Source: Lysinibacillus contaminans | GTDB taxonomy: Bacteria > Bacillota > Bacilli > Bacillales_A > Planococcaceae | Length of the DNA: 64,000 bases | NCBI RefSeq assembly: GCF_001278945.1 | Contig: NZ_LGRV01000003.1 | Location: forward strand, 558,001 to 622,000 | Reading direction: 5' to 3' | Shown: positions 1 to 64,000 of the stretch, piece after piece | How positions within the stretch are numbered: the first letter of the stretch is position 1 | How the letters are laid out: each line of letters begins with the position of its first letter | Notes under the pieces: generated by a model | Told to the model about the DNA's origin: nothing | Seen by the model: the letters and a program-made list of their open reading frames with translations, nothing else | Database searches by the model: none | Position numbers and translations under genes: made by a program

Positions 1-1
1 T

Positions 2-547
2 ATTCCATCACCAGAATTACCTGTAAACGTGACAGTGGCGTGTGGTTTACCAAAGGGCGATAAGTTGGAACTGATTACGCAAAAAGCGACAGAGCTTGGT
101 ATGTTTGCTTTACTACCTTTTGAAGCAGAGCGTTCGATTGTGAAGTGGGATGCTAAAAAAGGTGCGAAAAAGCAGGAGCGTCTACAAAAAATAGCGAAAG
201 AAGCTGCCGAGCAGTCACATCGTACGCATATTCCGGAAATCTATGAACCTGTTAGCTTTAAACAACTTGTTCAGTTACTAGGGAATTATGACGCTGTTTT
301 TATTGCAGATGAGGAAGATGCAAAGGCTGAAAAACGCACGAGGTTTGCGGAGAAATTAAAAAACGTGTATGATAAGAAATCGAAATCAGTCCTAATTATC
401 TTTGGTCCAGAAGGAGGCATTTCGCGAAAGGAAGCGGATACATTTATCCAAGCCGGTGCGCAAACGATGTCACTTGGACCAAGAATTTTACGTGCAGAAA
501 CAGCGCCACTATACGCACTGTCTGCAATATCATATGAATTTGAATGA
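2..547 (+). CDS. rsmE: 16S rRNA (uracil1498-N3)-methyltransferase RsmE, 5'-truncated by window edge
   Basis: The reading frame is open from base 2, so the true start lies upstream of the window and only the C-terminal part is seen. The product methylates N3 of U1498 in 16S rRNA using SAM. The visible part has the SPOUT-type knot signatures: LPKGDKLELITQKATELG near the start, an ERSIVKW segment, FGPEGGISRKE, and near the end LGPRILRAETAPLYALS. These motifs are diagnostic of RsmE. The GTG at 29 is internal to the domain and is not the start. mtaB follows 15 bp downstream, as it often does in Bacillales (prmA-rsmE-mtaB), so the two are probably cotranscribed. Confidence 0.95.
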   Translation: MPSPELPVNVTVACGLPKGDKLELITQKATELGMFALLPFEAERSIVKWDAKKGAKKQERLQKIAKEAAEQSHRTHIPEIYEPVSFKQLVQLLGNYDAVFIADEEDAKAEKRTRFAEKLKNVYDKKSKSVLIIFGPEGGISRKEADTFIQAGAQTMSLGPRILRAETAPLYALSAISYEFE

Positions 548-562
548 AAGAGGTGTTTAACC

Positions 563-1903
563 TTGTCAAAAGTGGCTTTTCATACACTTGGCTGTAAGGT
601 AAACCATTACGAAACAGAGGCAATTTGGCAACTGTTCAAAGAAGAAGGATATGAGCGTATGGAGTTTGACCATCAAGCCGACGTTTATGTTATTAATACA
701 TGTACAGTAACAAATACAGGCGATAAAAAATCTCGCCAAGTAATTCGACGTGCGGTTCGACAAAACCCTGATGCTGTTATTTGTGTAACAGGTTGTTATG
801 CACAAACATCACCAGGTGAAATTATGGCGATTCCAGGTGTTGATATTGTCGTTGGGACACAAGACCGTACGAAAATGCTTGGGTATATCGAGCAATACCG
901 TAACGAGCGTCAGCCAATTAACGCAGTACGTAATATTATGAAAAACCGTGTGTATGAGGAGTTAGACGTACCTGCGTTTACAGACCGTACACGTGCATCA
1001 CTAAAAATTCAAGAAGGTTGTAATAACTTTTGCACGTTTTGTATTATTCCTTGGGCACGTGGTTTAATGCGTTCACGTGATCCAAAAGAAGTTATTCACC
1101 AAGCACAGCAACTAGTAGAAGCGGGTTATCTTGAAATTGTCTTGACTGGTATTCACACAGGTGGCTATGGTCAAGATTTAAAAGATTATAATTTAGCCCA
1201 GCTGTTACGAGACTTAGAGGCGCAAGTAACTGGCTTAAAACGTCTTCGTATTTCTTCAATCGAAGCAAGTCAATTAACGGATGAAGTAATTGATGTGCTA
1301 CGTGAATCAAATATAGTGGTCAACCATTTACACATTCCAATTCAATCAGGTTCGGACACAGTACTAAAACGTATGCGCCGTAAATACACAATGGAATTTT
1401 TCGGAGAACGTTTAACGAAACTACATGAAGCATTACCGAATCTAGCAGTTACTTCTGATGTTATTGTTGGTTTCCCAGGTGAAACAGAAGAAGAATTTAT
1501 GGAAACGTATAATTTCATTCGTGACCATAAGTTTTCTGAATTACACGTCTTCCCGTTCTCACCACGTACAGGTACACCAGCTGCACGTATGGACGACCAA
1601 ATCGACGAGGACATCAAAAACGAGCGCGTGCACCGTTTAATCGCATTAAACGATCAATTAGCAAAAGAGTATGCCTCTCGTTTTGAAGATGAAGTATTAG
1701 AAGTGATTCCAGAAGAATTTGTGCATGAAGGCAGTGAAGGAGCAGGCTTATTAACAGGTTATACTGATAACTATTTAAAAGTTGCCTTTGAAGGGCCAGA
1801 AAGCTTAATTGGACAACTTGTCAAAGTGAAAATCACAAAAGCCGGCTATCCGCTTTCACAAGGCCAATTTGTGCGCGTGTTAGACACAGTTGTTGCAGAA
1901 TAG
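563..1903 (+). CDS. mtaB: tRNA (N6-L-threonylcarbamoyladenosine(37)-C2)-methylthiotransferase MtaB
   Basis: This radical-SAM methylthiotransferase converts t6A37 to ms2t6A37 in ANN-decoding tRNAs. The 446 residues show the N-terminal UPF0004 domain with cluster cysteines (LGCKVNHYE, INTCTVT, VTGCYAQ). The radical-SAM motif is EGCNNFCTFCIIPWARG (CxxxCxxC), and a C-terminal TRAM-like segment follows. Length is normal for the family. The start is TTG at 563, preceded by AAAGAGGTG; no ATG fits better. The gene lies 15 bp after rsmE and ends in front of a strong terminator hairpin. Confidence 0.96.
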   Translation: MSKVAFHTLGCKVNHYETEAIWQLFKEEGYERMEFDHQADVYVINTCTVTNTGDKKSRQVIRRAVRQNPDAVICVTGCYAQTSPGEIMAIPGVDIVVGTQDRTKMLGYIEQYRNERQPINAVRNIMKNRVYEELDVPAFTDRTRASLKIQEGCNNFCTFCIIPWARGLMRSRDPKEVIHQAQQLVEAGYLEIVLTGIHTGGYGQDLKDYNLAQLLRDLEAQVTGLKRLRISSIEASQLTDEVIDVLRESNIVVNHLHIPIQSGSDTVLKRMRRKYTMEFFGERLTKLHEALPNLAVTSDVIVGFPGETEEEFMETYNFIRDHKFSELHVFPFSPRTGTPAARMDDQIDEDIKNERVHRLIALNDQLAKEYASRFEDEVLEVIPEEFVHEGSEGAGLLTGYTDNYLKVAFEGPESLIGQLVKVKITKAGYPLSQGQFVRVLDTVVAE

Positions 1904-1938
1904 ATTAAATTAAAAATCAGCAAGCTAAGTATGAACAG

Positions 1939-1985
1939 CACCCCAATTATTAGACACACAATCTAATCAATTGGGGTGTTTTTTT
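1939..1985 (+). terminator. Intrinsic terminator after mtaB
   Basis: The stem starts CACCCCAATT and returns AATTGGGGTG. It extends inward with ATTAGA/TCTAAT around a short loop and is followed by seven T. An ATG (1986) starts directly after the T-tract, so the 3' arm GGGGTG could also act as a weak Shine-Dalgarno for the relic ORF there. Confidence 0.85.
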
Positions 1986-2156
1986 ATGGCTAAATTTACA
2001 GCAGAAGAAAAATCACAATATAACATTTGTAGAAGTCGCTATTCCAGATGGTGTTGTAGGGACTTCTAAAAAAGTTTCGTAATTTTGATCCGAATCGTAT
2101 TCAGTCTTTTACATTTGAAAAAAATCGTGTCTTGCTACGTATGACTTTATTAGACT
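1986..2156 (+). pseudogene. Relic coding fragments, possibly IS3-type orfA start plus unknown remnant
   Basis: ATG 1986 opens an ORF of about 19 codons beginning MAKFTAEEKSQY, which resembles the N-terminus of IS3-family orfA proteins. It then hits a stop. Overlapping frames read NITFVEVAIPDGVVGTSKK and RNFDPNRIQSFTFEKNRV, both protein-like but broken by stops. No terminal inverted repeats or target duplication were recognised, so the insertion-sequence origin is only a suggestion. Confidence 0.35.
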
Positions 2157-2528
2157 TTGAATTATCTTTACGTGAGATTTAAAAGTACAATTAAGTCATC
2201 CTATGACGAGGTATACAATGGCTCAAGTGAAGAATTAGAAGTGTTTACGGGTTTTATGTATGATGGCGACCTTCGTATCCTCCGATGTTTTGTAGAGGGA
2301 GAACATTATTTAATAGATATTTCATGTCAACTTATTGAGGCAATTTTAATTATGGATGCTCTCTATTATCAGGTGTATGGCGGTCTAAAATCAAAAATAA
2401 TAGTCCAATATATTGATGGGTATTCAAGAAAATTATTAACGCAAAAAAGTTTCCAACACTATAAAAAGGATTGTTCTGTTGAATTTCGACGATGGACAAT
2501 GCTTTTTTTTCTGGATTTTGGTACATAG
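2157..2528 (+). CDS. Hypothetical protein, 123 aa, possibly a gene remnant
   Basis: Product not recognised. The ORF opens with TTG, has no convincing ribosome binding site, and reads a protein-like sequence without signal peptide or membrane segments. Aromatic and acidic residues are common (for example FTGFMYDGDLRILRCF, ALYYQVYGGLKSK). It is flanked upstream by frame-broken fragments in other frames, so it may be the tail of a larger decayed gene rather than a complete one. A GTG at 2172 is an alternative start. deoC follows 78 bp downstream with its own ribosome binding site. Confidence 0.4.
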   Translation: MNYLYVRFKSTIKSSYDEVYNGSSEELEVFTGFMYDGDLRILRCFVEGEHYLIDISCQLIEAILIMDALYYQVYGGLKSKIIVQYIDGYSRKLLTQKSFQHYKKDCSVEFRRWTMLFFLDFGT

Positions 2529-2606
2529 TAAATTAGACGACCAAATGAAAAAATGGTATTATGCCAATGAGGTACGTACAACTTGAATTTAAAAGGAGAA
2601 TCTCAC

Positions 2607-3278
2607 ATGACAAAAAAATATGCAAAAATGATTGACCACACACTATTAAAGGCAGAAGCAACGAAAGAACAAATTGAAAAAATTTGTGCAGAAGCTAAAC
2701 AATTTGGTTTTGCTTCTGTTTGTGTAAATCCAACTTGGGTAAAATTATGTAGTGAGCTATTACAAAACACTGAAGTTTTAGTTTGTACGGTTATTGGCTT
2801 CCCACTTGGTGCAAACACATCAGCTGTAAAGGCATTTGAAGCTAAGGATGCGATTGCGAACGGTGCAAAAGAAGTGGATATGGTTATTAATATTGGTGCG
2901 TTAAAAGATAAAAACTATGAACTAGTACAAGCTGATATTGCTGCAGTTGTTGAAGCGGCAAAAGGTAGTGCAATTGTTAAAGTAATTATTGAATCTTGCT
3001 TGTTAACAGATGAAGAAAAAGTGAAAGCATGTGAACTTTCAGTAGCAGCAGGTGCTGATTTTGTGAAAACATCGACTGGTTTTTCTACTGGCGGAGCGAC
3101 TGCAGAGGATATTGCATTAATGCGTAAAACCGTTGGACCAGACCTTGGTGTAAAGGCATCAGGAGGAGTTCGAAGCCTAGAAGATATGCAAAAAATGGTT
3201 GAAGCAGGTGCAACTCGAATAGGTGCAAGTTCAGGCGTAGCGATCATGAATGGATTAATTTCAGATTCTCAGTATTAA
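2607..3278 (+). CDS. deoC: Deoxyribose-phosphate aldolase DeoC
   Basis: The enzyme cleaves 2-deoxy-D-ribose 5-phosphate to glyceraldehyde 3-phosphate and acetaldehyde in deoxynucleoside catabolism. The 223-residue TIM barrel shows [10 protein letters not shown] at the N-terminus, VCVNP, the core [19 protein letters not shown], and the Schiff-base lysine in [23 protein letters not shown] follows near the end. ATG 2607 is preferred over an upstream in-frame TTG (2583) because AAAGGAGAA lies at the right spacing and homologues start at this point. It is separated here from other deo/nucleoside genes. Confidence 0.96.
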
Positions 3279-3293
3279 ATCGTATACTTTCTA

Positions 3294-3322
3294 TTGACCA
3301 TTATTAGACAATACGGTATAAT
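3294..3322 (+). promoter_or_regulatory. SigA-type promoter of rpsU
   Basis: TTGACC at 3294-3299, a 17-bp spacer, and TATAAT at 3317-3322, about 70 bp before the rpsU start. Spacing is ideal and the -10 is perfect consensus. Confidence 0.75.
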
Positions 3323-3393
3323 TCTTTAGTACACAGCAATAGGCGATTGACCTGAGTCTGTGTTGACGTGTGTTCGGAGGGAGGGAAAGAGAG

Positions 3394-3567
3394 ATGTCAA
3401 AAACTGTCGTTCGCAAAAACGAATCGCTTGAAGATGCTCTTCGCCGCTTCAAACGTACTGTATCAAAAAGTGGTACAATTCAAGAAGTTAGAAAGCGCGA
3501 GTTCTACGAAAAACCTAGCGTTAAACGTAAAAAGAAATCAGAAGCTGCACGTAAACGTAAGTGGTAA
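3394..3567 (+). CDS. rpsU: 30S ribosomal protein S21
   Basis: S21 binds the 3' region of 16S rRNA in the small subunit. The 57-residue protein is of typical length. It starts [20 protein letters not shown] and ends in a basic tail rich in Lys and Arg ([15 protein letters not shown]). ATG 3394 follows GGAGGGAGGG. In B. subtilis yqeY follows rpsU; here no yqeY-like ORF is present and two terminators follow, so rpsU is probably transcribed alone. Confidence 0.97.
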
Positions 3568-3635
3568 TTTAATTTCCCATTAAAAATCCCTACGTTCAAA
3601 ACACGCAATTCATGATTCACTGAGCAGACAATGAT

Positions 3636-3679
3636 ATACCTAGTATAAATCGCGTTTGTGATTTGTACTAGGTATTTTG
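3636..3679 (+). terminator. Intrinsic terminator after rpsU (first)
   Basis: A 16-bp stem starts ATACCTAGTATAAATC and pairs with GATTTGTACTAGGTAT, with one G-U wobble, an 8-nt loop, and a short T-rich tail. Confidence 0.7.
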
Positions 3680-3715
3680 CATTTAGCTTTGATTTTACGT
3701 TCTATACGAGAAAAG

Positions 3716-3752
3716 GCCGAATGAAGTCGATTGCGATTTCATTCGGTTTTTT
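3716..3752 (+). terminator. Intrinsic terminator after rpsU (second)
   Basis: The stem CCGAATGAA/TTCATTCGG is followed by six T. It lies in tandem with the terminator at 3636 and insulates nfeD from rpsU. Confidence 0.75.
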
Positions 3753-3948
3753 ACATATAAGATAGAGGTTCTATACTTGAATCGAATCTTGTTAAATTTG
3801 ACGTGATACTTGATTCATTCACGGCTACTACGCCGCATGAACGTGAAAAAGGATACTGCTCTTTTTTTTGCGGCAAGTGCGGATACTATATGTTCCTTTG
3901 CCAAGTGCATGTTTTGGAAAAGAGCCGTAATAAAAATACGTGAATTTG
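3753..3948. other. Non-coding gap between rpsU terminators and nfeD promoter
   Basis: No supported gene. The 3' part (3903-3927) carries a GTGCATGTTTTGG...AGAGCC motif, the end signature of a repeat family seen at 20692, 32191 and 63041. It is therefore probably a worn copy of that family. yqeY, expected here from B. subtilis gene order, is missing. Confidence 0.5.
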
Positions 3949-3974
3949 TGAAACTTTTTTCATTGTAGTCCGTA
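3949..3974 (+). promoter_or_regulatory. Sigma-W type ECF promoter of nfeD-floA
   Basis: TGAAAC at 3949-3954, exactly 16 bp, then CGTA at 3971-3974. This matches the B. subtilis sigma-W consensus, and the orthologous yqeZ-yqfAB operon is a known sigma-W target. The nfeD start codon lies 37 bp downstream. Confidence 0.85.
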
Positions 3975-4011
3975 TAACAAGTAGGTGACATGTCAGAAGG
4001 GAGGGGAAAAG

Positions 4012-5340
4012 ATGCGAAAAAAGAGAATCATTAGCTATATACTAGTGATGTGGATGGCATTTTTGTTAGCGTTTCCGATGACGACGGCCTTTGCAAGCAG
4101 TAAGGTGTACCACGTACCAATTCACGATGAAGTGGAACGAGGTCTTCACGCATTTTTAGAACGAGCTTTTAAAGAGGCAGAGGACAATTATGCAGAAGCC
4201 ATCATACTCGACATACATACGCCTGGCGGTTTTGTTAATGCAGCAAGTGATATCGCCATGCTTATGGATGAAACATCAATCCGTACAATAGCGTATATCA
4301 ATAAAGATGCCCATTCAGCGGGAGCATTTTTGGCCTTGCATGCAGATGAAATATACATGGTTCCTAATGGGACAATTGGAGCGGCCGCTGTCATTGATTC
4401 GGCAGGAAATGCGGCAGATTTAAAGGCCAATAGTGCATGGCTTGCACAAATGAAGGCTGCAGCAGAAACATCTGGTCGTGATCCGAATTATGCTTTAGCT
4501 ATGGCGGATACAAGAATTAATCTTCCAGAATACAGAGCTGGAGGCGATAACCTGTTAACGTTATCAGCATCAGAGGCACTTGAAGTCGGCTATTCAGAAG
4601 GGACTGTTTCGAACTTCCAAGAGCTATTAGCGGCAACGGATTTAAAGGGTAGCGATATAGTACCTATTGAACAAACTTTCTCTGAAAAAATTGCGCGATT
4701 TATTACGAATCCGATTATCGTACCGATTTTGCTGTCGATCGCGAGCTTAGGACTTGTTATGGAATTGTATTCGCCAGGATTTGGTGTTCCAGGTATAATG
4801 GGGTTATCATCACTTGGCCTATTTTTCTTCGGTCATTTAGTAGCAGGCTTTGCTGGTTATGAAACGCTATTAATATTTATTGCCGGTTTGGCACTTGTCA
4901 TTGCGGAGTTTTTTGTCCCTGGGGGTATTGTTGGTATTTTAGGGGGCGTTTTAATAATACTTAGTTTGCTATTAGCTGGTGCGAATATGTCTCAGATGAT
5001 ATTGGCGATTTTTATAGCGCTTGTGGTAGCAATTATAGGGATGGTGATCCTGATGAAGTTTTTTGGTAAAAAGATGCATGTTTTTAATAAGCTTGTCCTG
5101 AAAGATTCGACATCTACAGAAGAGGGGTACGTATCAAATGTCAATCGGACAGATTTACTTGGTAAAGTAGGAAAGACGATTACACCTCTTCGCCCAGCTG
5201 GAACAATGCAATTGGGCAGTGAACGCATCGATATCGTGTCTGAAGGTAGTTACATTGACACAGGCAAGTATGTAGAGATTATTAAAGTAGAAGGCTCTCG
5301 CATCGTAGTTAGACAAACAGAAAAAGAGATGGAGGAATAA
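4012..5340 (+). CDS. nfeD: NfeD-family membrane serine protease-like protein (YqeZ type)
   Basis: The family partners membrane flotillins and is linked to the cell-envelope stress response. The 442-residue protein has a signal peptide or first TM (MRKKRI...LLAFPMTTAFAS). A ClpP-like domain follows, with HTPGGFVNAAS and the probable nucleophile serine in AHSAGAFLAL. Several membrane helices come next (about residues 225-350), then a C-terminal soluble NfeD OB-fold (GKVGKTITPLRPAG). ATG 4012 follows GAAGGGAGGGG; the in-frame GTG at 3985 would add residues before the signal peptide. floA begins 3 bp after the stop, indicating tight coupling. Confidence 0.93.
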   Translation: MRKKRIISYILVMWMAFLLAFPMTTAFASSKVYHVPIHDEVERGLHAFLERAFKEAEDNYAEAIILDIHTPGGFVNAASDIAMLMDETSIRTIAYINKDAHSAGAFLALHADEIYMVPNGTIGAAAVIDSAGNAADLKANSAWLAQMKAAAETSGRDPNYALAMADTRINLPEYRAGGDNLLTLSASEALEVGYSEGTVSNFQELLAATDLKGSDIVPIEQTFSEKIARFITNPIIVPILLSIASLGLVMELYSPGFGVPGIMGLSSLGLFFFGHLVAGFAGYETLLIFIAGLALVIAEFFVPGGIVGILGGVLIILSLLLAGANMSQMILAIFIALVVAIIGMVILMKFFGKKMHVFNKLVLKDSTSTEEGYVSNVNRTDLLGKVGKTITPLRPAGTMQLGSERIDIVSEGSYIDTGKYVEIIKVEGSRIVVRQTEKEMEE

Positions 5341-5343
5341 CAA

Positions 5344-6348
5344 ATGGGTTTTGATTTAGCTTTAATTGGTCCAATAGTCGGACTTGTATTATTATTCATT
5401 GTCATTGCGGTATTTTTCACTTTTGTACCAGTGGCACTATGGATTTCTGCTCTTGCAGCAGGCGTTCGTGTTAGTATTTTCACATTAATCGGGATGCGCT
5501 TACGTCGAGTAATTCCATCACGTATCGTAAATCCGTTAATTAAAGCACATAAAGCAGGTTTACCAGTAACGATCAATCAATTAGAAAGTCATTACCTTGC
5601 AGGTGGTAACGTAGACCGCGTAGTAAACGCATTAATCGCAGCGCACCGTGCAAATATTGAGTTATCATTCGAACGTTGTGCAGCAATTGATCTTGCTGGA
5701 CGTGACGTATTAGAGGCTGTACAAATGTCGGTTAACCCGAAAGTGATTGAAACACCGTTTATTGCAGGTGTAGCGATGAATGGTATCGAAGTAAAAGCAA
5801 AAGCGCGTATTACAGTGCGTGCGAACATCGAGCGTTTAGTCGGTGGTGCTGGTGAAGAAACAATTGTAGCACGTGTCGGGGAAGGTATTGTTTCCACTAT
5901 TGGTAGTGCTACACATCATACAGTTGTATTGGAAAACCCTGATATGATCTCTCAAACAGTGTTGAAAAAAGGTTTAGACTCTGGTACGGCATTCGAAATC
6001 TTATCGATTGATATTGCTGATGTTGATATCGGTAAAAACATTGGTGCCGAGCTTCAAATTGAGCAAGCGGAAGCAGATAAAAATATTGCCCAAGCGAAAG
6101 CGGAAGAACGTCGTGCAATGGCCGTAGCTAACGAACAAGAAATGATTGCTCGTGTTCAAGAGATGAAGGCTAAAGTAGTAGAAGCTGAAGCTGAAGTACC
6201 ACAAGCGATGGCAGAGGCATTACGTTCTGGTAACCTTGGTATCATGGATTACATGAATTACCGTAATATTCAAGCAGATACAGCAATGCGTGATTCCATT
6301 TCGAAGGTCAGCACAGATAAGCCTGAAAAAAATGATCCACAATCGTAA
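5344..6348 (+). CDS. floA: Flotillin-like protein FloA
   Basis: FloA is a scaffold of bacterial functional membrane microdomains. The 334-residue protein has an N-terminal membrane hairpin (two hydrophobic stretches within residues 1-50), the conserved [14 protein letters not shown] segment, and a PHB-like domain ([12 protein letters not shown]-like region, [16 protein letters not shown]). A coiled-coil rich in Ala, Glu and Lys follows ([20 protein letters not shown]), with a short hydrophilic tail. The length matches B. subtilis YqfA. It lies 3 bp after nfeD under the same sigma-W promoter. Confidence 0.97.
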
Positions 6349-6375
6349 AATACGGAAAGGAGTAAATACTATCCA

Positions 6376-6864
6376 ATGGAACAATTAATTCTCTTTGCCA
6401 TCATTGCAATAGTCACCTCTCTTTTCGGTAAAGCAAAAAATAAAGACCAAAAACAAATGCCATCGTTTGACAAGGACGCTAAGCAGCAACCTCCTGTAGT
6501 CATGAATGCAGAAGAGCCGAAGACGAATCGTCCAACAATGAAAACGCAATCCTTTGAAGATTTTGCACGTACATTTTTAGGGGATGTTCAAGATGAAACG
6601 GACGTCCGGAAAAAGCGTGTGAAGCCTATACCAGTTGAAGTAGTGGAACAAACGCCGAGTTATGTGGCACCACCACTTATACCCACAGAAGTGCCAGGTC
6701 GTAAAATGCAACGTTCGAGCATTGGTCGTATGGCGGCGGGTAAAAAAGAAGTACGGGTAACGTCTACAAATAAAACGTTCAAACTTCCGACTTCTAAACA
6801 ATCGCTTATGCAGGCAATTGTTATGGCTGAAGTATTAGGGCCACCAAAAGCAAAAAGAAAATAA
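6376..6864 (+). CDS. Hypothetical single-pass membrane protein in nfeD-floA operon
   Basis: The 162-residue product has an N-terminal membrane anchor (MEQLILFAIIAIVTSLFG) and a long basic, low-complexity cytoplasmic tail with many Lys, Arg, Pro and Gln and no recognised domain. It occupies the slot of yqfB in the B. subtilis sigma-W operon but no sequence relation to YqfB was seen. GGAAAGGAG precedes ATG 6376 at a rather long spacing. The position suggests an accessory factor of the NfeD-FloA pair (inference). A hairpin follows its stop codon. Confidence 0.8.
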   Translation: MEQLILFAIIAIVTSLFGKAKNKDQKQMPSFDKDAKQQPPVVMNAEEPKTNRPTMKTQSFEDFARTFLGDVQDETDVRKKRVKPIPVEVVEQTPSYVAPPLIPTEVPGRKMQRSSIGRMAAGKKEVRVTSTNKTFKLPTSKQSLMQAIVMAEVLGPPKAKRK

Positions 6865-6869
6865 CTAGC

Positions 6870-6918
6870 ATGTCCTCCTTCCTCGCAGCATATATTGCCG
6901 AAGAAGGAGGCATTTTTT
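6870..6918 (+). terminator. Terminator-like hairpin whose 3' arm contains the yqfC ribosome binding site
   Basis: The core stem TCCTCCTTC pairs with GAAGGAGG, with extra pairs outside and inside, and six T follow at 6913-6918. The yqfC ATG starts at 6919, immediately after the T-tract, and GAAGGAGG (6903-6910) is its Shine-Dalgarno. Folding of the RNA would both favour termination and hide the SD. Confidence 0.7.
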
Positions 6919-7182
6919 ATGAAAAAATTATTTCAATTAACGCCACTCATTGAATTATCACAGTACGAATCATTGAAAATTATCGGTCCATATCGTTTTT
7001 TACATGCTGATGCATCATCATGTTCGTTTATATATGCACATTATCAAGTTACAATTCGTGGGAAATCAGTTGAAATAGATGCCATCAAAGAAGAAATGCT
7101 CCAACTCACTATTGTCGACTTAAAAGAAATGCATATTAAAATTAGACAGGAAGAGGACAGGAACAATGATATGGAATCATAG
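6919..7182 (+). CDS. yqfC: Sporulation protein YqfC
   Basis: An 87-residue YabP/YqfC-family protein. The family is expressed in the mother cell during sporulation in B. subtilis and is encoded next to yqfD. The sequence has the compact beta-rich pattern of the family (YESLKIIGPYRFLHAD, YQVTIRGKSVEIDAI). ATG 6919 is chosen because GAAGGAGG lies 8 nt upstream; the in-frame upstream TTG would lie within the hairpin. Its end overlaps the yqfD start by 17 bp, implying translational coupling. Confidence 0.85.
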   Translation: MKKLFQLTPLIELSQYESLKIIGPYRFLHADASSCSFIYAHYQVTIRGKSVEIDAIKEEMLQLTIVDLKEMHIKIRQEEDRNNDMES

Positions 7183-8278
7183 ACCGATTATCATACGTAT
7201 AAAGCGCCATGAAAATGTTCATCCTTTTATACAAGCATTGCATGGGCAAAAGATTGAACTTAAACATGTCACGTTTCGTGATCAAGAGGTAACTTTTGAA
7301 ACAAATATGGCTTATCTATCGAAAATCCGACGGACAAGAAAACGTTATAAACTGAAAATGACCGTTCATTATGCAGATGAAATGCAAGTTTTTCGTGCGC
7401 AACTTTGGACAGTACTGGGATTAATTATAATGGTCATCATCCCTCTACTCTGTGCACAGGTGGTTTGGCGCATTGATGTCGAGGCGGATTCACCTGAAAT
7501 AAGGCAGCAAATAGAAAAAACATTTCATGAGACCTTTCAACTAGAAACACCCATGTCTAAAACGAAAGTACCGTCGGATTCAATGATCCGTCAACAGTTA
7601 TTAGAAAAGCATCGTGAACTTGCGTGGGTGCACATTGAAAAAAGTGGTGGTCGCGTTGTGTTACGACCACAGGAATCACCAAAGCAAACAGAGCAAAAAA
7701 AGGAACAGCTTGCAACACATTTGGTTGCAACGAAAAATGGTGTCATTACGAATTTTAATATCCAACATGGTGAACGCAAAGTTTCGGTCAATGACACGGC
7801 ATATGACGGTGATGTGTTAGTATCTGGCGTGATTGATAGTGGTGAGGACAAAGTCTTTGTGGGTGCAGAGGGAGAGGTTTATGCGGACTATTGGTTAGAA
7901 TCTACATTTAAAATTCCGACTAAGATTACTATGGAGACAATGCAAGAGAAGAGATGGCGCGTATTAATTACTGGTGTCCACGGTGAGGTGGATTATGTGC
8001 AGAAGAAAGAACTGCCAAATTGGCTCGATCCGTACGTATCTATTGTAGAAGAACAACAAACGCAAAAAATGGAAGTGGAGCTAGATGAATCAAAAATTGA
8101 GTCGTTACTTTTACCGTTACTTCATGAAAAAATGATTCGATCACTACCTTCAAAAACTGTCATCAAAAAAGAAAACCTTTTACAGTTAAAGTGGGGTGAT
8201 GGTACAGTTGAAGGGAAAGTTCTATTTTTAGTAAATGAAAACATTGCAAGTCCAATACATGCCTTACAAGGAGAATGA
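7166..8278 (+). CDS. yqfD: Sporulation protein YqfD
   Basis: A 370-residue homologue of YqfD, required for efficient sporulation in B. subtilis. A cytoplasmic N-terminal part (residues 1-85) is followed by one membrane helix (WTVLGLIIMVIIPLLCAQVV, about residues 88-108). A large extracytoplasmic domain follows with repeated beta-strand patterns (GVITNFNIQHGERKVSVNDT, DVLVSGVIDSGEDK). ATG 7166 overlaps the end of yqfC. The stop codon overlaps the phoH region (ATGA), so yqfC-yqfD-phoH form one unit. Confidence 0.92.
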   Translation: MIWNHRPIIIRIKRHENVHPFIQALHGQKIELKHVTFRDQEVTFETNMAYLSKIRRTRKRYKLKMTVHYADEMQVFRAQLWTVLGLIIMVIIPLLCAQVVWRIDVEADSPEIRQQIEKTFHETFQLETPMSKTKVPSDSMIRQQLLEKHRELAWVHIEKSGGRVVLRPQESPKQTEQKKEQLATHLVATKNGVITNFNIQHGERKVSVNDTAYDGDVLVSGVIDSGEDKVFVGAEGEVYADYWLESTFKIPTKITMETMQEKRWRVLITGVHGEVDYVQKKELPNWLDPYVSIVEEQQTQKMEVELDESKIESLLLPLLHEKMIRSLPSKTVIKKENLLQLKWGDGTVEGKVLFLVNENIASPIHALQGE

Positions 8279-8280
8279 TT

Positions 8281-9237
8281 ATGTCTGAACAGTTAACTGT
8301 ATTACAAGTTGATAATCCAAACGAAGCTATCATGCTACTCGGTATTTCCGATGCAAACTTGAAATTAATTGAAGAAGCGTTTCATGTCCAAATCATTACA
8401 CGTGGTGCGCAAATTCAGCTAACTGGTGAAGAGGCAGCGAAAGAACAAGCGACACAGCTTCTGCACGCGTTATTAAAAGTAATTCGTAAAGGTATTAATA
8501 TCGATCAACGAGATGTAGCAACAGCGGTTGAAATGACTCAAAAAGGTACTATTGAATATTTTGCAGAACTATACGATGAAGAGATTGCTCGCACAACGAA
8601 AGGGAAGCCTATTCGTGCGAAAACAATCGGTCAACGGGAATACATACAAGCGATTCGTCACAGGGACGTTATTTTTGCTATTGGTCCTGCTGGTACAGGG
8701 AAAACATATCTAGCCGTTGTCATGGCAACACAAGCTTTGAAAAATGGTCAAGTGAAGCGCATTATTTTAACGCGCCCTGCGGTAGAAGCGGGTGAATCTC
8801 TAGGATTTTTACCAGGTGATTTAAAAGAAAAGGTCGATCCATATTTACGTCCGCTATATGATGCGTTAAATGACATTTATGGGTCCGAACAAACGCAACG
8901 TCTAATCGAACGCGGTACTATTGAAGTTGCTCCTTTAGCGTATATGCGTGGTCGTACTTTAGATGATGCTTTCGTTATTTTAGACGAAGCGCAAAATACA
9001 ACACATCAGCAAATGAAAATGTTCTTAACACGTCTAGGTTTTGGCTCCAAAATGGTAATTACAGGCGACAAAACACAAATGGACTTACCGAAAAATACAG
9101 AGTCTGGCTTGATCGTTGCAGAGCGTACATTAAAGTATGTAAAAGATATACACTTCCAAATTTTGGAGCAAGGTGATGTCGTGCGTCATCCAGTAGTCGC
9201 TAAAATTATCCAAGCTTACGAGGATCAACTTCTTTAA
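8281..9237 (+). CDS. phoH: PhoH family ATPase/NTP-binding protein (YbeZ-like)
   Basis: A cytoplasmic P-loop ATPase related to E. coli YbeZ, which works with YbeY in ribosome and rRNA quality control. The Walker A is GPAGTGKTYLA, Walker B lies in AFVILDEAQNTT, and ITGDKTQMDLP follows. An N-terminal KH-like segment (residues 1-80) is also present. The 318-residue length is normal. ATG 8281 is preferred to ATG 8275 because AAGGAGA is 6-7 nt upstream of it but overlaps the earlier codon. ybeY is found 2.4 kb downstream, beyond pgpH. Confidence 0.95.
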   Translation: MSEQLTVLQVDNPNEAIMLLGISDANLKLIEEAFHVQIITRGAQIQLTGEEAAKEQATQLLHALLKVIRKGINIDQRDVATAVEMTQKGTIEYFAELYDEEIARTTKGKPIRAKTIGQREYIQAIRHRDVIFAIGPAGTGKTYLAVVMATQALKNGQVKRIILTRPAVEAGESLGFLPGDLKEKVDPYLRPLYDALNDIYGSEQTQRLIERGTIEVAPLAYMRGRTLDDAFVILDEAQNTTHQQMKMFLTRLGFGSKMVITGDKTQMDLPKNTESGLIVAERTLKYVKDIHFQILEQGDVVRHPVVAKIIQAYEDQLL

Positions 9238-9510
9238 TATGATTCCATAGAGGTCCCTCATATCTATAAGCGATGGGATGATTGCAAGTTCGGTATTTCA
9301 AATTTTGGGTGACCAAATGTTTTATGTGTCACACTAGAAATTGTTTTCAGTTCTGAAAGCACAGTGACAGGTAAAATTACGCATGGCGTAATTGCTAAAA
9401 AAATGTGACAGCTACACGAATTTGTGTAGCTGTTTTTTATTTAATTATTTATTTTTCGAGAAAAATGTTTTTTGAATTGGTATGATAGAGATTGATAGAG
9501 GAGGTGCCAA
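9238..9510. other. Intergenic phoH-pgpH with terminator
   Basis: No gene is supported here. A perfect 8-bp hairpin AATTACGC/GCGTAATT (9375-9393) precedes the intrinsic terminator at 9408. pgpH then starts after a new AT-rich region, so it probably has its own promoter. Confidence 0.5.
9408..9438 (+). terminator. Intrinsic terminator after phoH
   Basis: Perfect stem ACAGCTACAC/GTGTAGCTGT, with loop GAATTT, followed by a T-tract. Confidence 0.85.
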
Positions 9511-11628
9511 ATGGAAAAACAACTTCGAAAAATAACAGAACTAATTGGTTTTCGTTATTTTTTAATGGCTGTTCTCATCTTAACAGGAGCCTTACAATTT
9601 TCTTTAATGTTTGGCGATGTCAAAGGTGTTACATATGATTTTAAACCGTTACAGCTTGCGCCAGAAACGATTCGATCTACTAAAACTATAGAAGACACCG
9701 TGAAGACGCAACAAGAGCGTGAGAAGGCTGCAAATGCAGTAACGCCGGTCTATCAATTTTCAGAAGATGTTGCGAAACAACGGGCTGCAATTGTCACATC
9801 GTTATTTGACTATGTGCTAGAGGTGAAAGCCGACATTGAAAGTCGTAAAGAGCCGCTTGCTAAAAGCGACCAAGTAGCATTACTGCGAAAAAAACTAGAA
9901 ACAATTGATTTTGAACAAATGCCAGTGACATTTACTGATACGCAGCTTGAGAACTTACTTATACAAAGTGAAACAGATTTAACAAAATCGAGTACTCAGC
10001 TATCAAAACTCGTGAATGAGTATTTAAATAAACCCATTCGTACGGCAGATTTACCAACTGCTCAAAATGAGTTTGAAAAAAAAATCCGTGCTCAACGAGG
10101 ATATCCTGATAAAATTTTAGGCACTGTCGTATTAATTGGACGTGCAAGTATTATCGAAACGGAAACGGAAAACAAAGAACAAACGAAGGCTAGCGTTGAG
10201 CAAGCCAAGGAAGCTGTGGAGCCTACGCGTATTTTGCAAGGACAAATTATTGTACAAGAAGGACAAGTCATCGACAATGAAGCCTATCGTCAATTAGAAC
10301 TGCTAGGAATGGTGAGTAATAAAGCTTCAATGAAGCCGATAGCAGGGCTTGTCATTTTGATTTTTATACAAATGATATTTATGTTTATTTTGTTTGAACG
10401 CCTGGAAACAGATGAGCGTAAAAAGCGTAATGCCTTACTTGTAACAGCGATTGTTTATAGCTTATCGATTGTTTTAATGAAATTTATTGGCATAGTTGCG
10501 GATGAATTTGATGTGACGATCGCATTTTTATTCCCGACAGCCCTTGCGACAATGCTTGTGCGACTACTTGCAGATGATCGGGCTGCAGTGCTTGTGACAG
10601 TGATGACCGCAGCATCCGCTGGTGTCATGTTCCAAGAAGGTTATTCATCTGTCATGCAAATGGAAGTGACGCTATATATTATCTTTGGTGGCTTTGCTAG
10701 TTTATTCTTTATGCGGAGTGTTGAAAAACGTTCGCATATTTTACAAGCAGTTGGTGTTATTTCATTAGTTAATATGGCATTCATTACATTCTATTTACTA
10801 ATGACACAGTCGTCATATGGCATATCAGAGCTGATGTTTTACTTTATCGCAGCGATTACATCTGCACTACTATCAGGTGCGTTGACAATGGGCTTACTAC
10901 CATTCTTTGAGTCAGCATTTGGTTTGTTGTCGACATTACGACTCATTGAATTATCGAATCCAAATCATCCATTGCTGAAAAAACTACTAATGGAAACGCC
11001 AGGTACATATCATCATAGTGTTATGGTGGCGAATCTAGCTGAGGCAGCGTGTGAGGCAATTGGTGCAGATGGACTACTAGCTCGTGTCGGTTGTTATTAT
11101 CATGATCTCGGTAAAACAAAACGCCCAGCATTTTTCATCGAAAATCAAATGTCTGGTGTCAATCCACATGATTCAATGCCACCTGAAACGAGTGCGGAAA
11201 TTATTATTGCTCATACAACAGATGGAGCGGACATGTTAAAACGCTATAAAATGCCTCAGGAAATTATTGATATTGCCCTTCAGCATCACGGGACAAGCTT
11301 GTTGAAGTTTTTCCTGTTTAAAGCAAAGGAACAAGGTAAGGTGTTTGATGAGGCGACATTCCGCTATCCAGGACCAAAACCGCAAACGAAAGAAGCAGCG
11401 ATTATTAGCGTAGCTGATAGCGTGGAAGCGGCTGTAAGATCGATGAAAGAGCCGAATGCTGAGAAGATTCACAAGTTGGTACGGTCAATTATTGATGATC
11501 GAGTGCAAGATAATCAGTTTGATGAATGCGATATTTCGATAAAAGAGTTAAAATGTATAGAGCAAGTACTTTGTGAAACGTTGAATGGTATTTTCCATTC
11601 GCGTATTGAATATCCAAAGGCAGACTAG
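9511..11628 (+). CDS. pgpH: Cyclic-di-AMP phosphodiesterase PgpH (7TM-HD protein, YqfF)
   Basis: The protein hydrolyses c-di-AMP at the membrane. The 705 residues comprise a first TM (about 17-37), a large extracytoplasmic 7TMR-HDED domain (to about 275), and seven membrane helices (about 280-490). The cytoplasmic HD domain carries LMETPGTYHHSVMVANLAE and the metal-binding HD in YYHDLGKTKRP. ALQHHGT and VADSVEAAVRSM are further HD-family motifs. ATG 9511 follows AGAGGAGGTG. ybeY starts 12 bp after the stop, so pgpH, ybeY and dgkA are likely one operon. Confidence 0.96.
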   Translation: MEKQLRKITELIGFRYFLMAVLILTGALQFSLMFGDVKGVTYDFKPLQLAPETIRSTKTIEDTVKTQQEREKAANAVTPVYQFSEDVAKQRAAIVTSLFDYVLEVKADIESRKEPLAKSDQVALLRKKLETIDFEQMPVTFTDTQLENLLIQSETDLTKSSTQLSKLVNEYLNKPIRTADLPTAQNEFEKKIRAQRGYPDKILGTVVLIGRASIIETETENKEQTKASVEQAKEAVEPTRILQGQIIVQEGQVIDNEAYRQLELLGMVSNKASMKPIAGLVILIFIQMIFMFILFERLETDERKKRNALLVTAIVYSLSIVLMKFIGIVADEFDVTIAFLFPTALATMLVRLLADDRAAVLVTVMTAASAGVMFQEGYSSVMQMEVTLYIIFGGFASLFFMRSVEKRSHILQAVGVISLVNMAFITFYLLMTQSSYGISELMFYFIAAITSALLSGALTMGLLPFFESAFGLLSTLRLIELSNPNHPLLKKLLMETPGTYHHSVMVANLAEAACEAIGADGLLARVGCYYHDLGKTKRPAFFIENQMSGVNPHDSMPPETSAEIIIAHTTDGADMLKRYKMPQEIIDIALQHHGTSLLKFFLFKAKEQGKVFDEATFRYPGPKPQTKEAAIISVADSVEAAVRSMKEPNAEKIHKLVRSIIDDRVQDNQFDECDISIKELKCIEQVLCETLNGIFHSRIEYPKAD

Positions 11629-11640
11629 TAGGAGGCATCT

Positions 11641-12114
11641 ATGATTTTAACAATTGATTTTACAGATGAAACAAATGAAGTAACAAAAGAGCATATGGCA
11701 TTAGTCGAAAAGCTTTTACAGCATGCGGCATCCATTGAAAAAATCGAGCCAGAAACGGAAGTATCGGTAACGTTTGTGACGAACGAGGCGATCCGAGAAA
11801 TTAACCGCGAATACCGTGGTAAAGACCAACCAACAGACGTTATTTCGTTTGCACTTGAAGAGTTAGGTGAAGGTGAAATGGAAGTAACGTTTGAAGGTAT
11901 GCCACGAATTTTGGGTGATATTATTATTTCAACAGATCGTACAAAAGAACAAGCTGAGGAGTACGGTCATTCGTTTGAACGTGAACTAGGCTTTTTAGCA
12001 GTACATGGCTTTTTACATTTACTTGGCTACGACCATATGGTGCCGGAGGATGAAAAAGTGATGTTCGGCAAACAAGATGAAATTTTACAATCATATGGTT
12101 TAGGACGTGGATAA
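11641..12114 (+). CDS. ybeY: Endoribonuclease YbeY
   Basis: A single-strand-specific metal-dependent RNase in 16S rRNA maturation and ribosome quality control. The 157 residues contain the diagnostic zinc triad [11 protein letters not shown] (HxxxHxxxxxH), [17 protein letters not shown], and GDIIIS upstream of it. GGAGGCATCT precedes ATG 11641. It lies between pgpH and dgkA as in Bacillus, and its functional partner phoH is in the same cluster. Confidence 0.97.
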
Positions 12115-12116
12115 TA

Positions 12117-12467
12117 ATGGATGGTCGCAAATTTATTCGCTCGTTCGGTTATGCCTGTGAAGGTATAGTGACTGCTTGTAAGGAGCAGAATTTCCTGTCG
12201 CATTTAGTAAGTGCTATGATAGTGCTAATTGCAGGATATTTCACAGGTTTATCACGTATAGAATGGATCATTGTGTTATTATTAATAGCACTGATGTTTG
12301 CACTTGAAATGATGAATACCGCTATTGAACGAGTGGTAGATTTAGCGTCACCAGACATTCATCCGCTCGCCAAGCAGGCAAAGGATATCGCAGCAGGCGC
12401 AGTGCTTGTGTTTGCTGTATTTAGTGCTATAATCGGCTTACTAATCTTTTTACCGAAATGGATTTAA
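12117..12467 (+). CDS. dgkA: Diacylglycerol/undecaprenol kinase DgkA
   Basis: A small integral membrane kinase; Firmicute members phosphorylate undecaprenol, feeding the lipid carrier pool. The 116-residue protein has three hydrophobic helices and the family signature EMMNTAIERVVDLAS (ExxNTAIE). An upstream acidic/aromatic segment (LSRIEWIIVLLLIALMFALE) precedes it. ATG 12117 lies 2 bp after the ybeY stop; the ribosome binding site is weak, consistent with translational coupling. Confidence 0.94.
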   Translation: MDGRKFIRSFGYACEGIVTACKEQNFLSHLVSAMIVLIAGYFTGLSRIEWIIVLLLIALMFALEMMNTAIERVVDLASPDIHPLAKQAKDIAAGAVLVFAVFSAIIGLLIFLPKWI

Positions 12468-12584
12468 CATGATTCTTTTGTATCGAAAGCTTAGCAGCAA
12501 GTACATACATTTGCTGAAACATGTTAAAGTCCCGGGCGTAATTGATGGACCACTATACATTTATGTAGAGGAGAATTGGCATCT

Positions 12585-12998
12585 ATGACAATCGATATGC
12601 ATTCATTACTTGAAGAGTCTAAAATTGCACGTGAGAAAGCGTATGTTCCTTATTCGAAATTTAAAGTAGGGGCGGCGTTACTGACAAAAGACGGCGACGT
12701 GATACACGGCTGTAATATTGAAAATGCGGGCTATAGCATGACAAACTGTGCGGAGCGTACGGCATTTTTCAAAGCAGTATCAGAAGGTGTCTATGATTTT
12801 GAAGCAATTGCAATTGTAGCTGATACAGATGGACCGTGTGCGCCGTGTGGAGCTTGTCGTCAAGTGATGATGGAATTTTGTGCGCCATCTATGCCTGTTT
12901 ATTTAACAAATTTAAAAGGTGATGTTACGGTAACGTCAGTTGGCGAATTATTACCGTTTGCATTTACAACGGAGGATTTACTCGATGATGGAAAGTAA
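12585..12998 (+). CDS. cdd: Cytidine deaminase
   Basis: Deaminates cytidine and deoxycytidine to the uridines in pyrimidine salvage. The 137-residue homotetrameric-type enzyme shows the catalytic zinc site [18 protein letters not shown] (catalytic Glu in CAE) and [12 protein letters not shown] (CxxC). [13 protein letters not shown] is the substrate-binding loop. ATG 12585 is preferred over TTG 12576, which lies only 2 nt after GAGGAG. The 3' end overlaps era by 14 bp, so the two are translationally linked, as in B. subtilis. Confidence 0.97.
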
Positions 12999-13902
12999 AA
13001 AAGGCTTTAAGTCGGGATTTATCTCGATTATTGGACGACCTAATGTTGGGAAATCAACATTGTTAAACCGCGTGATTGGCCAAAAAATCGCCATTATGAG
13101 CGATAAGCCACAAACAACGCGTAATAAAGTACAAGGTGTTTTAACACAAGAAAATAGCCAAACTATTTTCATTGATACACCTGGTATTCATAAACCAAAA
13201 CATAAACTGGGCGAATTCATGTTAAAGGTTTCAAAAAACACTTTGCGCGAAGTAGACGGTATTATATTCATGGTGAATGCCGAACAAAAATTCGGTAAAG
13301 GTGATGAATTCATTTTAGAATGGTTAGAAGGCAATGAAACGCCGGTATTTTTAGTCATTAACAAAATCGATCAAATTCACCCAGATGAATTATTAACAAT
13401 CATTGAAACGTATAGAGAAAAATACGATTTCGCAGAAATTATTCCAATTTCAGCACTTGAAGGTAATAACGTCGATGCACTGTTAACGACGATTGAAAAA
13501 TATTTACCAGAGGGGCCGCAATATTACCCTGCTGATCAAGTGACGGATCATCCAGAACGCTTCATTATTTCTGAACTAATCCGTGAAAAAGTATTACATC
13601 TAACACGTGAAGAAATACCGCATTCAATCGCTGTTGTCATTGACAGAATTAAACCTGACGAAGAAAAAGAAGGTATGATTCGAGTACAAGCAACAATTAT
13701 GGTAGAGCGTGACTCTCAAAAAGGGATCGTCATCGGTAAACGTGGTGCTCTATTAAAAGAGGTTGGTACACGCGCACGTAAAGATATTGAAATGCTACTT
13801 GGCTCGAAGGTGTATTTAGAGCTGTGGGTAAAAGTGCAAAAAGATTGGCGTAACAAATCAACGCATCTACGAGACTTCGGTTTCCGTGATGATGAGTATT
13901 AA
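12985..13902 (+). CDS. era: GTPase Era
   Basis: An essential GTPase that binds the 3' end of 16S rRNA during 30S assembly. The 305 residues contain G1 [10 protein letters not shown]2 around TTRNKVQG, G3 [10 protein letters not shown]4 NKID and G5 SALEG. A C-terminal KH domain follows with the GXXG loop in [16 protein letters not shown] 12985 follows CGGAGG at 9 nt; the adjacent ATG 12988 is a less well-spaced alternative. The gene overlaps the end of cdd. Confidence 0.97.
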
Positions 13903-14007
13903 ATAAAGGACAACTCCTATTGATGGAAGTTTGATGAAGAAATGCGCTTGGCCTTTGTGCTTGGCGCATTTTCTTGCGTAGGTTTTTAAAAAGAAGGAGG
14001 ATGACAG

Positions 14008-14802
14008 TTGCTTTATAAATGGGAAGCAATCGTATTAAAAGCACGTGCGTATGGGGAGTCCAATAAAATTGTGACATTGTTAACGCGTGAAGCGGGTAAG
14101 GTAGCAACGATGGCTCGCGGAGCAAAAAAGCCATCAAGTCGGCTTGCCTCTGTGACACAGCCATTTACATACGGTATGTTTATGGTACAGCATCATACGG
14201 GAATGGGGACATTGCAACAAGGAGAGCATCTAAATTCGATGCGTCATATTCGTGAAGATATCATAGCGACAGCGTATGCAAGTTATATTATGGAGCTTAT
14301 TGAGCGAGTAGTGGAAGAAGGAAAGCCTGAGCCATATGCATTTGATGTGCTACTTCAGTCGTTACAGGCGATTGAGGATGGTTATGATCCAGAAGCAATT
14401 ACACTATTTGTAGAATGGAAAATGCTGCCCTTTACCGGTGTGCAACCAATTTTGCATGCTTGTGCCTCATGTAGTGCGGTAGATGGGGAATTTGCGTTTT
14501 CGTTTACGCAAGGTGGTTTTTTATGTCATCGCTGTTACGCGCAAGATCCGTATATTATAAGATTAACACCAACGCAATTAAAGCTGATTCGTATGTTTTA
14601 CACGGTGCCGATTGATCAAATTGGCAAGCTAGAGCTGAAAAAAGAAACGAAATATTTTATTAAAAAAATTGTAACCACGATTTATGAAGAACAAACGGGT
14701 ATACGATTTAAAACGAAAAAATTTATAGAACAATTAGAGCGAACACCAGAATTGCAACCACGACCTATACCTGCAAAAACAGAAATGCCAGAAGACGAAT
14801 AA
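14008..14802 (+). CDS. recO: DNA repair protein RecO
   Basis: RecO loads RecA on SSB-coated ssDNA with RecF and RecR. The 264 residues begin with an OB-fold (MLYKWEAIVLKARAYGESNK), then a helical domain and a zinc-finger-type CASC...CHRC motif at about residues 150-180. The start is TTG 14008, seven bases after AAGGAGG; the nearby ATG 14001 is out of frame and yields only a few codons. In B. subtilis glyQ-glyS follow directly; here an accessory insert intervenes. Confidence 0.95.
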   Translation: MLYKWEAIVLKARAYGESNKIVTLLTREAGKVATMARGAKKPSSRLASVTQPFTYGMFMVQHHTGMGTLQQGEHLNSMRHIREDIIATAYASYIMELIERVVEEGKPEPYAFDVLLQSLQAIEDGYDPEAITLFVEWKMLPFTGVQPILHACASCSAVDGEFAFSFTQGGFLCHRCYAQDPYIIRLTPTQLKLIRMFYTVPIDQIGKLELKKETKYFIKKIVTTIYEEQTGIRFKTKKFIEQLERTPELQPRPIPAKTEMPEDE

Positions 14803-14825
14803 CATCGGTCTTCTGGCGTTTTTTT
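14787..14825. terminator. Terminator between convergent recO and SLH-protein gene
   Basis: Stem GCCAGAAGAC/GTCTTCTGGC followed on the plus strand by seven T, and overlapping the recO coding end. The 3' end of the minus-strand SLH gene lies within the T-tract; on that strand the tail is less T-rich, so it is mainly the recO terminator. Confidence 0.85.
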
Positions 14826-16260
14826 AGTCTATGAAATCTTCATATTCATCTGGATCGATTACATGGGTACTAGCCCACTCACCGGCAAATTTCATAAATT
14901 CGATATAGATATAAGTTATTTTACCATCATTACCAGTCACTTTTAAAAGAGCTGGACCTTCTGATATTGGTGTAACAAGAAGTACTCCATTTTGGATTGT
15001 AGCTTTTACAGGAACTTTATAATCTGTATCCCATTCATCACTTAGGTCTTTAAACATTACTGATTTTGGCTCTAGTGCTAAGTCATCAGCCGTAAAAGTA
15101 ACTTGATTTGTTACTTCGTACAGATCAATCATACGAACGAAGTCAAAAGAATAAACATCAGCAATCATAGTTTGTTGACGAGTGCCGGCAGTAAATGTTA
15201 CCTTATATTCGCCGTTTTCGAAAATGGATAGTGTTGTTACTTTATCTTTAACTTCGAAAGCATATGCGTCTTTTGATAATGCTTGACCATCAGTTGTTTT
15301 AATACTCACATCTGTTGGTACAAAGTTTAAATCACCTTCCGCTAACGTAAGTGGCATATTTTCTAAGTAATCCGCTTCATCTACTTCTTCCAGTGTTGCT
15401 TGAAGTTTACCGTTAACGGATTCAACATGTACTAAGAAAAATACGTCTAAAAAATCTTCGTCTTCTTCAGTAAAGCCAGTAATGACTAATTTGCCTGTAC
15501 CTTCTTTTAATGGCTTGATTGTAATAGCATCCGTCATATCTTGTTCTTCATCCCAAGTGAAAATATCTTCAGCAGGAGTAATGCCACCATAAGATGCATA
15601 AATATAGTCTTGGTTATATTTGCTTGCGTAAACAGTTGCACTATTTAGAGTGTTTTCAGCGCGCACTACAAAAGTAGCTAATTGCGAACGTTTTACATTA
15701 GTTTGTGGTCCGAAAGTAGTCGGCGTTGTGCCTTTAGTAATATTATTAGCAAATAGTGTTTGAATGTACGGTTCGTATTCACTTCCAGCTACCACATCAG
15801 TGAATGGAATGTTTGTGTCTTCAGCAATTTCTAAATCGAAACCTCGTACAATCATTTTTGACATTTGGCCACGTGTGATATTTTTTGTTGGATTGAAATA
15901 ACCATTTGAGCCACTAATAATTCCAGCGTTAGCTAATGCAGCGATGGCACCATAGTTTGCATCACCAGGTTTTACATCTTTAAATTTCGGGTTTGTTACA
16001 TTCTTAGTGTCAAGTTCCAAAATTCCAGCTAAAATTTTTGCAGCCTGTGTACGTGTAATCGAGTTTGCAGGCTTAAATGTACCGTCTGGATATCCTGAAA
16101 TAATCCCTCTTTCAGCTAAGTTGAGTATTGCTTTTCCTGTTTCTGTAGATGAATTTACATCTGGGAATGTAGTGGCAGCGCTCGCAGGTGCGGCAATGAC
16201 AATGGCACTTGTTGCTAACGTAGCAGCCATTGCATAATGATAAAAACGTTTTGTATTCAA
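14824..16260 (-). CDS. SLH-domain cell-surface protein
   Basis: An exported protein of 478 residues held on the wall by S-layer homology domains, which bind pyruvylated secondary wall polymer. A signal peptide (about residues 1-28, ending PASAA) is followed by three SLH repeats (about 30-75, 92-137, 150-200). Motifs include GIISGYPDGTFKPANSITR, GIISGSNGYFNPTKNITR and ITKGTTPTTFGPQTNVKR. The last 270 residues are acidic and beta-rich, Ig-like in pattern, with no recognised domain. The ribosome binding site is GGAGGAAATG. Its position between recO and glyS departs from Bacillus synteny. Confidence 0.92.
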   Translation of the reverse strand: MNTKRFYHYAMAATLATSAIVIAAPASAATTFPDVNSSTETGKAILNLAERGIISGYPDGTFKPANSITRTQAAKILAGILELDTKNVTNPKFKDVKPGDANYGAIAALANAGIISGSNGYFNPTKNITRGQMSKMIVRGFDLEIAEDTNIPFTDVVAGSEYEPYIQTLFANNITKGTTPTTFGPQTNVKRSQLATFVVRAENTLNSATVYASKYNQDYIYASYGGITPAEDIFTWDEEQDMTDAITIKPLKEGTGKLVITGFTEEDEDFLDVFFLVHVESVNGKLQATLEEVDEADYLENMPLTLAEGDLNFVPTDVSIKTTDGQALSKDAYAFEVKDKVTTLSIFENGEYKVTFTAGTRQQTMIADVYSFDFVRMIDLYEVTNQVTFTADDLALEPKSVMFKDLSDEWDTDYKVPVKATIQNGVLLVTPISEGPALLKVTGNDGKITYIYIEFMKFAGEWASTHVIDPDEYEDFID

Positions 16261-17378
16261 TTCATTTCCTCCAAAAAACTAGATTATTTGTTTAAAGTGT
16301 CTTTTTAATCAACAGAAATATAACTAGAATACAATGTATTATTTTGGATGTTTGTATGTATTAGTATTCATTTCTATTTTTGCAAATGATATATTTTCAT
16401 TATTTATGATTAAAAATAAACTATAATATATAATTTATAACAAATTTACTTAACGTTGGGTAGTGGTAATATTATCCTAGTTAATAGATATAAGTGTAAC
16501 TTTAAGTGGAAAAGAGATAAGTTTATAACTATTTTTACATGATAGGGGTATGACTTGCTTTTGAAGTAGTGAGTCTATATATACTGAACCAGGTTAGTCG
16601 ATTAACCGATTTTATTCATCATTTTTAAAGTAATAAGTTAACTTTTGCTATAGATGCTCGCTTTCCTTGCTCCTGTCACTTCGCTTTCGTCGTAAAAAAC
16701 AGTTTCGCTACGCTCCATACAGAGTCTTGGTTTGATTGTATTTCTTGCAGGAGTCTAAAGTTCAACTTATTTTTCTAAAATAATTTAAAGTCGTACTAGT
16801 AAATAGTAACTGAGGATTAAGGTGATAGCCCTGCTTTTTATAGAATTATATTTGGTTGATGCGGAAAATACATACAGATTATTCAGAATTTACTAAACTG
16901 TTGGTAAAAAATATTATTTTCTCTGATTATTCTAAATATCTAAAGATTATTATTTTTTATCAATTAATCTATTTTTTTATGGTAAAGAAAGTTCTATTGA
17001 TACTGAAAAGATGAGAAGGGGTATACTAAGTTCGAATGAAAAATAATTATAAATACCCACTTAACGATTAGTTAATATCATTTTCATAGTAAAAACTGAT
17101 CATACTCGTACTATAAATAAGGTTGAAAAGACAAATTAACCTATGATAATGTAAAGAGGTAAATAAAGTAATTGTAGTTATTTTTATATAGTAAGTTACA
17201 TTGTTTTGGGTAGGGCGTAATGTTCCTTATTTGGGTCAAATGTCATTATGAATTATATACAACTCAGCAATTAAAAGTTGGAAAGTACCTCTATCAGCAA
17301 AGCGTATAAAGTGCGCTTTTAAGATTAACGTAGTTTATGAAAAAAAGGAGGGGAGGTCACATAATGCTGTAGGTTTGC
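16261..17378. other. 1.1-kb AT-rich non-coding region upstream of the SLH and HD-GYP genes
   Basis: No ORF with a plausible ribosome binding site was seen on either strand. The region is strikingly AT-rich, holds the divergent upstream regions of the SLH gene and the HD-GYP gene, and contains one palindrome-ended repeat (16633-16770). A strong AAGGAGGGGAGG sits at 17345-17356 just before the HD-GYP coding start. Confidence 0.6.
16633..16770. repeat. Palindrome-ended intergenic repeat, about 138 bp
   Basis: Left end ATAAGTTAACTTT and right end AAAGTTCAACTTAT are inverted copies differing by one base. The GC-richer interior includes CTTGCAGGAGTCT, also seen in the repeat at 20692-20879. It is MITE-like, with no coding capacity. 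Confidence 0.5.
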
Positions 17379-19112
17379 GTGTATGTGGCAAAAAATATGC
17401 TTACGAAAGTGACATTGAGTGTTAATGAAGTACTAGCTGGCGATATTTTAGCGGAGGATATATTTGTCGATTATCGTTTGCTTGCCAAACAAGATTTAGT
17501 ATTAACTGAGCGGATTATTGTGTTGCTTAAGCTTAGAAAAGTGGATACACTCACGGTTAGGTTACCGACAGACTCGGTAAGGATTGTGCATGATTTAGGT
17601 AAGGTACGTGTACAAGAGTATGAAGATGTGTTTGCGCCACTTCTTGCGCAGAATGAGATAGATGAGTATCAAGAAAAAATTAACAATTTATTTACGATAA
17701 CTTTGGAAAATGTTGTCCATGAATTACGCTACGGCCAAATATTAAAAAGTTTACAGGACACAGCCTTTGTCAGAAATATTTTCGGAAAAATATTAAAAGA
17801 GAAGCATCGCTATGATTTATTAATGCGCTTGAAAGAATGGGATGAATATTCTTATGTCCATTCTTTTGATGTGTTTGTGTTAGGAATAGTCTTCGCCCGT
17901 CATCTTGGTTTAACGGATATCGAGACGTTGGCAAGGGGCTATTTATTCCACGACATTGGGAAAGTATTTATACCGCAAGAAATTTTGAACTTAAAGCGCA
18001 AACTAAATGAAGATGAATTTGAGATCGTGAAAACACATACGACAAGAGGCTACGAACTATTGATAGAACATGGTGAAGAAGAAATTGCCTATTTTGCGCG
18101 TGATCATCATGAACGTTTTGCAGGAAGAGGTTATCCGAACAATCTTTGTGCGGATGAACTAAGTGAAGGTGTACAGGCGCTACAAATTATCGATGTGTTT
18201 TCCGCTATGACGTCAAAGCGCGTATATCATTCAGGATATGGCGCGACGGATGCATTAGCTGTTTTGTATCGCGAACGTCACTTGTATAACGAAAAATTCA
18301 TGCATAAATTTGTAGAATGTTTAGGCATTTATCCGGTTAACTCGCTCGTGTTACTTTCGGATAATCGCTCGGCACAAGTGGAACTGGTCTATGACTTGTT
18401 TCCAACACTTCCGAAATTAAAGTTGTTGGATGAGCAAACAACGATGAATTTACCACTCAATAACAGCATTAAAATTATGAAAATGATCGACTATCGTGCA
18501 GACAGTTTTGAAGAAATTTTCAACTTATTTGTTGAACAGCTAATTCGTGGTGAAGAAAATAATTTGAAAATTTACTTTAATAAGTTAATTGACCATCTCC
18601 ATCCAAAAGAAATTGTTCTGAAAATATTTTTACCAGCATTTCGTATTCTCCGCTTATTAACGAGAGAAATTCAAACGGATATGACGAAGTATAGAAATTC
18701 AATAAATATTTTAAAGACACTTTTAGAAGAACAATTAAGTGTGTTATATATGGACTATCAACATGAAAAAACAACTATCTTAGTGGTGGATACATCACTT
18801 CGAGAAAATTTCTTTATAAAACTTGTACAAAGTATTTTGTATATTGATAAAATTGTACCGTTTTTTATTACTCCTTGTGATGATCAGCGTATAACGGAGT
18901 TGATGGAGCACTGTAATGTGAATGTTGCGTATTTTATCGCTGATGAGCTGGCTGTAGATAAACGTGTACGGCCAATGCGTGAGGGAACATTCCTCTACTA
19001 CACATTAACAGATATCGAAGAGTTACTTGTTAGCTTAGTAGGTATGAGTATGAAGAAATTTTCATTCGAGGAAAAGATGCAAGAACGATTGTTTACAACT
19101 TTAAAGGTATAA
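17379..19112 (+). CDS. HD-GYP domain protein, probable c-di-GMP phosphodiesterase with unusual C-terminal module
   Basis: The 577-residue soluble protein has an N-terminal DUF3391-like segment. The HD-GYP domain is intact, with FHDIGK near residue 187 and HHERFAGRGYP near 243, so it should hydrolyse c-di-GMP. Residues about 373-460 form a helical bundle and about 465-560 an alpha/beta segment. Their order recalls cobalamin-binding modules, but no DxHxxG motif is present. The strong AAGGAGGGGAGG serves ATG 17364, which reads ATG-CTG-TAG in the same frame; translation would have to restart at GTG 17379 or ATG 17397. It may therefore be damaged or poorly expressed. Confidence 0.85.
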   Translation: MYVAKNMLTKVTLSVNEVLAGDILAEDIFVDYRLLAKQDLVLTERIIVLLKLRKVDTLTVRLPTDSVRIVHDLGKVRVQEYEDVFAPLLAQNEIDEYQEKINNLFTITLENVVHELRYGQILKSLQDTAFVRNIFGKILKEKHRYDLLMRLKEWDEYSYVHSFDVFVLGIVFARHLGLTDIETLARGYLFHDIGKVFIPQEILNLKRKLNEDEFEIVKTHTTRGYELLIEHGEEEIAYFARDHHERFAGRGYPNNLCADELSEGVQALQIIDVFSAMTSKRVYHSGYGATDALAVLYRERHLYNEKFMHKFVECLGIYPVNSLVLLSDNRSAQVELVYDLFPTLPKLKLLDEQTTMNLPLNNSIKIMKMIDYRADSFEEIFNLFVEQLIRGEENNLKIYFNKLIDHLHPKEIVLKIFLPAFRILRLLTREIQTDMTKYRNSINILKTLLEEQLSVLYMDYQHEKTTILVVDTSLRENFFIKLVQSILYIDKIVPFFITPCDDQRITELMEHCNVNVAYFIADELAVDKRVRPMREGTFLYYTLTDIEELLVSLVGMSMKKFSFEEKMQERLFTTLKV

Positions 19113-19113
19113 A

Positions 19114-19145
19114 AAGAGGGAGCCGCAGCTAGCGACTCCCTTTTA
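19114..19145 (+). terminator. Intrinsic terminator after HD-GYP gene
   Basis: Stem GGGAGCCGC/GCGACTCCC with one mismatch and loop AGCTA, then a T-tract. Confidence 0.75.
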
Positions 19146-19147
19146 CG

Positions 19148-19255
19148 TTAGAATTGTAAATGTTTTTCATTATGTGCCTTAACATCAGTGATAGGAATGC
19201 GTAGAGTGTTTGCGACTGCCGTAGCACTTTCGTCGCAGAACACGCATGTTACCAT
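19148..19255 (-). pseudogene. Degraded copy of the glyS 3' end (35-codon ORF)
   Basis: On the minus strand, just downstream of glyS, an ORF of 35 codons ends LRIPITDVKAHNEKHLQF plus TAA. The glyS C-terminus is [18 protein letters not shown] plus TAA, so this is a diverged tandem copy of the last part of glyS. The upstream half (MVTCVFCDESATAV) is less similar and carries a CxxC. No Shine-Dalgarno precedes its ATG. It is probably a non-functional duplication remnant. Confidence 0.6.
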
Positions 19256-19269
19256 TGAAAAATACTAAA

Positions 19270-20655
19270 TTAGAATTGAAGATGTTTCTCAATATATGCT
19301 TTCACATCAGCGATTGGCATGCGTGTTTGCTCCATAGAATCACGGTGGCGTACTGTTACTTGGCCATCTTCTTTAGAATCAAAGTCGTATGTGATACAGA
19401 ATGGTGTACCGATTTCGTCTTGACGACGGTAGCGTTTACCGATAGATTGAGACTCGTCAAAATCAACTGGGAATGCTTTACGAAGATCAGCCCATAGATC
19501 GCCAGCTTCTTCTGATAGTTTTTTAGAAAGTGGTAATACTGCTGCTTTAAATGGTGCTAAAGCAGGGTGGAAGCGTAGAACTGTACGTTTGTCATCGCCT
19601 TCAAGTGCTTCTTCATCATAAGCATCACATAAAAATGCTAATGTTACGCGGTCAGCACCTAGAGATGGTTCGATACAATATGGCACGTAACGTTCGTTTG
19701 TTATTGGGTCGATGTACGTGAAATCTTCGCCAGAGTGCTCCATATGTTGTTTTAAGTCGAAGTCTGTACGGTCAGCAACGCCCCATAGTTCACCCCAACC
19801 GAATGGGAATTTGAACTCGATATCTGTTGTTGCATTTGAGTAATGTGAAAGCTCGTCGTCTTCATGATCGCGAAGGCGCATTGAGTCTTCTTTCATACCT
19901 AGGTTTAATAACCAGTCTTTACAGAAGTTTTTCCAGTATGAGTGCCACTCAAGGTCTTCGCCAGGTTTACAGAAGAATTCAAGTTCCATTTGTTCGAATT
20001 CACGTGTACGGAATGTGAAGTTACCCGGCGTGATTTCGTTACGGAATGATTTACCGATTTGTGCGATACCAAATGGTGTACGCTTACGCATTGAGCGTTG
20101 CACGTTTTTGAAGTTTACGAAAATCCCTTGTGCTGTTTCAGGACGTAGGAAAATTTCGTTTGATGAAGATTCTGTTACACCTTGGAAAGTTTTGAACATT
20201 AAGTTGAATTGACGAATGTCTGTGAAATCTGCTTTGCCACAATCAGGGCAAACTACGTCGTATTTCACCATTGTTTCTTTCATTTGGTCGAATGTCATAC
20301 CATCCACGATGATTTCATCGCCTTTTGCTAGTGCAGCGTCTTCGATGATTTTATCTGCACGGTGGCGCGCTTTACATGCTTTACAGTCAACCATTGGGTC
20401 ATTGAAGTTTCCAACGTGACCTGATGCCACCCACGCTTTAGGGTTCATTAAAATAGCAGCGTCAAGACCTACATTGTGTTCAGATTCTTGAACGAATTTT
20501 TGCCACCAAGCTTTTTTTACGTTGTTTTTAAGTTCTACACCTAGTGGACCGTAATCCCAAGTGTTTGCTAAGCCTCCATAGATATCAGAACCTGGGAAGA
20601 CAAAGCCTCGATGTTTTGCTAAAGATACGATTGTTTCCATTGATTTACCAGCCAT
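19270..20655 (-). CDS. glyS: Glycyl-tRNA synthetase, single-chain type
   Basis: Class II synthetase charging tRNA-Gly; this is the alpha2 (single subunit type) enzyme, unlike the glyQ/glyS pair of B. subtilis. The 461 residues start [18 protein letters not shown]. They contain class II motif 2 ([21 protein letters not shown]) and motif 3 near the end ([13 protein letters not shown]). A zinc-ribbon-like CKAC...CPDC lies near residues 95-160, and an anticodon-binding domain ends the protein. The start 20655 is chosen because AAGGAGG lies 8 nt upstream and homologues begin here; the ORF could be extended only into the repeat element. Expression is controlled by the T-box leader upstream. Confidence 0.96.
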
Positions 20656-20691
20656 TTTAATAGCCTCCTTGAAATTTGTAATAGTAAAAAG

Positions 20692-20879
20692 GGGCTCTAT
20701 ACCAAAACATGTACTTGCAGATGAATCCCACTCCTTTTCAGCGGGCAAGTCGCAAGTTTCCTCGCTTGCAAGCTCCTGTGTGGTCTTGTTTGACTTGCTT
20801 TTCTGCAGGAGTATCGCGAGATTCGTTTGCTCCAAACAACACTTCTATTAGAGTCAGGTACAGATTACGGTAAAGAGCC
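20692..20879. repeat. MITE-like palindromic repeat inside the glyS 5' UTR
   Basis: About 188 bp bounded by imperfect 22-bp inverted ends: GGCTCTATACCAAAACATG at the left and CAGATTACGGTAAAGAGCC at the right. It is GC-richer inside, with CTTGC/GCAAG inverted motifs. The left 65 bp, read in reverse, matches the repeat at 32191-32257 closely. It lies between the T-box terminator and the glyS start codon, so it is transcribed with glyS. Confidence 0.7.
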
Positions 20880-20994
20880 AAAAAAGGAGTTTAGTTAATT
20901 TTACCTCGGCACATTTACGTCTAGATTTTTAATCGTGCAAGCGCGATTAACTCCTCTGCAAAATCTATGACATCCGCCGGAGGAAACTTTTAAT

Positions 20995-21312
20995 TTAGCC
21001 AGTGGCTAAATTAAAAAATAGCACCCGTCTCCGGGCAAAGTAAATGCCCAGGGACGAGTGCTATTACCCGCGGTTCCACCCTGATTGTTTTAAATACTTT
21101 GTGAACTTGCATAGTTTATGCCTAGTAGACAAATATTTAAAACCTCTTTTCAAAAAAAATAGCTCCAGGAATGCCTTTTCTCTGTGTTCTGTGTAGACTT
21201 TCACCATTCTCTACTCGCTTTTAGGTAGAACAGATACTTTTTTCCTATCATCGCCTATAGATGACGCAAATTATCGCTCGAAAATACATGCGGAGCTAGC
21301 GTCTGTGTCAAT
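20995..21312 (-). promoter_or_regulatory. Glycine T-box riboswitch leader of glyS
   Basis: Read on the minus strand, the leader contains the T-box sequence AGGGTGGAACCGCGGGT (21066-21082). It is followed by a strong terminator stem (TAGCAC...GTGCTA, 20999-21065) with T-tract. Upstream is a stem I region with AGAGAATGGTGAAAG-type conserved bases and a probable specifier codon GGC (Gly) at 21173-21175. Uncharged tRNA-Gly is expected to stabilise the antiterminator and allow glyS transcription. Confidence 0.93.
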
Positions 21313-21341
21313 ATTGTAGCATGTAGTTCTTTTCTTCGCAA
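21313..21341 (-). promoter_or_regulatory. SigA-type promoter of the glyS T-box transcript
   Basis: On the minus strand TTGCGA (21336-21341), a 17-bp spacer, and TACAAT (21313-21318), immediately before the T-box leader. Confidence 0.7.
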
Positions 21342-21401
21342 TAACGATTAAAATAGTATATAATAATTGAGCATGAGTATAACACTATTAGATTTGAGGC
21401 G

Positions 21402-22034
21402 GTGAATCCAATCGAACTCAATAAACGTCAGGAAGATATTTTACAAATTGTGAAAGAAAATGGCCCAATTACAGGGGAACACATTGCAGAACGTCTCGGT
21501 CTGACAAGAGCGACATTAAGACCGGATTTAGCAATTCTCACAATGGCTGGCTTTTTAGATGCTAGACCAAGAGTTGGCTATTTCTATTCAGGGAAAAAAA
21601 CATCCGTAAAAATGACGGATAGCATTAATAAATTGAAAGTGAATGAATTTCATTCACTACCCGTAGTTGTGCCTGAAACAATGACGGTTTATGATGCAAT
21701 TTGTTTTATGTTTGCCGAAGATGTTGGTACGCTATTTGTAGTGGATAAGAATGAGTATTTGACAGGGGTACTTTCTCGTAAAGATTTATTACGTACTAGT
21801 ATAGGCACACAGGATTTAAATAAAATTCCTGTCCATATTATTATGACGCGTATGCCCAATATTTCTTATTGTGAAAGAAAAGATTCATTAATTGTCGCAG
21901 CAAATAAATTGATTGAGCGTGCGGTCGATTCTCTACCAGTTGTTGAGCCACATGCAGAAGGTTTGAAAATTGTAGGGCGCTTAACGAAAACGACGATTAC
22001 ACGTGCATTTTTATCGCTTGCACAAAATGTCTAA
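21402..22034 (+). CDS. ccpN: Transcriptional repressor CcpN (YqzB)
   Basis: CcpN represses gluconeogenic genes (gapB, pckA in B. subtilis) and is encoded with ppsR/yqfL. The 210 residues have an N-terminal winged HTH ([27 protein letters not shown]..., residues 3-65). Two CBS domains follow (about 78-135 and 145-205), expected to sense nucleotides. The start is GTG 21402, supported by alignment with the family start (IELNKRQE); the ribosome binding site is weak. ppsR follows after 17 bp. Confidence 0.94.
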
Positions 22035-22051
22035 AATTGAAGGTGAACAAC

Positions 22052-22864
22052 ATGAAAAGACTTCTTGTTTTTGTTGTTTCAGATTCAGTCGGGGAAACTG
22101 GCGATCACGTAGCAAAGGCAATCATTAGCCAGTTTCGACCGAGTTTTGAAGAGACAATTATTAGACGCTTTCCTCATATTCAATCAGAAGAACTCATTCG
22201 TAAAATTGTACATTTAGCGGTCAAACAGAATGCACTTATTGTTTATACACTTGTTCAGCAGGAAATGCGTACTTTTTTGAATGAGCTCTGTGAAAAAGAA
22301 AAAATTCATGCGGTTGATATAATAGGACCTGGGCTAAAATCTATGGCCGCTTTTATGGAAGAAATACCATTGGAAACGCCTGGTATTGTGCATCAACTCG
22401 ATGATGATTACTTCAAAAAAATTGAAGCGATTGAATTTGCGGTAAAGTATGATGATGGTCGAGATCCAAGAGGTTTATTGCAAGCAGATATTGTACTTAT
22501 TGGGGTATCACGTACCTCAAAAACACCTCTTTCGCAGTATCTTGCGCATAAACGCTATAAAGTAGCGAATGTACCACTTGTACCTGAAGTAGATCCACCG
22601 GATGAGTTATTTATGATTGATTCAAACAAGTGTATTGGATTAGTTATTTCTCCAGAAAAATTAAATTATATTCGAAAAGAAAGATTAATTTCTTTAGGGT
22701 TAAATGATGACGCAGTTTACGCACAGCATAATCGAATACTAGAAGAAATTAAATATTTCGAGAAAATTGTAGATCGCATTGGCTGTCAGGTAATAGATGT
22801 AACGAACAAAGCTGTAGAAGAAACAGCGAATGTCATTATCGAATATATCGCGACTTATAAATAA
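22052..22864 (+). CDS. ppsR: Pyruvate, phosphate dikinase regulatory protein (bifunctional kinase/phosphorylase, YqfL)
   Basis: DUF299-family enzyme that phosphorylates and dephosphorylates PPDK or PEP synthase using ADP and Pi. The 270 residues start [20 protein letters not shown] and contain the P-loop-like [15 protein letters not shown] (about residues 150-165). DPRGL and [10 protein letters not shown]-like segments are also typical. ATG 22052 follows GAAGGTG; the in-frame GTG upstream would overlap that site. It forms a unit with ccpN and ends at a terminator. Confidence 0.95.
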
Positions 22865-22882
22865 CTAATTATTATATTATTT

Positions 22883-22916
22883 AAACCACCTCAGCAAGAA
22901 AGAGGCGGTTTTTTTG
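22883..22916 (+). terminator. Intrinsic terminator after ppsR
   Basis: Stem AACCACCTC...GAGGCGGTT with one G-T pair, followed by seven T. Confidence 0.8.
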
Positions 22917-23079
22917 AGTCGATGCAAAAATATATAGATAAAAGTCGGAATTTGTTTTATAATAATAGAATTGTGGTAAAAATATTTGAAAAGAGAAAAT
23001 CCTTATTTTTTTGTCGAGAAATAAAGGGTTTTTAAAATTAATAGCGAATTGTGTTCTAGAACATAATTTAAAGATGGTG

Positions 23080-24909
23080 ATGAAATTGGCTGGGAAGATT
23101 CCAGAAGAAGTGATTGAGCAGATTCGAACGCAATCGGATATTGTGGATGTCATTAGTGAATATATGCAACTCACAAAGCGTGGGCGCAACTGGTTTGGCC
23201 TCTGTCCATTTCATGGTGAACAAACACCTTCTTTTTCTGTATCTATCGATAAGCAGATTTTTCATTGCTTTGGATGTGGTGCAGGTGGTAACGCCATTAC
23301 TTTTGTCATGGACATTGAAAATATTTCGTTTCCAGACGCCGTTGTAAAGCTTGGTGAGCGAGCTGGTATACATTTAGACATTCAACCTAGTATGCCAGAA
23401 TTAATGAAAACAGTATCTAAAACAGAAGAGCGCATGAAAGAAGCGCATGCTTTTGCGGCAGATTTTTTCCAACATTTGCTACTCAACACAGAAGATGGTG
23501 AAGAAGCGTTAAATTATTTGCTAGAAAGAGGATTTACGAGGGAACTTATCGAATCTAATAACATTGGATGGTCGCTCCAAAGCTTTGATGCGCTTACGAT
23601 ACTTCTTGAAAGGAAAGGTTATAACTTACAAGAAATATCAGAAAGTGGCTTAATCATTAAGCGTGAAGGAGAAGAGCGCTATTTTGATCGTTTTAGAGGT
23701 CGTATTATGTTTCCCATTCGTGATGAAAATGGTAAAATAATTGCGTTTTCAGGGCGGATATTATCGTCGACAGGGGAAGAGGCGAAATATTTAAATAGTC
23801 CAGAATCACCTATTTTCCATAAGAGTGAGGTGCTTTATAACCTAGACAGGGCACGAACCTCGGTTCGCAAAAATCGTCAAGTTATATTGATGGAAGGTTT
23901 TATGGATGTGTTAGCAGCTAGTTCAGCGGGTATAACAAATGCTGTAGCTACGATGGGTACTTCGCTAACAAGCCAGCATATCACAAAGCTAAAGCGCTTA
24001 GTAGAGCAAGTTACGATTTGCTATGATGGTGATCATGCTGGGTTTGATGCGGCGAAACGAGCTGCAGAATTACTGCAAGCTGAACGTATGAATGTTAATA
24101 TTGCGGTTTTACCTGACAAACTAGACCCCGATGAGTATATTCGGAGTCAAGGTGGTCAAGCCTTTAAGGAACAAATTCTTGAAAATCCGCATGCTTATAT
24201 TGCTTTCATGATGATGCATGCTAGACGCAATAAAAATTTTCAGTTTGAAAATGATACGCTTCAATATATACAAGAAGTGCTGGAACAACTTGTGGGCAGG
24301 TCTTCACCAGTCGAGCGCGATTTATATATAAGGCAGCTATCAAATGAAACAAATGTTTCGGAAGAAGCAATTTATGCACAGTTTCGAAAGTTAGAGGCGA
24401 GCAAGGTACGTTCAGTAAAGACTGAAGTGCAAAAACAAGCTTTGCCATTGATGCCAGTCACGCAACAACAAAAGCCTATGGACGCAGCAGAACGTGCTGA
24501 ACGTTTATTACTGGCCCATATGCTTCATAATATAGATGTAGTGGACAGGGTATTACGTAGTGAACAGAAAGAACCATTTGTACGAGATGCTTATATGGCT
24601 GTTTTTGTTCGATTAATTGGATTTTATGAGGAATTTGGGCATCCTGATTATCAACGCTTTGTTGAAGTACTGGATGACCCGGAATTACGTAAAATTGTCA
24701 TGGAAGCGTCTTTAGTAGAGCGTGACCCTGATCAGGCAGAGGCAGAGGTAACAGACTCTTTGCGTCAGCTTCAAAAATATCGTATTGAACAAGAAATTAA
24801 TGAAAAGATGCATGAGTCGAAGGAAGCGGAGAAGATGCACGAGTATGCACGTGCTCTTGAAATCGCCCAACAGATTATTCATTTAAGAAAATCGTTATCG
24901 GCGATTTAA
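23080..24909 (+). CDS. dnaG: DNA primase DnaG
   Basis: Synthesises RNA primers at the replication fork. The 609 residues contain the N-terminal CHC2 zinc-binding domain ([24 protein letters not shown]). The TOPRIM core includes [13 protein letters not shown] and [16 protein letters not shown]. The C-terminal helicase-interaction region is helical. ATG 23080 is chosen because homologues begin with [19 protein letters not shown] a few residues later; the longer TTG start at 23011 has no support. The ribosome binding site is weak. sigA follows after 32 bp, the classic macromolecular synthesis operon minus rpsU. Confidence 0.96.
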
Positions 24910-24941
24910 CCCGATTCGGTTGTTTAGAAGGAGGAAGGTTT

Positions 24942-26069
24942 ATGGCGGACAAGTCTGAACGTTCAAAAGAGGTAGAAGTAGAAATTACACTAGATGAAAC
25001 AAAAAAATTATTACAAGAAAAGGCGAAATCTGATGGCGAGATTTCAATGAAAGAAATCGCTGAGAGATTAACCCCTTATGAATTGGAAAACGAAGAAGTT
25101 TTTCATTTCGCTGAAGATCTTGAAAAAAGTAAAGATATTCAAATTATCGGTAAAGAAGAATTCGAAGAAGAAAGTTTGCTGAAAGAAGAAGCAAGCGAAG
25201 GAACTTTCGATTTAAATGATTTAAGTGTACCACCAGGTGTTAAAATCAATGACCCTGTCCGTATGTATTTAAAAGAAATCGGCCGTGTTGACTTACTTTC
25301 AGCGAGTCAAGAAATTAAATTAGCTGAACGTATTGAGCAAGGTGATGAGGAAGCACGTAAACGTTTAGCAGAAGCAAACTTACGTCTTGTTGTATCGATT
25401 GCAAAACGTTATGTTGGGCGTGGGATGTTATTCCTTGATTTAATCCAAGAAGGAAATATGGGGCTTATTAAAGCAGTTGAGAAATTCGACCATCGTAAAG
25501 GCTTTAAATTCTCTACGTATGCTACTTGGTGGATTCGTCAAGCGATTACACGTGCCATTGCTGACCAAGCACGTACAATCCGTATTCCCGTGCATATGGT
25601 TGAAACAATAAATAAATTAATTCGTGTACAACGTCAATTATTACAAGACTTAGGTCGTGAGCCATCACCTGAAGAAATCGGGGAAGAAATGGACTTAACT
25701 CCTGAAAAGGTACGCGAAATTTTAAAAATTGCACAAGAACCAGTTTCTCTTGAAACACCAATTGGGGAAGAAGACGATTCACACTTGGGAGACTTCATTG
25801 AAGACTCAGAGGCGCAATCACCTTCTGATCACGCAGCATATGAATTATTAAAAGAGCAATTAGAAGATGTGTTAGACACATTAACAGACCGTGAAGAAAA
25901 CGTACTTCGATTACGTTTCGGTTTAGATGACGGTCGTACACGCACATTAGAAGAAGTAGGGAAAGTATTTGGCGTTACACGTGAACGTATTCGTCAAATC
26001 GAAGCTAAAGCACTTAGAAAGTTACGTCATCCGTCACGCTCTAAACGTCTAAAAGATTTCTTAGAATAA
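24942..26069 (+). CDS. sigA: RNA polymerase primary sigma factor SigA (RpoD)
   Basis: Housekeeping sigma factor. The 375 residues have a short region 1.1 and region 1.2 ([17 protein letters not shown]). Region 2 includes the RPODHYLMQEG-like core ([39 protein letters not shown] is represented in part) and [14 protein letters not shown] for -10 recognition. Region 3 and region 4, with the [23 protein letters not shown], complete it. ATG 24942 follows AGAAGGAGG. The gene is terminated by the hairpin at 26082. Confidence 0.98.
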
Positions 26070-26081
26070 TACGATGAATTA

Positions 26082-26112
26082 AGATACCTTCAAATGAAGG
26101 TATCTTTTTTGT
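26082..26112 (+). terminator. Intrinsic terminator after sigA
   Basis: Perfect stem AGATACCTTC/GAAGGTATCT with loop AAAT, followed by a T-tract. Confidence 0.88.
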
Positions 26113-26456
26113 TATTATTGTGCAATATTTAAAGCATATACTACCATGATAGTAATGCTGATATAAAATATCAGGTTGTTCTTTGCTTGCCCGCGGAAAG
26201 CGAGCGCCCGTAGCAGAATAAACCTACCACTTTATTGGTAATGGTAAAGTTGGTTAATCAACGCGCCTGATAAAATATATTTAATACAAGAAATAATCAC
26301 TCTAATAGCTTATAAAAAGGTTCGAAATAATTGAAAATATATAATTAGAACGGGTCATAAGTTTGGTTTATTGCTACTTTATACAGATGTCATTTTACAT
26401 AACGTGAGATAAAATTGTAGTACAACCATTATTAAACAATGTTTGGAGAATGTAGT
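26113..26456. repeat. Intergenic region with partial copy of the dispersed repeat
   Basis: The region between sigA and the next gene holds no ORF. Bases about 26160-26275 form a GC-richer island (GCTTGCCCGCGGAAAGCG...CGCCCGTAGCAG) bounded by ATCAGG and CCTGAT. The GGAAAGCG...CGCC.GTAG core is also seen near 63005-63025. It is probably a rearranged copy of the repeat family at 20692. Confidence 0.5.
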
Positions 26457-27020
26457 ATGACAAATCCTCGTAAAAAAATAATATTAAATGAGATTTTATT
26501 TTGGAAGCAAAATAAGCTATTACCTGAACATTATTGTGATTTTTTAACAACGCTCTATGCGGAAGGGAACGAATTAGAGGCGATAGAAGAGGCGAATCCT
26601 AATCGCGCGGTATTGTCTTCAGAAAAACGAAAAATACTGGTCGTAGCTGCAAGCGTATTTATTGGTATCATTGCTCTATTATTTGTCTATTTCACAGTAC
26701 CATCACTTACTCTAATCTTATCAATTGTTGTAGCGATTGCCGCCATTGTTTTATTTATTGTGGCGTTTCAGACTGCGAAGACAAACGGCTTGTTAGCACC
26801 TGTGTTTCATGTCTTTGCTGCAATTTTATTATTTTGCGCATCCATTCAAATTTGTACAACTTATTTTAGTGGGAATAATTTAGTACTATTTAGCTTGATT
26901 GCAGGGAACTGTATCGTATGGTTATGGTCAGGTATTAAAATGAGGCTCCTTTATTTCACGATTTCAGGAGTTCTTGGTTTAGTCGTACTTATAGGCTATT
27001 ATGTCATGAATTTAATGTAG
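26457..27020 (+). CDS. Hypothetical polytopic membrane protein, 187 aa
   Basis: Function not recognised. A cytoplasmic N-terminal part of about 60 residues (NEILFWKQNKLLPEHYCDFLTTLYAEG, a short motif-like helix also found in other bacillar membrane proteins) is followed by about five hydrophobic helices to the C-terminus. ATG 26457 follows TTGGAG at good spacing; the in-frame ATG 26439 precedes that site. It stands alone between sigA and cccA and ends at a hairpin. Confidence 0.8.
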   Translation: MTNPRKKIILNEILFWKQNKLLPEHYCDFLTTLYAEGNELEAIEEANPNRAVLSSEKRKILVVAASVFIGIIALLFVYFTVPSLTLILSIVVAIAAIVLFIVAFQTAKTNGLLAPVFHVFAAILLFCASIQICTTYFSGNNLVLFSLIAGNCIVWLWSGIKMRLLYFTISGVLGLVVLIGYYVMNLM

Positions 27021-27354
27021 TGTGATGAAAACCCTTTTATCGGTCCTTAAATCCGTTGAAAGGGTTTTACAATGAAAGCTAATACTCTGTTCTGTAAGGA
27101 AGCGGCGATAGTAAAATACTATGCTTCCTAGATGAGGAACTGAAATAAATGGAAGATATTTAATTTAATATCTAATAACTGGTGATAGCAAGTCATATTT
27201 TTTGGTAATGTTGCAGAAATGTCGAAAATGTTACAAACAAAGGAAAACTTAGCGAATAGGGCTTTTCGTTTCCAGTGTTATGCAGTACAATATTAGATGT
27301 TGACTGATTCTATATTATAATAGAAGTAGATTTGAAAATGAGGAGGGGAAACAC
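27021..27354. other. Intergenic region before cccA with terminator
   Basis: A hairpin AAAACCCTTTT...GAAAGGGTTTT (27027-27069) ends the upstream membrane-protein gene. The rest is AT-rich without an ORF. A TATTATAAT-like -10 lies near 27313-27321, but no well-spaced -35 was found. Confidence 0.5.
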
Positions 27355-27705
27355 ATGAAAAACAATCCAATCGTTCCTTACATCTTAATTATGGCATTTG
27401 GTATTGGTCTTATTTTCTTCATGTCTTTACAAGGCGCTGGTAACCAGAAAGATATTGCTGCTGAAGCTGAAGGCGGAGGCGAAAAAACTGAAGCAACTGA
27501 TGATGGTTCTGCAGTAGTACAATCTTGTATCGGTTGTCACGGTGGTGACTTAACTGGTGGTATGGGTCCAAACCTACACGGCTTACCAGAGGACCGTATC
27601 GTTGATGTATTAACAAACGGTATTGAAGGAACGCCAATGACAGCAGGAATGAAAAACGAAGCGGAAGCAAAAGCAATCGCTGAGTACATTGCAACTTTAG
27701 AATAA
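27355..27705 (+). CDS. cccA: Membrane-anchored cytochrome c550 CccA
   Basis: A small c-type cytochrome of the respiratory chain, anchored on the outer face of the membrane. The 116 residues have an N-terminal TM (IVPYILIMAFGIGLIFFMSL) and an Ala/Glu/Gly-rich linker. The heme domain has CIGCH and the axial methionine probably in TPMTAGM. The length and the position after sigA match B. subtilis cccA. AGGAGGGG precedes ATG 27355. Confidence 0.95.
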   Translation: MKNNPIVPYILIMAFGIGLIFFMSLQGAGNQKDIAAEAEGGGEKTEATDDGSAVVQSCIGCHGGDLTGGMGPNLHGLPEDRIVDVLTNGIEGTPMTAGMKNEAEAKAIAEYIATLE

Positions 27706-27717
27706 TTTCTTACAGGG

Positions 27718-27758
27718 GCTGTGTTAAAAGTGCGTACATTCACTTTTGACACAGCTTC
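27718..27758 (+). terminator. Hairpin after cccA
   Basis: A 15-bp stem GCTGTGTTAAAAGTG/CACTTTTGACACAGC with one wobble; the following tail is only moderately T-rich. Confidence 0.6.
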
Positions 27759-27796
27759 TGCAATTAAATAAAGCGTATTAATGGGAGGTGCATTTG

Positions 27797-27862
27797 ATGG
27801 CTTCCACTTGTGCGTAGAACGGAGATGCCTCAAAAGTTTTTTGAAGCATCTCCATTTGTTTT
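27797..27862 (+). promoter_or_regulatory. Possible leader peptide and terminator upstream of trmK
   Basis: ATG at 27797 with GGGAGGTG upstream encodes only MASTCA before TAG. It is followed at once by a strong hairpin (GGAGATGCCTCAAAA / TTTTGAAGCATCTCC, 27821-27853) and a T-tract, about 60 bp before trmK. The layout resembles an attenuator or is simply a terminator preceded by a chance ORF. Confidence 0.4.
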
Positions 27863-27918
27863 TTTCTACAATTTCATACATACTAGAATTGACTATATTT
27901 AAGGTAGGCGGTAAAAAG

Positions 27919-28611
27919 ATGAATGCTCAAAAATTATCAAAACGACTTGAAACAGTGGCTAAATTTGTTCCGACAGGTGCGGTTGTAGCCGATATTGGCA
28001 GTGACCATGCTTATTTGCCATGTTATTTAATTCATAAAGGTGTTGCAACTCGTGCAGTAGCGGGTGAAGTTGTCAAAGGTCCTTTTGAATCAGCAGTAGG
28101 ACAAGTGAAAAAAGAAGGATTAACAGAAAAAATAACAGTACGATTAGCAGATGGACTTGCAGCAGTTGAAGCAGCGGATAAAGTAGATACGGTAACTATT
28201 GCAGGTATGGGTGGCCCACTCATCGTATCGATTTTAGAGAAACATCCAGAAAGTTTACGCGGTGTTACTCGTCTTATTTTACAGCCGAATATTCATGCGA
28301 AAGTTATTCGTGAGTGGGCACTAGCAAACAACTGGGCAATTCAGGATGAAGCCATTCTTGAAGAAGATGAAAAAATCTATGAAATTGTCGTTTTACAACG
28401 TGGGTCGATGAAACTAACAGAAGCTGAAATTTTATTTGGTCCAAAACTAATGCTACGCAAAGCACCAGCATTTGTGCAGAAATGGACGCGAGAAAAACAA
28501 AACTGGCAACGTGTGCTACAGTCGATTGAAGGAGCAGAGCAAACACCTGAAATCGATGAAAAACGTGCGGAATTAACGCATCTTCTAAACTTAGTAGAAG
28601 GGTTGTTGTAA
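27919..28611 (+). CDS. trmK: tRNA (adenine22-N1)-methyltransferase TrmK
   Basis: SAM-dependent enzyme making m1A22 in bacterial tRNAs. The 230 residues begin with the Rossmann fold (FVPTGAVVADIGSDHAYLP, motif I) and contain VTIAGMGGPLI and the family motif LILQPN. The C-terminus is helical. ATG 27919 is preferred: the upstream in-frame extension from 27781 runs through the terminator hairpin. yqfO starts 2 bp after the stop, the standard trmK-yqfO pair. Confidence 0.94.
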   Translation: MNAQKLSKRLETVAKFVPTGAVVADIGSDHAYLPCYLIHKGVATRAVAGEVVKGPFESAVGQVKKEGLTEKITVRLADGLAAVEAADKVDTVTIAGMGGPLIVSILEKHPESLRGVTRLILQPNIHAKVIREWALANNWAIQDEAILEEDEKIYEIVVLQRGSMKLTEAEILFGPKLMLRKAPAFVQKWTREKQNWQRVLQSIEGAEQTPEIDEKRAELTHLLNLVEGLL

Positions 28612-28612
28612 T

Positions 28613-29974
28613 GTGAAAGCAGTCAACGGACAAGAAATCATACAATTATTTGAAACATGGTCACCGAAAAAACTAGCATGTATGGAGAATGATCCAATTG
28701 GACTTGCAATTGGATCATTAAATAAGCCAATTACTAAGGTTTTAGTTACGCTTGATGTCAATGAAGCAGTGGCTGATGAAGCGATTGCGAATGGATGTGA
28801 GCTAATTATTGCGCACCATCCCCCAATTTTCCGCAAGCTAGCTAATATTCGTACAGACAATCCAGCAGGTAAGTTATATGAAAAGCTTATTAAACATGAT
28901 ATTGCCGTCTATGCAGCACATACGAATTTAGATGTAGCTGAAGGCGGCGTTAATGATTTACTAGCAGATACATTGCAATTAGAGAACCGTTCTATTTTAG
29001 AAGAGACATATGCGGAAGATGTATTAAAGCTAGCTGTATTCGTACCAACAACTCATGCTGAAAGCTTACGTGAGGCACTAGCAAAGGCTGGAGCAGGGCG
29101 TATTGGTGCCTATGAGGCTTGTAGCTATACAACGACTGGAGAAGGCCGTTTTCGCGCTCTTGAAGGCGCCAATCCTCATGTCGGTGTTATTGGTGAATTA
29201 CATGTCGAACAAGAAGTAAAAGTGGAAGTCGTCTTCCCTGCACCTATTAAAAATAAGGTTTTAAAAGCAATGCTGAATGCACATCCATACGAGGAACCAG
29301 CTTATGACTTTATTCGTTTAGATCAACAAACAAATATTATGGGGCTAGGTCGTGTTGGCTATTTACCTAAAGAAATGACACTGCGTGAATTTGCAGAGTT
29401 TGCAAAGAAGCAGCTAGATGTGCCAGCTGTACGCGTAGTAGGGGATTTAGATTCAACAGTGAAAAAGGTTGCCCTTGTTGGTGGCGACGGCAATAAGTAT
29501 ATTTATACAGCTAAACGTGCTGGGGCAGATGTATTTTTAACAGGGGATATGTATTTCCATACGGCACAGGACGCCCAAGCGATTGGTTTGCAAATTGTTG
29601 ACCCTGGTCACCATGTTGAAAAGGTAATGATTGCTGGCGTTGCGCAAAAAATGGCTGCATTATGTGCTGACAAGAAATATACGGTAGAATTTGTACAATC
29701 AGAGGTACATAACAGAACCGTTTTTATTTGTATAGAGAGGGGTATTTGTGTGGCAAATACAAGACCTGCTGGCAATGGTGCCGGTAAACTTTGGCTTGTT
29801 ATAGGTCTGATGATTGCTGTGTTCGGCATCGGAATGACACTGATGACTAATAATATGAATGACAAGAGAATCGATGAGATGACGCAACAATGTGAGAAGG
29901 ATGGGGGCGAAGCAATTGTCTCAAAAGAAAAAAGCTTCCTTTCCACAAGCTATAAATTTGAATGTAAGCAATAG
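28613..29974 (+). CDS. yqfO: Nif3-like dinuclear metal centre protein YqfO, fused in frame to a membrane tail
   Basis: Residues 1 to about 370 are the complete NIF3/DUF34 family protein. Metal-ligand motifs are IIAHHPPIF and AAHTNLDVAEGG near the start, and the late VDPGHHVEK; a PII-like insert lies in the middle. Normally such proteins end near FVQSEVHTEPF. Here the frame runs through into a TM segment (LWLVIGLMIAVFGIGMTLM) and 45 more residues. Deleting one base near 29711 restores SEVHTEPFLFV and a TAG at 29733. The fusion thus looks like a one-base insertion, or a sequence error. GTG 28613 is the start. Confidence 0.9.
   Translation: MKAVNGQEIIQLFETWSPKKLACMENDPIGLAIGSLNKPITKVLVTLDVNEAVADEAIANGCELIIAHHPPIFRKLANIRTDNPAGKLYEKLIKHDIAVYAAHTNLDVAEGGVNDLLADTLQLENRSILEETYAEDVLKLAVFVPTTHAESLREALAKAGAGRIGAYEACSYTTTGEGRFRALEGANPHVGVIGELHVEQEVKVEVVFPAPIKNKVLKAMLNAHPYEEPAYDFIRLDQQTNIMGLGRVGYLPKEMTLREFAEFAKKQLDVPAVRVVGDLDSTVKKVALVGGDGNKYIYTAKRAGADVFLTGDMYFHTAQDAQAIGLQIVDPGHHVEKVMIAGVAQKMAALCADKKYTVEFVQSEVHNRTVFICIERGICVANTRPAGNGAGKLWLVIGLMIAVFGIGMTLMTNNMNDKRIDEMTQQCEKDGGEAIVSKEKSFLSTSYKFECKQ
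29750..29974 (+). CDS. Small membrane protein ORF now in frame with yqfO
   Basis: This is the likely original downstream gene: GTG 29750 with GAGAGGGG seven bases upstream. It encodes 74 residues with a hydrophilic start (ANTRPAGNGAGK), one membrane helix (LWLVIGLMIAVFGIGMTLM), and a charged tail with two cysteines. It can still be translated independently from its own ribosome binding site even though the yqfO frame now runs into it. Function unknown. Confidence 0.55.
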   Translation: MANTRPAGNGAGKLWLVIGLMIAVFGIGMTLMTNNMNDKRIDEMTQQCEKDGGEAIVSKEKSFLSTSYKFECKQ

Positions 29975-30048
29975 TATGAACTAAAAGAACTTGCTTAAGA
30001 TACGTATCCGAAAAACGTAATGCTTGCACTAATTCTTACTCTAAAATG

Positions 30049-30095
30049 AAAACATCTTTAAGTGTAGACTTTGCCACTTAAAGATGTTTTTTATT
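30049..30095 (+). terminator. Intrinsic terminator after yqfO region
   Basis: Perfect stem AAACATCTTTAAGTG/CACTTAAAGATGTTT, followed by a T-tract. Confidence 0.85.
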
Positions 30096-30243
30096 TAACG
30101 AGGTGTGTAAATAGACGTGGGTAGGTTGTTGAATATGTCGTATTAGGAATACATAGTTTTTTTTGTTGGTTGTGAGACAAGCCTTATTTTAATATATTAA
30201 ACTACAACATCTGTTGGATAATCATATACTGTTGGAGGTAAAC

Positions 30244-30868
30244 ATGAATCTTGTACAATTTGACGAAAACGGTGCAATTAGAGCACAAGTGGTACGATTC
30301 GCATTACAGGTAAGAAATCAAGTGACGGCTTTTATTCGCCGAGAAGGTGCTTTGAATTTACGAATCAACGTTAGATAATACAACGAAACGATTAAAATAG
30401 ATGAAGCAATTCAGCAGAGTGATGTAGTAATAAGTACACTAGGACCAGCACTTTCGATGAGTAGAAAAATAGAGGCATTGCCTATCACAGCTGCGCATCA
30501 AGGCATTATTTCGACCATGGAGCGATAAGGAAAAAAGCGTTTTATTACGCTGGGTACACCCTCTATTCAAGCGAAGGAGGAAAAAACAAATAGTAACAGT
30601 TGTACCAGGTATAATGGCAAAGTTACTCTACCCAACTGGCTATCAGGAAATGCAAGGTATCGCTAAACTGTTCGCAGGCTCTTCCCTTGATTGGACAATT
30701 ATTCGTATCATCAATCCGAACGTGAAAAGTGGTGGCACAGGTTATGCCATTTCTTTTGGTAGCACGAAAGGAAAAATGGGTGTGTCCCGTGCAAATGTTG
30801 CTCATTGAATGATTGAAGCAGCTATTGAGGATGAATGGATTCATAAAATGCCGATTGTCTTTAATTAG
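30244..30868 (+). pseudogene. Decayed NAD(P)H-binding (NmrA/YwnB-like) oxidoreductase
   Basis: ATG 30244 with GGAGG upstream starts a region that reads as a Rossmann-type NAD(P)-binding protein when frames are switched. Fragments are QVVRFALQVRNQVTAFIRREGALNL, IQQSDVVISTLGPALSMSR, RFITLGTPSIQAKE, VTVVPGIMAKLLYPTGYQEM, SLDWTIIRIINPNVKSGG, and IEAAIEDEWIHKMPIVFN. At least three frameshifts and several stop codons interrupt it, including TGA at 30806. The glycine-rich NAD-binding loop at the start is lost. It ends 17 bp before the DoxX gene. Confidence 0.85.
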
Positions 30869-30885
30869 ATAAGGAGGGATTTGTA

Positions 30886-31233
30886 ATGGAAGTTTTCGGT
30901 TGGATATTGCAGGGGTTATTAGCTTTATCATTTTTCATGGCCGGTGTTGGGAAAATATCTGGTACTACGATGCATACAAAAAATTTCGATCATTGGCGAC
31001 TTCCACAGTGGTTCCGTGTTGTGACAGGGCTGGTGGAAGTAGTAGCCGCTTTGTTACTAATCGTCGGTTATTGGCAACAGACCGCATTACTAGCTGGCGC
31101 GGTGCTATTAGTAGCAACAGGCTTTGGTGGCGTACTCACACATATTCGTGTGAAAGATAGCTTGAAGGACACACTACCGATTGCTGTTCTTGGCATACTT
31201 GCAATTATTTTACTATCTATCACTACTGGATAG
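30886..31233 (+). CDS. DoxX family membrane protein
   Basis: A 115-residue integral membrane protein with about four hydrophobic helices. The DoxX-type signature is LLALSFFMAGVGKISG near the start, with LVEVVAALLLIVGYW in the middle. DoxX-like proteins often accompany oxidoreductases or redox-stress genes; the neighbour upstream is a decayed oxidoreductase. TAAGGAGGG precedes ATG 30886 with spacing 7. A modest hairpin (AAATAAG.../...CTTATTT, 31258-31291) follows. Confidence 0.85.
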   Translation: MEVFGWILQGLLALSFFMAGVGKISGTTMHTKNFDHWRLPQWFRVVTGLVEVVAALLLIVGYWQQTALLAGAVLLVATGFGGVLTHIRVKDSLKDTLPIAVLGILAIILLSITTG

Positions 31234-31357
31234 TAACGTATGTGTAAAAGGTTTGCAAAATAAGTCATGACACTAAGTTGTGGCTTATTTCGTCGTTCTA
31301 GTGTCTGGAAAAATGTTAAAATAATAGCAACCGCATGACAAGAAGGAGTTCGGAAAA

Positions 31358-32092
31358 ATGTATAGTCTCGTGTCGCAAATTAGTCAATTTATCAGTGAAC
31401 CTATTACCTTATTTTTAAATACATATGAGCATTCACCTTTAATTATCGCGATACTACTAGGCTTGATTGGGGCACTAGCACCTTGTCAGCTAACTGGCAA
31501 TATAAGTGCAATTACGCTTTATGGAAATCGTACTATTCAGATGAAAAGTAGCTGGGGAGAAATCGGATTTTTTATTTTAGGAAAAGTAGTTGTCTTTAGT
31601 GGCATAGGTTTTTTTGCCTGGTTATTTGGGCAATCCTTTGAAACGGAAATGACCCTGTATTTTCCTCTGTTTAGAAAAGCTATTGGTCCCTTGATGATCA
31701 TAACGGGGCTTATTTTGATAGGGTTTCTAAAATTGAAGTTTATTGACCGTATATCATCACGAATGCCCCTTATTTTAAAAGAAGGTAAATTCGGCTCATT
31801 TCTTCTAGGCGCTAGTTTTTCAATTGCCTTTTGTCCAACGATGTTTGTGCTCTTTTTCGTATGGCTAATGCCGACGGTAGTTTCAACTTCATATGGCTTA
31901 TTATTACCAGGGATTTTTGGAATTGCTACGGCTATCCCACTTATTTTACTTATTCTATTAATCAGAGCCCTTGATACACAGAAGCTGATCATGAAAAACA
32001 GTAGGAAGATTGGCAACATAGTGCAACTCATAGCGGGAACTATTTTAATCATTATTGGTGTGTTCGACACCATTACCTATTGGGAAATATAA
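31358..32092 (+). CDS. CcdA/DsbD-like thiol-redox membrane protein
   Basis: The 244-residue protein has about six membrane helices. It has the paired-cysteine layout of the CcdA/DsbD transmembrane family: GALAPCQLTGN in the first half and AFCPTMFVLFF in the second. Such proteins carry reducing equivalents across the membrane, for example for cytochrome c maturation or metal resistance. The exact partner cannot be told: no thioredoxin-like gene adjoins it. AAGGAGTTCGG precedes ATG 31358. It is monocistronic. Confidence 0.75.
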   Translation: MYSLVSQISQFISEPITLFLNTYEHSPLIIAILLGLIGALAPCQLTGNISAITLYGNRTIQMKSSWGEIGFFILGKVVVFSGIGFFAWLFGQSFETEMTLYFPLFRKAIGPLMIITGLILIGFLKLKFIDRISSRMPLILKEGKFGSFLLGASFSIAFCPTMFVLFFVWLMPTVVSTSYGLLLPGIFGIATAIPLILLILLIRALDTQKLIMKNSRKIGNIVQLIAGTILIIIGVFDTITYWEI

Positions 32093-32190
32093 TTCGAAGA
32101 TATAGATAGATGTAATATTGTGTGGCGTATCATGTCGGTGATTTCGGCTGTAATGTTTAGTACATCATTTTCAAGGGTAAATGCTGTACT

Positions 32191-32257
32191 AGGCTTGCGA
32201 CTTGCCCGCGGAATGGGAGTGGGATTCCTCTGCAAATACAGATTTTTGTATAGAGCC
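32191..32257. repeat. Partial copy of dispersed intergenic repeat
   Basis: Nearly the reverse complement of 20692-20757: shared blocks CTTGCGACTTGCCCGC, GGAGTGGGATTC, TCTGCAA and TATAGAGCC. It includes the end motif of the family but not the second inverted end, so it is truncated. Confidence 0.7.
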
Positions 32258-32291
32258 GAAAGTTAAATTCAATATTTTGAGGTTTAATCGA

Positions 32292-32339
32292 TTGACAACG
32301 ATATTGGAAATGTGATAAATTTATCTCGAATTCAAGATA
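32292..32339 (+). promoter_or_regulatory. SigA-type promoter with MhqR-type operator (O1)
   Basis: TTGACA (32292-32297), 17 bp, ATAAAT (32315-32320), followed at once by TATCTCGAATTCAAGATA (32322-32339). The palindrome differs by one base from the MhqR operator TATCTCGAATTCGAGATA known from quinone-stress genes of B. subtilis. A repressor there would block transcription initiation. Confidence 0.65.
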
Positions 32340-32440
32340 ATATTCGATTCCAATATGTAACCTTTTTCTTGATTCATCGAAAAAAAATGCAAGCATATTA
32401 AGTGAACTGCAGTCACCATATGTTCAATTTTTTTAGTTTA

Positions 32441-32458
32441 TATCTCGTATTCGAGATA
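32441..32458 (+). promoter_or_regulatory. Second MhqR-type operator (O2)
   Basis: TATCTCGTATTCGAGATA, an 18-bp palindrome with only the central pair off, about 120 bp downstream of the first operator and 127 bp upstream of the FMN reductase start. The two sites may be bound cooperatively. Confidence 0.7.
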
Positions 32459-32584
32459 TTTTTATAAGAAAGAATAATTCAACAAAAATATGTACATGGT
32501 ATAGATATGCATAACGAGAAGGGATTTACATTTAGAGTGTCTTCCCAAACACGTTGCATGTAGAAATGAGAAAGAGGTATTTCA

Positions 32585-33184
32585 ATGAGTTTTTTTAAAA
32601 AACTATTCGGTTCGAATGTTACTGAAGAACAACAAGGAGGAAATGAAATGTTGAAAATTGGTATTGTATTAGGTAGTACACGTGAAGGGCGAGTTAGTCC
32701 ACAAGTAGGTCAATGGGTTAAAGAAATAGCAGAAAAACGCGGTGACGCTGAATACGAAATTATCGATATTGCAGATTTTAAATTGCCACTATTAGGTGAG
32801 CCAGGTGGAGATGCTTCTGGTGCAGCTGAGTGGTCAAAAAGAATAGCTGGGTGCGACGGTTTTGTATTCATCGTTCAAGAATATAATCACTCAATCACAG
32901 GTGCACTTAAAAACGCATTAGATTACTTACGTGATGAGTGGAATAACAAAGCTGCTGGTATCGTATCTTACGGTTCAGTTGGTGGAGCGCGTGCTGCTGA
33001 GCATTTACGTGGCATTCTTGGTGAATTATTAGTAGCGGATGTTCGCGTACATCCTGCATTATCATTATTTACAGACTTCGAAAACGGTACAGTATTTAAA
33101 CCAAAAGAAGTGCAAGCAGATTCAGTTAACCAAATGTTAGATCAAGTTATTTCTTGGTCTACAGCATTAAAAACAATCCGCTAA
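32585..33184 (+). CDS. NADPH-dependent FMN reductase (azoreductase-like)
   Basis: Flavodoxin-fold reductase. The core from residue 22 begins MLKIGIVLGSTREGRVSPQV (phosphate-binding GSTREGR) and includes the conserved EYNHSITGALKNALDYL and SYGSVGGARAAEHLR motifs of the NADPH-dependent FMN reductase family. Two starts are plausible: ATG 32585 with AGAAAGAGG, giving 199 residues with an MSFFKKLFG extension, or ATG 32648 with the stronger AAGGAGG, giving 178. Two MhqR-type operators upstream suggest induction by quinones or electrophiles. Confidence 0.92.
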   Translation: MSFFKKLFGSNVTEEQQGGNEMLKIGIVLGSTREGRVSPQVGQWVKEIAEKRGDAEYEIIDIADFKLPLLGEPGGDASGAAEWSKRIAGCDGFVFIVQEYNHSITGALKNALDYLRDEWNNKAAGIVSYGSVGGARAAEHLRGILGELLVADVRVHPALSLFTDFENGTVFKPKEVQADSVNQMLDQVISWSTALKTIR

Positions 33185-33192
33185 TAAAATAG

Positions 33193-33236
33193 ATGGCAAT
33201 ATGTGCATGAACTCGTGCGCATATTGCCTTTTTTTA
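33193..33236 (+). terminator. Intrinsic terminator after FMN reductase
   Basis: Stem GGCAATATGTGCA / TGCGCATATTGCC with one wobble, then seven T. Confidence 0.85.
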
Positions 33237-33311
33237 TGGCTAAAAGTAAAAATAATATGGATTTGGCATAGATGCTCGTAAAATGTACGTCTTGAAAATA
33301 CTTGGAGTCAG

Positions 33312-33605
33312 CTAAAAACTATTTGTAGTTAATAATAAGGAAACGGCCTTCACTATCCCTGCAATATGTCCTTGGTGGTATAAAAGTTTCATAGTCGTAC
33401 ACATAAATTCTATTAGCGATTCGCCATCCTGAGAAATCGTCATAACTACTGTTAAAGCACCGTTTTCAATTGGGAATACTTCTATACATCTAAGGATATT
33501 TTCGGAGTAAATAGCGTAGCTTCCCATATTTAAGATGTAGATAGGGTTAGGAACATGGTATAAGAGAGCAACAGTATAGAAAAGTTTACTTTTAAATAAT
33601 GTCAT
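33312..33605 (-). CDS. Hypothetical protein, 97 aa (weakly supported)
   Basis: Product not recognised. The ORF is the only open frame in its interval and has ATG, but no clear Shine-Dalgarno precedes it. The sequence shows mixed hydrophobic and beta-like patterns (MGSYAIYSENILRCIEVFP, ALTVVMTISQDGESLIEFM) and no signal peptide. It is divergent from the Rrf2 gene, and the Fur-box-like palindrome at 33619 lies 14 bp upstream of its start. It could be a small metal- or redox-regulated protein, or a chance ORF. Confidence 0.4.
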   Translation of the reverse strand: MTLFKSKLFYTVALLYHVPNPIYILNMGSYAIYSENILRCIEVFPIENGALTVVMTISQDGESLIEFMCTTMKLLYHQGHIAGIVKAVSLLLTTNSF

Positions 33606-33618
33606 GTTAGACTAACGT

Positions 33619-33633
33619 GGATAATGATTATCC
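33619..33633. promoter_or_regulatory. Fur-box-like palindrome between divergent genes
   Basis: GGATAATGATTATCC, a perfect 7-1-7 inverted repeat. It matches the Fur consensus TGATAATnATTATCA at all positions except the outermost base of each arm. It could control the divergent Rrf2 gene and/or the minus-strand ORF. Confidence 0.5.
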
Positions 33634-33687
33634 GTTTTAGTATTTGTTGAAGGTGTGAAAAATATTAGATTACAGGCGGTGATTTAA

Positions 33688-34167
33688 ATGCAGATGAAAA
33701 CAGGAGTCGAACAGTCAGTGTATGCCATTCTTATCCTAAACATGTTACCGGATAAAGCAGTATTACCTGGAGAAGCGATCAGTCAACAATTGGGAGCTTC
33801 ACCAACGTATTTTCAAAAATTGTTGCGGAAGTTAGTTAGTGCAGACTTGATTACTTCAGTACCAGGGGTCAAAGGCGGATTTAAATTAAGGAAAAAACCT
33901 GAAGATATTCGCGTTTACGATATTTATCTTGCTATAGAGGGACAACAATCTCTTTATTCCTCTAGTGGAGTTATGCATGGCATGTTGGATATAGAAGAAG
34001 AAAATAGTTGCTGCTTATTAACGAACTTAATGGAAGAAGCCGAGTCTTCTTGGAAATCCGTGTTAAAGCGTGAAACAGTTGCATCCTTATATGAAGAAAT
34101 AAATGAAAATTATCAACCAAAAGTGCAGTTGCTACAAGAATGGGTAAAAGAAAAAATGGTTTTATAA
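33688..34167 (+). CDS. Rrf2 family transcriptional regulator
   Basis: The 159-residue regulator has an N-terminal winged HTH: EQSVYAILILNML, then the recognition region EAISQQLGASPTYFQKLLRKL, then LITSVPGVKGGFKLRK as the wing. The C-terminal part lacks the three-cysteine Fe-S motif of IscR/NsrR (only a CC pair in SCCLLTN), so it resembles the YwnA-type subgroup that senses thiol or electrophile stress. Downstream lie two flavin monooxygenase-like genes it may control (inference). GGCGGTGA precedes ATG 33688. Confidence 0.9.
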   Translation: MQMKTGVEQSVYAILILNMLPDKAVLPGEAISQQLGASPTYFQKLLRKLVSADLITSVPGVKGGFKLRKKPEDIRVYDIYLAIEGQQSLYSSSGVMHGMLDIEEENSCCLLTNLMEEAESSWKSVLKRETVASLYEEINENYQPKVQLLQEWVKEKMVL

Positions 34168-34198
34168 TAGAAAAGCATCATAGTCAGGTGGAGTAAGT

Positions 34199-35152
34199 AT
34201 GGGGGAATTTCAATCACATAATGGCTTCGCAAGAACATTTAAAGAGAATAAATTGACGCTTGGCCTTTCGTTTCCTTTGGAGTTGTCTGCGGATAACTTT
34301 CAGAAAATAGATCTAGCAGAACAAATGATGCTAGCCAAAAAAGCGGAAGATCTAGGGTTTGCTTCTTTATTTGTAAGGGATTCACCGCTCTATGATCCCA
34401 ATTTTGGGGATAATGGCGTTATTCACGATCCTTTCCTATTGCTTGCATACGTAGCCGCACATACGAATAAAATCGCGCTTGGCACGGCAAGTATTGTCAC
34501 GTCATTGCGACATCCGCTTCACTTAGCAAAGTCAGCTGCTTCTTTGGATGATATGTCTAAACAACGCCTCTTATTTGGTGTTGCAACAGGAGACCGTCCA
34601 ATCGAATTTCCTGCATTTAAAGTAGAACGTGATGATCGGGCAGAATTGTTTAGGGAGTCCATACTGGTTATGAGAAAAGTGTGGAAAGAAACATTCCCAA
34701 TAATACAGTCAAATCGAGTAGGACTAACAGAGGGTGATGTGGTTCCTAAGCCACTTTTAGCCGATATTCCTATTTTGGGTACAGGATATTCTGGGCAAAC
34801 AATTGAATGGTTAGCAGAAAACACGGATGGCTGGATGTTTTATGCGCAAGAGGCGAATCGACAGCAAGAGCTTATCAAGATTTGGAGGAAAGTGACGGGA
34901 AGATTTAAGCCATTTTCTCAACCTTTAGTTATTAACTTATCAGAGAATCCAATGGCTTCACCTAGCCCAATTCCGATAAAAGTCGGTTTCACATCCGGTC
35001 GTCAGTTTTTAATCGATTACCTTTATGCTTTACAAGAGATAGGGATTAATCATGTCATACTTGCTTTGAAAAATGGAGATCGTCCTACGGCTGAAGTGAT
35101 TCAAGAATTGGGAGAGTATGTGGTACCGCATTTTCCAACACTGACTACATAA
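34199..35152 (+). CDS. LLM class (luciferase-like) flavin-dependent oxidoreductase
   Basis: The 317-residue TIM-barrel flavoenzyme shows LTLGLSFPLELSADNF near the start and AEQMMLAKKAEDLGFASLFVRDSPLY. It also has KIALGTASIVTSLRHPLHLAKSAASLD and RLLFGVATGDRP. These are hallmark segments of F420/FMN-type luciferase-like monooxygenases. The substrate cannot be told. AGGTGGAG precedes ATG 34199, 31 bp after the Rrf2 regulator, so the pair is likely cotranscribed. Confidence 0.9.
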   Translation: MGEFQSHNGFARTFKENKLTLGLSFPLELSADNFQKIDLAEQMMLAKKAEDLGFASLFVRDSPLYDPNFGDNGVIHDPFLLLAYVAAHTNKIALGTASIVTSLRHPLHLAKSAASLDDMSKQRLLFGVATGDRPIEFPAFKVERDDRAELFRESILVMRKVWKETFPIIQSNRVGLTEGDVVPKPLLADIPILGTGYSGQTIEWLAENTDGWMFYAQEANRQQELIKIWRKVTGRFKPFSQPLVINLSENPMASPSPIPIKVGFTSGRQFLIDYLYALQEIGINHVILALKNGDRPTAEVIQELGEYVVPHFPTLTT

Positions 35153-35255
35153 CTGATTGGATAACAGGGTAGTTGTAAAGAGTGTGAGTATGATAAGTAA
35201 TCAAATATGCTTGAATTATAAGAAAAATTATTGAAGAGAATAGAGATGGAATAAG

Positions 35256-35477
35256 ATGATAAATAACTTAGGGCGTATTAATGAATTAGCGAAAAAACAG
35301 CGTGAAGAAGGTTTGACAAATGCTGAACGGGTTGAGCAGCAAGTATTGCGTGAAGATTACTTACGCGCAATTCGCGGACAAGTTCTCGACACTTTTTCAG
35401 GAATTACTGTGCTCGATCCACTTGGCAATGATGTCACACCAGACAAGTTGCGCAAAGAAAAGGAAACGGATTTATGA
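35256..35477 (+). CDS. DUF896 (UPF0291, YnzC-like) protein
   Basis: A 73-residue cytoplasmic helical-hairpin protein. The family signature INELAKKQREEGLTNAER, then EQQVLREDYLRAIRGQV and a C-terminal tail with DPLGNDVTPDKLR, is unmistakable. Function is unknown; B. subtilis paralogues include YnzC and YnaK-region proteins. ATG 35256 follows a weak AGAGATGGAATAAG site. It sits between two luciferase-like genes and ends 33 bp before the second. Confidence 0.92.
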   Translation: MINNLGRINELAKKQREEGLTNAERVEQQVLREDYLRAIRGQVLDTFSGITVLDPLGNDVTPDKLRKEKETDL

Positions 35478-35510
35478 GAAGAATAAGCTTATTGGAAGGA
35501 CGATATCTAA

Positions 35511-36503
35511 ATGAGATTAAGTATTTTGGACCAAGCACCCATTACGAAAGGGAACACGGCAGCAGACGCTTTAAAAAAGGCGGAGGAACTAGCGATTTTA
35601 GGAGATGAATTAGGCTATCATCGAATGTGGATGGCAGAACATCATGCAACAACTGTTTTTGCGAGTTCAGCCCCTGAGGTGACGACAGCCTATTTGACTG
35701 CTAAAACAAAAAATATTCGGATTGGAACTGGCGGAGTGATGATGATGCATTATTCCCCATTGAAACTGGCGGAGGTGTTTAAAACACTAAGTGCATTTTC
35801 ACCGGGCCGTATTGATTTTGGCGTTGGTCGAGCTCCGGGAGGGGATAATTACTCCATTTATGCTTTATCTGAAGGACGCCAACCGATGATAGATAATATG
35901 TATGAAAAATTTGATACTGCCCTGCAGTTGATCAACGACGAGGTACCTGAAGATAGCTTGTATAATAAAACGATCGCAACACCGTCTCAAGTCATTTTGC
36001 CGGAAGCTTGGCTATTGGGTTCAAGCGGCAACAGTGCTGTTCAGGCTGGACGCAGGGGCGTTGGTTATTCTTTTGCACAATTTTTTAATGGCGAAATGAC
36101 TAAGGAAATCTTAGATGTATACAAAAAGAATTTTCAACCTTCAGCTTTTATGGAGAAACCAGAAATCAATGTTTCCTATATGGTGACAACGGCTGAAACA
36201 AAAGAAGAAGCCGAGTATGAGGCAATGCCACAAGATATTTGGCGTTTAATGTTTTTGAAAGGCAAAATTGGGCAAGTTTTGACGCCTGAAGAAGCCTGTG
36301 ATTATCCATTGACGGAAATGGATCGCATGATGATTAAAGAAAATCGTAAAATCCATTTAGTGGGAGATGTAAAAGAAATCGCAACATTGTTACAAGAAGA
36401 GCAAGCTCACTATGGATTTGATGAAGCGATGATTTGCAGCATCCCTCATTCACAAGAGAAACGACTAAATGTTTATAAATTATTAGCACAGGAATTGTTT
36501 TAA
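35511..36503 (+). CDS. LLM class flavin-dependent oxidoreductase (second, MsnO8-like)
   Basis: The 330-residue luciferase-like flavoenzyme starts [21 protein letters not shown] and has [22 protein letters not shown] (EHH motif). [21 protein letters not shown] and [15 protein letters not shown] follow. It belongs to the single-component alkanal-monooxygenase-like subgroup common in Bacillales. It is distinct from the enzyme at 34199, which is of a different subfamily. TTGGAAGGA lies about 10 nt before ATG 35511. hslO follows after 20 bp. Confidence 0.93.
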
Positions 36504-36523
36504 AGAAAGAAAGGAAGAAGAAA

Positions 36524-37402
36524 ATGAAAGACTATTTAGTAAAAGCGCTAGCTTATAATGATCAAGTACGTGCATATTCAGTTAATACAACCGTAACAGT
36601 GGGAGAGGCACAACGTCGTCATAATACTTGGCCAACTGCTTCGGCTGCATTAGGGCGATCTATGACTGCTGGTGTGATGCTAGGAGCAATGCTCAAAGGT
36701 GAAGAAAAAATAACAGTGAAAATCAATGGTGGGGGTCCTATTGGCACAATTCTCGTTGATACAAACGCCAAAGGAGAAGTTAGAGGCTATGTATCCAATC
36801 CTCATACTCATTTCGATCTTAATGAACAGGGAAAACTAGATGTGAAAAGAGCAGTAGGTACAAATGGATTGCTGACAGTATCAAAAGATATAGGATTACA
36901 GCAACCTTTTATAGGACAAATCCCTATTATATCTGGTGAGATAGGAGAAGATTTCACATCTTATCTTTTTAATTCCGAACAAACGTCTTCTGCTGTAGGA
37001 GTAGGTGTACTAGTGAACCCTGACAACACAATTCAAACTGCAGGTGGTTTCATCATTCAACTCATGCCAGGGGCAGAGGATGAAATAATCAGCGCAATAG
37101 AAGAACGTCTGAAAGTAATTGCACCAATTTCTTCAATGATTGCAGAAGGTATGACGCCGGAACAAATTCTTGAGCAAGTACTAGGCGAAGGGAATGTAAA
37201 AGTTCTAGAAAGAATGCCCGTTCAATTCCAGTGTCAATGCTCGGAAGAGAGAGTTGCCAATGCCATCGTAAGTTTAGGAAGCGAAGAGATTCAAGACATG
37301 ATTCAAACTGACGGACAGGCTGAAGCAAATTGTCATTTCTGTAATGAAACTTATCATTTCACTAAAGAGAACCTAGAGGGACTAATGGAAGCGGCGGTCT
37401 AA
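36524..37402 (+). CDS. hslO: Redox-regulated molecular chaperone Hsp33
   Basis: Hsp33 is a holdase activated by oxidation with zinc release. The 292 residues start [20 protein letters not shown]. The zinc switch near the C-terminus is CQCSEERV (CxC) and CHFCNETY (CxxC), both intact. The core contains [34 protein letters not shown] precedes ATG 36524. Its proximity to flavin oxidoreductases and redox regulators suggests an oxidative-stress neighbourhood (inference). Confidence 0.97.
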
Positions 37403-37528
37403 TAAATTTACAAGTCAGAAGGTAGATGAAGTAATTATAGTACGGACTGAAATATTAACTTCAGGTGTAATGAAGGTATGTATATAAACAAACTTAAATG
37501 TATAGCAGGAAGGACGAGCGTGTAGTAT

Positions 37529-37562
37529 TAAAAAAAGCCATCTCCGTATAGAGATAGCCTTA
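37529..37562 (-). terminator. Intrinsic terminator of ywbE
   Basis: On the minus strand the stem GCTATCTC...GGAGATGGC is followed by a run of T. Confidence 0.8.
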
Positions 37563-37566
37563 AGCA

Positions 37567-37764
37567 TTATTTCTGAAAAATGTCACATACACGACCGACT
37601 TGTCCATCTGTTAGGCGTACTTTGATGCCGTGTGGGTGGCGGGCTGAGTTTGTCAGTAAATCTTTGACAATGCCGCGTGTTTTGACTCCTGTGCGTTGGT
37701 CCTTTTTGAGAATAATATTGACCTCAAGACCTGGGTGAATATCTTTTCGATTTTGTCCGTTCAT
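37567..37764 (-). CDS. ywbE: YwbE family protein (DUF2196)
   Basis: A 65-residue small protein with the family pattern MNGQNRKDIHPGLEVNIILKKDQRTG, then VKDLLTNSARHPHGIKVRL and GQVGRV near the end; basic and beta-rich. Its biological role is not established. GTGAGG lies at suitable distance before ATG. It is monocistronic on the minus strand. Confidence 0.93.
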   Translation of the reverse strand: MNGQNRKDIHPGLEVNIILKKDQRTGVKTRGIVKDLLTNSARHPHGIKVRLTDGQVGRVCDIFQK

Positions 37765-37937
37765 GTTAAATGCCTCACATCTATTAGAATAACTAATATT
37801 ATAACATAAAAATAATGTTAGTTATTATAAGCAAACAGCGATTGATAAAGTGTAGCCAATAATGCAATAAATAAAGCGTCATCGGATCCAACGGGCATAA
37901 TAAGTTGATGACTCAACCCTTTTGTTAATAGGGTGGG

Positions 37938-38156
37938 TTACACTTGAAAGAGGGGAGCCCCGAGTGTTGTACGTGTTTCATAATGAAATGGAAGTGACTG
38001 TTGCGCAGCAATAAGGAGCAAAACATTAAGTGCTTTACCATCAGATGAACGTTCAACTTTTTGCAGTACGCAAAAAGCATCGTTTTGTTCATTTAGTATT
38101 GGAATATTAGAAAGTCCGTCTAGTAATTTAGGATATGTAAATGAAAAAGTAGCCAT
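37938..38156 (-). CDS. Hypothetical protein, 72 aa
   Basis: Product not recognised; it has no membrane segment or signal peptide. The start is well supported by GGAGG seven bases before ATG. That Shine-Dalgarno lies in the 3' arm of the terminator hairpin of the upstream SDR gene, so translation may depend on RNA structure. It is separated from ywbE by about 170 bp with no clear promoter. Confidence 0.65.
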   Translation of the reverse strand: MATFSFTYPKLLDGLSNIPILNEQNDAFCVLQKVERSSDGKALNVLLLIAAQQSLPFHYETRTTLGAPLFQV

Positions 38157-38206
38157 ATAAAAACCTCCGATCTACTTACTTAATACGAGTGAGTAGATCG
38201 GAGGTT
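38157..38206 (-). terminator. Terminator hairpin of the SDR gene that also carries the SD of the next ORF
   Basis: Perfect 14-bp inverted repeat AACCTCCGATCTAC / GTAGATCGGAGGTT (38162-38175 with 38193-38206). On the minus strand it is followed by five T and then ATATG. GGAGG of the 3' arm is seven bases from the start at 38156. Confidence 0.8.
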
Positions 38207-38223
38207 TCACATACTGTTTTATT

Positions 38224-38985
38224 TTATTTTGCGATTTGTCCACCATCGACTGGTAAATTTACTCCTGTAATATAGGCGGCTTGATCTGAGCAAAGGAAAA
38301 CAGCCGCATTTGCCTGATCTTCTGGTTTGCCCATACGACCAAGCGGGATATCATTTTCAATGTATTTTGCTTGCTCTGGGACTTCCTTTGCCCAATGTTC
38401 TACAGCGGGAGTTAATGTCATGCCCGGACAAATGGAATTAACACGAATTCCTTTTTTTGCATATTCAAGTGCAACAGACTTTGTTAGTCCATTGACTGCC
38501 CATTTCGCTGCACTGTATGTTGCCAAATTCTCAGTGCCGATTAAACCGGATGTAGAGGCTGTATTTACAATAGCTCCGCCACCAGTTTTCACCATAGCAT
38601 TCACTTGATGTTTCAGTGCATAATACATACCTGTTGTTGTCACTTGAATACAGCGGTCCCAGTCAGCTGAGTCAGTGTCGCCTATTGGTTTTGATGGGGC
38701 ACCGATGCCTGCATTGTTATGCGCCCAGTCCAGACGACCGAAATGTTCTACAGTGCTATTAACTAAATCAATGACCTGTTGTTCTTCTGCCACATTACAA
38801 GAGATGAAAATAGCGTCACCCCCATTGTCTCTAATGAGTTTCACTGTTTCAATCCCTGCATCTTCACTGACATCTGAAACGACTACTTTGGCCCCTGCTT
38901 GTGCAAAGGCAATAGCGCTAGCTCTTCCAATACCACTTCCAGCAGCTGTCACAATCCCAACTTTATCTTGCATTATTTTTGACAT
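38224..38985 (-). CDS. Short-chain dehydrogenase/reductase (SDR)
   Basis: The 253-residue classical SDR has the NAD(P)-binding TAAGSGIGRASAIAFA (TGxxxGIG type), the NNAGIG motif, and catalytic Ser in TASTSGLIG. YSAAKWA (YxxxK) and PGMTLTP complete the pattern. The C-terminus GVNLPVDGGQIAK is typical. The start at 38985 is chosen because GGAGGGG lies 6-7 nt upstream; the ORF could extend to 39075 without support. Substrate unknown, and it stands alone. Confidence 0.93.
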   Translation of the reverse strand: MSKIMQDKVGIVTAAGSGIGRASAIAFAQAGAKVVVSDVSEDAGIETVKLIRDNGGDAIFISCNVAEEQQVIDLVNSTVEHFGRLDWAHNNAGIGAPSKPIGDTDSADWDRCIQVTTTGMYYALKHQVNAMVKTGGGAIVNTASTSGLIGTENLATYSAAKWAVNGLTKSVALEYAKKGIRVNSICPGMTLTPAVEHWAKEVPEQAKYIENDIPLGRMGKPEDQANAAVFLCSDQAAYITGVNLPVDGGQIAK

Positions 38986-39309
38986 AAAATACCCCTCCAT
39001 TGCAAAATTGTGTAAAGTAACTAATTTCGACAAGGGGGTGTAATTTCCTTCTTTTACAAAAAATCTACTTGTCATTAGGTTTTCTATTTTATTATTACGT
39101 CACCGGCCAAAACGCGTTTTTCCTGCTATAAGTCAAATTCGTCTACCGTTTTTGAGACTATATATAGTAGTAACTCTAAAACTGATGTAAATATAGGTAT
39201 ATCAATGGTTTGGGACATTTTTATAAACTGTTTCTTCTTAGTAGTTTTTTATAGAAAAAGAAAACTCCTCACACGAGGTGAGGAGTTCATCATTAATGAC
39301 CAAAATTAG
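38986..39309. other. Intergenic region between SDR and TRAP-type binding protein genes
   Basis: No gene is supported. It holds the promoter side of the SDR gene and, at 39252-39287, the terminator of the upstream minus-strand DctP-like gene (stem AACTCCTCAC/GTGAGGAGTT and T-rich tail on the minus strand). Confidence 0.55.
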
Positions 39310-40359
39310 TTATGGTGAAACGATTTGTTGAATTTGCTCTAACACTTTATCATCATCGATATTAGCGTAGTAGTAATCATAAACAGGTGCCAGTTTTTCT
39401 TTAAAGTGAGCTAATTCTTCTGCGCTCATATCATAAATTTCAAAATCATCCATTTGCTGAAGCTTACGTAAATCTTTTTCATTCACTAAAATGGCTTGTT
39501 CAAATTGCCAGTCTGTCGTGTCCTCCATAGCTTCAGTAATTTGTTTTTGGATTTTTGTAGGGAGCGTTTGCCAAAAATTTTCGTTCATCAAAACTGCATA
39601 CCCTAAAATCCCATGATTGGTTAATGTCATATGTTGCTGTACTTTATAAAAGCCTTTTGAGTAAATATTTGAAGCTGTATTTTCTTGTGCCTCAATAGCA
39701 TGGGCCTCTAAGTCGCTGAAAACTTCACTAAAGGATATAGGTACTGGCGTTGCACCAACAGTTTCGAATTGTTTTTCAAGTGTTTTACTAGGCATAGTAC
39801 GCACACGTAAACCTTGTAAATCTTCAAATGTGTGAATCGGATCATCAGACGATGTTAAATGCTTAAATCCATTATGCCAAAAGCTAAGTCCCTTTACCTG
39901 ATAAGGCTTTAGTTCCTCTAGTAATAGATCACCTATAGGGCCGGTAAGTACATCGTGGACTTTCTGATCCGTGTTAAATAGGTAAGGTAAATCGAGAACT
40001 TGCCATTTAGGAATATATGAAGTCATCTTTGAAAAAGTGGGGATAATCATTTCGACTTCGCCATTTTGCAATGCTTTAAATTCATTTTCGTCATTATAAA
40101 GCGAAGCATTGGAATAAACTTGGACCTTTACTACACCATTCGTTTTTTCTTCAACAAGCTCAGCGAATTTACTTGCCGCTAGTCCTTTAGGTGTGTTTTC
40201 TGCCACGACGTGACTTAGACGAATTGTAATTTGCGTATTTAACCCTTTTTGTTCATCGTCGTATGGAAGTGGCTTGGCAAATAATAGGCCTTGTTGAATA
40301 TTGATAGCAATCGTTAATAGTAGGACCGATAATATTGATAAAATAATAATTTTTTTCAT
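39310..40359 (-). CDS. TRAP-type dicarboxylate-like substrate-binding protein (DctP family), orphan
   Basis: The 349-residue extracytoplasmic protein starts with a signal anchor (MKKIIILSILSVLLLTIAINI) without a lipobox cysteine. The DctP family pattern follows: LSHVVAENTPKGLAASKFAELV, VQVYSNASLYNDENEFKALQNG, the arginine in GLRVRTMPS, and ENTASNIYSKGFYKVQ. No dctQ/dctM permease genes adjoin it, so it must serve a distant permease or act as a sensor accessory, as some DctB partners do. The gene has its own terminator. Confidence 0.88.
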   Translation of the reverse strand: MKKIIILSILSVLLLTIAINIQQGLLFAKPLPYDDEQKGLNTQITIRLSHVVAENTPKGLAASKFAELVEEKTNGVVKVQVYSNASLYNDENEFKALQNGEVEMIIPTFSKMTSYIPKWQVLDLPYLFNTDQKVHDVLTGPIGDLLLEELKPYQVKGLSFWHNGFKHLTSSDDPIHTFEDLQGLRVRTMPSKTLEKQFETVGATPVPISFSEVFSDLEAHAIEAQENTASNIYSKGFYKVQQHMTLTNHGILGYAVLMNENFWQTLPTKIQKQITEAMEDTTDWQFEQAILVNEKDLRKLQQMDDFEIYDMSAEELAHFKEKLAPVYDYYYANIDDDKVLEQIQQIVSP

Positions 40360-40763
40360 ATTTACACCAAATTGTTAGTAATTTCTTTTGTTTTTGCTAT
40401 TCTAACATAAGAAGTCCGCTGAAATATAGTCAGAGGTGAGACTATGATTTTGAAATTTTATAAGTTATCGATGAAAGGAAAAATCATGTCTCATACTTTT
40501 CTATACAACTGGGAAATTAATACCCGGTACTTTAGCGATGGGATACATTTTCGCTTTATTAATTTGTAAGGGAATTAGACAGTGACTCAATTAGGGCGAG
40601 GTGTAGTTGCTTCATGGCACGCTTGAAAAAGTGGAGAGCGGTGTTGGTCGTCCGGTGAATTATTATAATGGTAAATAGAGAAAAACCCAAATTGTCGTCA
40701 ATGGACAATTTGGGTTTTTTAACGTGGATAAGCTGTCACACTCTCAAGAGCTTTTTTGGCACC
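40360..40763. other. Intergenic region upstream of the DctP-like gene, with possible coding relic
   Basis: An ORF from ATG 40444 (MILKFYKLSMKGKIMSHTFL...) runs about 40 codons. Another frame reads TGKLIPGTLAMGYIFALLICKGIRQ before a stop. They could be remnants of a membrane protein but neither is recognisable. A strong bidirectional hairpin AAACCCAAATTGTC/GACAATTTGGGTTT lies at 40683-40718 next to the 3' end of ispH. Confidence 0.4.
40682..40720. terminator. Bidirectional terminator near ispH 3' end
   Basis: 14-bp perfect stem with A-tract on one side and T-tract on the other, separating ispH (minus strand) from the remnants at 40444-40680. Confidence 0.75.
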
Positions 40764-41732
40764 TTAATATGGCATGATTTTTTCGACTGGTTTTGGCGTT
40801 TTGATCTTCGGTAAGATTTTGTCGAGTGTTACCGTACGATTGATGACATGTGTAGATTCATCGTTTTCGTCGAACTGTTCTAAGAAAGCAATAACTTCTT
40901 TGACAATTGGTGTTGGAGTTGAAGCACCAGCTGTAACAGCGACTGTTTCAATTCCTTTTAACCATTCGATCTTAAGTTCTGATACGTCTGCGATACGGTA
41001 GGACGGTGTACCAGCAACTTCAACAGAAACTTGTGTTAGACGATTGGAGTTATTAGATTTTGGATCACCGACAACAATTAGTAACTCGGCTTCACCCGCT
41101 TGTTTTGCAACAGCTTCTTGACGAACTTGCGTTGCTAAACAAATTTCTTTATGCACTTCAATATGTGGGAATTTCTCTTTTAAACTATCCATTAAATGTA
41201 CAACGTCCCATTGACTCATTGTTGTTTGGTTCGTTACAAGCAATTTATCATTCTTTAAATCTAATGCATCAATATCTGCTGAAGATTGTACTAAATGAAC
41301 GTGGTCTGGTGCAACACCGATCGCACCTTCTGGCTCAGGATGTCCTTTTTTTCCGATATAAATAATATCGTAACCTTCTGCTGATTTTTCGAGAATTAAA
41401 TCATGTGTCACTGTTACGTCTGGGCATGTCGCATCAATCGATACTAAGCCTTTACGTTTTGCAATTTCACGAATTTCAGGTGAAACACCGTGCGCTGTGA
41501 AAATGACAGTACCCGTCTCAACTTGTTCAATAATTTCTAAGCGGTTTTCACCATCTAATGTAATGATACCATCTTCTTCAAAGGCATCTGTGACATGTTT
41601 ATTGTGTACGATCATCCCTAGAATGTAGATAGGTCTTGGTAAAGATTTATCAAGCGCAGCATTGCGTGCAATAATCATCGCATCAACAACGCCGTAACAA
41701 TAGCCACGTGGATTAATTTTTAGTACTTGCAT
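40764..41732 (-). CDS. ispH: 4-hydroxy-3-methylbut-2-enyl diphosphate reductase IspH
   Basis: The last enzyme of the MEP isoprenoid pathway, with a 4Fe-4S cluster, forming IPP and DMAPP. The 322 residues include the three cluster cysteines in [18 protein letters not shown] and [28 protein letters not shown] and [11 protein letters not shown] are further signatures. The start at 41732 is set by GAAAGGAG and homologues that begin with this segment; the ORF could extend 24 codons upstream. It lies in the B. subtilis-like order ispH-yqfQ-cshB-nfo, with trmK-yqfO further upstream. Confidence 0.96.
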
Positions 41733-42022
41733 GTTGTGACTCCTTTCAAGCTTACGTACCACTATTATAACGGACAGGCACGATGAATACAAAGAAACGT
41801 TCATTCAATTACGACTCGGAGAAATTGTACCTGTTACTAAGATTCGGCGTAGCTAAACAATCTTTCCATATTTTTGTCGCACTTAGCTCTACGTGATACA
41901 GTTCCATTAGCCATTATAAAATCTGTGATATCAGCTTGAGTTACTTAATGCAAATACCTATTAAGTAGGATCCTAGAACTGCAATCATCCCGCCACTTAT
42001 GGAAGTGGCGGGATCAATCGGA
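41733..42022. other. Intergenic region between yqfQ/vrrA-like gene and ispH
   Basis: Mostly AT-rich without a gene. It includes a perfect 12-bp hairpin ATCCCGCCACTT/AAGTGGCGGGAT (41987-42014) directly after the stop of the minus-strand VrrA-like gene, probably its terminator although no T-tract follows. Confidence 0.5.
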
Positions 42023-42607
42023 CTATATTGGGGGTTGGAAAATGCGTGGTTTAGAAGGAATGGGTTCAAGTGGTATCGATGGTGCAATTTGAGTTGATGA
42101 ACGTCGACTACTTCTTGACTGTGAAGCACCAACGTCAGCTACCGCGGCAGCTCCAGCGCCTGCAACTGCTCCAGCTGCGGGTAACCCTGAAAATCCTTTA
42201 TATAATTTAAAAAGTGACGGGATGTTTTTCATCATCGGCATCGCTTGTTGGATATAAGGGGTATACGTTTTTGCTGAGTTAAACAAGCTATCGGCTGATT
42301 GGAAAAATGATGCGATTTTTGATGGTGGTTGCATTGCTGCACCAGCAGCTGCCGCAGCACCAGGTATTTGTCCGCCCATAGCACCTAAACCACCAGGTAT
42401 TTGCCCTCCCATGCCCGCAAAACCGCCGGGCATTTGTAAACCACTCGGGATTCGTGGTTGAAAAGGAAACCCACCAGGAGGTAAATAAGATTGTGGTGAC
42501 ATCGGCATTTGCATGGGCATTTGCATGGGCATCTGCATGGGCATTTGCATCGGCATACGCATTGCGCCGGGATACATAGAAAACGGATAATTTGGTCGAA
42601 ATACCAT
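42023..42607 (-). CDS. yqfQ: YqfQ/VrrA-like protein with MPMQ tandem repeats
   Basis: The 194-residue protein is rich in Met, Pro, Gly and Gln. N-terminal residues after MVFRPNYPFSMYPGAMR form tandem MPMQ units. Two PGG..GMGGQIPGG-type repeats and a conserved helical part (KIASFFQSADSLFNSAKTYTPYIQQAMP) follow, with a low-complexity Ala/Ser/Arg tail. Synteny (ispH-yqfQ-cshB) and composition identify it as YqfQ, the family of B. anthracis VrrA, whose variable repeat is a typing marker. The start at 42607 follows AAAGGAGAAC. Possibly a spore or surface protein (inference). Confidence 0.8.
   Translation of the reverse strand: MVFRPNYPFSMYPGAMRMPMQMPMQMPMQMPMQMPMSPQSYLPPGGFPFQPRIPSGLQMPGGFAGMGGQIPGGLGAMGGQIPGAAAAAGAAMQPPSKIASFFQSADSLFNSAKTYTPYIQQAMPMMKNIPSLFKLYKGFSGLPAAGAVAGAGAAAVADVGASQSRSSRRSSTQIAPSIPLEPIPSKPRIFQPPI
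42504..42563. repeat. 12-bp VNTR inside yqfQ/vrrA-like gene
   Basis: Five tandem copies of GGCATTTGCATG (plus-strand orientation), the first two identical and the last one diverged. In protein they give repeated MPMQ. A perfect multiple of three keeps the frame under copy-number change. Confidence 0.9.
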
Positions 42608-43174
42608 GTTGTTCTCCTTTCGTCGCAAGTTTGTCATTGACGACAGTCTTGATTATAAATATGATATGCAAATGCACATGTTATCGTTCTGAAAACACCT
42701 GTGAACAAATTAATTGAAATAAACATTTTTAATAGATATAGCCTAATTTTTTTTAGTTCTAGGGTAAAAAAGGCGGATTCAACTTACTTAATCCTGATTT
42801 TAGAAAAAAGTTTTAGGTAAATTCTTTGTTTTTACTTTCAAGTTATTAAAATATGTGTTGAAGTTACGTAGTTCATCCTTGAATATAGCTACAGTTATTT
42901 TATGTTTTCTTAACTTGCAAAGTTCCTTCGACTTTTCATCAGTTACATTGATTAGAAATCTTTCCATGCTATTGTTCTTCATTTGAACGAAACAGTAAAA
43001 CCAAATAATACACTATGCGAAGTAGTCATCTACAGTTAGAGTGAAAAGTGGTCATAAAATGGTAATCTAAGTAATGAGGTTGATTGCAAATATGATTTTA
43101 AACCTCTTATTGTTACTATTATGTAAGTTAGATAGATTTTCTACATAAAAGGAGTGTTGTGAGAGAGGAGTAAG
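42608..43174. other. Intergenic region upstream of yqfQ
   Basis: AT-rich. A minus-strand ORF of 60 codons at 42800-42982 (start MKNNSMERFLINVTDEKSKEL) exists but has no ribosome binding site and no recognisable domain; it is not called as a gene. The rest shows nothing I can name. Confidence 0.4.
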
Positions 43175-43492
43175 TTAGCTAAAGCATTTCCTGTACCTTA
43201 TTATGCAGTTGTTTTTGCTTCGGAGCGTACAGACGATGACAAAGGATACAGCGCAATGGCATCAAAAATGGATGAATTAGCTAGTCTACAAAAGGGTTTT
43301 TTAGGAGTTGAAAGTGCGAGAGATTCAGATCTGGGGATTACGGTTTCTTATTGGGAGACAATTGAAGATATCGGTGCTTGGAAAGCGAATGCTGCACATC
43401 AAATCGCACAACAACGTGGAAAAGAAGAGTGTTATAGTCGATTTTCGTTACGTGTTTGTAAAGTGGAACGAGACTATGTTTCTGAAATATAA
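43175..43492 (+). pseudogene. Antibiotic biosynthesis monooxygenase (ABM) domain gene lacking a start codon
   Basis: The frame from 43175 reads LAKAFPVPYYAVVFASERTDDD and continues with MASKMDELASLQKGFLGVESARDSD, GITVSYWETIEDIGAWKANAAH and VCKVERDY. It is a complete 105-residue ABM-family (ferredoxin-like, heme- or substrate-binding) protein. GAGAGGAG lies just upstream, but the first codon is TTA, not TTG or ATG. An in-frame TGA lies five codons further up. Translation could only start at ATG 43256, losing strand 1 of the fold. Probably a recently broken gene. Confidence 0.75.
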
Positions 43493-43738
43493 GAGGGCAG
43501 TATTTCGATAACCTTTCATTTAATATAAGTTCAACAAGACCATTCGTAAAGGATGTCCTTGAAATTATTTGATGATAATTTGTCCAAATACTCTTTTTCA
43601 TTGCATTAAATCGCTATTTAAAGTAAGTTGGTTAAGGATTGAAAGTATATTATAATAATTATTAGTGTTTATCGTACGTAAACACACTTAAATATACGAT
43701 TCATGGTACAATAGGTTAGATGTTAGGAGGTACGAATT

Positions 43739-45040
43739 ATGTCAAAATATACTGATTATAATTTTCAGCCATTTTTGCAAAATGCAATTGCAAAATTAGG
43801 CTTCACAGAACCAACGCCAATTCAAAAGGAAATTATTCCGCTTATTCTTAAAGGGAAAAGTGCAATTGGCCAAGCACATACGGGTACAGGGAAAACACAT
43901 AGTTTCTTAATTCCGATTGTGCAACGTGTAGATGTGTCAAAACAGGAGGTACAAGCTGTTATTTCATCACCAACACGTGAATTAGCGCAACAAATTTTCG
44001 ATGCGTTAAATCAGTTAATAGAAGGAACAGATATTCAAGCGAAATTATTTATTGGGGGTACGGACAAACAACGCTCAATTGATAAGTTAAAAACGCAGCC
44101 ACAAATCGTTGTTGGTACTCCAGGACGTATTCGTGATCTTGTGAAAGAGCAAGCGTTATTTGTGCATACTGCACCAATTTTAGTTGTGGATGAAGCAGAT
44201 TTAGCTTTCGACATGGGCTTTATTGAAGACATCGACGGTTTTGCTTCACATATGCCGGACAAACTGGAAATGTATGTGTTCTCAGCTACAATTCCAGAAA
44301 AACTACAACCATTCTTGAAAAAATATATGGATGCGCCTGTTCACGTGCATATGAACGACAAACGCCCTGTGGCAGAAGGTATTGACTTTGTATTAGTACC
44401 AATTCGTTCTAAATCACGTAACAAACGTTTACTAGATGTAATTGAAGGCATCAATCCATTTTTAGCAGTTATTTTCACGAATACACGTAAAACAGCTGAA
44501 CACGTAGCGGGCTATTTACTTGAAAATGGTATTCGTTGTGGACAAATTCACGGTGACCTAGCGCCACGTGAACGTAGCCGTATGATGAAGCAAATTCGTG
44601 ATCTAGATTATCAATATATCGTAGCAACTGACCTTGCTGCTCGCGGAATCGATATTCAAGGGATTTCCCATGTTATTAACTACGAAATTCCGGAAGATTT
44701 AGAGTTCTTCATCCACCGTGTTGGCCGTACAGCTCGTGCTGGTAATAAGGGAACTGCAATTACATTATTCGAGCCGTCTGATGAAGATGCAATAGCACGT
44801 GTCGAAAAAATGGGTGTTCCTTTTGTGCAAAAAGACGTAAAAGACGGTGAATGGACAGAGTTAAAAGAGCGTCATGCCCGTAAAAATCGTGTTAAGCATG
44901 AAAATGAAATTGATGTAAAAGCTAAAGCATTGGTACGTAAGCCGAAGAAAGTAAAACCAGGCTACAAACGTAACATGAAGTGGGAAATGGATAAAATTAA
45001 AAAACGTGAACGTCGCATAAAAGCGCGCGGTAAAAAATAA
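43739..45040 (+). CDS. cshB: DEAD-box RNA helicase CshB
   Basis: ATP-dependent RNA helicase of the cold-shock type. The 433 residues contain the Q motif (FTEPTPIQKEIIPLI), Walker A AHTGTGKTH, PTRELAQQ, the VVDEADLAFD DEAD box and SATIP. VIFTNTRKTAE, DLAARGIDI and HRVGRTARAG follow, then a basic C-terminal tail. AGGAGGTACGAATT precedes ATG 43739. nfo follows 12 bp downstream as in B. subtilis (yqfR-yqfS). Confidence 0.96.
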   Translation: MSKYTDYNFQPFLQNAIAKLGFTEPTPIQKEIIPLILKGKSAIGQAHTGTGKTHSFLIPIVQRVDVSKQEVQAVISSPTRELAQQIFDALNQLIEGTDIQAKLFIGGTDKQRSIDKLKTQPQIVVGTPGRIRDLVKEQALFVHTAPILVVDEADLAFDMGFIEDIDGFASHMPDKLEMYVFSATIPEKLQPFLKKYMDAPVHVHMNDKRPVAEGIDFVLVPIRSKSRNKRLLDVIEGINPFLAVIFTNTRKTAEHVAGYLLENGIRCGQIHGDLAPRERSRMMKQIRDLDYQYIVATDLAARGIDIQGISHVINYEIPEDLEFFIHRVGRTARAGNKGTAITLFEPSDEDAIARVEKMGVPFVQKDVKDGEWTELKERHARKNRVKHENEIDVKAKALVRKPKKVKPGYKRNMKWEMDKIKKRERRIKARGKK

Positions 45041-45052
45041 GGAGGCGTTTAG

Positions 45053-45946
45053 ATGTTACTTGGCTCACATGTTTCTATGAGTGGCAAGGAAATGTTGCTT
45101 GGTTCCAGTAAGGAAGCTCTTTCTTACGGTGCTAATACCTTTATGATTTATACCGGCGCACCGCAAAACACGCGCCGTAAGCCGATATCAGAACTTAATA
45201 TTATGAACGGCTTACTGCATATGAAAGAAAATGGTATGTCTAATATTGTCGTGCATGCACCCTATATTATTAATATAGCAAATACAGAAAAACCTGAAAC
45301 ATTCCGTCTAGGTGTGGATTTCTTGCAGTCTGAAATCGAACGTACTGCAGCACTTGAAGCTACGCAAATTGTGTTACATCCAGGTGCACATGTAGGAGCA
45401 GGGGCAGATGCAGGGATTGCAAAAATAATTGAAGGCTTAAATGAAGTATTATCACAGGATTTCCCCGTACAAATCGCTTTAGAGACGATGGCAGGAAAGG
45501 GAACAGAATGTGGTCGCTCATTTGAAGAGCTTGCTAAAATTATAGATGGTGTAACAAATAACGAGCGTTTATCTGTATGCTTTGATACATGTCATACACA
45601 TGATGCTGGTTATAATATCGTAGAAGATTTTGACGGCGTGTTAAACGAATTCGATAAAATAGTCGGTATTGACCGCATTAAAGTATTACACATCAATGAT
45701 TCTAAAAATGTTCGTGGTGCAGGCAAAGACCGTCATGAAAATATCGGCTTTGGCCATATTGGTTTTGACGCGCTACATTATATCGTGCATCATCCACAAT
45801 TAATGGATGTACCTAAAATTTTAGAAACACCATTTGTTGCACTAAATAGCGATGCCAAATCAAAAACGTCACCATATAAATATGAAATTGATATGCTACG
45901 TAGCGGAGAGTTCAAACCAGAATTGATCGATGCCTTACGCGGATAA
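45053..45946 (+). CDS. nfo: Endonuclease IV (AP endonuclease Nfo)
   Basis: Cleaves DNA at abasic sites in base-excision repair. The 297-residue TIM barrel binds three zinc ions; ligand motifs are [56 protein letters not shown] and [17 protein letters not shown] precedes ATG 45053, and the stop is followed by a strong terminator. Confidence 0.97.
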
Positions 45947-45955
45947 GTCAATAAA

Positions 45956-45998
45956 ACAGCCCGAAGTCAGTTTGAACTGATCTTCGGGCTGTTTTTTA
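45956..45998. terminator. Terminator after nfo
   Basis: Stem ACAGCCCGAAG / CTTCGGGCTGT, followed by a T-tract. Confidence 0.87.
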
Positions 45999-46042
45999 TT
46001 TTCTATCGTAAAGAGTAAGATAATACTACGGTTATGAGGTAA

Positions 46043-46226
46043 TTTAGCGATCAGCAGGAAAATTCAGCACCCGTAGCAAGGAAATCAGCGATCAACAGGA
46101 GAATTCAGCACTCATAGCAAGGAAATCAGCGTTCAACAGGATAATTCAGCACTCATAGCAAGGAAATCAGCGATCACCGGGATAATTCAGCGCTCATAAC
46201 AAGAATATCAGCATTCAACGAGTTGA
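46043..46226. repeat. 41-bp tandem repeat array
   Basis: About four and a half contiguous copies of a 41-bp unit starting TTCAGCACTCATAGCAAGGA, at 46063, 46104, 46145 and 46186, with a partial unit before. Each unit is itself two related halves (TCAGCACTCATAGCAAGG and TCAGCGATCAACAGG), so a 20-21 bp period is visible. Copies differ by a few bases; the last is most worn. There is no unique spacer between copies. The array is located between nfo and the DUF2624-like gene. Confidence 0.9.
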
Positions 46227-46392
46227 TCCAACAACCAAAACAATATATCAACACACGAAAAAATCTAATTATCTCTAATATTAACAAATGCAAGGACCTA
46301 TACACATTAATAGATATTAAACCAAAACAACCATCAGTCGGAGTTTTCACCCTGAATGATGGTTAGCTAGTGTTTTGAAAAGCTCCTATAAA

Positions 46393-46629
46393 TTATTTTG
46401 TAAAGAGTGCTATCAATTGACGAGAACGTTTCCTTCCTAAAACAGCTTCGACCTCTACAAGAATGTCCTTAGGAATACCGACAAAGAGCCAAGAAAATGA
46501 AAATTTTTCTAAATAAGGTCGAAGTTTTTTCACTTCAGAAGTGCTAATATCAAACCCTTCGGCACGTGCAAATGCAACAATTTCCTTATCCGTACTTTGT
46601 GCTAGTTGCTGTAAAAATTGAATACTCAA
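46393..46629 (-). CDS. DUF2624-like protein (YqfT type)
   Basis: A 78-residue helical protein (QFLQQLAQSTDKEIVAFARAEG, FDISTSEVKKLRPYLEKF, then EAVLGRKRSRQLIALF). Length, pattern and location next to nfo and the zinc operon resemble B. subtilis yqfT (DUF2624), although here it is divergent from the zinc genes. Start TTG 46629 follows AAGGAGG with spacing 7. A longer ORF to 46737 would run over the zinc-operon promoter. Function unknown. A hairpin AACCATCA...TGATGGTT (46328-46363) follows its stop. Confidence 0.7.
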   Translation of the reverse strand: MSIQFLQQLAQSTDKEIVAFARAEGFDISTSEVKKLRPYLEKFSFSWLFVGIPKDILVEVEAVLGRKRSRQLIALFTK

Positions 46630-46657
46630 AGCGAAGCCTCCTTTTAGTCGTATATTC

Positions 46658-46718
46658 TTTACAAATGCTGTACTTTCATCTATACTAAATTTTTGTAAAT
46701 CGTAATGATTTTGAATTA
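46658..46718 (+). promoter_or_regulatory. Promoter and Zur-box-like operator of znuC-znuB-zur
   Basis: TTTACA (46658-46663), 17 bp, TATACT (46681-46686). The putative start region is followed by TAAATCGTAATGATTTTGA (46696-46714), matching the B. subtilis Zur box AAATCGTAATnATTACGATTT in the left arm and centre, with two substitutions in the right arm. The position downstream of the -10 fits repression by Zur plus zinc. Confidence 0.75.
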
Positions 46719-46735
46719 GAAAGAAGCGAAAATGC

Positions 46736-47482
46736 ATGAAAAAACCGTTAATCGAAATTGAGAACGTGTCATTTCAATATGACTATACACAAGTCTTAAA
46801 AAACATTTCTTTCCGAGTGGAAGAAGGAGATTTTCTAGCGCTACTTGGTCCGAATGGTTCTGGAAAATCTACTCTATTAAAAATAATTTTAGGTTTACTC
46901 AAACCAATGTCTGGAGAGATTAAATTATTTGGTGAGTCTAGCTCGACTTTTAAACATCGTGAATGGATTGGTTATGTGTCTCAAAAATCCAATGCCTTTA
47001 ATTCTGGTTTTCCAGCTACTGTACAAGAAGTTGTGAAAAGTGGTTTAACTAAAAAATTAGGGCTATTTAAGCGTCCAACAAGAGATGCAAATGATAAAGT
47101 GAGAGCAGCATTAAAAGCAGTTGGCATGGATGCCTTTATGCAGCGAAATATCGGCGAGCTTTCTGGTGGGCAGCAACAACGTGTATTTATTGCTCGGGCG
47201 TTAATAAGTGAGCCAAAGCTACTTATTTTAGATGAACCAACCGTTGGGATTGATCATGAGAATGTACAGTCATTTTATGATATGCTGGTGAAATTAAATC
47301 GGGAACAAGGAATTACAATGATTCTTGTCACGCATGATGTGGATACAGTGTCGAACCGTATTAGTCACGTGGCGTGTTTGAACCAAACGATTCACTTCCA
47401 CGGCTACAAAAATGAATTTGATAATATTTCACAGGATGCGCGAGAAGCTTGGTATGGCCATTCTGTGAGAAAGATTCACTAG
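46736..47482 (+). CDS. znuC: Zinc ABC transporter, ATP-binding protein
   Basis: Cytoplasmic ATPase of a zinc uptake ABC transporter (ZurA/ZnuC family). The 248 residues show Walker A GPNGSGKST, a Q-loop in YVSQKS, ABC signature LSGGQQQR, Walker B LLILDEPTVGID, and the switch His in VTHD. The ribosome binding site before ATG 46736 is weak. The permease starts 14 bp after the stop, and the zinc-binding lipoprotein gene is not adjacent. The Zur-box upstream and zur at the end indicate zinc rather than manganese. Confidence 0.93.
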   Translation: MKKPLIEIENVSFQYDYTQVLKNISFRVEEGDFLALLGPNGSGKSTLLKIILGLLKPMSGEIKLFGESSSTFKHREWIGYVSQKSNAFNSGFPATVQEVVKSGLTKKLGLFKRPTRDANDKVRAALKAVGMDAFMQRNIGELSGGQQQRVFIARALISEPKLLILDEPTVGIDHENVQSFYDMLVKLNREQGITMILVTHDVDTVSNRISHVACLNQTIHFHGYKNEFDNISQDAREAWYGHSVRKIH

Positions 47483-47496
47483 AAGGAGAAGGCACA

Positions 47497-48360
47497 ATGA
47501 TTGAAGCGATTTTTAACTATGAATTTTTACAAAATGCCTTTTTCTCCGGACTATTAATTGGCATCATCGCACCACTTTTAGGAGTATTTATCGTTGTCCG
47601 CAGGCTCTCACTGATTGCAGATGCCTTGTCACATGTTACATTAGCTGGGATTGCGGGGAGCTTGTATTTAAGCCAGTCAGTGGCAGCATTTGCATTACTC
47701 AATCCTATTTATTTAGGAATCCTTGCATCTGTGAGTGGTTCGATTTTAATTGAACGCTTACGCCGTCTCTATAAACATTACGAAGAGCTGGCTATTCCGA
47801 TTATTATGTCGGGTGGGATTGGTATTAGTGCGATTTTCATTTCACTTGCAAGCGGCTTTAGTACGGATTTAATGAGCTATTTATTTGGTTCGGTATCGGC
47901 AGTGTCACGTCAAGATTTATATGTCGTTTTGGCAATTGCTGTCGTTGTGGTGGCCTTTCTGTTCTTCTTCTTTAAAGAATTATTTGTGCTATCGTTTGAT
48001 GAGGAATATGCAAAGGCGAGCGGTTTACCAGCACGCTGGGTTCACTTATTATTCATGATTGTGACAGCACTTGTGATTGCCGCGAGTATGCGTATTGTCG
48101 GGATCTTACTTGTCTCGTCGCTGATGACATTACCAGTAGCCGCAGCAATGCGCTTGGCAAAAGGATTTAAACAAACAATTATTTATTCGATTATCTTTGG
48201 GGAAACAGCAGTTTTAATAGGCTTAGTTAGTGCATTTTATTTAGATTTAGCACCAGGCGGCACGATTGTGGTTACTTCGATTCTCATTTTATTACTAGTG
48301 ATTTTAGGTAAGAAAATGTCATTAAAAATGTCAGCGAAACAAGGAGAGGAAGCACTGTGA
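47497..48360 (+). CDS. znuB: Zinc ABC transporter, permease protein
   Basis: The 287-residue integral membrane permease has about eight to nine helices and the ABC-3 family patterns [23 protein letters not shown] and [11 protein letters not shown]. The membrane-ATPase coupling region [14 protein letters not shown] and [20 protein letters not shown] are also present. ATG 47497 is chosen because AGAAGGAG precedes it; longer in-frame starts overlap znuC. The stop overlaps the GTG of zur by four bases (GTGA), showing coupling. Confidence 0.94.
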
Positions 48361-48785
48361 ATATTTCAAGAGCGTGGGAAATTTTAAAAGAGAACGGCTA
48401 TAAAAAAACAGATAAGCGTGAGTTAATATTAGATATGTTTGCTGAGACGGAAAAATATTTAACCGCTCGTGATTTATTACTTGTGCTGAAAAAAGACTTT
48501 CCTGGTATGAGCTTTGATACGATTTATCGCAATCTCTCAACATTTGTGAAGCTCGGCATTTTAGAAGAAACAGAATTATCTGGTGAGCGTAATTTCCGTA
48601 TGCATTGTGAATCAGAGCATCATCATCATCATTTTATCTGTATGGATTGCGGTAATGTTAAAGAGCTCCATATTTGTCCGATGGAAATGCTTGGCGAAAA
48701 GTTGCCTGATTATGAAATAGAAAACCATAAATTCGAAATTTATGGGAAATGTCCGAAATGCAAACTTGAAATGCTTGCAGAATAA
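48357..48785 (+). CDS. zur: Zinc uptake regulator Zur (Fur family)
   Basis: The 142-residue Fur-family repressor starts at GTG 48357, overlapping znuB by four bases. The winged HTH spans residues 1-80 ([18 protein letters not shown]). Metal site residues lie in the HHHHHF stretch and HICPMEM; structural zinc sites are CMDCGN and CPKC (two CxxC). Operon context with zinc transport genes and a Zur-box at the head make Zur the right member of the family, with autorepression. Confidence 0.94.
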
Positions 48786-48786
48786 A

Positions 48787-48828
48787 AAAAACGACTCATT
48801 TTCTCTAGTAGAATGAGTCGTTTTTTTG
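48787..48828. terminator. Bidirectional terminator after zur
   Basis: Stem AAACGACTCATT / AATGAGTCGTTT with A- and T-tracts on the two sides. Confidence 0.85.
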
Positions 48829-48932
48829 TCTAGGCTGTTTTCTAAAAGATTGTTGCTATTCAATAAACGGGGGAAACAGCCTTATCCTATTTAAATCCCG
48901 ACCTAATTTACTTTTTCGTATAGCTATAGGCA

Positions 48933-49463
48933 TTATCCTTTGCCGATAAACCTTGAAACTTTCTTAACTTGCTCCATTGTAATTCGAGGTGTAACACCTT
49001 GAAACCATTTTTCTTTGTAATTGCCCGCCCATTCAGTCGGTCTACTTGCTAACCATTTATGGTCAAATAATCGTTCCCAAGTTTTTGCAACTTCTTCTTT
49101 TGGAAATCCTCTTTCTTCAAAAAAATCCCATTCTTTTTCGTCATAAGTTATTGGACTATCATTTAGAACGCTATGCCATTCATCAAATGATGACCATAAA
49201 ATTTGATTTTCTGGAACATCTAATTTTAAAATAACCCATCTTTCACCTTTTGTTGCAAGTGCACGCTCATTTCTGTTTGGTCTTCTTTGCCATAACCATA
49301 TAGGGTAGTTTTCTGTGCCACAATTGGCTATGCGCTTTTTCATTTGACCTACCATCCATTCGTAGGCTCCGGGAAACATAGCAAATTTCTTATCTCCTTC
49401 TAAGTATCCTTGCGCTCGCATTTTTTTATAAAGATATTCAGGTTGAACAGTGTATACAATCAA
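48933..49463 (-). CDS. DUF3841 domain protein
   Basis: The 176-residue cytoplasmic protein has the DUF3841 signature: TVQPEYLYKKMRAQGYLEG near the start, YEWMVGQMKKRI, YPIWLWQRRPNR, and LKLDVPENQILWSSFDEWHSVLND. The function is unknown. The start is TTG 49463 with GGAGG at good spacing. It stands alone on the minus strand; the closest neighbours are unrelated. Confidence 0.85.
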   Translation of the reverse strand: MIVYTVQPEYLYKKMRAQGYLEGDKKFAMFPGAYEWMVGQMKKRIANCGTENYPIWLWQRRPNRNERALATKGERWVILKLDVPENQILWSSFDEWHSVLNDSPITYDEKEWDFFEERGFPKEEVAKTWERLFDHKWLASRPTEWAGNYKEKWFQGVTPRITMEQVKKVSRFIGKG

Positions 49464-49534
49464 AAATATTCCTCCATAGTTTCACAATATGAATCTTTAA
49501 CTTCTGAACTATTTTACACTACATTATCATTGTT

Positions 49535-49723
49535 TTGAAAAAGCCTTTGTCTAAGAGGGGGAACTCTAAATCGATTATTCGACAAATAAAGTTTTGTTGG
49601 TGGGGAAAAGTTCATTTAACGCGTATTGAGTATAAATTGTTGGTCGAATTGTCTAAGAATATCGGTAAAGACCAGACGCATAATTTTTTATTGAAAGAGG
49701 TATGGCAAGGCTTTCTTCAATGA
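49535..49723 (+). pseudogene. Fragment of a KdpE/OmpR-type response regulator
   Basis: A 62-codon ORF whose C-terminal part reads KVHLTRIEYKLLVELSKNIG then THNFLLKEVW. This is the winged-helix start of KdpE-like regulators (VHLTPIEYKLLVELAKNAGK type). The receiver domain and the last part of the DNA-binding domain are absent, and no kdp genes flank it. It is a relic. Confidence 0.7.
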
Positions 49724-49914
49724 GACATACCTATTTTACGTGTATATATGTCAATACTACGGAATAAAGTTGAAGATAATCCATCGGATGCTCAGGTATG
49801 AAAATGAAAATAAATGTGAGGAATAAGAGGTGTTTTTATCCTATAATTTTACACTACCTATACCGAATGTTATAGTAATTTTATGCTATTTATAATGTGT
49901 AAGGTAGGTATAAA
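49724..49914. other. Gap before the VanZ gene
   Basis: AT-rich spacer, no ORF; probably the promoter region for the VanZ-like gene. Confidence 0.4.
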
Positions 49915-50835
49915 ATGAAAACGAAGCAACAAAAGATAATCTTTACTATATTAATCGCCTATTCAGCATTGATATTGTACTTTATGTTTTTGGGTTTCGG
50001 TAGAATAGGTGCAATCGGCAATCATGAGTATCAATATTATATTATTCCTACTGAGATTCCTTTAAAATTTCCGACTATGTCTGATTTGGCATATTTCCAA
50101 TTGTGGTTGTTTAACTTTGGTAACTTAGCCGGATTTATTCCTTTTGGTATATTGATCCCTATGCTATATCGATGTAAATTTTTTAGATTTATTTCATTGT
50201 TCTTCTTGTCAATTCTAGTACTTGAAACTTTGCAAATGCTTACTTTTCTAGGAAGTTTTGATTTGATGGATGCAATAGTAAATACACTAGGTGCAACTAT
50301 AGGTTTTTGTGCGTATAAAATTGGGGTTCGTTCTAAAAATAGTCGGAGAAAACTTATTGTCACTGGTGTGTCCGTTGTCATCCTTTCAATCGGAGTCATA
50401 GGCTTCTCAGAGTTGATAAACAAAGCGTTTACAAAAATAGAAGGACCGGCTACAGCTTTAAATGAATTTGGACTAAATGCTAATGAAATAATGAATGACA
50501 ACCTTCCTAGTTTCGAAATTGATGATGAAAAAATCGAACCAAAAATAAACTTCTTTAGTACTGAAGGTGATACAGCAAAAAATTTCACCTACCAATTAGG
50601 TGGGAAAGACATTATACTTTCTTTAAATTATGGGATTCCTGATAATGTGAGTGACTTCAATAGGGAGATCATTATATCTGTTAATGGTGAAGAGGTGGAT
50701 GTCTATTCTATTAACAGTGAAAACAGAGTAGGCTCTTCTGAAGTGGCATTAGATGATGTAAATGAACTCGGAATCACAATTGAAGGAAATGTGAGGCTAT
50801 GGGATGTTACATTTAAAGAAATGAAGTATTGGTAG
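49915..50835 (+). CDS. VanZ-like family membrane protein with extracytoplasmic tail
   Basis: The 306-residue protein has four membrane helices in the N-terminal half with the VanZ pattern (NFGNLAGFIPFGILIPML, ETLQMLTFLGSFDLMDAIVNTLGATIGF). A fifth hydrophobic segment lies at about residues 143-160. A polar C-terminal domain of about 140 residues follows, predicted outside and of beta type. VanZ proteins give low-level teicoplanin resistance in some hosts, but most family members have unknown roles. GTAAGGTAGG lies before ATG 49915. It ends at a perfect terminator. Confidence 0.85.
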   Translation: MKTKQQKIIFTILIAYSALILYFMFLGFGRIGAIGNHEYQYYIIPTEIPLKFPTMSDLAYFQLWLFNFGNLAGFIPFGILIPMLYRCKFFRFISLFFLSILVLETLQMLTFLGSFDLMDAIVNTLGATIGFCAYKIGVRSKNSRRKLIVTGVSVVILSIGVIGFSELINKAFTKIEGPATALNEFGLNANEIMNDNLPSFEIDDEKIEPKINFFSTEGDTAKNFTYQLGGKDIILSLNYGIPDNVSDFNREIIISVNGEEVDVYSINSENRVGSSEVALDDVNELGITIEGNVRLWDVTFKEMKYW

Positions 50836-50864
50836 AATTGATCATCTCATTTAAATACGAAAAA

Positions 50865-50902
50865 GACGAATGATTACAAACTGTAATCATTCGTCGTTTT
50901 TT
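50865..50902. terminator. Bidirectional terminator between VanZ gene and serC
   Basis: Perfect 14-bp stem GACGAATGATTACA/TGTAATCATTCGTC with loop AAC and T/A-tracts both sides; serves two convergent genes. Confidence 0.9.
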
Positions 50903-50906
50903 ATAC

Positions 50907-51995
50907 TTATTGATTTTTGTTTTGGAATTCAACCATGAAGTCACGTAATGCTTCACATGCTTCTAATGGCACTGCATTGTAAGTTGATGCACGGCAGCCG
51001 CCAACTGAACGGTGACCGTTTAATCCAACGAATCCAGCTGCTTTTGCTTCAGCTAGCAATTGTTTTTCAAGCTCTTCGTCAGCAACGCGGAAAGTAATGT
51101 TCATTAATGAACGGCTTTCTGGTGTTGCGTGGCCAGTGTAGAAGCCGTTGCTGTTGTCGATTGCATCGTAAATGACTTTTGCTTTTGCTTCATTGTGCTT
51201 TGCAATTGCCTCTACGCCGCCTTTTTCTTCAACCCATTTCAATACTTCACCTAACATATAAATACCGAATGTTGGAGGTGTGTTGTATAAAGAGTTGCTG
51301 TCTGCATGCGTTGTGTATTTAAGCATTGTAGGAACGTTAGCATTCTCTTTTTCTAGTAAATCTTTGCGAATAATGACTACTGTCACACCAGAAGGACCTA
51401 GATTTTTTTGTGCACCGGCGTATATGATGCCGAATTTGCTTATATCAACAGGCTTAGACAAAATGTCACTAGACATATCTGCTATTAATGGAACATTGCC
51501 TGTTTCAGGGAATTCTTTCCATTGTGTACCGTAAATTGTGTTGTTTGATGTTAAGTGTACGTATGCATCATCAGCACCGAATTGGATATCTTCAAGCGCA
51601 GGAATATTGCGGTATTTGTTTTCTTTTGTACTTGCTACTTGTACAGGTGTGCCGAAAAATTTCGCTTCTTTAAAGGCTTTTTCTGACCATGCACCAGTCA
51701 TGATATAGCTTGCTTGTTTGTCAGCTTGTAAGAAGTTCATAGGGATCATTGTGAATTGAAGGCTTGCCCCACCTTGTAGGAATAACACTTCATAATTTTC
51801 CGGAATTGCGTAAAGTTTTTTCAAGCGAGCGATGGCTTCGTTATGTACCTCGTCGAAAATAGCACTGCGGTGACTCATCTCCATAATAGACATACCAGAA
51901 TCACGGAAGTTTATTAGTTGTTGTTGGGCGTTTTCTAATACCTCTACTGGAAGAGCAGATGGGCCTGCGTTAAAATTGTATGCACGTTGTGTCAA
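50907..51995 (-). CDS. serC: Phosphoserine aminotransferase SerC
   Basis: PLP enzyme of serine (and B6) synthesis. The 362 residues start AYNFNAGPSALP. PLP-lysine lies in IIYAGAQKNLGPSGV, and EVLFLQGGASLQFTMIPMN and GLNGHRSVGGCRASTYNA are family signatures. The length is normal. The start is TTG 51995 with AAGGAG at spacing about 9. The gene is transcribed alone; serA is not next to it. Confidence 0.97.
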   Translation of the reverse strand: MTQRAYNFNAGPSALPVEVLENAQQQLINFRDSGMSIMEMSHRSAIFDEVHNEAIARLKKLYAIPENYEVLFLQGGASLQFTMIPMNFLQADKQASYIMTGAWSEKAFKEAKFFGTPVQVASTKENKYRNIPALEDIQFGADDAYVHLTSNNTIYGTQWKEFPETGNVPLIADMSSDILSKPVDISKFGIIYAGAQKNLGPSGVTVVIIRKDLLEKENANVPTMLKYTTHADSNSLYNTPPTFGIYMLGEVLKWVEEKGGVEAIAKHNEAKAKVIYDAIDNSNGFYTGHATPESRSLMNITFRVADEELEKQLLAEAKAAGFVGLNGHRSVGGCRASTYNAVPLEACEALRDFMVEFQNKNQ

Positions 51996-52187
51996 AATTG
52001 TACACTCCTTGTTTGTTTAATGAAAACTCTTTATATGGAATTATAACTTAAATCCCTTGCGAAAAGACAGGATTCTAAATATTTTGTTTGTCATATTCGT
52101 GCCAGGCACGCACACAATTCCCATACAATCTATAAAATAGAGTATTGAAAATCAATTCCCTTTTTAGATTGCAGCGAGGTGTTTGGT

Positions 52188-52904
52188 ATGCTAAAAGATG
52201 CGATTCAATCATTAGAAAATGGCTTCCAATTGTTTGATTGGTATCATGTGAGTTGGTTGGTGTTAACGGCACTTGTTATTTTTATAATGTTTAAAATTTA
52301 TCGTCAGGCGGATTTGAAAAAGCGGAGGAAAATTCGTATTATATGGGCACTTGTTATTTTGATGCTTGAGGGCATCAAAAATCTAGTGTTAGTAGGGCAA
52401 GATGCGTTTTGGTATGGATCATTGCCATTTCATCTTTGCGGATTGGGCATTTTTATCGTACTTGTTCATGCATTTCGGAAAGGTCATTCTGTAGATATGT
52501 TGCTCTATTGTTTGACGTTGCCAGGTGCATTCATGTCGTTATTAACACCAGATTGGACGGATGTATCAGCATTTAATTATTTACATTTCCATAGTTTTTT
52601 ATTTCATCTTCTTTTGTTTGCGTATCCTGTGACGATGTTAGCAGCACAAGAGTTACAGCTATCCATTCGTAAAATATGGCAACCAATCTTATTTTTATGT
52701 ATCATCGTACCGCTTATTTACGTCTTGAATGTGGTGTGGGGGACGAATTTTATGTTTTTAAACGAACCACCAGCAGGGACACCTTTAGTGCTACTCGAGG
52801 ACATTGTTGGAGAAAAGTATTATATAATCGGATTCATTGGTCTTGTCATCGTTTATTGGATCCTACTGTTATTGCCAATTGTTTTTTTGAAAAAGCGTCA
52901 ATAG
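52188..52904 (+). CDS. TIGR02206/YwaF-like membrane protein (copy 1)
   Basis: The 238-residue polytopic protein has about seven helices. Family features are GFQLFDWYHVSWLV at the start, LPFHLCGLGIFIVLVHAF, SFLFHLLLFAYPVTML and TNFMFLNEPPAGTPLVLLED. The family function is unknown. GAGGTG precedes ATG 52188. A paralogue lies 650 bp away on the other strand (53551-54288). A terminator (52919-52960) follows. Confidence 0.88.
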   Translation: MLKDAIQSLENGFQLFDWYHVSWLVLTALVIFIMFKIYRQADLKKRRKIRIIWALVILMLEGIKNLVLVGQDAFWYGSLPFHLCGLGIFIVLVHAFRKGHSVDMLLYCLTLPGAFMSLLTPDWTDVSAFNYLHFHSFLFHLLLFAYPVTMLAAQELQLSIRKIWQPILFLCIIVPLIYVLNVVWGTNFMFLNEPPAGTPLVLLEDIVGEKYYIIGFIGLVIVYWILLLLPIVFLKKRQ

Positions 52905-52918
52905 TAGTTTAAAAGATA

Positions 52919-52960
52919 GAGGCGAACTTCAATTATATTGAAGTCAGCCTTTTTTGCTTT
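52919..52960 (+). terminator. Intrinsic terminator after YwaF-like copy 1
   Basis: Stem AGGCGAACTTCAAT / ATTGAAGTCAGCCT with one mismatch, then six T. Confidence 0.85.
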
Positions 52961-53065
52961 GGTGCATACAATTTGCAATGAACGAGTATGGTAGATTAGT
53001 ATAAAATTTAAATGTTGATGCAATCAGAATACAAGCTAAAAGAAGAATGGAAGGGGATGATTGAG

Positions 53066-53536
53066 ATGATCCAATTGCAAAACATGAACAACCTTGATTT
53101 TGAGGATTATATGGCAAGTGCCATTACCGACTACGCAGTAGATAAGGTTGCAGCAGGTGCCTGGGCTAAAGCGGAGTCAGAGCAATTATCGAAAGAAGCG
53201 TTTGAAAGATTATTGCCAAAAGGTGTGAATACAGAAAACGAATATCTTTTTTCCATCCTAAATTCCGAAGCTAGTCAAAAAGTTGGTTACTTATGGTTCC
53301 AATTAAGTGAAACATTGTTGGGGAAAACAGCTTTTATTTTGGATTTCGTCATTTTTGAACAATATCGCGGTAGGGGATATGGGCATCAAACGTTGAAGGT
53401 TCTCGAAGAAGTCGCTAAAAATCTCGACATTCATAAAATTGCTCTACACGTATTTGCACACAATACAACAGCCATTGCCCTATATGAAAAGGTTGGTTAT
53501 AAAAACACGGATATCACGATGGCAAAATATTTATAA
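53066..53536 (+). CDS. GNAT family N-acetyltransferase
   Basis: The 156-residue acetyltransferase shows KVGYLWFQLSE, the beta4 strand AFILDFVIFEQYRGRGYGHQTL (acetyl-CoA loop RGRGYG), and HKIALHVFAHNTTAIALYEKVGYK. These are motif A and B of the GNAT fold. The start ATG 53066 is chosen because AAGGGG lies nine bases upstream; ATG 53057 abuts it. Substrate unknown. The gene is wedged between two YwaF-like paralogues in convergent orientation to the second. Confidence 0.93.
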   Translation: MIQLQNMNNLDFEDYMASAITDYAVDKVAAGAWAKAESEQLSKEAFERLLPKGVNTENEYLFSILNSEASQKVGYLWFQLSETLLGKTAFILDFVIFEQYRGRGYGHQTLKVLEEVAKNLDIHKIALHVFAHNTTAIALYEKVGYKNTDITMAKYL

Positions 53537-53550
53537 AAAACGTATAAAGA

Positions 53551-54288
53551 TCAACTTACATGAGTCTTCCTATACAATACTTTTTTCATGACACTAACAG
53601 GCGCATACATCACGAACCAAACAACAATAATCAACCCAGCAAAGCCTATTAAATAGCCAGGATTTCCGAACCATTGCTCTAGTAAAACAAGAGGAGAGCC
53701 GGGTGAGGGGGTGTTCAGAAACATGAAATTCAAATCGTAATACTTGTTAAAGAAATATATTGGGAACGCCGTAATAGACAAAGCAATTGCCACCTTATGT
53801 AATTGACGCCAATCTGGAACAAGTTCGCCTGTAGCAAGGAGCAAAATTGGATAAGCAATTAAAAGGCCATGTATGATAAAGCTATGATTATGCATATAGG
53901 AAAAGATTGCTGTTGTCGTCCACTCAGGAAAAATAAGGGCAGCAAGTGCACCTGGAAACACCAGGGCATAGAGCATTTCTTTATTCGTTTTAGTTGGAAG
54001 AAATGCGTGCCAAAAAACAATGAATATCGCCAAGCTACATAAATGTAATGGTAAATAATAAAATGAAAAAGTACCTTGTGAAACATGATATAAATCTTTT
54101 ACAATCTCCATCGCCAAGATGATACAGGCGAGAGATTTCCGTATTTTTAGACGTGTAGACAGTGAAGCTTGTCGGTAATACCTCGTCAATATAGATACGA
54201 CAAGGCAAATACTTAGTAACCAACCAAAATGGATGCGGTCATATAATTGAAATCCTCCAGTAAAAAGTAAAAGTACAGATACAGGCAT
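53551..54288 (-). CDS. TIGR02206/YwaF-like membrane protein (copy 2)
   Basis: The 245-residue polytopic protein is clearly homologous to the one at 52188. Shared segments are GFQLYDRIHFGWLLS, LPLHLCSLAIFIVFWHAF, HSFIIHGLLIAYPILLL and LNFMFLNTPSPGSPLVLLEQ. The C-terminus is more basic. GAAGGAGTTACTTAT lies upstream of its ATG. Identity looks moderate rather than recent, so this is an old duplication. Function unknown. Confidence 0.88.
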   Translation of the reverse strand: MPVSVLLLFTGGFQLYDRIHFGWLLSICLVVSILTRYYRQASLSTRLKIRKSLACIILAMEIVKDLYHVSQGTFSFYYLPLHLCSLAIFIVFWHAFLPTKTNKEMLYALVFPGALAALIFPEWTTTAIFSYMHNHSFIIHGLLIAYPILLLATGELVPDWRQLHKVAIALSITAFPIYFFNKYYDLNFMFLNTPSPGSPLVLLEQWFGNPGYLIGFAGLIIVVWFVMYAPVSVMKKVLYRKTHVS

Positions 54289-54487
54289 ATATAAGTAACT
54301 CCTTCCTATTGGTTCTTAAAGTAATATTCAAGAATGGAAGTGCAGATTCCTTTTATCTACTGTTGGAGAAATAATGTACCTGGAGTACTATAGTTGCAAT
54401 ATTAACGGCTCCCTATTTTACGAAAATGATAAATAGAGTGAAATTCGTTATAATAATGTAGAAATCTAAAATAGGGAGTGTTGTGTA

Positions 54488-55024
54488 ATGTTTACTGTAG
54501 ATGAAGCCTGTCTTGTTGTAATCGATGTACAAGGCAAACTAGCAACAATCGTAGATAATAGTGAGGAAGTTATTCAAAATGTTTCAAAGCTCGTACAAGC
54601 AATGCAAGCTTTAGACGTACCTATCCTTTGGCTTGAACAAAACCCAAGTCGTTTAGGCGGGACAGCTCTGGATATTGCACAGCATATGCAAGGTCAAGCG
54701 ATTGCTAAAATGGATTTTAGCGCATGTCGGGAACAGGTCTTTATCGATGCAGTCAAAGCGAGTGGTCGTACGAAATTCATATTAACGGGTATTGAAACGC
54801 ATATTTGTGTCTATCAAACAGCAAGACAGCTAAAGGAGCAGGGCTTTGAGGTAGAGGTCGTGGTGGATGCGGTGTCTTCGCGTACGAAATTGAATAAGGA
54901 AATAGGACTTTCAAAAATGCAGGCACTTGGTATTTTGCCTACGAGTACAGAAATGATTTTATACGAACTACTGCAAAGAGCAGATCATGAACATTTTAAA
55001 ACAGTGTTAAAACTTGTGAAATAA
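54488..55024 (+). CDS. Isochorismatase-like cysteine hydrolase
   Basis: The 178-residue alpha/beta hydrolase of the isochorismatase superfamily has catalytic Asp in VVIDVQGKLA, Lys in AIAKMDFSA and Cys in GIETHICVYQTA, all intact. The C-terminal part has TEMILYELLQRADHEHFK, typical of the YcaC-related subgroup. The substrate is unknown. GGGAGTG precedes ATG 54488. The gene is followed by a bidirectional terminator. Confidence 0.93.
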   Translation: MFTVDEACLVVIDVQGKLATIVDNSEEVIQNVSKLVQAMQALDVPILWLEQNPSRLGGTALDIAQHMQGQAIAKMDFSACREQVFIDAVKASGRTKFILTGIETHICVYQTARQLKEQGFEVEVVVDAVSSRTKLNKEIGLSKMQALGILPTSTEMILYELLQRADHEHFKTVLKLVK

Positions 55025-55036
55025 AAGTATGACAAA

Positions 55037-55072
55037 AAAACATCAAAGTCGCATTAGCGACTTTGATGTTAT
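55037..55072. terminator. Bidirectional terminator
   Basis: Perfect stem AACATCAAAGTCGC/GCGACTTTGATGTT with loop ATTA, between the convergent isochorismatase-like and PCYCGC genes. Confidence 0.88.
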
Positions 55073-55578
55073 ACTGGCATTTTTGTTGGTGTTGGTTCTG
55101 CGTATCCTTCTTTGTAAGCCTCATCAATAGCTTCGCGGATTTCTTTTAGGCTCTTGCCGTCTTTATGCATTTTCGCTGATTGTAAAGCAATTTCAAGACA
55201 AGCAAGACAACGTGTACCATGGTCATCCCAAACGATCGTACCATCTTCACGTTTTTCTTGAATGAAACAATTTAAGTTGCTTTTATGACCAACGGATTCG
55301 CCACAACCACAATAGCAAGGAATCCATTCTAAAATTTCAGTAGTTTGTCCAGCGATTTGATAGACTAAGCGAATATTTTCGTTTTGGCTATCTAAAAAAG
55401 ATGGTAAAACATCTGCACCTGTTGTCTCTTCTTGAATATCACCAGAAGCATGTTCGTGCCCTTCATGTGAAGCTACTTGTTGTGCAGGTTCTTCTGGTTC
55501 CTCAGCTGTATTTTTTTCTGCCCCACAAGCACTTAAAATTAATAAGGATACCATAAAAATAGATGCTAATTTTTTCAA
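55069..55578 (-). CDS. PCYCGC-motif lipoprotein
   Basis: The 169-residue exported lipoprotein has signal peptide and lipobox (LLILSAC), then an acidic His-rich linker (HEGHEHASGD). The conserved domain has PCYCGCGESVGHKSNLNCF and RCLACLEIALQSAKMHKDGKS. The many conserved cysteines suggest metal or heme-related binding; the family function is not established. GGAGGTATTATACTT lies before the start. It is monocistronic. Confidence 0.92.
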   Translation of the reverse strand: MKKLASIFMVSLLILSACGAEKNTAEEPEEPAQQVASHEGHEHASGDIQEETTGADVLPSFLDSQNENIRLVYQIAGQTTEILEWIPCYCGCGESVGHKSNLNCFIQEKREDGTIVWDDHGTRCLACLEIALQSAKMHKDGKSLKEIREAIDEAYKEGYAEPTPTKMPV

Positions 55579-55655
55579 GTATAATACCTCCTACAAGTAT
55601 ACAATGCCCACATTATAACATGATTGATTGGCTGCTGGTAGAAGGTTAAAGACAT

Positions 55656-57959
55656 TTAGTGGAATATATTTGATTCTCGGGATTTCCTCATTAAGTTCTC
55701 CATCTTTTCACTTAGCAGTTTTTTGAAGAAATAACCAAAAAGAATAAAGAAGAGCCACACGAATAACATAACACCCATATCAATAAAAACTTTCCCCCAA
55801 ATTATACCTCCAACGGCTTCTCGCATCATTTCAATCGCATACGTAAAGGGTAAAAATGGATTAATAATTTGAAAGAATTTAGGCAAAAGTTCAACAGGAT
55901 ATGTCCCACCTGAACCAGCAATTTGCAAGACGAGCATTACGATAGCCAAAGCCTTGCCAATATTCCCGAAAACGGTTACAAGGGTGTAAACAATTGTAAC
56001 AAATACAAAGCTAATAAAGAGCGAGAATAGTACAAAGTAAAGTGGAGCACTAATGGAACCATCTAACAATAAAATGTCACCTGTTGAAATAATGATTGTT
56101 TGTAAAAAGGAAAGCGTTGCGAATGTAAGTAAGCGTCCAAAATAGACTTCTCGTATGCTGTATGTTTTTCCATGGTGTATATCTACCGCAAGAAGTGAAA
56201 TCAGCAATAAACAGCCAACCCAAATCGCTAGTACCGTGTAAAAAGGTGTCATACTCGTGCCGTAATTAGCGATTGGAAACATTCTGTGTTCTTCTAATTT
56301 AATGGGCTCCTCGAAGAAATCTCGTTCTGCATTGACATCATTTTTTAGTAACTGAACGATTTCGGTAATATCTGCTTCATTGTTTAAAGTACGGAGCTCC
56401 TCTGCTAGTTCAACAATTTTCTTATTTAGCGTTGGAATATTTGGTTGAACTTGATCGAGTATATTCGAGGCAGTCGACAAAGTCCCTTGTGTGTTTTTTA
56501 ACAGTTGTGTTGCTTGTGGAATCGCATTTTGGACTTTATTTAACATTGTAGAGGCACTTGTTAGGGTGTTTTTTGCCCCAGCTAAAGTTGAGTTGATTTG
56601 TGTTTCAAATTGATTGACATAGTCGTTGAAAAATTGATCTAAATGGTCCGTAATATTTTGTGCAACTTGTTGTAAATGAGCAATATCATTTTTGATGGAT
56701 TCGCTACTACCATTTGTTGTGTCTAGCTGTTGTACATTGTTAGACACTTCCGTTAATAATGATTTTAATTGATTGAGCTGCGTGAGCGATTTGGAAGGGT
56801 AGTCCTCTAAATTTGAATTCGTTTGTAATAGTTTTTGCACAGATTGTAGTTGTTGAATTAACTTATTAGTCTCTAGTTGTGTCGATTCTTCAGAAGTATT
56901 TTGTTGTAATTGTGTAATTGTATTTTGTATAGAATTTTCTAGTTGTTCACGTGCTGCTGATTCAGTACTAGTTACTTTTTGTAGGGTCTCCATGGATTGA
57001 ATACTATTATTTACAAGTTGCTGAGCTTCCAATAGTTGTTTTTGAATTTGACTTACGTTAGTGCCGTTAGAAGGCATATTTTGAAGTTGTTCAAGTAACT
57101 GGTTAAAATTAGTTTTTATACTTTGGATCGTCGCTGAATTTTCTATGACAATGGGCGATAAATTCTGCAACATTGTATCTACTTTATTAATAAGTGTTAA
57201 GCCACTATCTATAGAGGAAAGTCCGGTATCTGTGACTTTTTGTACTTCAGGAATTTGCGCTAGGGCACCATTTACTAATTTTAGTGCTGCTTTTGCATCG
57301 TTTGTTGATTGAGTAAGTATTGATTCGATTTCGGGTAAATGTTGTTCAATGGAAAAAATATAATTCTCGAATTTATTGATATCAGGAATTTGTTTCTCCA
57401 CTTCGATACCAACTGTATTAAAAATATCGAAAATCGTTCCATTTACTGTTGATACAAATTCACTTGAAATTTGATCTCTAATTACACTGGCACCTTTGCT
57501 GGTGATTTTTGGTGCAATCGGGTTAATTTTTTCATTTACGTAATAGTCAATCTGGGCTTTAGTAGGTGTATCGGTCATAATGGAAGTTAAATTTTGCGAA
57601 AAATCATTTGGTACGATAATGGCTGCGAAATAGTCACCATCTTTTAGTTGATCTAGTGCTTCTGCTCTCGAAATAAAATGCCAAGAAAAATTTTCGTTTG
57701 CAGCTAAATTCGTGATTATTTCATTACCTACATTTAAATCCTTTCCGTTGACGATTGCTCCCGTATCTTCATTGACAATGGCAATTTTCATATTGGCTGT
57801 GTTTGCATATGGATCCATTGAAGCATAAATGTTAAACCATGCATAAAGAGAAGGCAAAAAGATCAGACCACTAATAATGACCGCTGTTACCCAATTTGTT
57901 AGAATGTTCTTGATATCTGTTTTGTAAATTTGAAAAATATGTTGGATAGAGGATTTCAT
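55656..57959 (-). CDS. YhgE/Pip domain membrane protein
   Basis: The 767-residue protein has an N-terminal TM (about residues 18-38, LTNWVTAVIISGLIFLPSLYAWFN) and the YhgE N-terminal domain (MKIAIVNEDTGAIVNG, DGDYFAAIIVPNDFS). A long extracellular coiled-coil of Gln, Leu and Ser-rich repeats spans about 190-550. About six C-terminal helices resemble ABC-2 permeases. It is related to phage infection protein Pip and to the EsaA/YueB component of type VII secretion. ATG 57959 is preferred over GTG 57971. No other secretion genes adjoin. Confidence 0.9.
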   Translation of the reverse strand: MKSSIQHIFQIYKTDIKNILTNWVTAVIISGLIFLPSLYAWFNIYASMDPYANTANMKIAIVNEDTGAIVNGKDLNVGNEIITNLAANENFSWHFISRAEALDQLKDGDYFAAIIVPNDFSQNLTSIMTDTPTKAQIDYYVNEKINPIAPKITSKGASVIRDQISSEFVSTVNGTIFDIFNTVGIEVEKQIPDINKFENYIFSIEQHLPEIESILTQSTNDAKAALKLVNGALAQIPEVQKVTDTGLSSIDSGLTLINKVDTMLQNLSPIVIENSATIQSIKTNFNQLLEQLQNMPSNGTNVSQIQKQLLEAQQLVNNSIQSMETLQKVTSTESAAREQLENSIQNTITQLQQNTSEESTQLETNKLIQQLQSVQKLLQTNSNLEDYPSKSLTQLNQLKSLLTEVSNNVQQLDTTNGSSESIKNDIAHLQQVAQNITDHLDQFFNDYVNQFETQINSTLAGAKNTLTSASTMLNKVQNAIPQATQLLKNTQGTLSTASNILDQVQPNIPTLNKKIVELAEELRTLNNEADITEIVQLLKNDVNAERDFFEEPIKLEEHRMFPIANYGTSMTPFYTVLAIWVGCLLLISLLAVDIHHGKTYSIREVYFGRLLTFATLSFLQTIIISTGDILLLDGSISAPLYFVLFSLFISFVFVTIVYTLVTVFGNIGKALAIVMLVLQIAGSGGTYPVELLPKFFQIINPFLPFTYAIEMMREAVGGIIWGKVFIDMGVMLFVWLFFILFGYFFKKLLSEKMENLMRKSRESNIFH

Positions 57960-58155
57960 GCAATAAATCACTTCACATTCATTTTGATTTTATATTAAGT
58001 AGGATTCCAAAAATGAATTGAATTATGATGAAATAATGTAAAAGATAATTGTAAAAGACAAATTAGTTTACTATGAATTAAAAACACTTTATAATCAATC
58101 GCGAATGCACTAAAAATAGGGTGTTTTAGTGTCAAAAAGGGAGGAATACAATCTA

Positions 58156-58632
58156 GTGAAAAAGCTACTTATTATTGGCTCTATTATTGTTTTGTTATTT
58201 GCAGCAGTGATTGTCCTAACGAATATGTCTAACAACAAAAAGCTATCAGGCGCAAATAATCCATATGGCGATAAAGAGCTACAACAAGAAACAATTGATC
58301 AATTGGATGATGAAAATTACCAAAACATTATGTTACCTGATGAACTTGAAAAGAAAATTGCAGCAGGTGAAGATGTGAATGCCTATTTCTTCGGTCCGGA
58401 TTGTATACACTGTCAAGCGTTTACACCTGTATTAATGCCTATCGCTGATGAACTTGGCATTGACATTGCGCAATTAAACGTTCTTGAATATCCTGAATTA
58501 TGGGATAAATATAATATTGAAGCAACACCAACATTCATTCGTTTTGAAGATGGGAAAGAGGTAGCTCGTTTCCTAGGTGCTTTAGAAGAAGCAGATTTAC
58601 GCGCATTTTTTGATGCGGAAGTTTTAAAATAA
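58156..58632 (+). CDS. Membrane-anchored thioredoxin-like protein
   Basis: The 158-residue protein has one N-terminal membrane anchor (LLIIGSIIVLLFAAVIVL) and an extracytoplasmic thioredoxin fold. The CxxC site is GPDCIHCQAF and the cis-Pro loop is IEATPTFIRFEDGKEV. It is probably a thiol-disulfide oxidoreductase at the outer membrane face. The start is GTG 58156 with GGGAGG 11 bases upstream; a longer in-frame start at 58129 would overlap that site. Confidence 0.9.
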   Translation: MKKLLIIGSIIVLLFAAVIVLTNMSNNKKLSGANNPYGDKELQQETIDQLDDENYQNIMLPDELEKKIAAGEDVNAYFFGPDCIHCQAFTPVLMPIADELGIDIAQLNVLEYPELWDKYNIEATPTFIRFEDGKEVARFLGALEEADLRAFFDAEVLK

Positions 58633-58764
58633 GATAGTACAGGATCTCTTACATGTTAGTTGTAAGGGATTTTTCTAATTTATCAGAGCATTTTCTTGTG
58701 ATGAGTTTTGGTAGTGTATACTATACGTACGGAAAACAAGTTGTGAATAATGGGGGAAATATGT

Positions 58765-59466
58765 ATGACAATGGATGATTATTTTTACAATGGTGAGCTG
58801 ATGAAGTGCTATGAAGCTGCTAAGCAAGTAACGGATGGACATGAAAAGGAATTAGCCGATAAATACATAGCATTATTAGTGGAATATGATTTTGCTTCAT
58901 ATCCTAAACCGACACTAGCAGTAGTGGAGCAAGAGGAAGAGCGTGCCGATGAAAGCTATCCTGCTTCTGACTTGGTAACAGAGATACGCGCTATAAAAGA
59001 CGAAACGGTGTTTACGCAGCGTGTAAAGGAACTAGAAGAAGTGGCAACAACGGGCACAGAAGATGAAAAGGCACAGTCTTTCTTCACACAAGCTGAGCTA
59101 TTCTTATTTGCACACCATTACAATGAAAGTGTACATTGCTTCACACAAGCTGTTAAAGCGAACCCAAATAAGGCATTATACTGGGGTATGACAGGACAAA
59201 CGATGCACCGCTTTGGATGGATGCCATTTGATGCGCTAGGTTATTTAGAGCAAGCGATTCAATTAGATCCTACGAATGCGCGTTGGAAATGGAACAAAGC
59301 GCTGGTACTCATTCAATTAGCGAAAGATTTACAAATGGCGCCGTTTATCGCCAATGCTGCATTAACTTTAGAAGAGGCAGTTGCTCATTGTGGCGAACAT
59401 CAATTATCGTTAAAAGATGCTATTCAAAATACGCTTGATAATATGGATAGTTATGTATTTTCGTAA
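58765..59466 (+). CDS. TPR-like tetratricopeptide protein
   Basis: The 233-residue cytoplasmic protein has a variable acidic N-terminal half. TPR-like helices occur at about 100-180 (FFTQAELFLFAHHYNESVHCFTQAVK and GYLEQAIQLDPTNARWKWNKAL). TPR domains mediate protein contacts; the partner is unknown. GGGGGAAA precedes ATG 58765. It ends with a perfect terminator. Confidence 0.85.
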   Translation: MTMDDYFYNGELMKCYEAAKQVTDGHEKELADKYIALLVEYDFASYPKPTLAVVEQEEERADESYPASDLVTEIRAIKDETVFTQRVKELEEVATTGTEDEKAQSFFTQAELFLFAHHYNESVHCFTQAVKANPNKALYWGMTGQTMHRFGWMPFDALGYLEQAIQLDPTNARWKWNKALVLIQLAKDLQMAPFIANAALTLEEAVAHCGEHQLSLKDAIQNTLDNMDSYVFS

Positions 59467-59830
59467 AATGAAAAGAGTTGTCTCAAAAGTCACTGAGACA
59501 ACTCTTTTCTACGTAAAATTTATAAAAAATCTACTAAAATCCCTCGTTTTTAAGAGTATATTATTATTCGAAAGATAGGTTGTTTGATAGTGCCTTTATT
59601 TTTGTGAAAACCTAAACAATCTGCTTTAAGCGTTCATTTTACTGACAACCTTTATTTCCGGAATAGTTTAATAATTATTATTACAATAATTGTATTTCGT
59701 GGTAATATTATTATAATGTTAGTGTGAAATAAAACCTTATAAAGCTATTTATTTTAAGCATTAGTTACTGTACTAAATATTTCAAATTGCATCTCTAATT
59801 TTAAAATAAATAGAATGGAGGTACGTAAAT
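59467..59830. other. Intergenic region before the MASE3-GGDEF-EAL gene
   Basis: It opens with the terminator GAAAAGAGTTGTCTCA/TGAGACAACTCTTTTC (59470-59509). It then holds an AT-rich region with palindrome TAATAATTATTATTA (59669-59683) and a promoter TTGTAT-16-TATAAT (59690-59717) for the downstream gene. Confidence 0.7.
59669..59717 (+). promoter_or_regulatory. Promoter of the MASE3-EAL gene with adjacent 7-1-7 palindrome
   Basis: -35 TTGTAT (59690-59695), 16 bp, -10 TATAAT (59712-59717). Six bases upstream lies the perfect palindrome TAATAATTATTATTA, one base per arm away from both Fur and PerR consensus boxes. In such AT-rich DNA the palindrome may be accidental. Confidence 0.45.
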
Positions 59831-62008
59831 ATGCGAAAATTTGGGGCAGACTTATCTTTTTACAAAGAGGGACTTCGTTTTTTAATATTAACGCTCATTT
59901 TACTCACGATTATTGGTTTTTGGAGTGACGAATTTTACGGGGTCTTTGGAGAAAATAATTATGTGACGATTCACTTAATGATTGAAATTCTCATTATTGT
60001 AGTGACAATTACAATTGCCATTCAATCTTGGTTGATTTCCCCGTATGCACAATCTAATAAGCGCCTGTATTTGGGTGCGCTATTTTTAACGATTGGTTTA
60101 CTTGAAATAGTACATGCGCTCTCTTATAAAGGTATGCCGTTTTTTATTATGGAAAGTACGACTTATGCTCCAACTTGGTTTTATATACTAGCACGATTAC
60201 TTTTACCTATTGGCTTACTTGCTATTTTCAGTATGAAGGAAAAAAAGATACATGCATACTATCGTTGGATTATATTTAGTATTCCACTTTTTTTTATAAG
60301 TGCTTGTGTTGTATTTATCTATTTACCAACACCTTTTTTACCACCTCTTGTAGAAGAGGGTAATGGCCCAACAGCACTTAAGAACAATTTGCAATATATG
60401 GCGATTTTTTTTCAACTAGTTTTAATTCTATTTTTGATAAACAATTATAAATTGGCGCCAAGCAGAATATCGTTATTCCTTGGGGGCTCAGTCTATTTAA
60501 TTATTAGTGATATCTTATTTACAACCTATATTGATGTATACGATATTAAAAATTTCATAGGACATATTTTTCAGTTATCTGCGTTTTATCTATTTTTTAG
60601 GGCAATTTATTATGCATCCATAGAAAAACCATTTCAGCAGTTGTTAAGGACGCAGGAACATTTAAAGAAATCACAAGAAGAGATGCATTTTATGGCCTAC
60701 CACGATGATGTTACGAATTTACCGAATGAGCGATATTTATTGGAGGAGTTAAAGGAGAATTTATACATAGATCAATCGGAAAAGGCTGTTTTGGCGATAG
60801 AAGTAGATCGTTTTTCTACCATTAAAGCGTCGCTTGGTAATACCTATGCAGATCAAATGTTAAATATTGTTGCACAGAGATTACAAAAATTCTTGCCAGA
60901 AAAATATATCCTTAGTATTTTAAGGGAAGATTATTTTATCGTTTTTATAGATGATCAAAAAAACACTCAGTCTTTGATGCATCTAGGTAAACAATTACAA
61001 GAAATTATGACAGAGCCTATCCATTTACAGCATTTTTCACTTAACGTCAATTTAAATATTGGTATTTCCCTTTACCCAACAGATGCCAATACAGAAGAAG
61101 AGTTGTTGATGCATGCAAAATATGCAATGCTTGAAGCGGGTAAAATACCTGCGCGTATCCTGTATTATGAGTTAATAATGTCTAGTGGTATGACGGACAA
61201 GCTTATTTTAGAGAACGATTTACATAAAGCACTAGACAATGATGAACTATTTTTAGAATATCAACCGCAAATCGATTTGCAGACAGGGAGAATTACAGGA
61301 GTAGAGGCATTGATACGATGGCAACATCCTGAAAAAGGGTGGATTTCGCCTGGGACATTTATTCCAATTGCAGAAGAATCAGGGCTAATTATTCCGATTG
61401 GACAATGGGTACTGGAAACGGCTTGTTATCAAGTGAAACTGTGGGAGAAAGAAGGCTTGCCGCCACTGAAAGTAGCAGTCAACTTATCGTTAGGACAGTT
61501 ATTCCAGCAGGATTTAGTAGAGATGGTACAAGAAGTACTTGTGAAAACAGAGTTGGAACCGCAATGTTTGCAGTTAGAAATCACAGAGAGTATGACCATC
61601 AACATTGACCAAATGACTACAGCATTACGCAATTTAAAAGAGCTGGGGATTACAATAGCAATTGATGACTTTGGAACAGGCTACTCATCACTATCATATT
61701 TAAAGGATTTTTCAATTGATTGTTTAAAGATAGACAGATCATTTGTACAAAAAATCCAATCGAATTCTACGGATGAGGCACTTGTGGCGATGATCATCTC
61801 AATGGCGAAGCATCTACAGTTAAACGTCGTTGCAGAGGGAATTGAAGAAGTCGAGCAACTTGCTTATTTAATGGCGAGTAATTGTGAAACAGTACAAGGT
61901 TATTTATTTAGTAAACCGATACAACCAAAGTTATTACAAGAGAATTTTCATGAAATTCAAAATAATGCTCAAAGTATTTTAGGACAACTTACATTAATTG
62001 AAATATAA
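59831..62008 (+). CDS. MASE3-GGDEF(degenerate)-EAL protein, probable c-di-GMP phosphodiesterase
   Basis: The 725-residue protein has an N-terminal MASE3 membrane sensor domain (seven to eight helices, residues 15-260, LGALFLTIGLLEIVHALSYKG, family signature). A GGDEF-like domain spans about 290-450; its active site reads REDYF instead of GGDEF, so no cyclase activity is expected. The EAL domain (about 465-705) is intact: GVEALIRW, ITESM, DDFGTGYSSL, CLKIDRSF and VAEGIE. A membrane-regulated c-di-GMP hydrolase is therefore likely. GGAGGTACGTAAAT precedes ATG 59831. Confidence 0.93.
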   Translation: MRKFGADLSFYKEGLRFLILTLILLTIIGFWSDEFYGVFGENNYVTIHLMIEILIIVVTITIAIQSWLISPYAQSNKRLYLGALFLTIGLLEIVHALSYKGMPFFIMESTTYAPTWFYILARLLLPIGLLAIFSMKEKKIHAYYRWIIFSIPLFFISACVVFIYLPTPFLPPLVEEGNGPTALKNNLQYMAIFFQLVLILFLINNYKLAPSRISLFLGGSVYLIISDILFTTYIDVYDIKNFIGHIFQLSAFYLFFRAIYYASIEKPFQQLLRTQEHLKKSQEEMHFMAYHDDVTNLPNERYLLEELKENLYIDQSEKAVLAIEVDRFSTIKASLGNTYADQMLNIVAQRLQKFLPEKYILSILREDYFIVFIDDQKNTQSLMHLGKQLQEIMTEPIHLQHFSLNVNLNIGISLYPTDANTEEELLMHAKYAMLEAGKIPARILYYELIMSSGMTDKLILENDLHKALDNDELFLEYQPQIDLQTGRITGVEALIRWQHPEKGWISPGTFIPIAEESGLIIPIGQWVLETACYQVKLWEKEGLPPLKVAVNLSLGQLFQQDLVEMVQEVLVKTELEPQCLQLEITESMTINIDQMTTALRNLKELGITIAIDDFGTGYSSLSYLKDFSIDCLKIDRSFVQKIQSNSTDEALVAMIISMAKHLQLNVVAEGIEEVEQLAYLMASNCETVQGYLFSKPIQPKLLQENFHEIQNNAQSILGQLTLIEI

Positions 62009-62035
62009 AAGAGTGCAGGCAAAAAAAATAAGGTT

Positions 62036-62075
62036 CATAAACATCTCCGTTTCACATTGAAACGGGGATGTTTAA
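62036..62075 (+). terminator. Intrinsic terminator after MASE3-EAL gene
   Basis: Stem AAACATCTCCGTTTCA / TGAAACGGGGATGTTT with one wobble and loop CAT. Confidence 0.8.
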
Positions 62076-62102
62076 TTGGGTAAATAAGAAAGGGAAAAAA
62101 GT

Positions 62103-62279
62103 ATGAAACAACTTTGGAATTGAATAAGTGACTCGATGAATGAAAACCCAATCGTCTTTGCCTTGCTAGTATCAGAAGATGATCTTTGTGAAGAGTTTAT
62201 TATTCCAACAACCACATTTACGCGGCTAAACAATGCCCGTTTATTTATATTCGACAATCATGGTATGATAGTTACGTAA
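62103..62279 (+). pseudogene. Small ORF with in-frame TGA
   Basis: ATG 62103 (AAGAAAGGG upstream) reads MKQLWN, then TGA, then continues in frame with ISDSMNENPIVFALLVSEDD and on to a TAA at 62277, 59 codons in all. A restart at ATG 62136 would give 47 residues. The continuous downstream frame suggests a real small gene recently hit by a nonsense change. Product not recognised. Confidence 0.45.
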
Positions 62280-62308
62280 CGATTTGTTGAGATAAAGGAC
62301 GGGTTTTT

Positions 62309-62869
62309 ATGATGGCACAAGAAGTAGCAAATAAATTTATTGAAAAAGTATGTAATCACTTAGTACGTAATATGAATATTACAAAAGTAGAACAGCATTT
62401 GAAGGAAACCATTGCGATACAGCGTGAATCGGCAACGTCACAAACAGCATTTTGGGATATGTTAATGATAAATATGCTATATTTCACTGAAAACGAGCAG
62501 GCTTGGGAACGAGAATTTGCGAAAATGCTTGAGCAAAAAGAATGGTTGAAGGCGGAAAAGCTTGAAGAAGAGTTACTGATGCAACAAATGCGTGTACGTC
62601 AGCAAGTAGCAGAGCAAATGGATGATGCAACAGAACTTTTTCACAAGCAGTATGAAACAGAAAATTTAACCGAAGAAGATATTATTTATGATTATGCCTA
62701 TAGCTCAGCTGGACATTCGATGCGTATGGATTTATTGACGGTACTTGTGTCAACACCAGAGCAGTCAAAGGTTTTATTTGATGCCGACCCGCAGGAAACA
62801 ATTCGTATTGTTAATGGGTATATTGCGTATCATACAGATGGCCTTATAAATAAAACAAGATTAATATAA
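62309..62869 (+). CDS. Hypothetical cytoplasmic protein, 186 aa
   Basis: Function not recognised. The protein is helical and acidic with a long central coiled-coil-like stretch (KAEKLEEELLMQQMRVRQQVAEQ) and no membrane segment. It has a conserved look: AIQRESATSQTAFWDMLMIN, DYAYSSAGHSMRMDLL. AAAGGACGGG precedes ATG 62309; ATG 62312 is an alternative. It stands alone between a relic and the carboxylesterase gene. Confidence 0.8.
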   Translation: MMAQEVANKFIEKVCNHLVRNMNITKVEQHLKETIAIQRESATSQTAFWDMLMINMLYFTENEQAWEREFAKMLEQKEWLKAEKLEEELLMQQMRVRQQVAEQMDDATELFHKQYETENLTEEDIIYDYAYSSAGHSMRMDLLTVLVSTPEQSKVLFDADPQETIRIVNGYIAYHTDGLINKTRLI

Positions 62870-63144
62870 TGGTAAAGAGACTCTCTTCTTAGATAGCGGA
62901 GTCTTATTTATTTGAAAAGCGTTTTCTTGTAAGGAATTAATGGGTCATTATCAAAACATGTCCTTACTATAAAAGAAAGTCTACTTTTTTATAAGCACAT
63001 GGAACGGAAAGCGTCCGCCTGTAGTGTAATGTGCTATCAAGTGCAGATTTTGGTGTAGAGCCAAATTAATAATACAACATTTGTGCAGGATAATTGTTTA
63101 ATATGATAAGATTGAAGTAAGTTCAATTGAAAGGAATTTTGTCC
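62870..63144. repeat. Intergenic region with copy of the dispersed repeat
   Basis: A GC-richer island CGGAAAGCGTCCGCCTGTAG and the end motif GTGCAGATTTTGGTGTAGAGCC (63041-63062) mark a degraded copy of the repeat family at 20692. The AT-rich remainder shows no gene. Confidence 0.55.
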
Positions 63145-63798
63145 ATGAATTCACCATTTACATTTATACATACACAACCGTCTAATTTAGACCCCAATAA
63201 AAAATATCCAGCTATCTTTTTACTTCACGGAATGGGAAGTAATGAGGAAGATCTTCCTCAGCTAGTGCAAGATTTTAAAGAGCAGTGTCATATTATTAGT
63301 TTAAGAGGGCCCATTACACAAAAACCAGGATATGCATTCTTCACGATTCAAGAAATCGGTATGCCTGATCGTGCCATTTTTGATAAAGTGTTAGTCGCAT
63401 TACAACGTTTTATGTTAGAGGCCATTGACGAATATCAAATTGACCCAAATAAGGTGTATGTACTCGGCTTTAGCCAAGGTGCTATTTTGGCGCAGTCACT
63501 AGCATTTTCTATGGGTAATTTAATACGCGGAGTAGTGGCTCTTAGTGGTTACACACCCAAATTTGTTACAGAAGAATATGCTATTCGCCCAGTGGATCAC
63601 CTGGAAATCTTCATCTCGCATGGTGATTATGATTACGTCATCCCACCACAATGGGGCGTTGAAAGTAAAGAAACTTTTGAGCGATTCGGAGCAAATGTCA
63701 CATTTAAACAATATCCAGATGGACATGGTGTAACACCGGAAAATATGCGCGATATCGTCGCGTTTTTAGCCGAGGGATTACAAGAGAATATGCAGTAA
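63145..63798 (+). CDS. Phospholipase/carboxylesterase family alpha/beta hydrolase
   Basis: The 217-residue serine hydrolase has the oxyanion region FLLHGMGSNEEDLPQL, nucleophile elbow GFSQGAILAQSLA (GxSxG), and catalytic Asp and His in HGDYDYVIPP and YPDGHGVTPE. It is of the YodD/EstB type. ATG 63145 follows AAAGGAA with spacing 8; the ORF could start six codons earlier. It ends before a strong terminator. Substrate unknown. Confidence 0.94.
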   Translation: MNSPFTFIHTQPSNLDPNKKYPAIFLLHGMGSNEEDLPQLVQDFKEQCHIISLRGPITQKPGYAFFTIQEIGMPDRAIFDKVLVALQRFMLEAIDEYQIDPNKVYVLGFSQGAILAQSLAFSMGNLIRGVVALSGYTPKFVTEEYAIRPVDHLEIFISHGDYDYVIPPQWGVESKETFERFGANVTFKQYPDGHGVTPENMRDIVAFLAEGLQENMQ

Positions 63799-63808
63799 TG
63801 GATAGTTG

Positions 63809-63846
63809 AAAAGCCGAGACGATCATCACAATCGTCTCGGCTTCTT
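63809..63846. terminator. Bidirectional terminator between carboxylesterase gene and proC
   Basis: Perfect stem AAGCCGAGACGAT/ATCGTCTCGGCTT, T-rich on the plus side. Confidence 0.88.
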
Positions 63847-63853
63847 TTTACAC

Positions 63854-64000
63854 TTATTTAGATAAGTTACGGTCTTTATTTGTAACGGCTGCCACTGCAT
63901 CGTGGATCGTTGTTTCAAAATGATTACTTTGTAACGAAGACACACCTTGAATAGTTGTCCCACCTGGTGAGCAAACTCGGTCGACAAGTTCCCATGGGTG
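63854..64000 (-). CDS. proC: Pyrroline-5-carboxylate reductase, 3' end only
   Basis: Frame open to the window edge on the minus strand; 48 C-terminal residues are visible. They begin HPWELVDRVCSPGGTTIQGV. VCSPGGTTIxG is the signature of P5C reductase, which makes proline from pyrroline-5-carboxylate. Most of the gene, including the start, lies beyond the window. A paralogue such as ComER or ProG cannot be excluded. Confidence 0.85.
   Translation of the reverse strand, partial: HPWELVDRVCSPGGTTIQGVSSLQSNHFETTIHDAVAAVTNKDRNLSK

Follow-up and report, generated by a model that had tools for sequence, protein, structure and literature searches.

The window analysed here is a 64,000-nucleotide stretch of the genome of Lysinibacillus contaminans (G000 in our genome set). 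It carries yqfO, preceded by trmK and followed by a small ORF for a membrane protein (Table 1). As written, yqfO and the membrane ORF are joined in one open frame of 453 codons, which had been reported in an earlier note on this DNA and is present; it begins with a GTG at 28613 and runs to the TAG at 29972-29974. The genome contains a single match to this frame. The note had also placed at 29750 the GTG that opens a 74-residue membrane ORF; this GTG was found at that position, with a Shine-Dalgarno-like site before it. The true start of trmK is probably further in than the listed ORF start. Two smaller observations concern the neighbourhood. A terminator-like site lies at 29780-29795, within the membrane ORF, and a 64-aa ORF at 30614-30805 matches only positions 121-175 of 184 of PF13460 (NAD(P)H-binding), below the cut-off; it is possibly the remnant of an NmrA-like gene.

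Table 1 Features of the yqfO locus, in coordinates of the window
Feature	Position	Strand	Remarks
trmK, tRNA (adenine22-N1)-methyltransferase	27781..28611	+	PF04816, E 4.4e-72, residues 69-267; directly upstream of yqfO
yqfO, DUF34/NIF3 family	28613..29710	+	normal up to residue 366
Fused frame of yqfO and membrane ORF	28613..29974	+	453 codons, open as written (ORF listing)
One-base insertion	29711..29712	+	AA, against a single A in congeners (congener DNA)
Leftover normal YqfO end	29712..29735	+	TEPFLFV and stop TAG 29733-29735, one frame over
Shine-Dalgarno-like AGAGGGG of membrane ORF	29736..29742	+	comparable G-rich run at the same place in congeners
74-residue single-TM membrane protein	29750..29974	+	own GTG start; stop 29972-29974

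The two halves of the frame and their junction

The YqfO part matches Pfam PF01784 (DUF34_NIF3; E 2.4e-81, residues 5-367 of the fused frame) and TIGR00486 (E 6.6e-87; 291.3 bits against a cut-off of 130.55). It also gives one continuous match, over residues 2-368, to PDB 2gx8, a B. cereus protein (E 7.7e-128). The central insert typical of YqfO, and not of YbgI, is present, with 363 residues spanning 247 profile positions of TIGR00486. H68, H69, H103, D107, H333 and E336, which presumably are the conserved metal-site columns, are invariant in a 46-row alignment that includes the window. All columns up to S363 that are invariant among the 45 relatives are still invariant once the window is added.

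At the junction, the window reads CATAACAG where its congeners read CATACAG or a close variant. The extra base is an A in the pair 29711-29712, which confirms the insertion that the earlier note had suspected around 29711. The change is from A to AA, and there is no long homopolymer at the site. The normal end predicted in the note, with a TAG at 29733, does lie one frame over, and this TAG is out of frame with yqfO as written. Directly before the insertion the window encodes SEV, against the usual STI or SAI of the genus; SEV and SEI are present in neighbouring genera, and the difference was therefore given no weight. By eye, no slippery heptamer was seen at the junction. The 28-base stretch 29708-29735, with up to two mismatches allowed, was found in G000 alone among 41 genomes, a weak test because the flanking bases vary too.

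The window's membrane ORF can be aligned over its length with its counterparts in 29 congeners. The conserved protein is about 74 residues long and has a single predicted TM stretch; by eye, all 30 genus sequences share two cysteines. The window's copy matches no Pfam or NCBIfam family above the curated cut-off; a match to the KxYKxGKxW signal peptide scored 20.7 bits against a cut-off of 23.6 and was taken as chance. The position of the start codon is occupied by GTG, ATG or TTG in 29 of the 30 sequences (23, 5 and 1, window included), and L025 has AGG there with an ATG slightly downstream. A G-rich, RBS-like run lies directly past the yqfO stop in the congeners. Together, the start codon and the RBS-like run make the membrane ORF most likely a separate, separately initiated gene. 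Its translation is probably coupled to yqfO termination.

The locus in related genomes

The closest named relatives of the window are Lysinibacillus. The genus set comprised 32 genomes including G000, and among its 31 congeners none has an open fused frame, leaving G000 as the sole carrier in the set. In 24 of the 31 the match is full-length, reaching residue 452 or 453, and is interrupted by exactly one stop; in the remaining seven it falls into two pieces in different frames. The DNA was read base by base in 29 of them (L002-L030), G002 and G016 being judged from match coordinates only. In all 29, YqfO ends in TEPFLFV followed by a stop, so that the comparison with the yqfO ends of close relatives, proposed in the note, returned the tail that it had predicted for the window. 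A wider search of the family gave matches in 260 of 261 genomes, among them the window's own. Among the matches listed, no open fused frame came from another genus, and the seven full-length matches from other genera each contain at least one stop. The note had favoured a frameshift over an ancestral fusion, and this holds: an ancestral fusion is ruled out by the 31 congeners and by the matches listed from other genera.

In 24 of the 29 congeners (L002-L025) the membrane ORF already lies in the frame of yqfO, behind the stop, with a stop-to-anchor spacer of 48 bases (36 in L025). In the other five (L026-L030), with a spacer of 47 bases, the two ORFs are in different frames. The window has a TAG and a 47-base spacer, the same combination as in L026 and L027. 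The spacer therefore takes three lengths in the genus (48, 47 and 36 bases), yet the RBS-like run persists before the start of the membrane ORF.

These arrangements qualify the single insertion proposed in the earlier note. One insertion is enough only from an L026-like ancestor (TAG, 47 bases), since the window shares the TAG and the 47-base spacer with L026 and L027. Starting from the commonest arrangement, two compensating one-base indels (+1 and -1) are needed. In a tree built from a 1090-base stretch of yqfO (window and 29 congeners), the window falls in a well supported group of nine (100/98) that contains both spacer forms, and it sits beside five TAA/48 rows with moderate support (90/87). 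Rows with the 47-base spacer are not confined to one part of this tree.

The tail that is out of frame in the window is conserved elsewhere. The counts cover 80 named relatives, the best of 237 confirmed places, and part of them are the same organisms as the congeners. T[ED]PF lies inside the last 20 residues in 78 of these 80 and is followed by exactly three residues in 77 and by four in one; the two exceptions end TEVFHFL and TEVFRFV. This spacing is an empirical feature of the relatives and no formal criterion, and the window has no in-frame end three residues past T[ED]PF. In the 45 that were aligned out of these best 80 of 237, S363, T367 and F370 do not vary, and P369 hardly varies. When the window is aligned, F371 is placed under the invariant tail F, and the T and P are displaced. 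Going by this placement, one of the two invariant tail letters (F) may be called kept.

AlphaFold2 models were compared for the fused frame and for the intact YqfO of L. mangiferihumi (L077). The intact protein has a mean pLDDT of 92.2, with 90 over residues 361-370 and 72 over 371-373, and its tail is modelled as coil after the last strand. For the fused frame the mean is 85.8. Its core blocks have nearly the same scores as those of the intact protein, and block 361-370 drops to 77. Residues 373-405 fall below 50. Over the membrane ORF, the model contains a long helix at 391-429, which starts in the low-confidence part, and two strands.

Age of the frame loss and quality of the assembly

At fourfold sites, the window differs from six relatives by 0.61-0.63 (corrected, 1.23-1.39), which corresponds to about 0.6 changes per site on the window's own branch if the divergence is split evenly. 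Under a simple neutral model, simulated at 0.62 changes per site, the probability that the old-frame tail keeps its protein sequence is 0.0001 for a frame loss at the base of the branch. It rises to 0.03 for a loss at 0.3 of the branch, to 0.10 at 0.2 and to 0.31 at 0.1. The old tail overlaps no recognised gene, and the RBS-like site starts only past the TAG. The old-frame tail is thus intact on a long branch and without an overlapping gene, and the loss of the frame is either very young or a technical artefact.

The assembly was examined for signs of the latter. G000 is a 4.1-Mb draft in 9 contigs with an estimated completeness of 86%, and the yqfO site lies well inside a 2.6-Mb contig. Over 800 kb, a frame change in G000 broke 1 of 363 genes with G026 queries and 1 of 369 with G027 queries, the same gene in each case; in the control comparisons between G026 and G027, 4 of 538 and 4 of 540 were broken. 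Over 400 kb, 1 of 213 G020 genes and 1 of 222 G026 genes were broken in G000, against 2 of 287 and 2 of 292 in the G020-G026 controls. In the reverse direction, 0 of 210 and 1 of 218 G000 genes were broken in G020 and G026. The counts leave out genes below 60% identity or 80% coverage, and identity was unequal between the comparisons (about 84% for G000, 90% for G027-G026). The broken gene in G000 is the same one throughout both surveys. It lies outside the window, at about 655585 of contig G000:C1 (L164), where a 128-aa ORF of relatives is split at residue 68, beside a T5 run and an RBS-like site with an ATG.

A generally frameshift-ridden assembly is not borne out by these counts, in which G000 is no richer in broken genes than the controls over either span. 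Errors are therefore not widespread, and a single local one would escape such a survey.

The surveys are blind to frameshifts in the last few codons, and yqfO itself was not flagged; C-terminal lengths were therefore compared. Over 400 kb, the C-terminus differed by more than 20 aa in 2 of 231 pairs for G000-G020, 2 of 230 for G000-G026 and 1 of 231 for G000-G027, and in 2 of 300, 1 of 290 and 3 of 303 control pairs. Among reciprocal best pairs in this span, yqfO alone was more than 20 aa longer at the C-terminus in G000 than in all three comparators. Over 800 kb the figure for G000-G026 (6 of 361) is higher than that of the G027-G026 control (2 of 532), a point against the reading favoured below; G000-G027 gave 2 of 373. 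Only yqfO and a 22-aa case (G000_512) are common to both comparators, the four others being seen against G026 only.

Interpretation of the fused frame

The reading we favour, with a probability of about 0.57, is that one base was inserted very recently, in this lineage only, close to the 3' end of a yqfO that is otherwise normal. We rank a true mutation in the strain first and an assembly error second; a fusion that is selected or programmed, for which no support was found, is unlikely. The best reading is of a frameshift that extends YqfO by accident and is ordinary in kind. Ribosomes would exit the old frame at codon 367 and bypass the old TAG at 29733. They would then translate 13 unprecedented codons (NRTVFICIERGIC) that span the next gene's ribosome-binding site, reach the GTG of the membrane ORF in the frame of that ORF, and terminate at 29972. 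The predicted product is a YqfO that has lost its TEPF tail and carries a disordered linker and a TM anchor instead. Its core would probably still fold on the cytoplasmic side and be tethered or degraded. The small membrane protein could still be started at its own GTG, with its coupling to yqfO termination presumably lost.

The strongest competitor, tentative next to a true insertion, is a sequencing or assembly error, with the real gene ending in TEPFLFV-TAG and the membrane ORF separate and out of frame as in L026. A single local error would yield an identical sequence, and it would account for an old tail fully kept one frame over, for a TAG and spacer already known from L026 and L027, and for an event unique among the genomes compared. 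The draft state of the assembly fits as well, and PMC11017572 attributes many apparent pseudogenes in public genomes to assembly errors. PMC4494051 likewise describes one putative gene fusion that turned out to be replicated assembly errors. Against this stand the broken-gene counts over 800 kb, which do not exceed those of the controls, and a site that is not a long homopolymer and lies far from the contig ends.

A recent insertion is also to be weighed against a fusion maintained by selection, in which this species holds YqfO at the membrane by design. The genome has no second yqfO match, both parts are intact and the junction is open, and a cytoplasmic YqfO ahead of one TM helix would be a possible topology. 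Fusions of other kinds involving DUF34 are on record (PMC8469502, section 3.8). This reading is nevertheless very improbable. The old tail is unchanged at the protein level, and thus selection has had little time to act on the new frame; moreover, the linker is predicted to be disordered, the conserved tail is lost, the RBS-like site and GTG of a separate membrane protein are kept, and no congener shares the fusion. We give equally little credence to the idea that YqfO in this strain really is held at the membrane, as a metal-chaperone-like ring anchored next to its operon partner and caught as the bypass of a stop fuses the two genes. If true, this would suggest that the small membrane protein and YqfO cooperate already.

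Least probable of all is recoding, in which programmed frameshifting, or stop readthrough in the in-frame relatives, would set a regulated proportion of fused and normal product: the membrane ORF does lie in frame behind a single stop in most congeners, but the frame relation differs in five of them from more than one part of the tree, the RBS-like run is kept between the genes, the start codon varies only among start codons in all but one sequence, and the by-eye inspection gave no slippery heptamer.

Taken at face value, the sequence would enter the records as a false YqfO-membrane fusion of 453 residues. The frameshift itself matters little, being a single-genome mutation or an error. A useful by-product is the small conserved TM protein that follows yqfO in all 29 Lysinibacillus-group genomes read. 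With its RBS-like site adjoining the yqfO stop, it hints at coupled translation of the two genes and, for a family that is poorly understood, at a possible partner in the membrane; it is a candidate functional partner of YqfO.

The YqfO part of the window is like other DUF34/NIF3 proteins with the central insert, such as PDB 2gx8 and SA1388 (3lnl, 2nyd). It differs from them in having the 13 new residues and the TM protein in place of the terminal TEPFLFV. Likewise, where the small membrane protein follows yqfO in Lysinibacillus, only the window's copy is in an open frame with it. For the family, PMC8469502 gives seven metal-binding residues (five His, one Glu and one Asp) and a proposed role as metal chaperone or insertase, and in B. 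subtilis YqfO is described as a global regulator (PMC8670212). A DUF34 fusion to a small TM protein is not named in section 3.8 of PMC8469502, and the word "transmembrane" is absent from its main text. Background on frame transitions and translational coupling is provided by PMC3711429. The nearest parallel in kind is the C-terminal extension by stop-codon loss treated in PMC4494051, in which, as here, a recent stop bypass adds downstream sequence to an old protein. Those cases come from yeast and flies and add noncoding sequence, whereas in the window it is a neighbouring conserved gene that is added.
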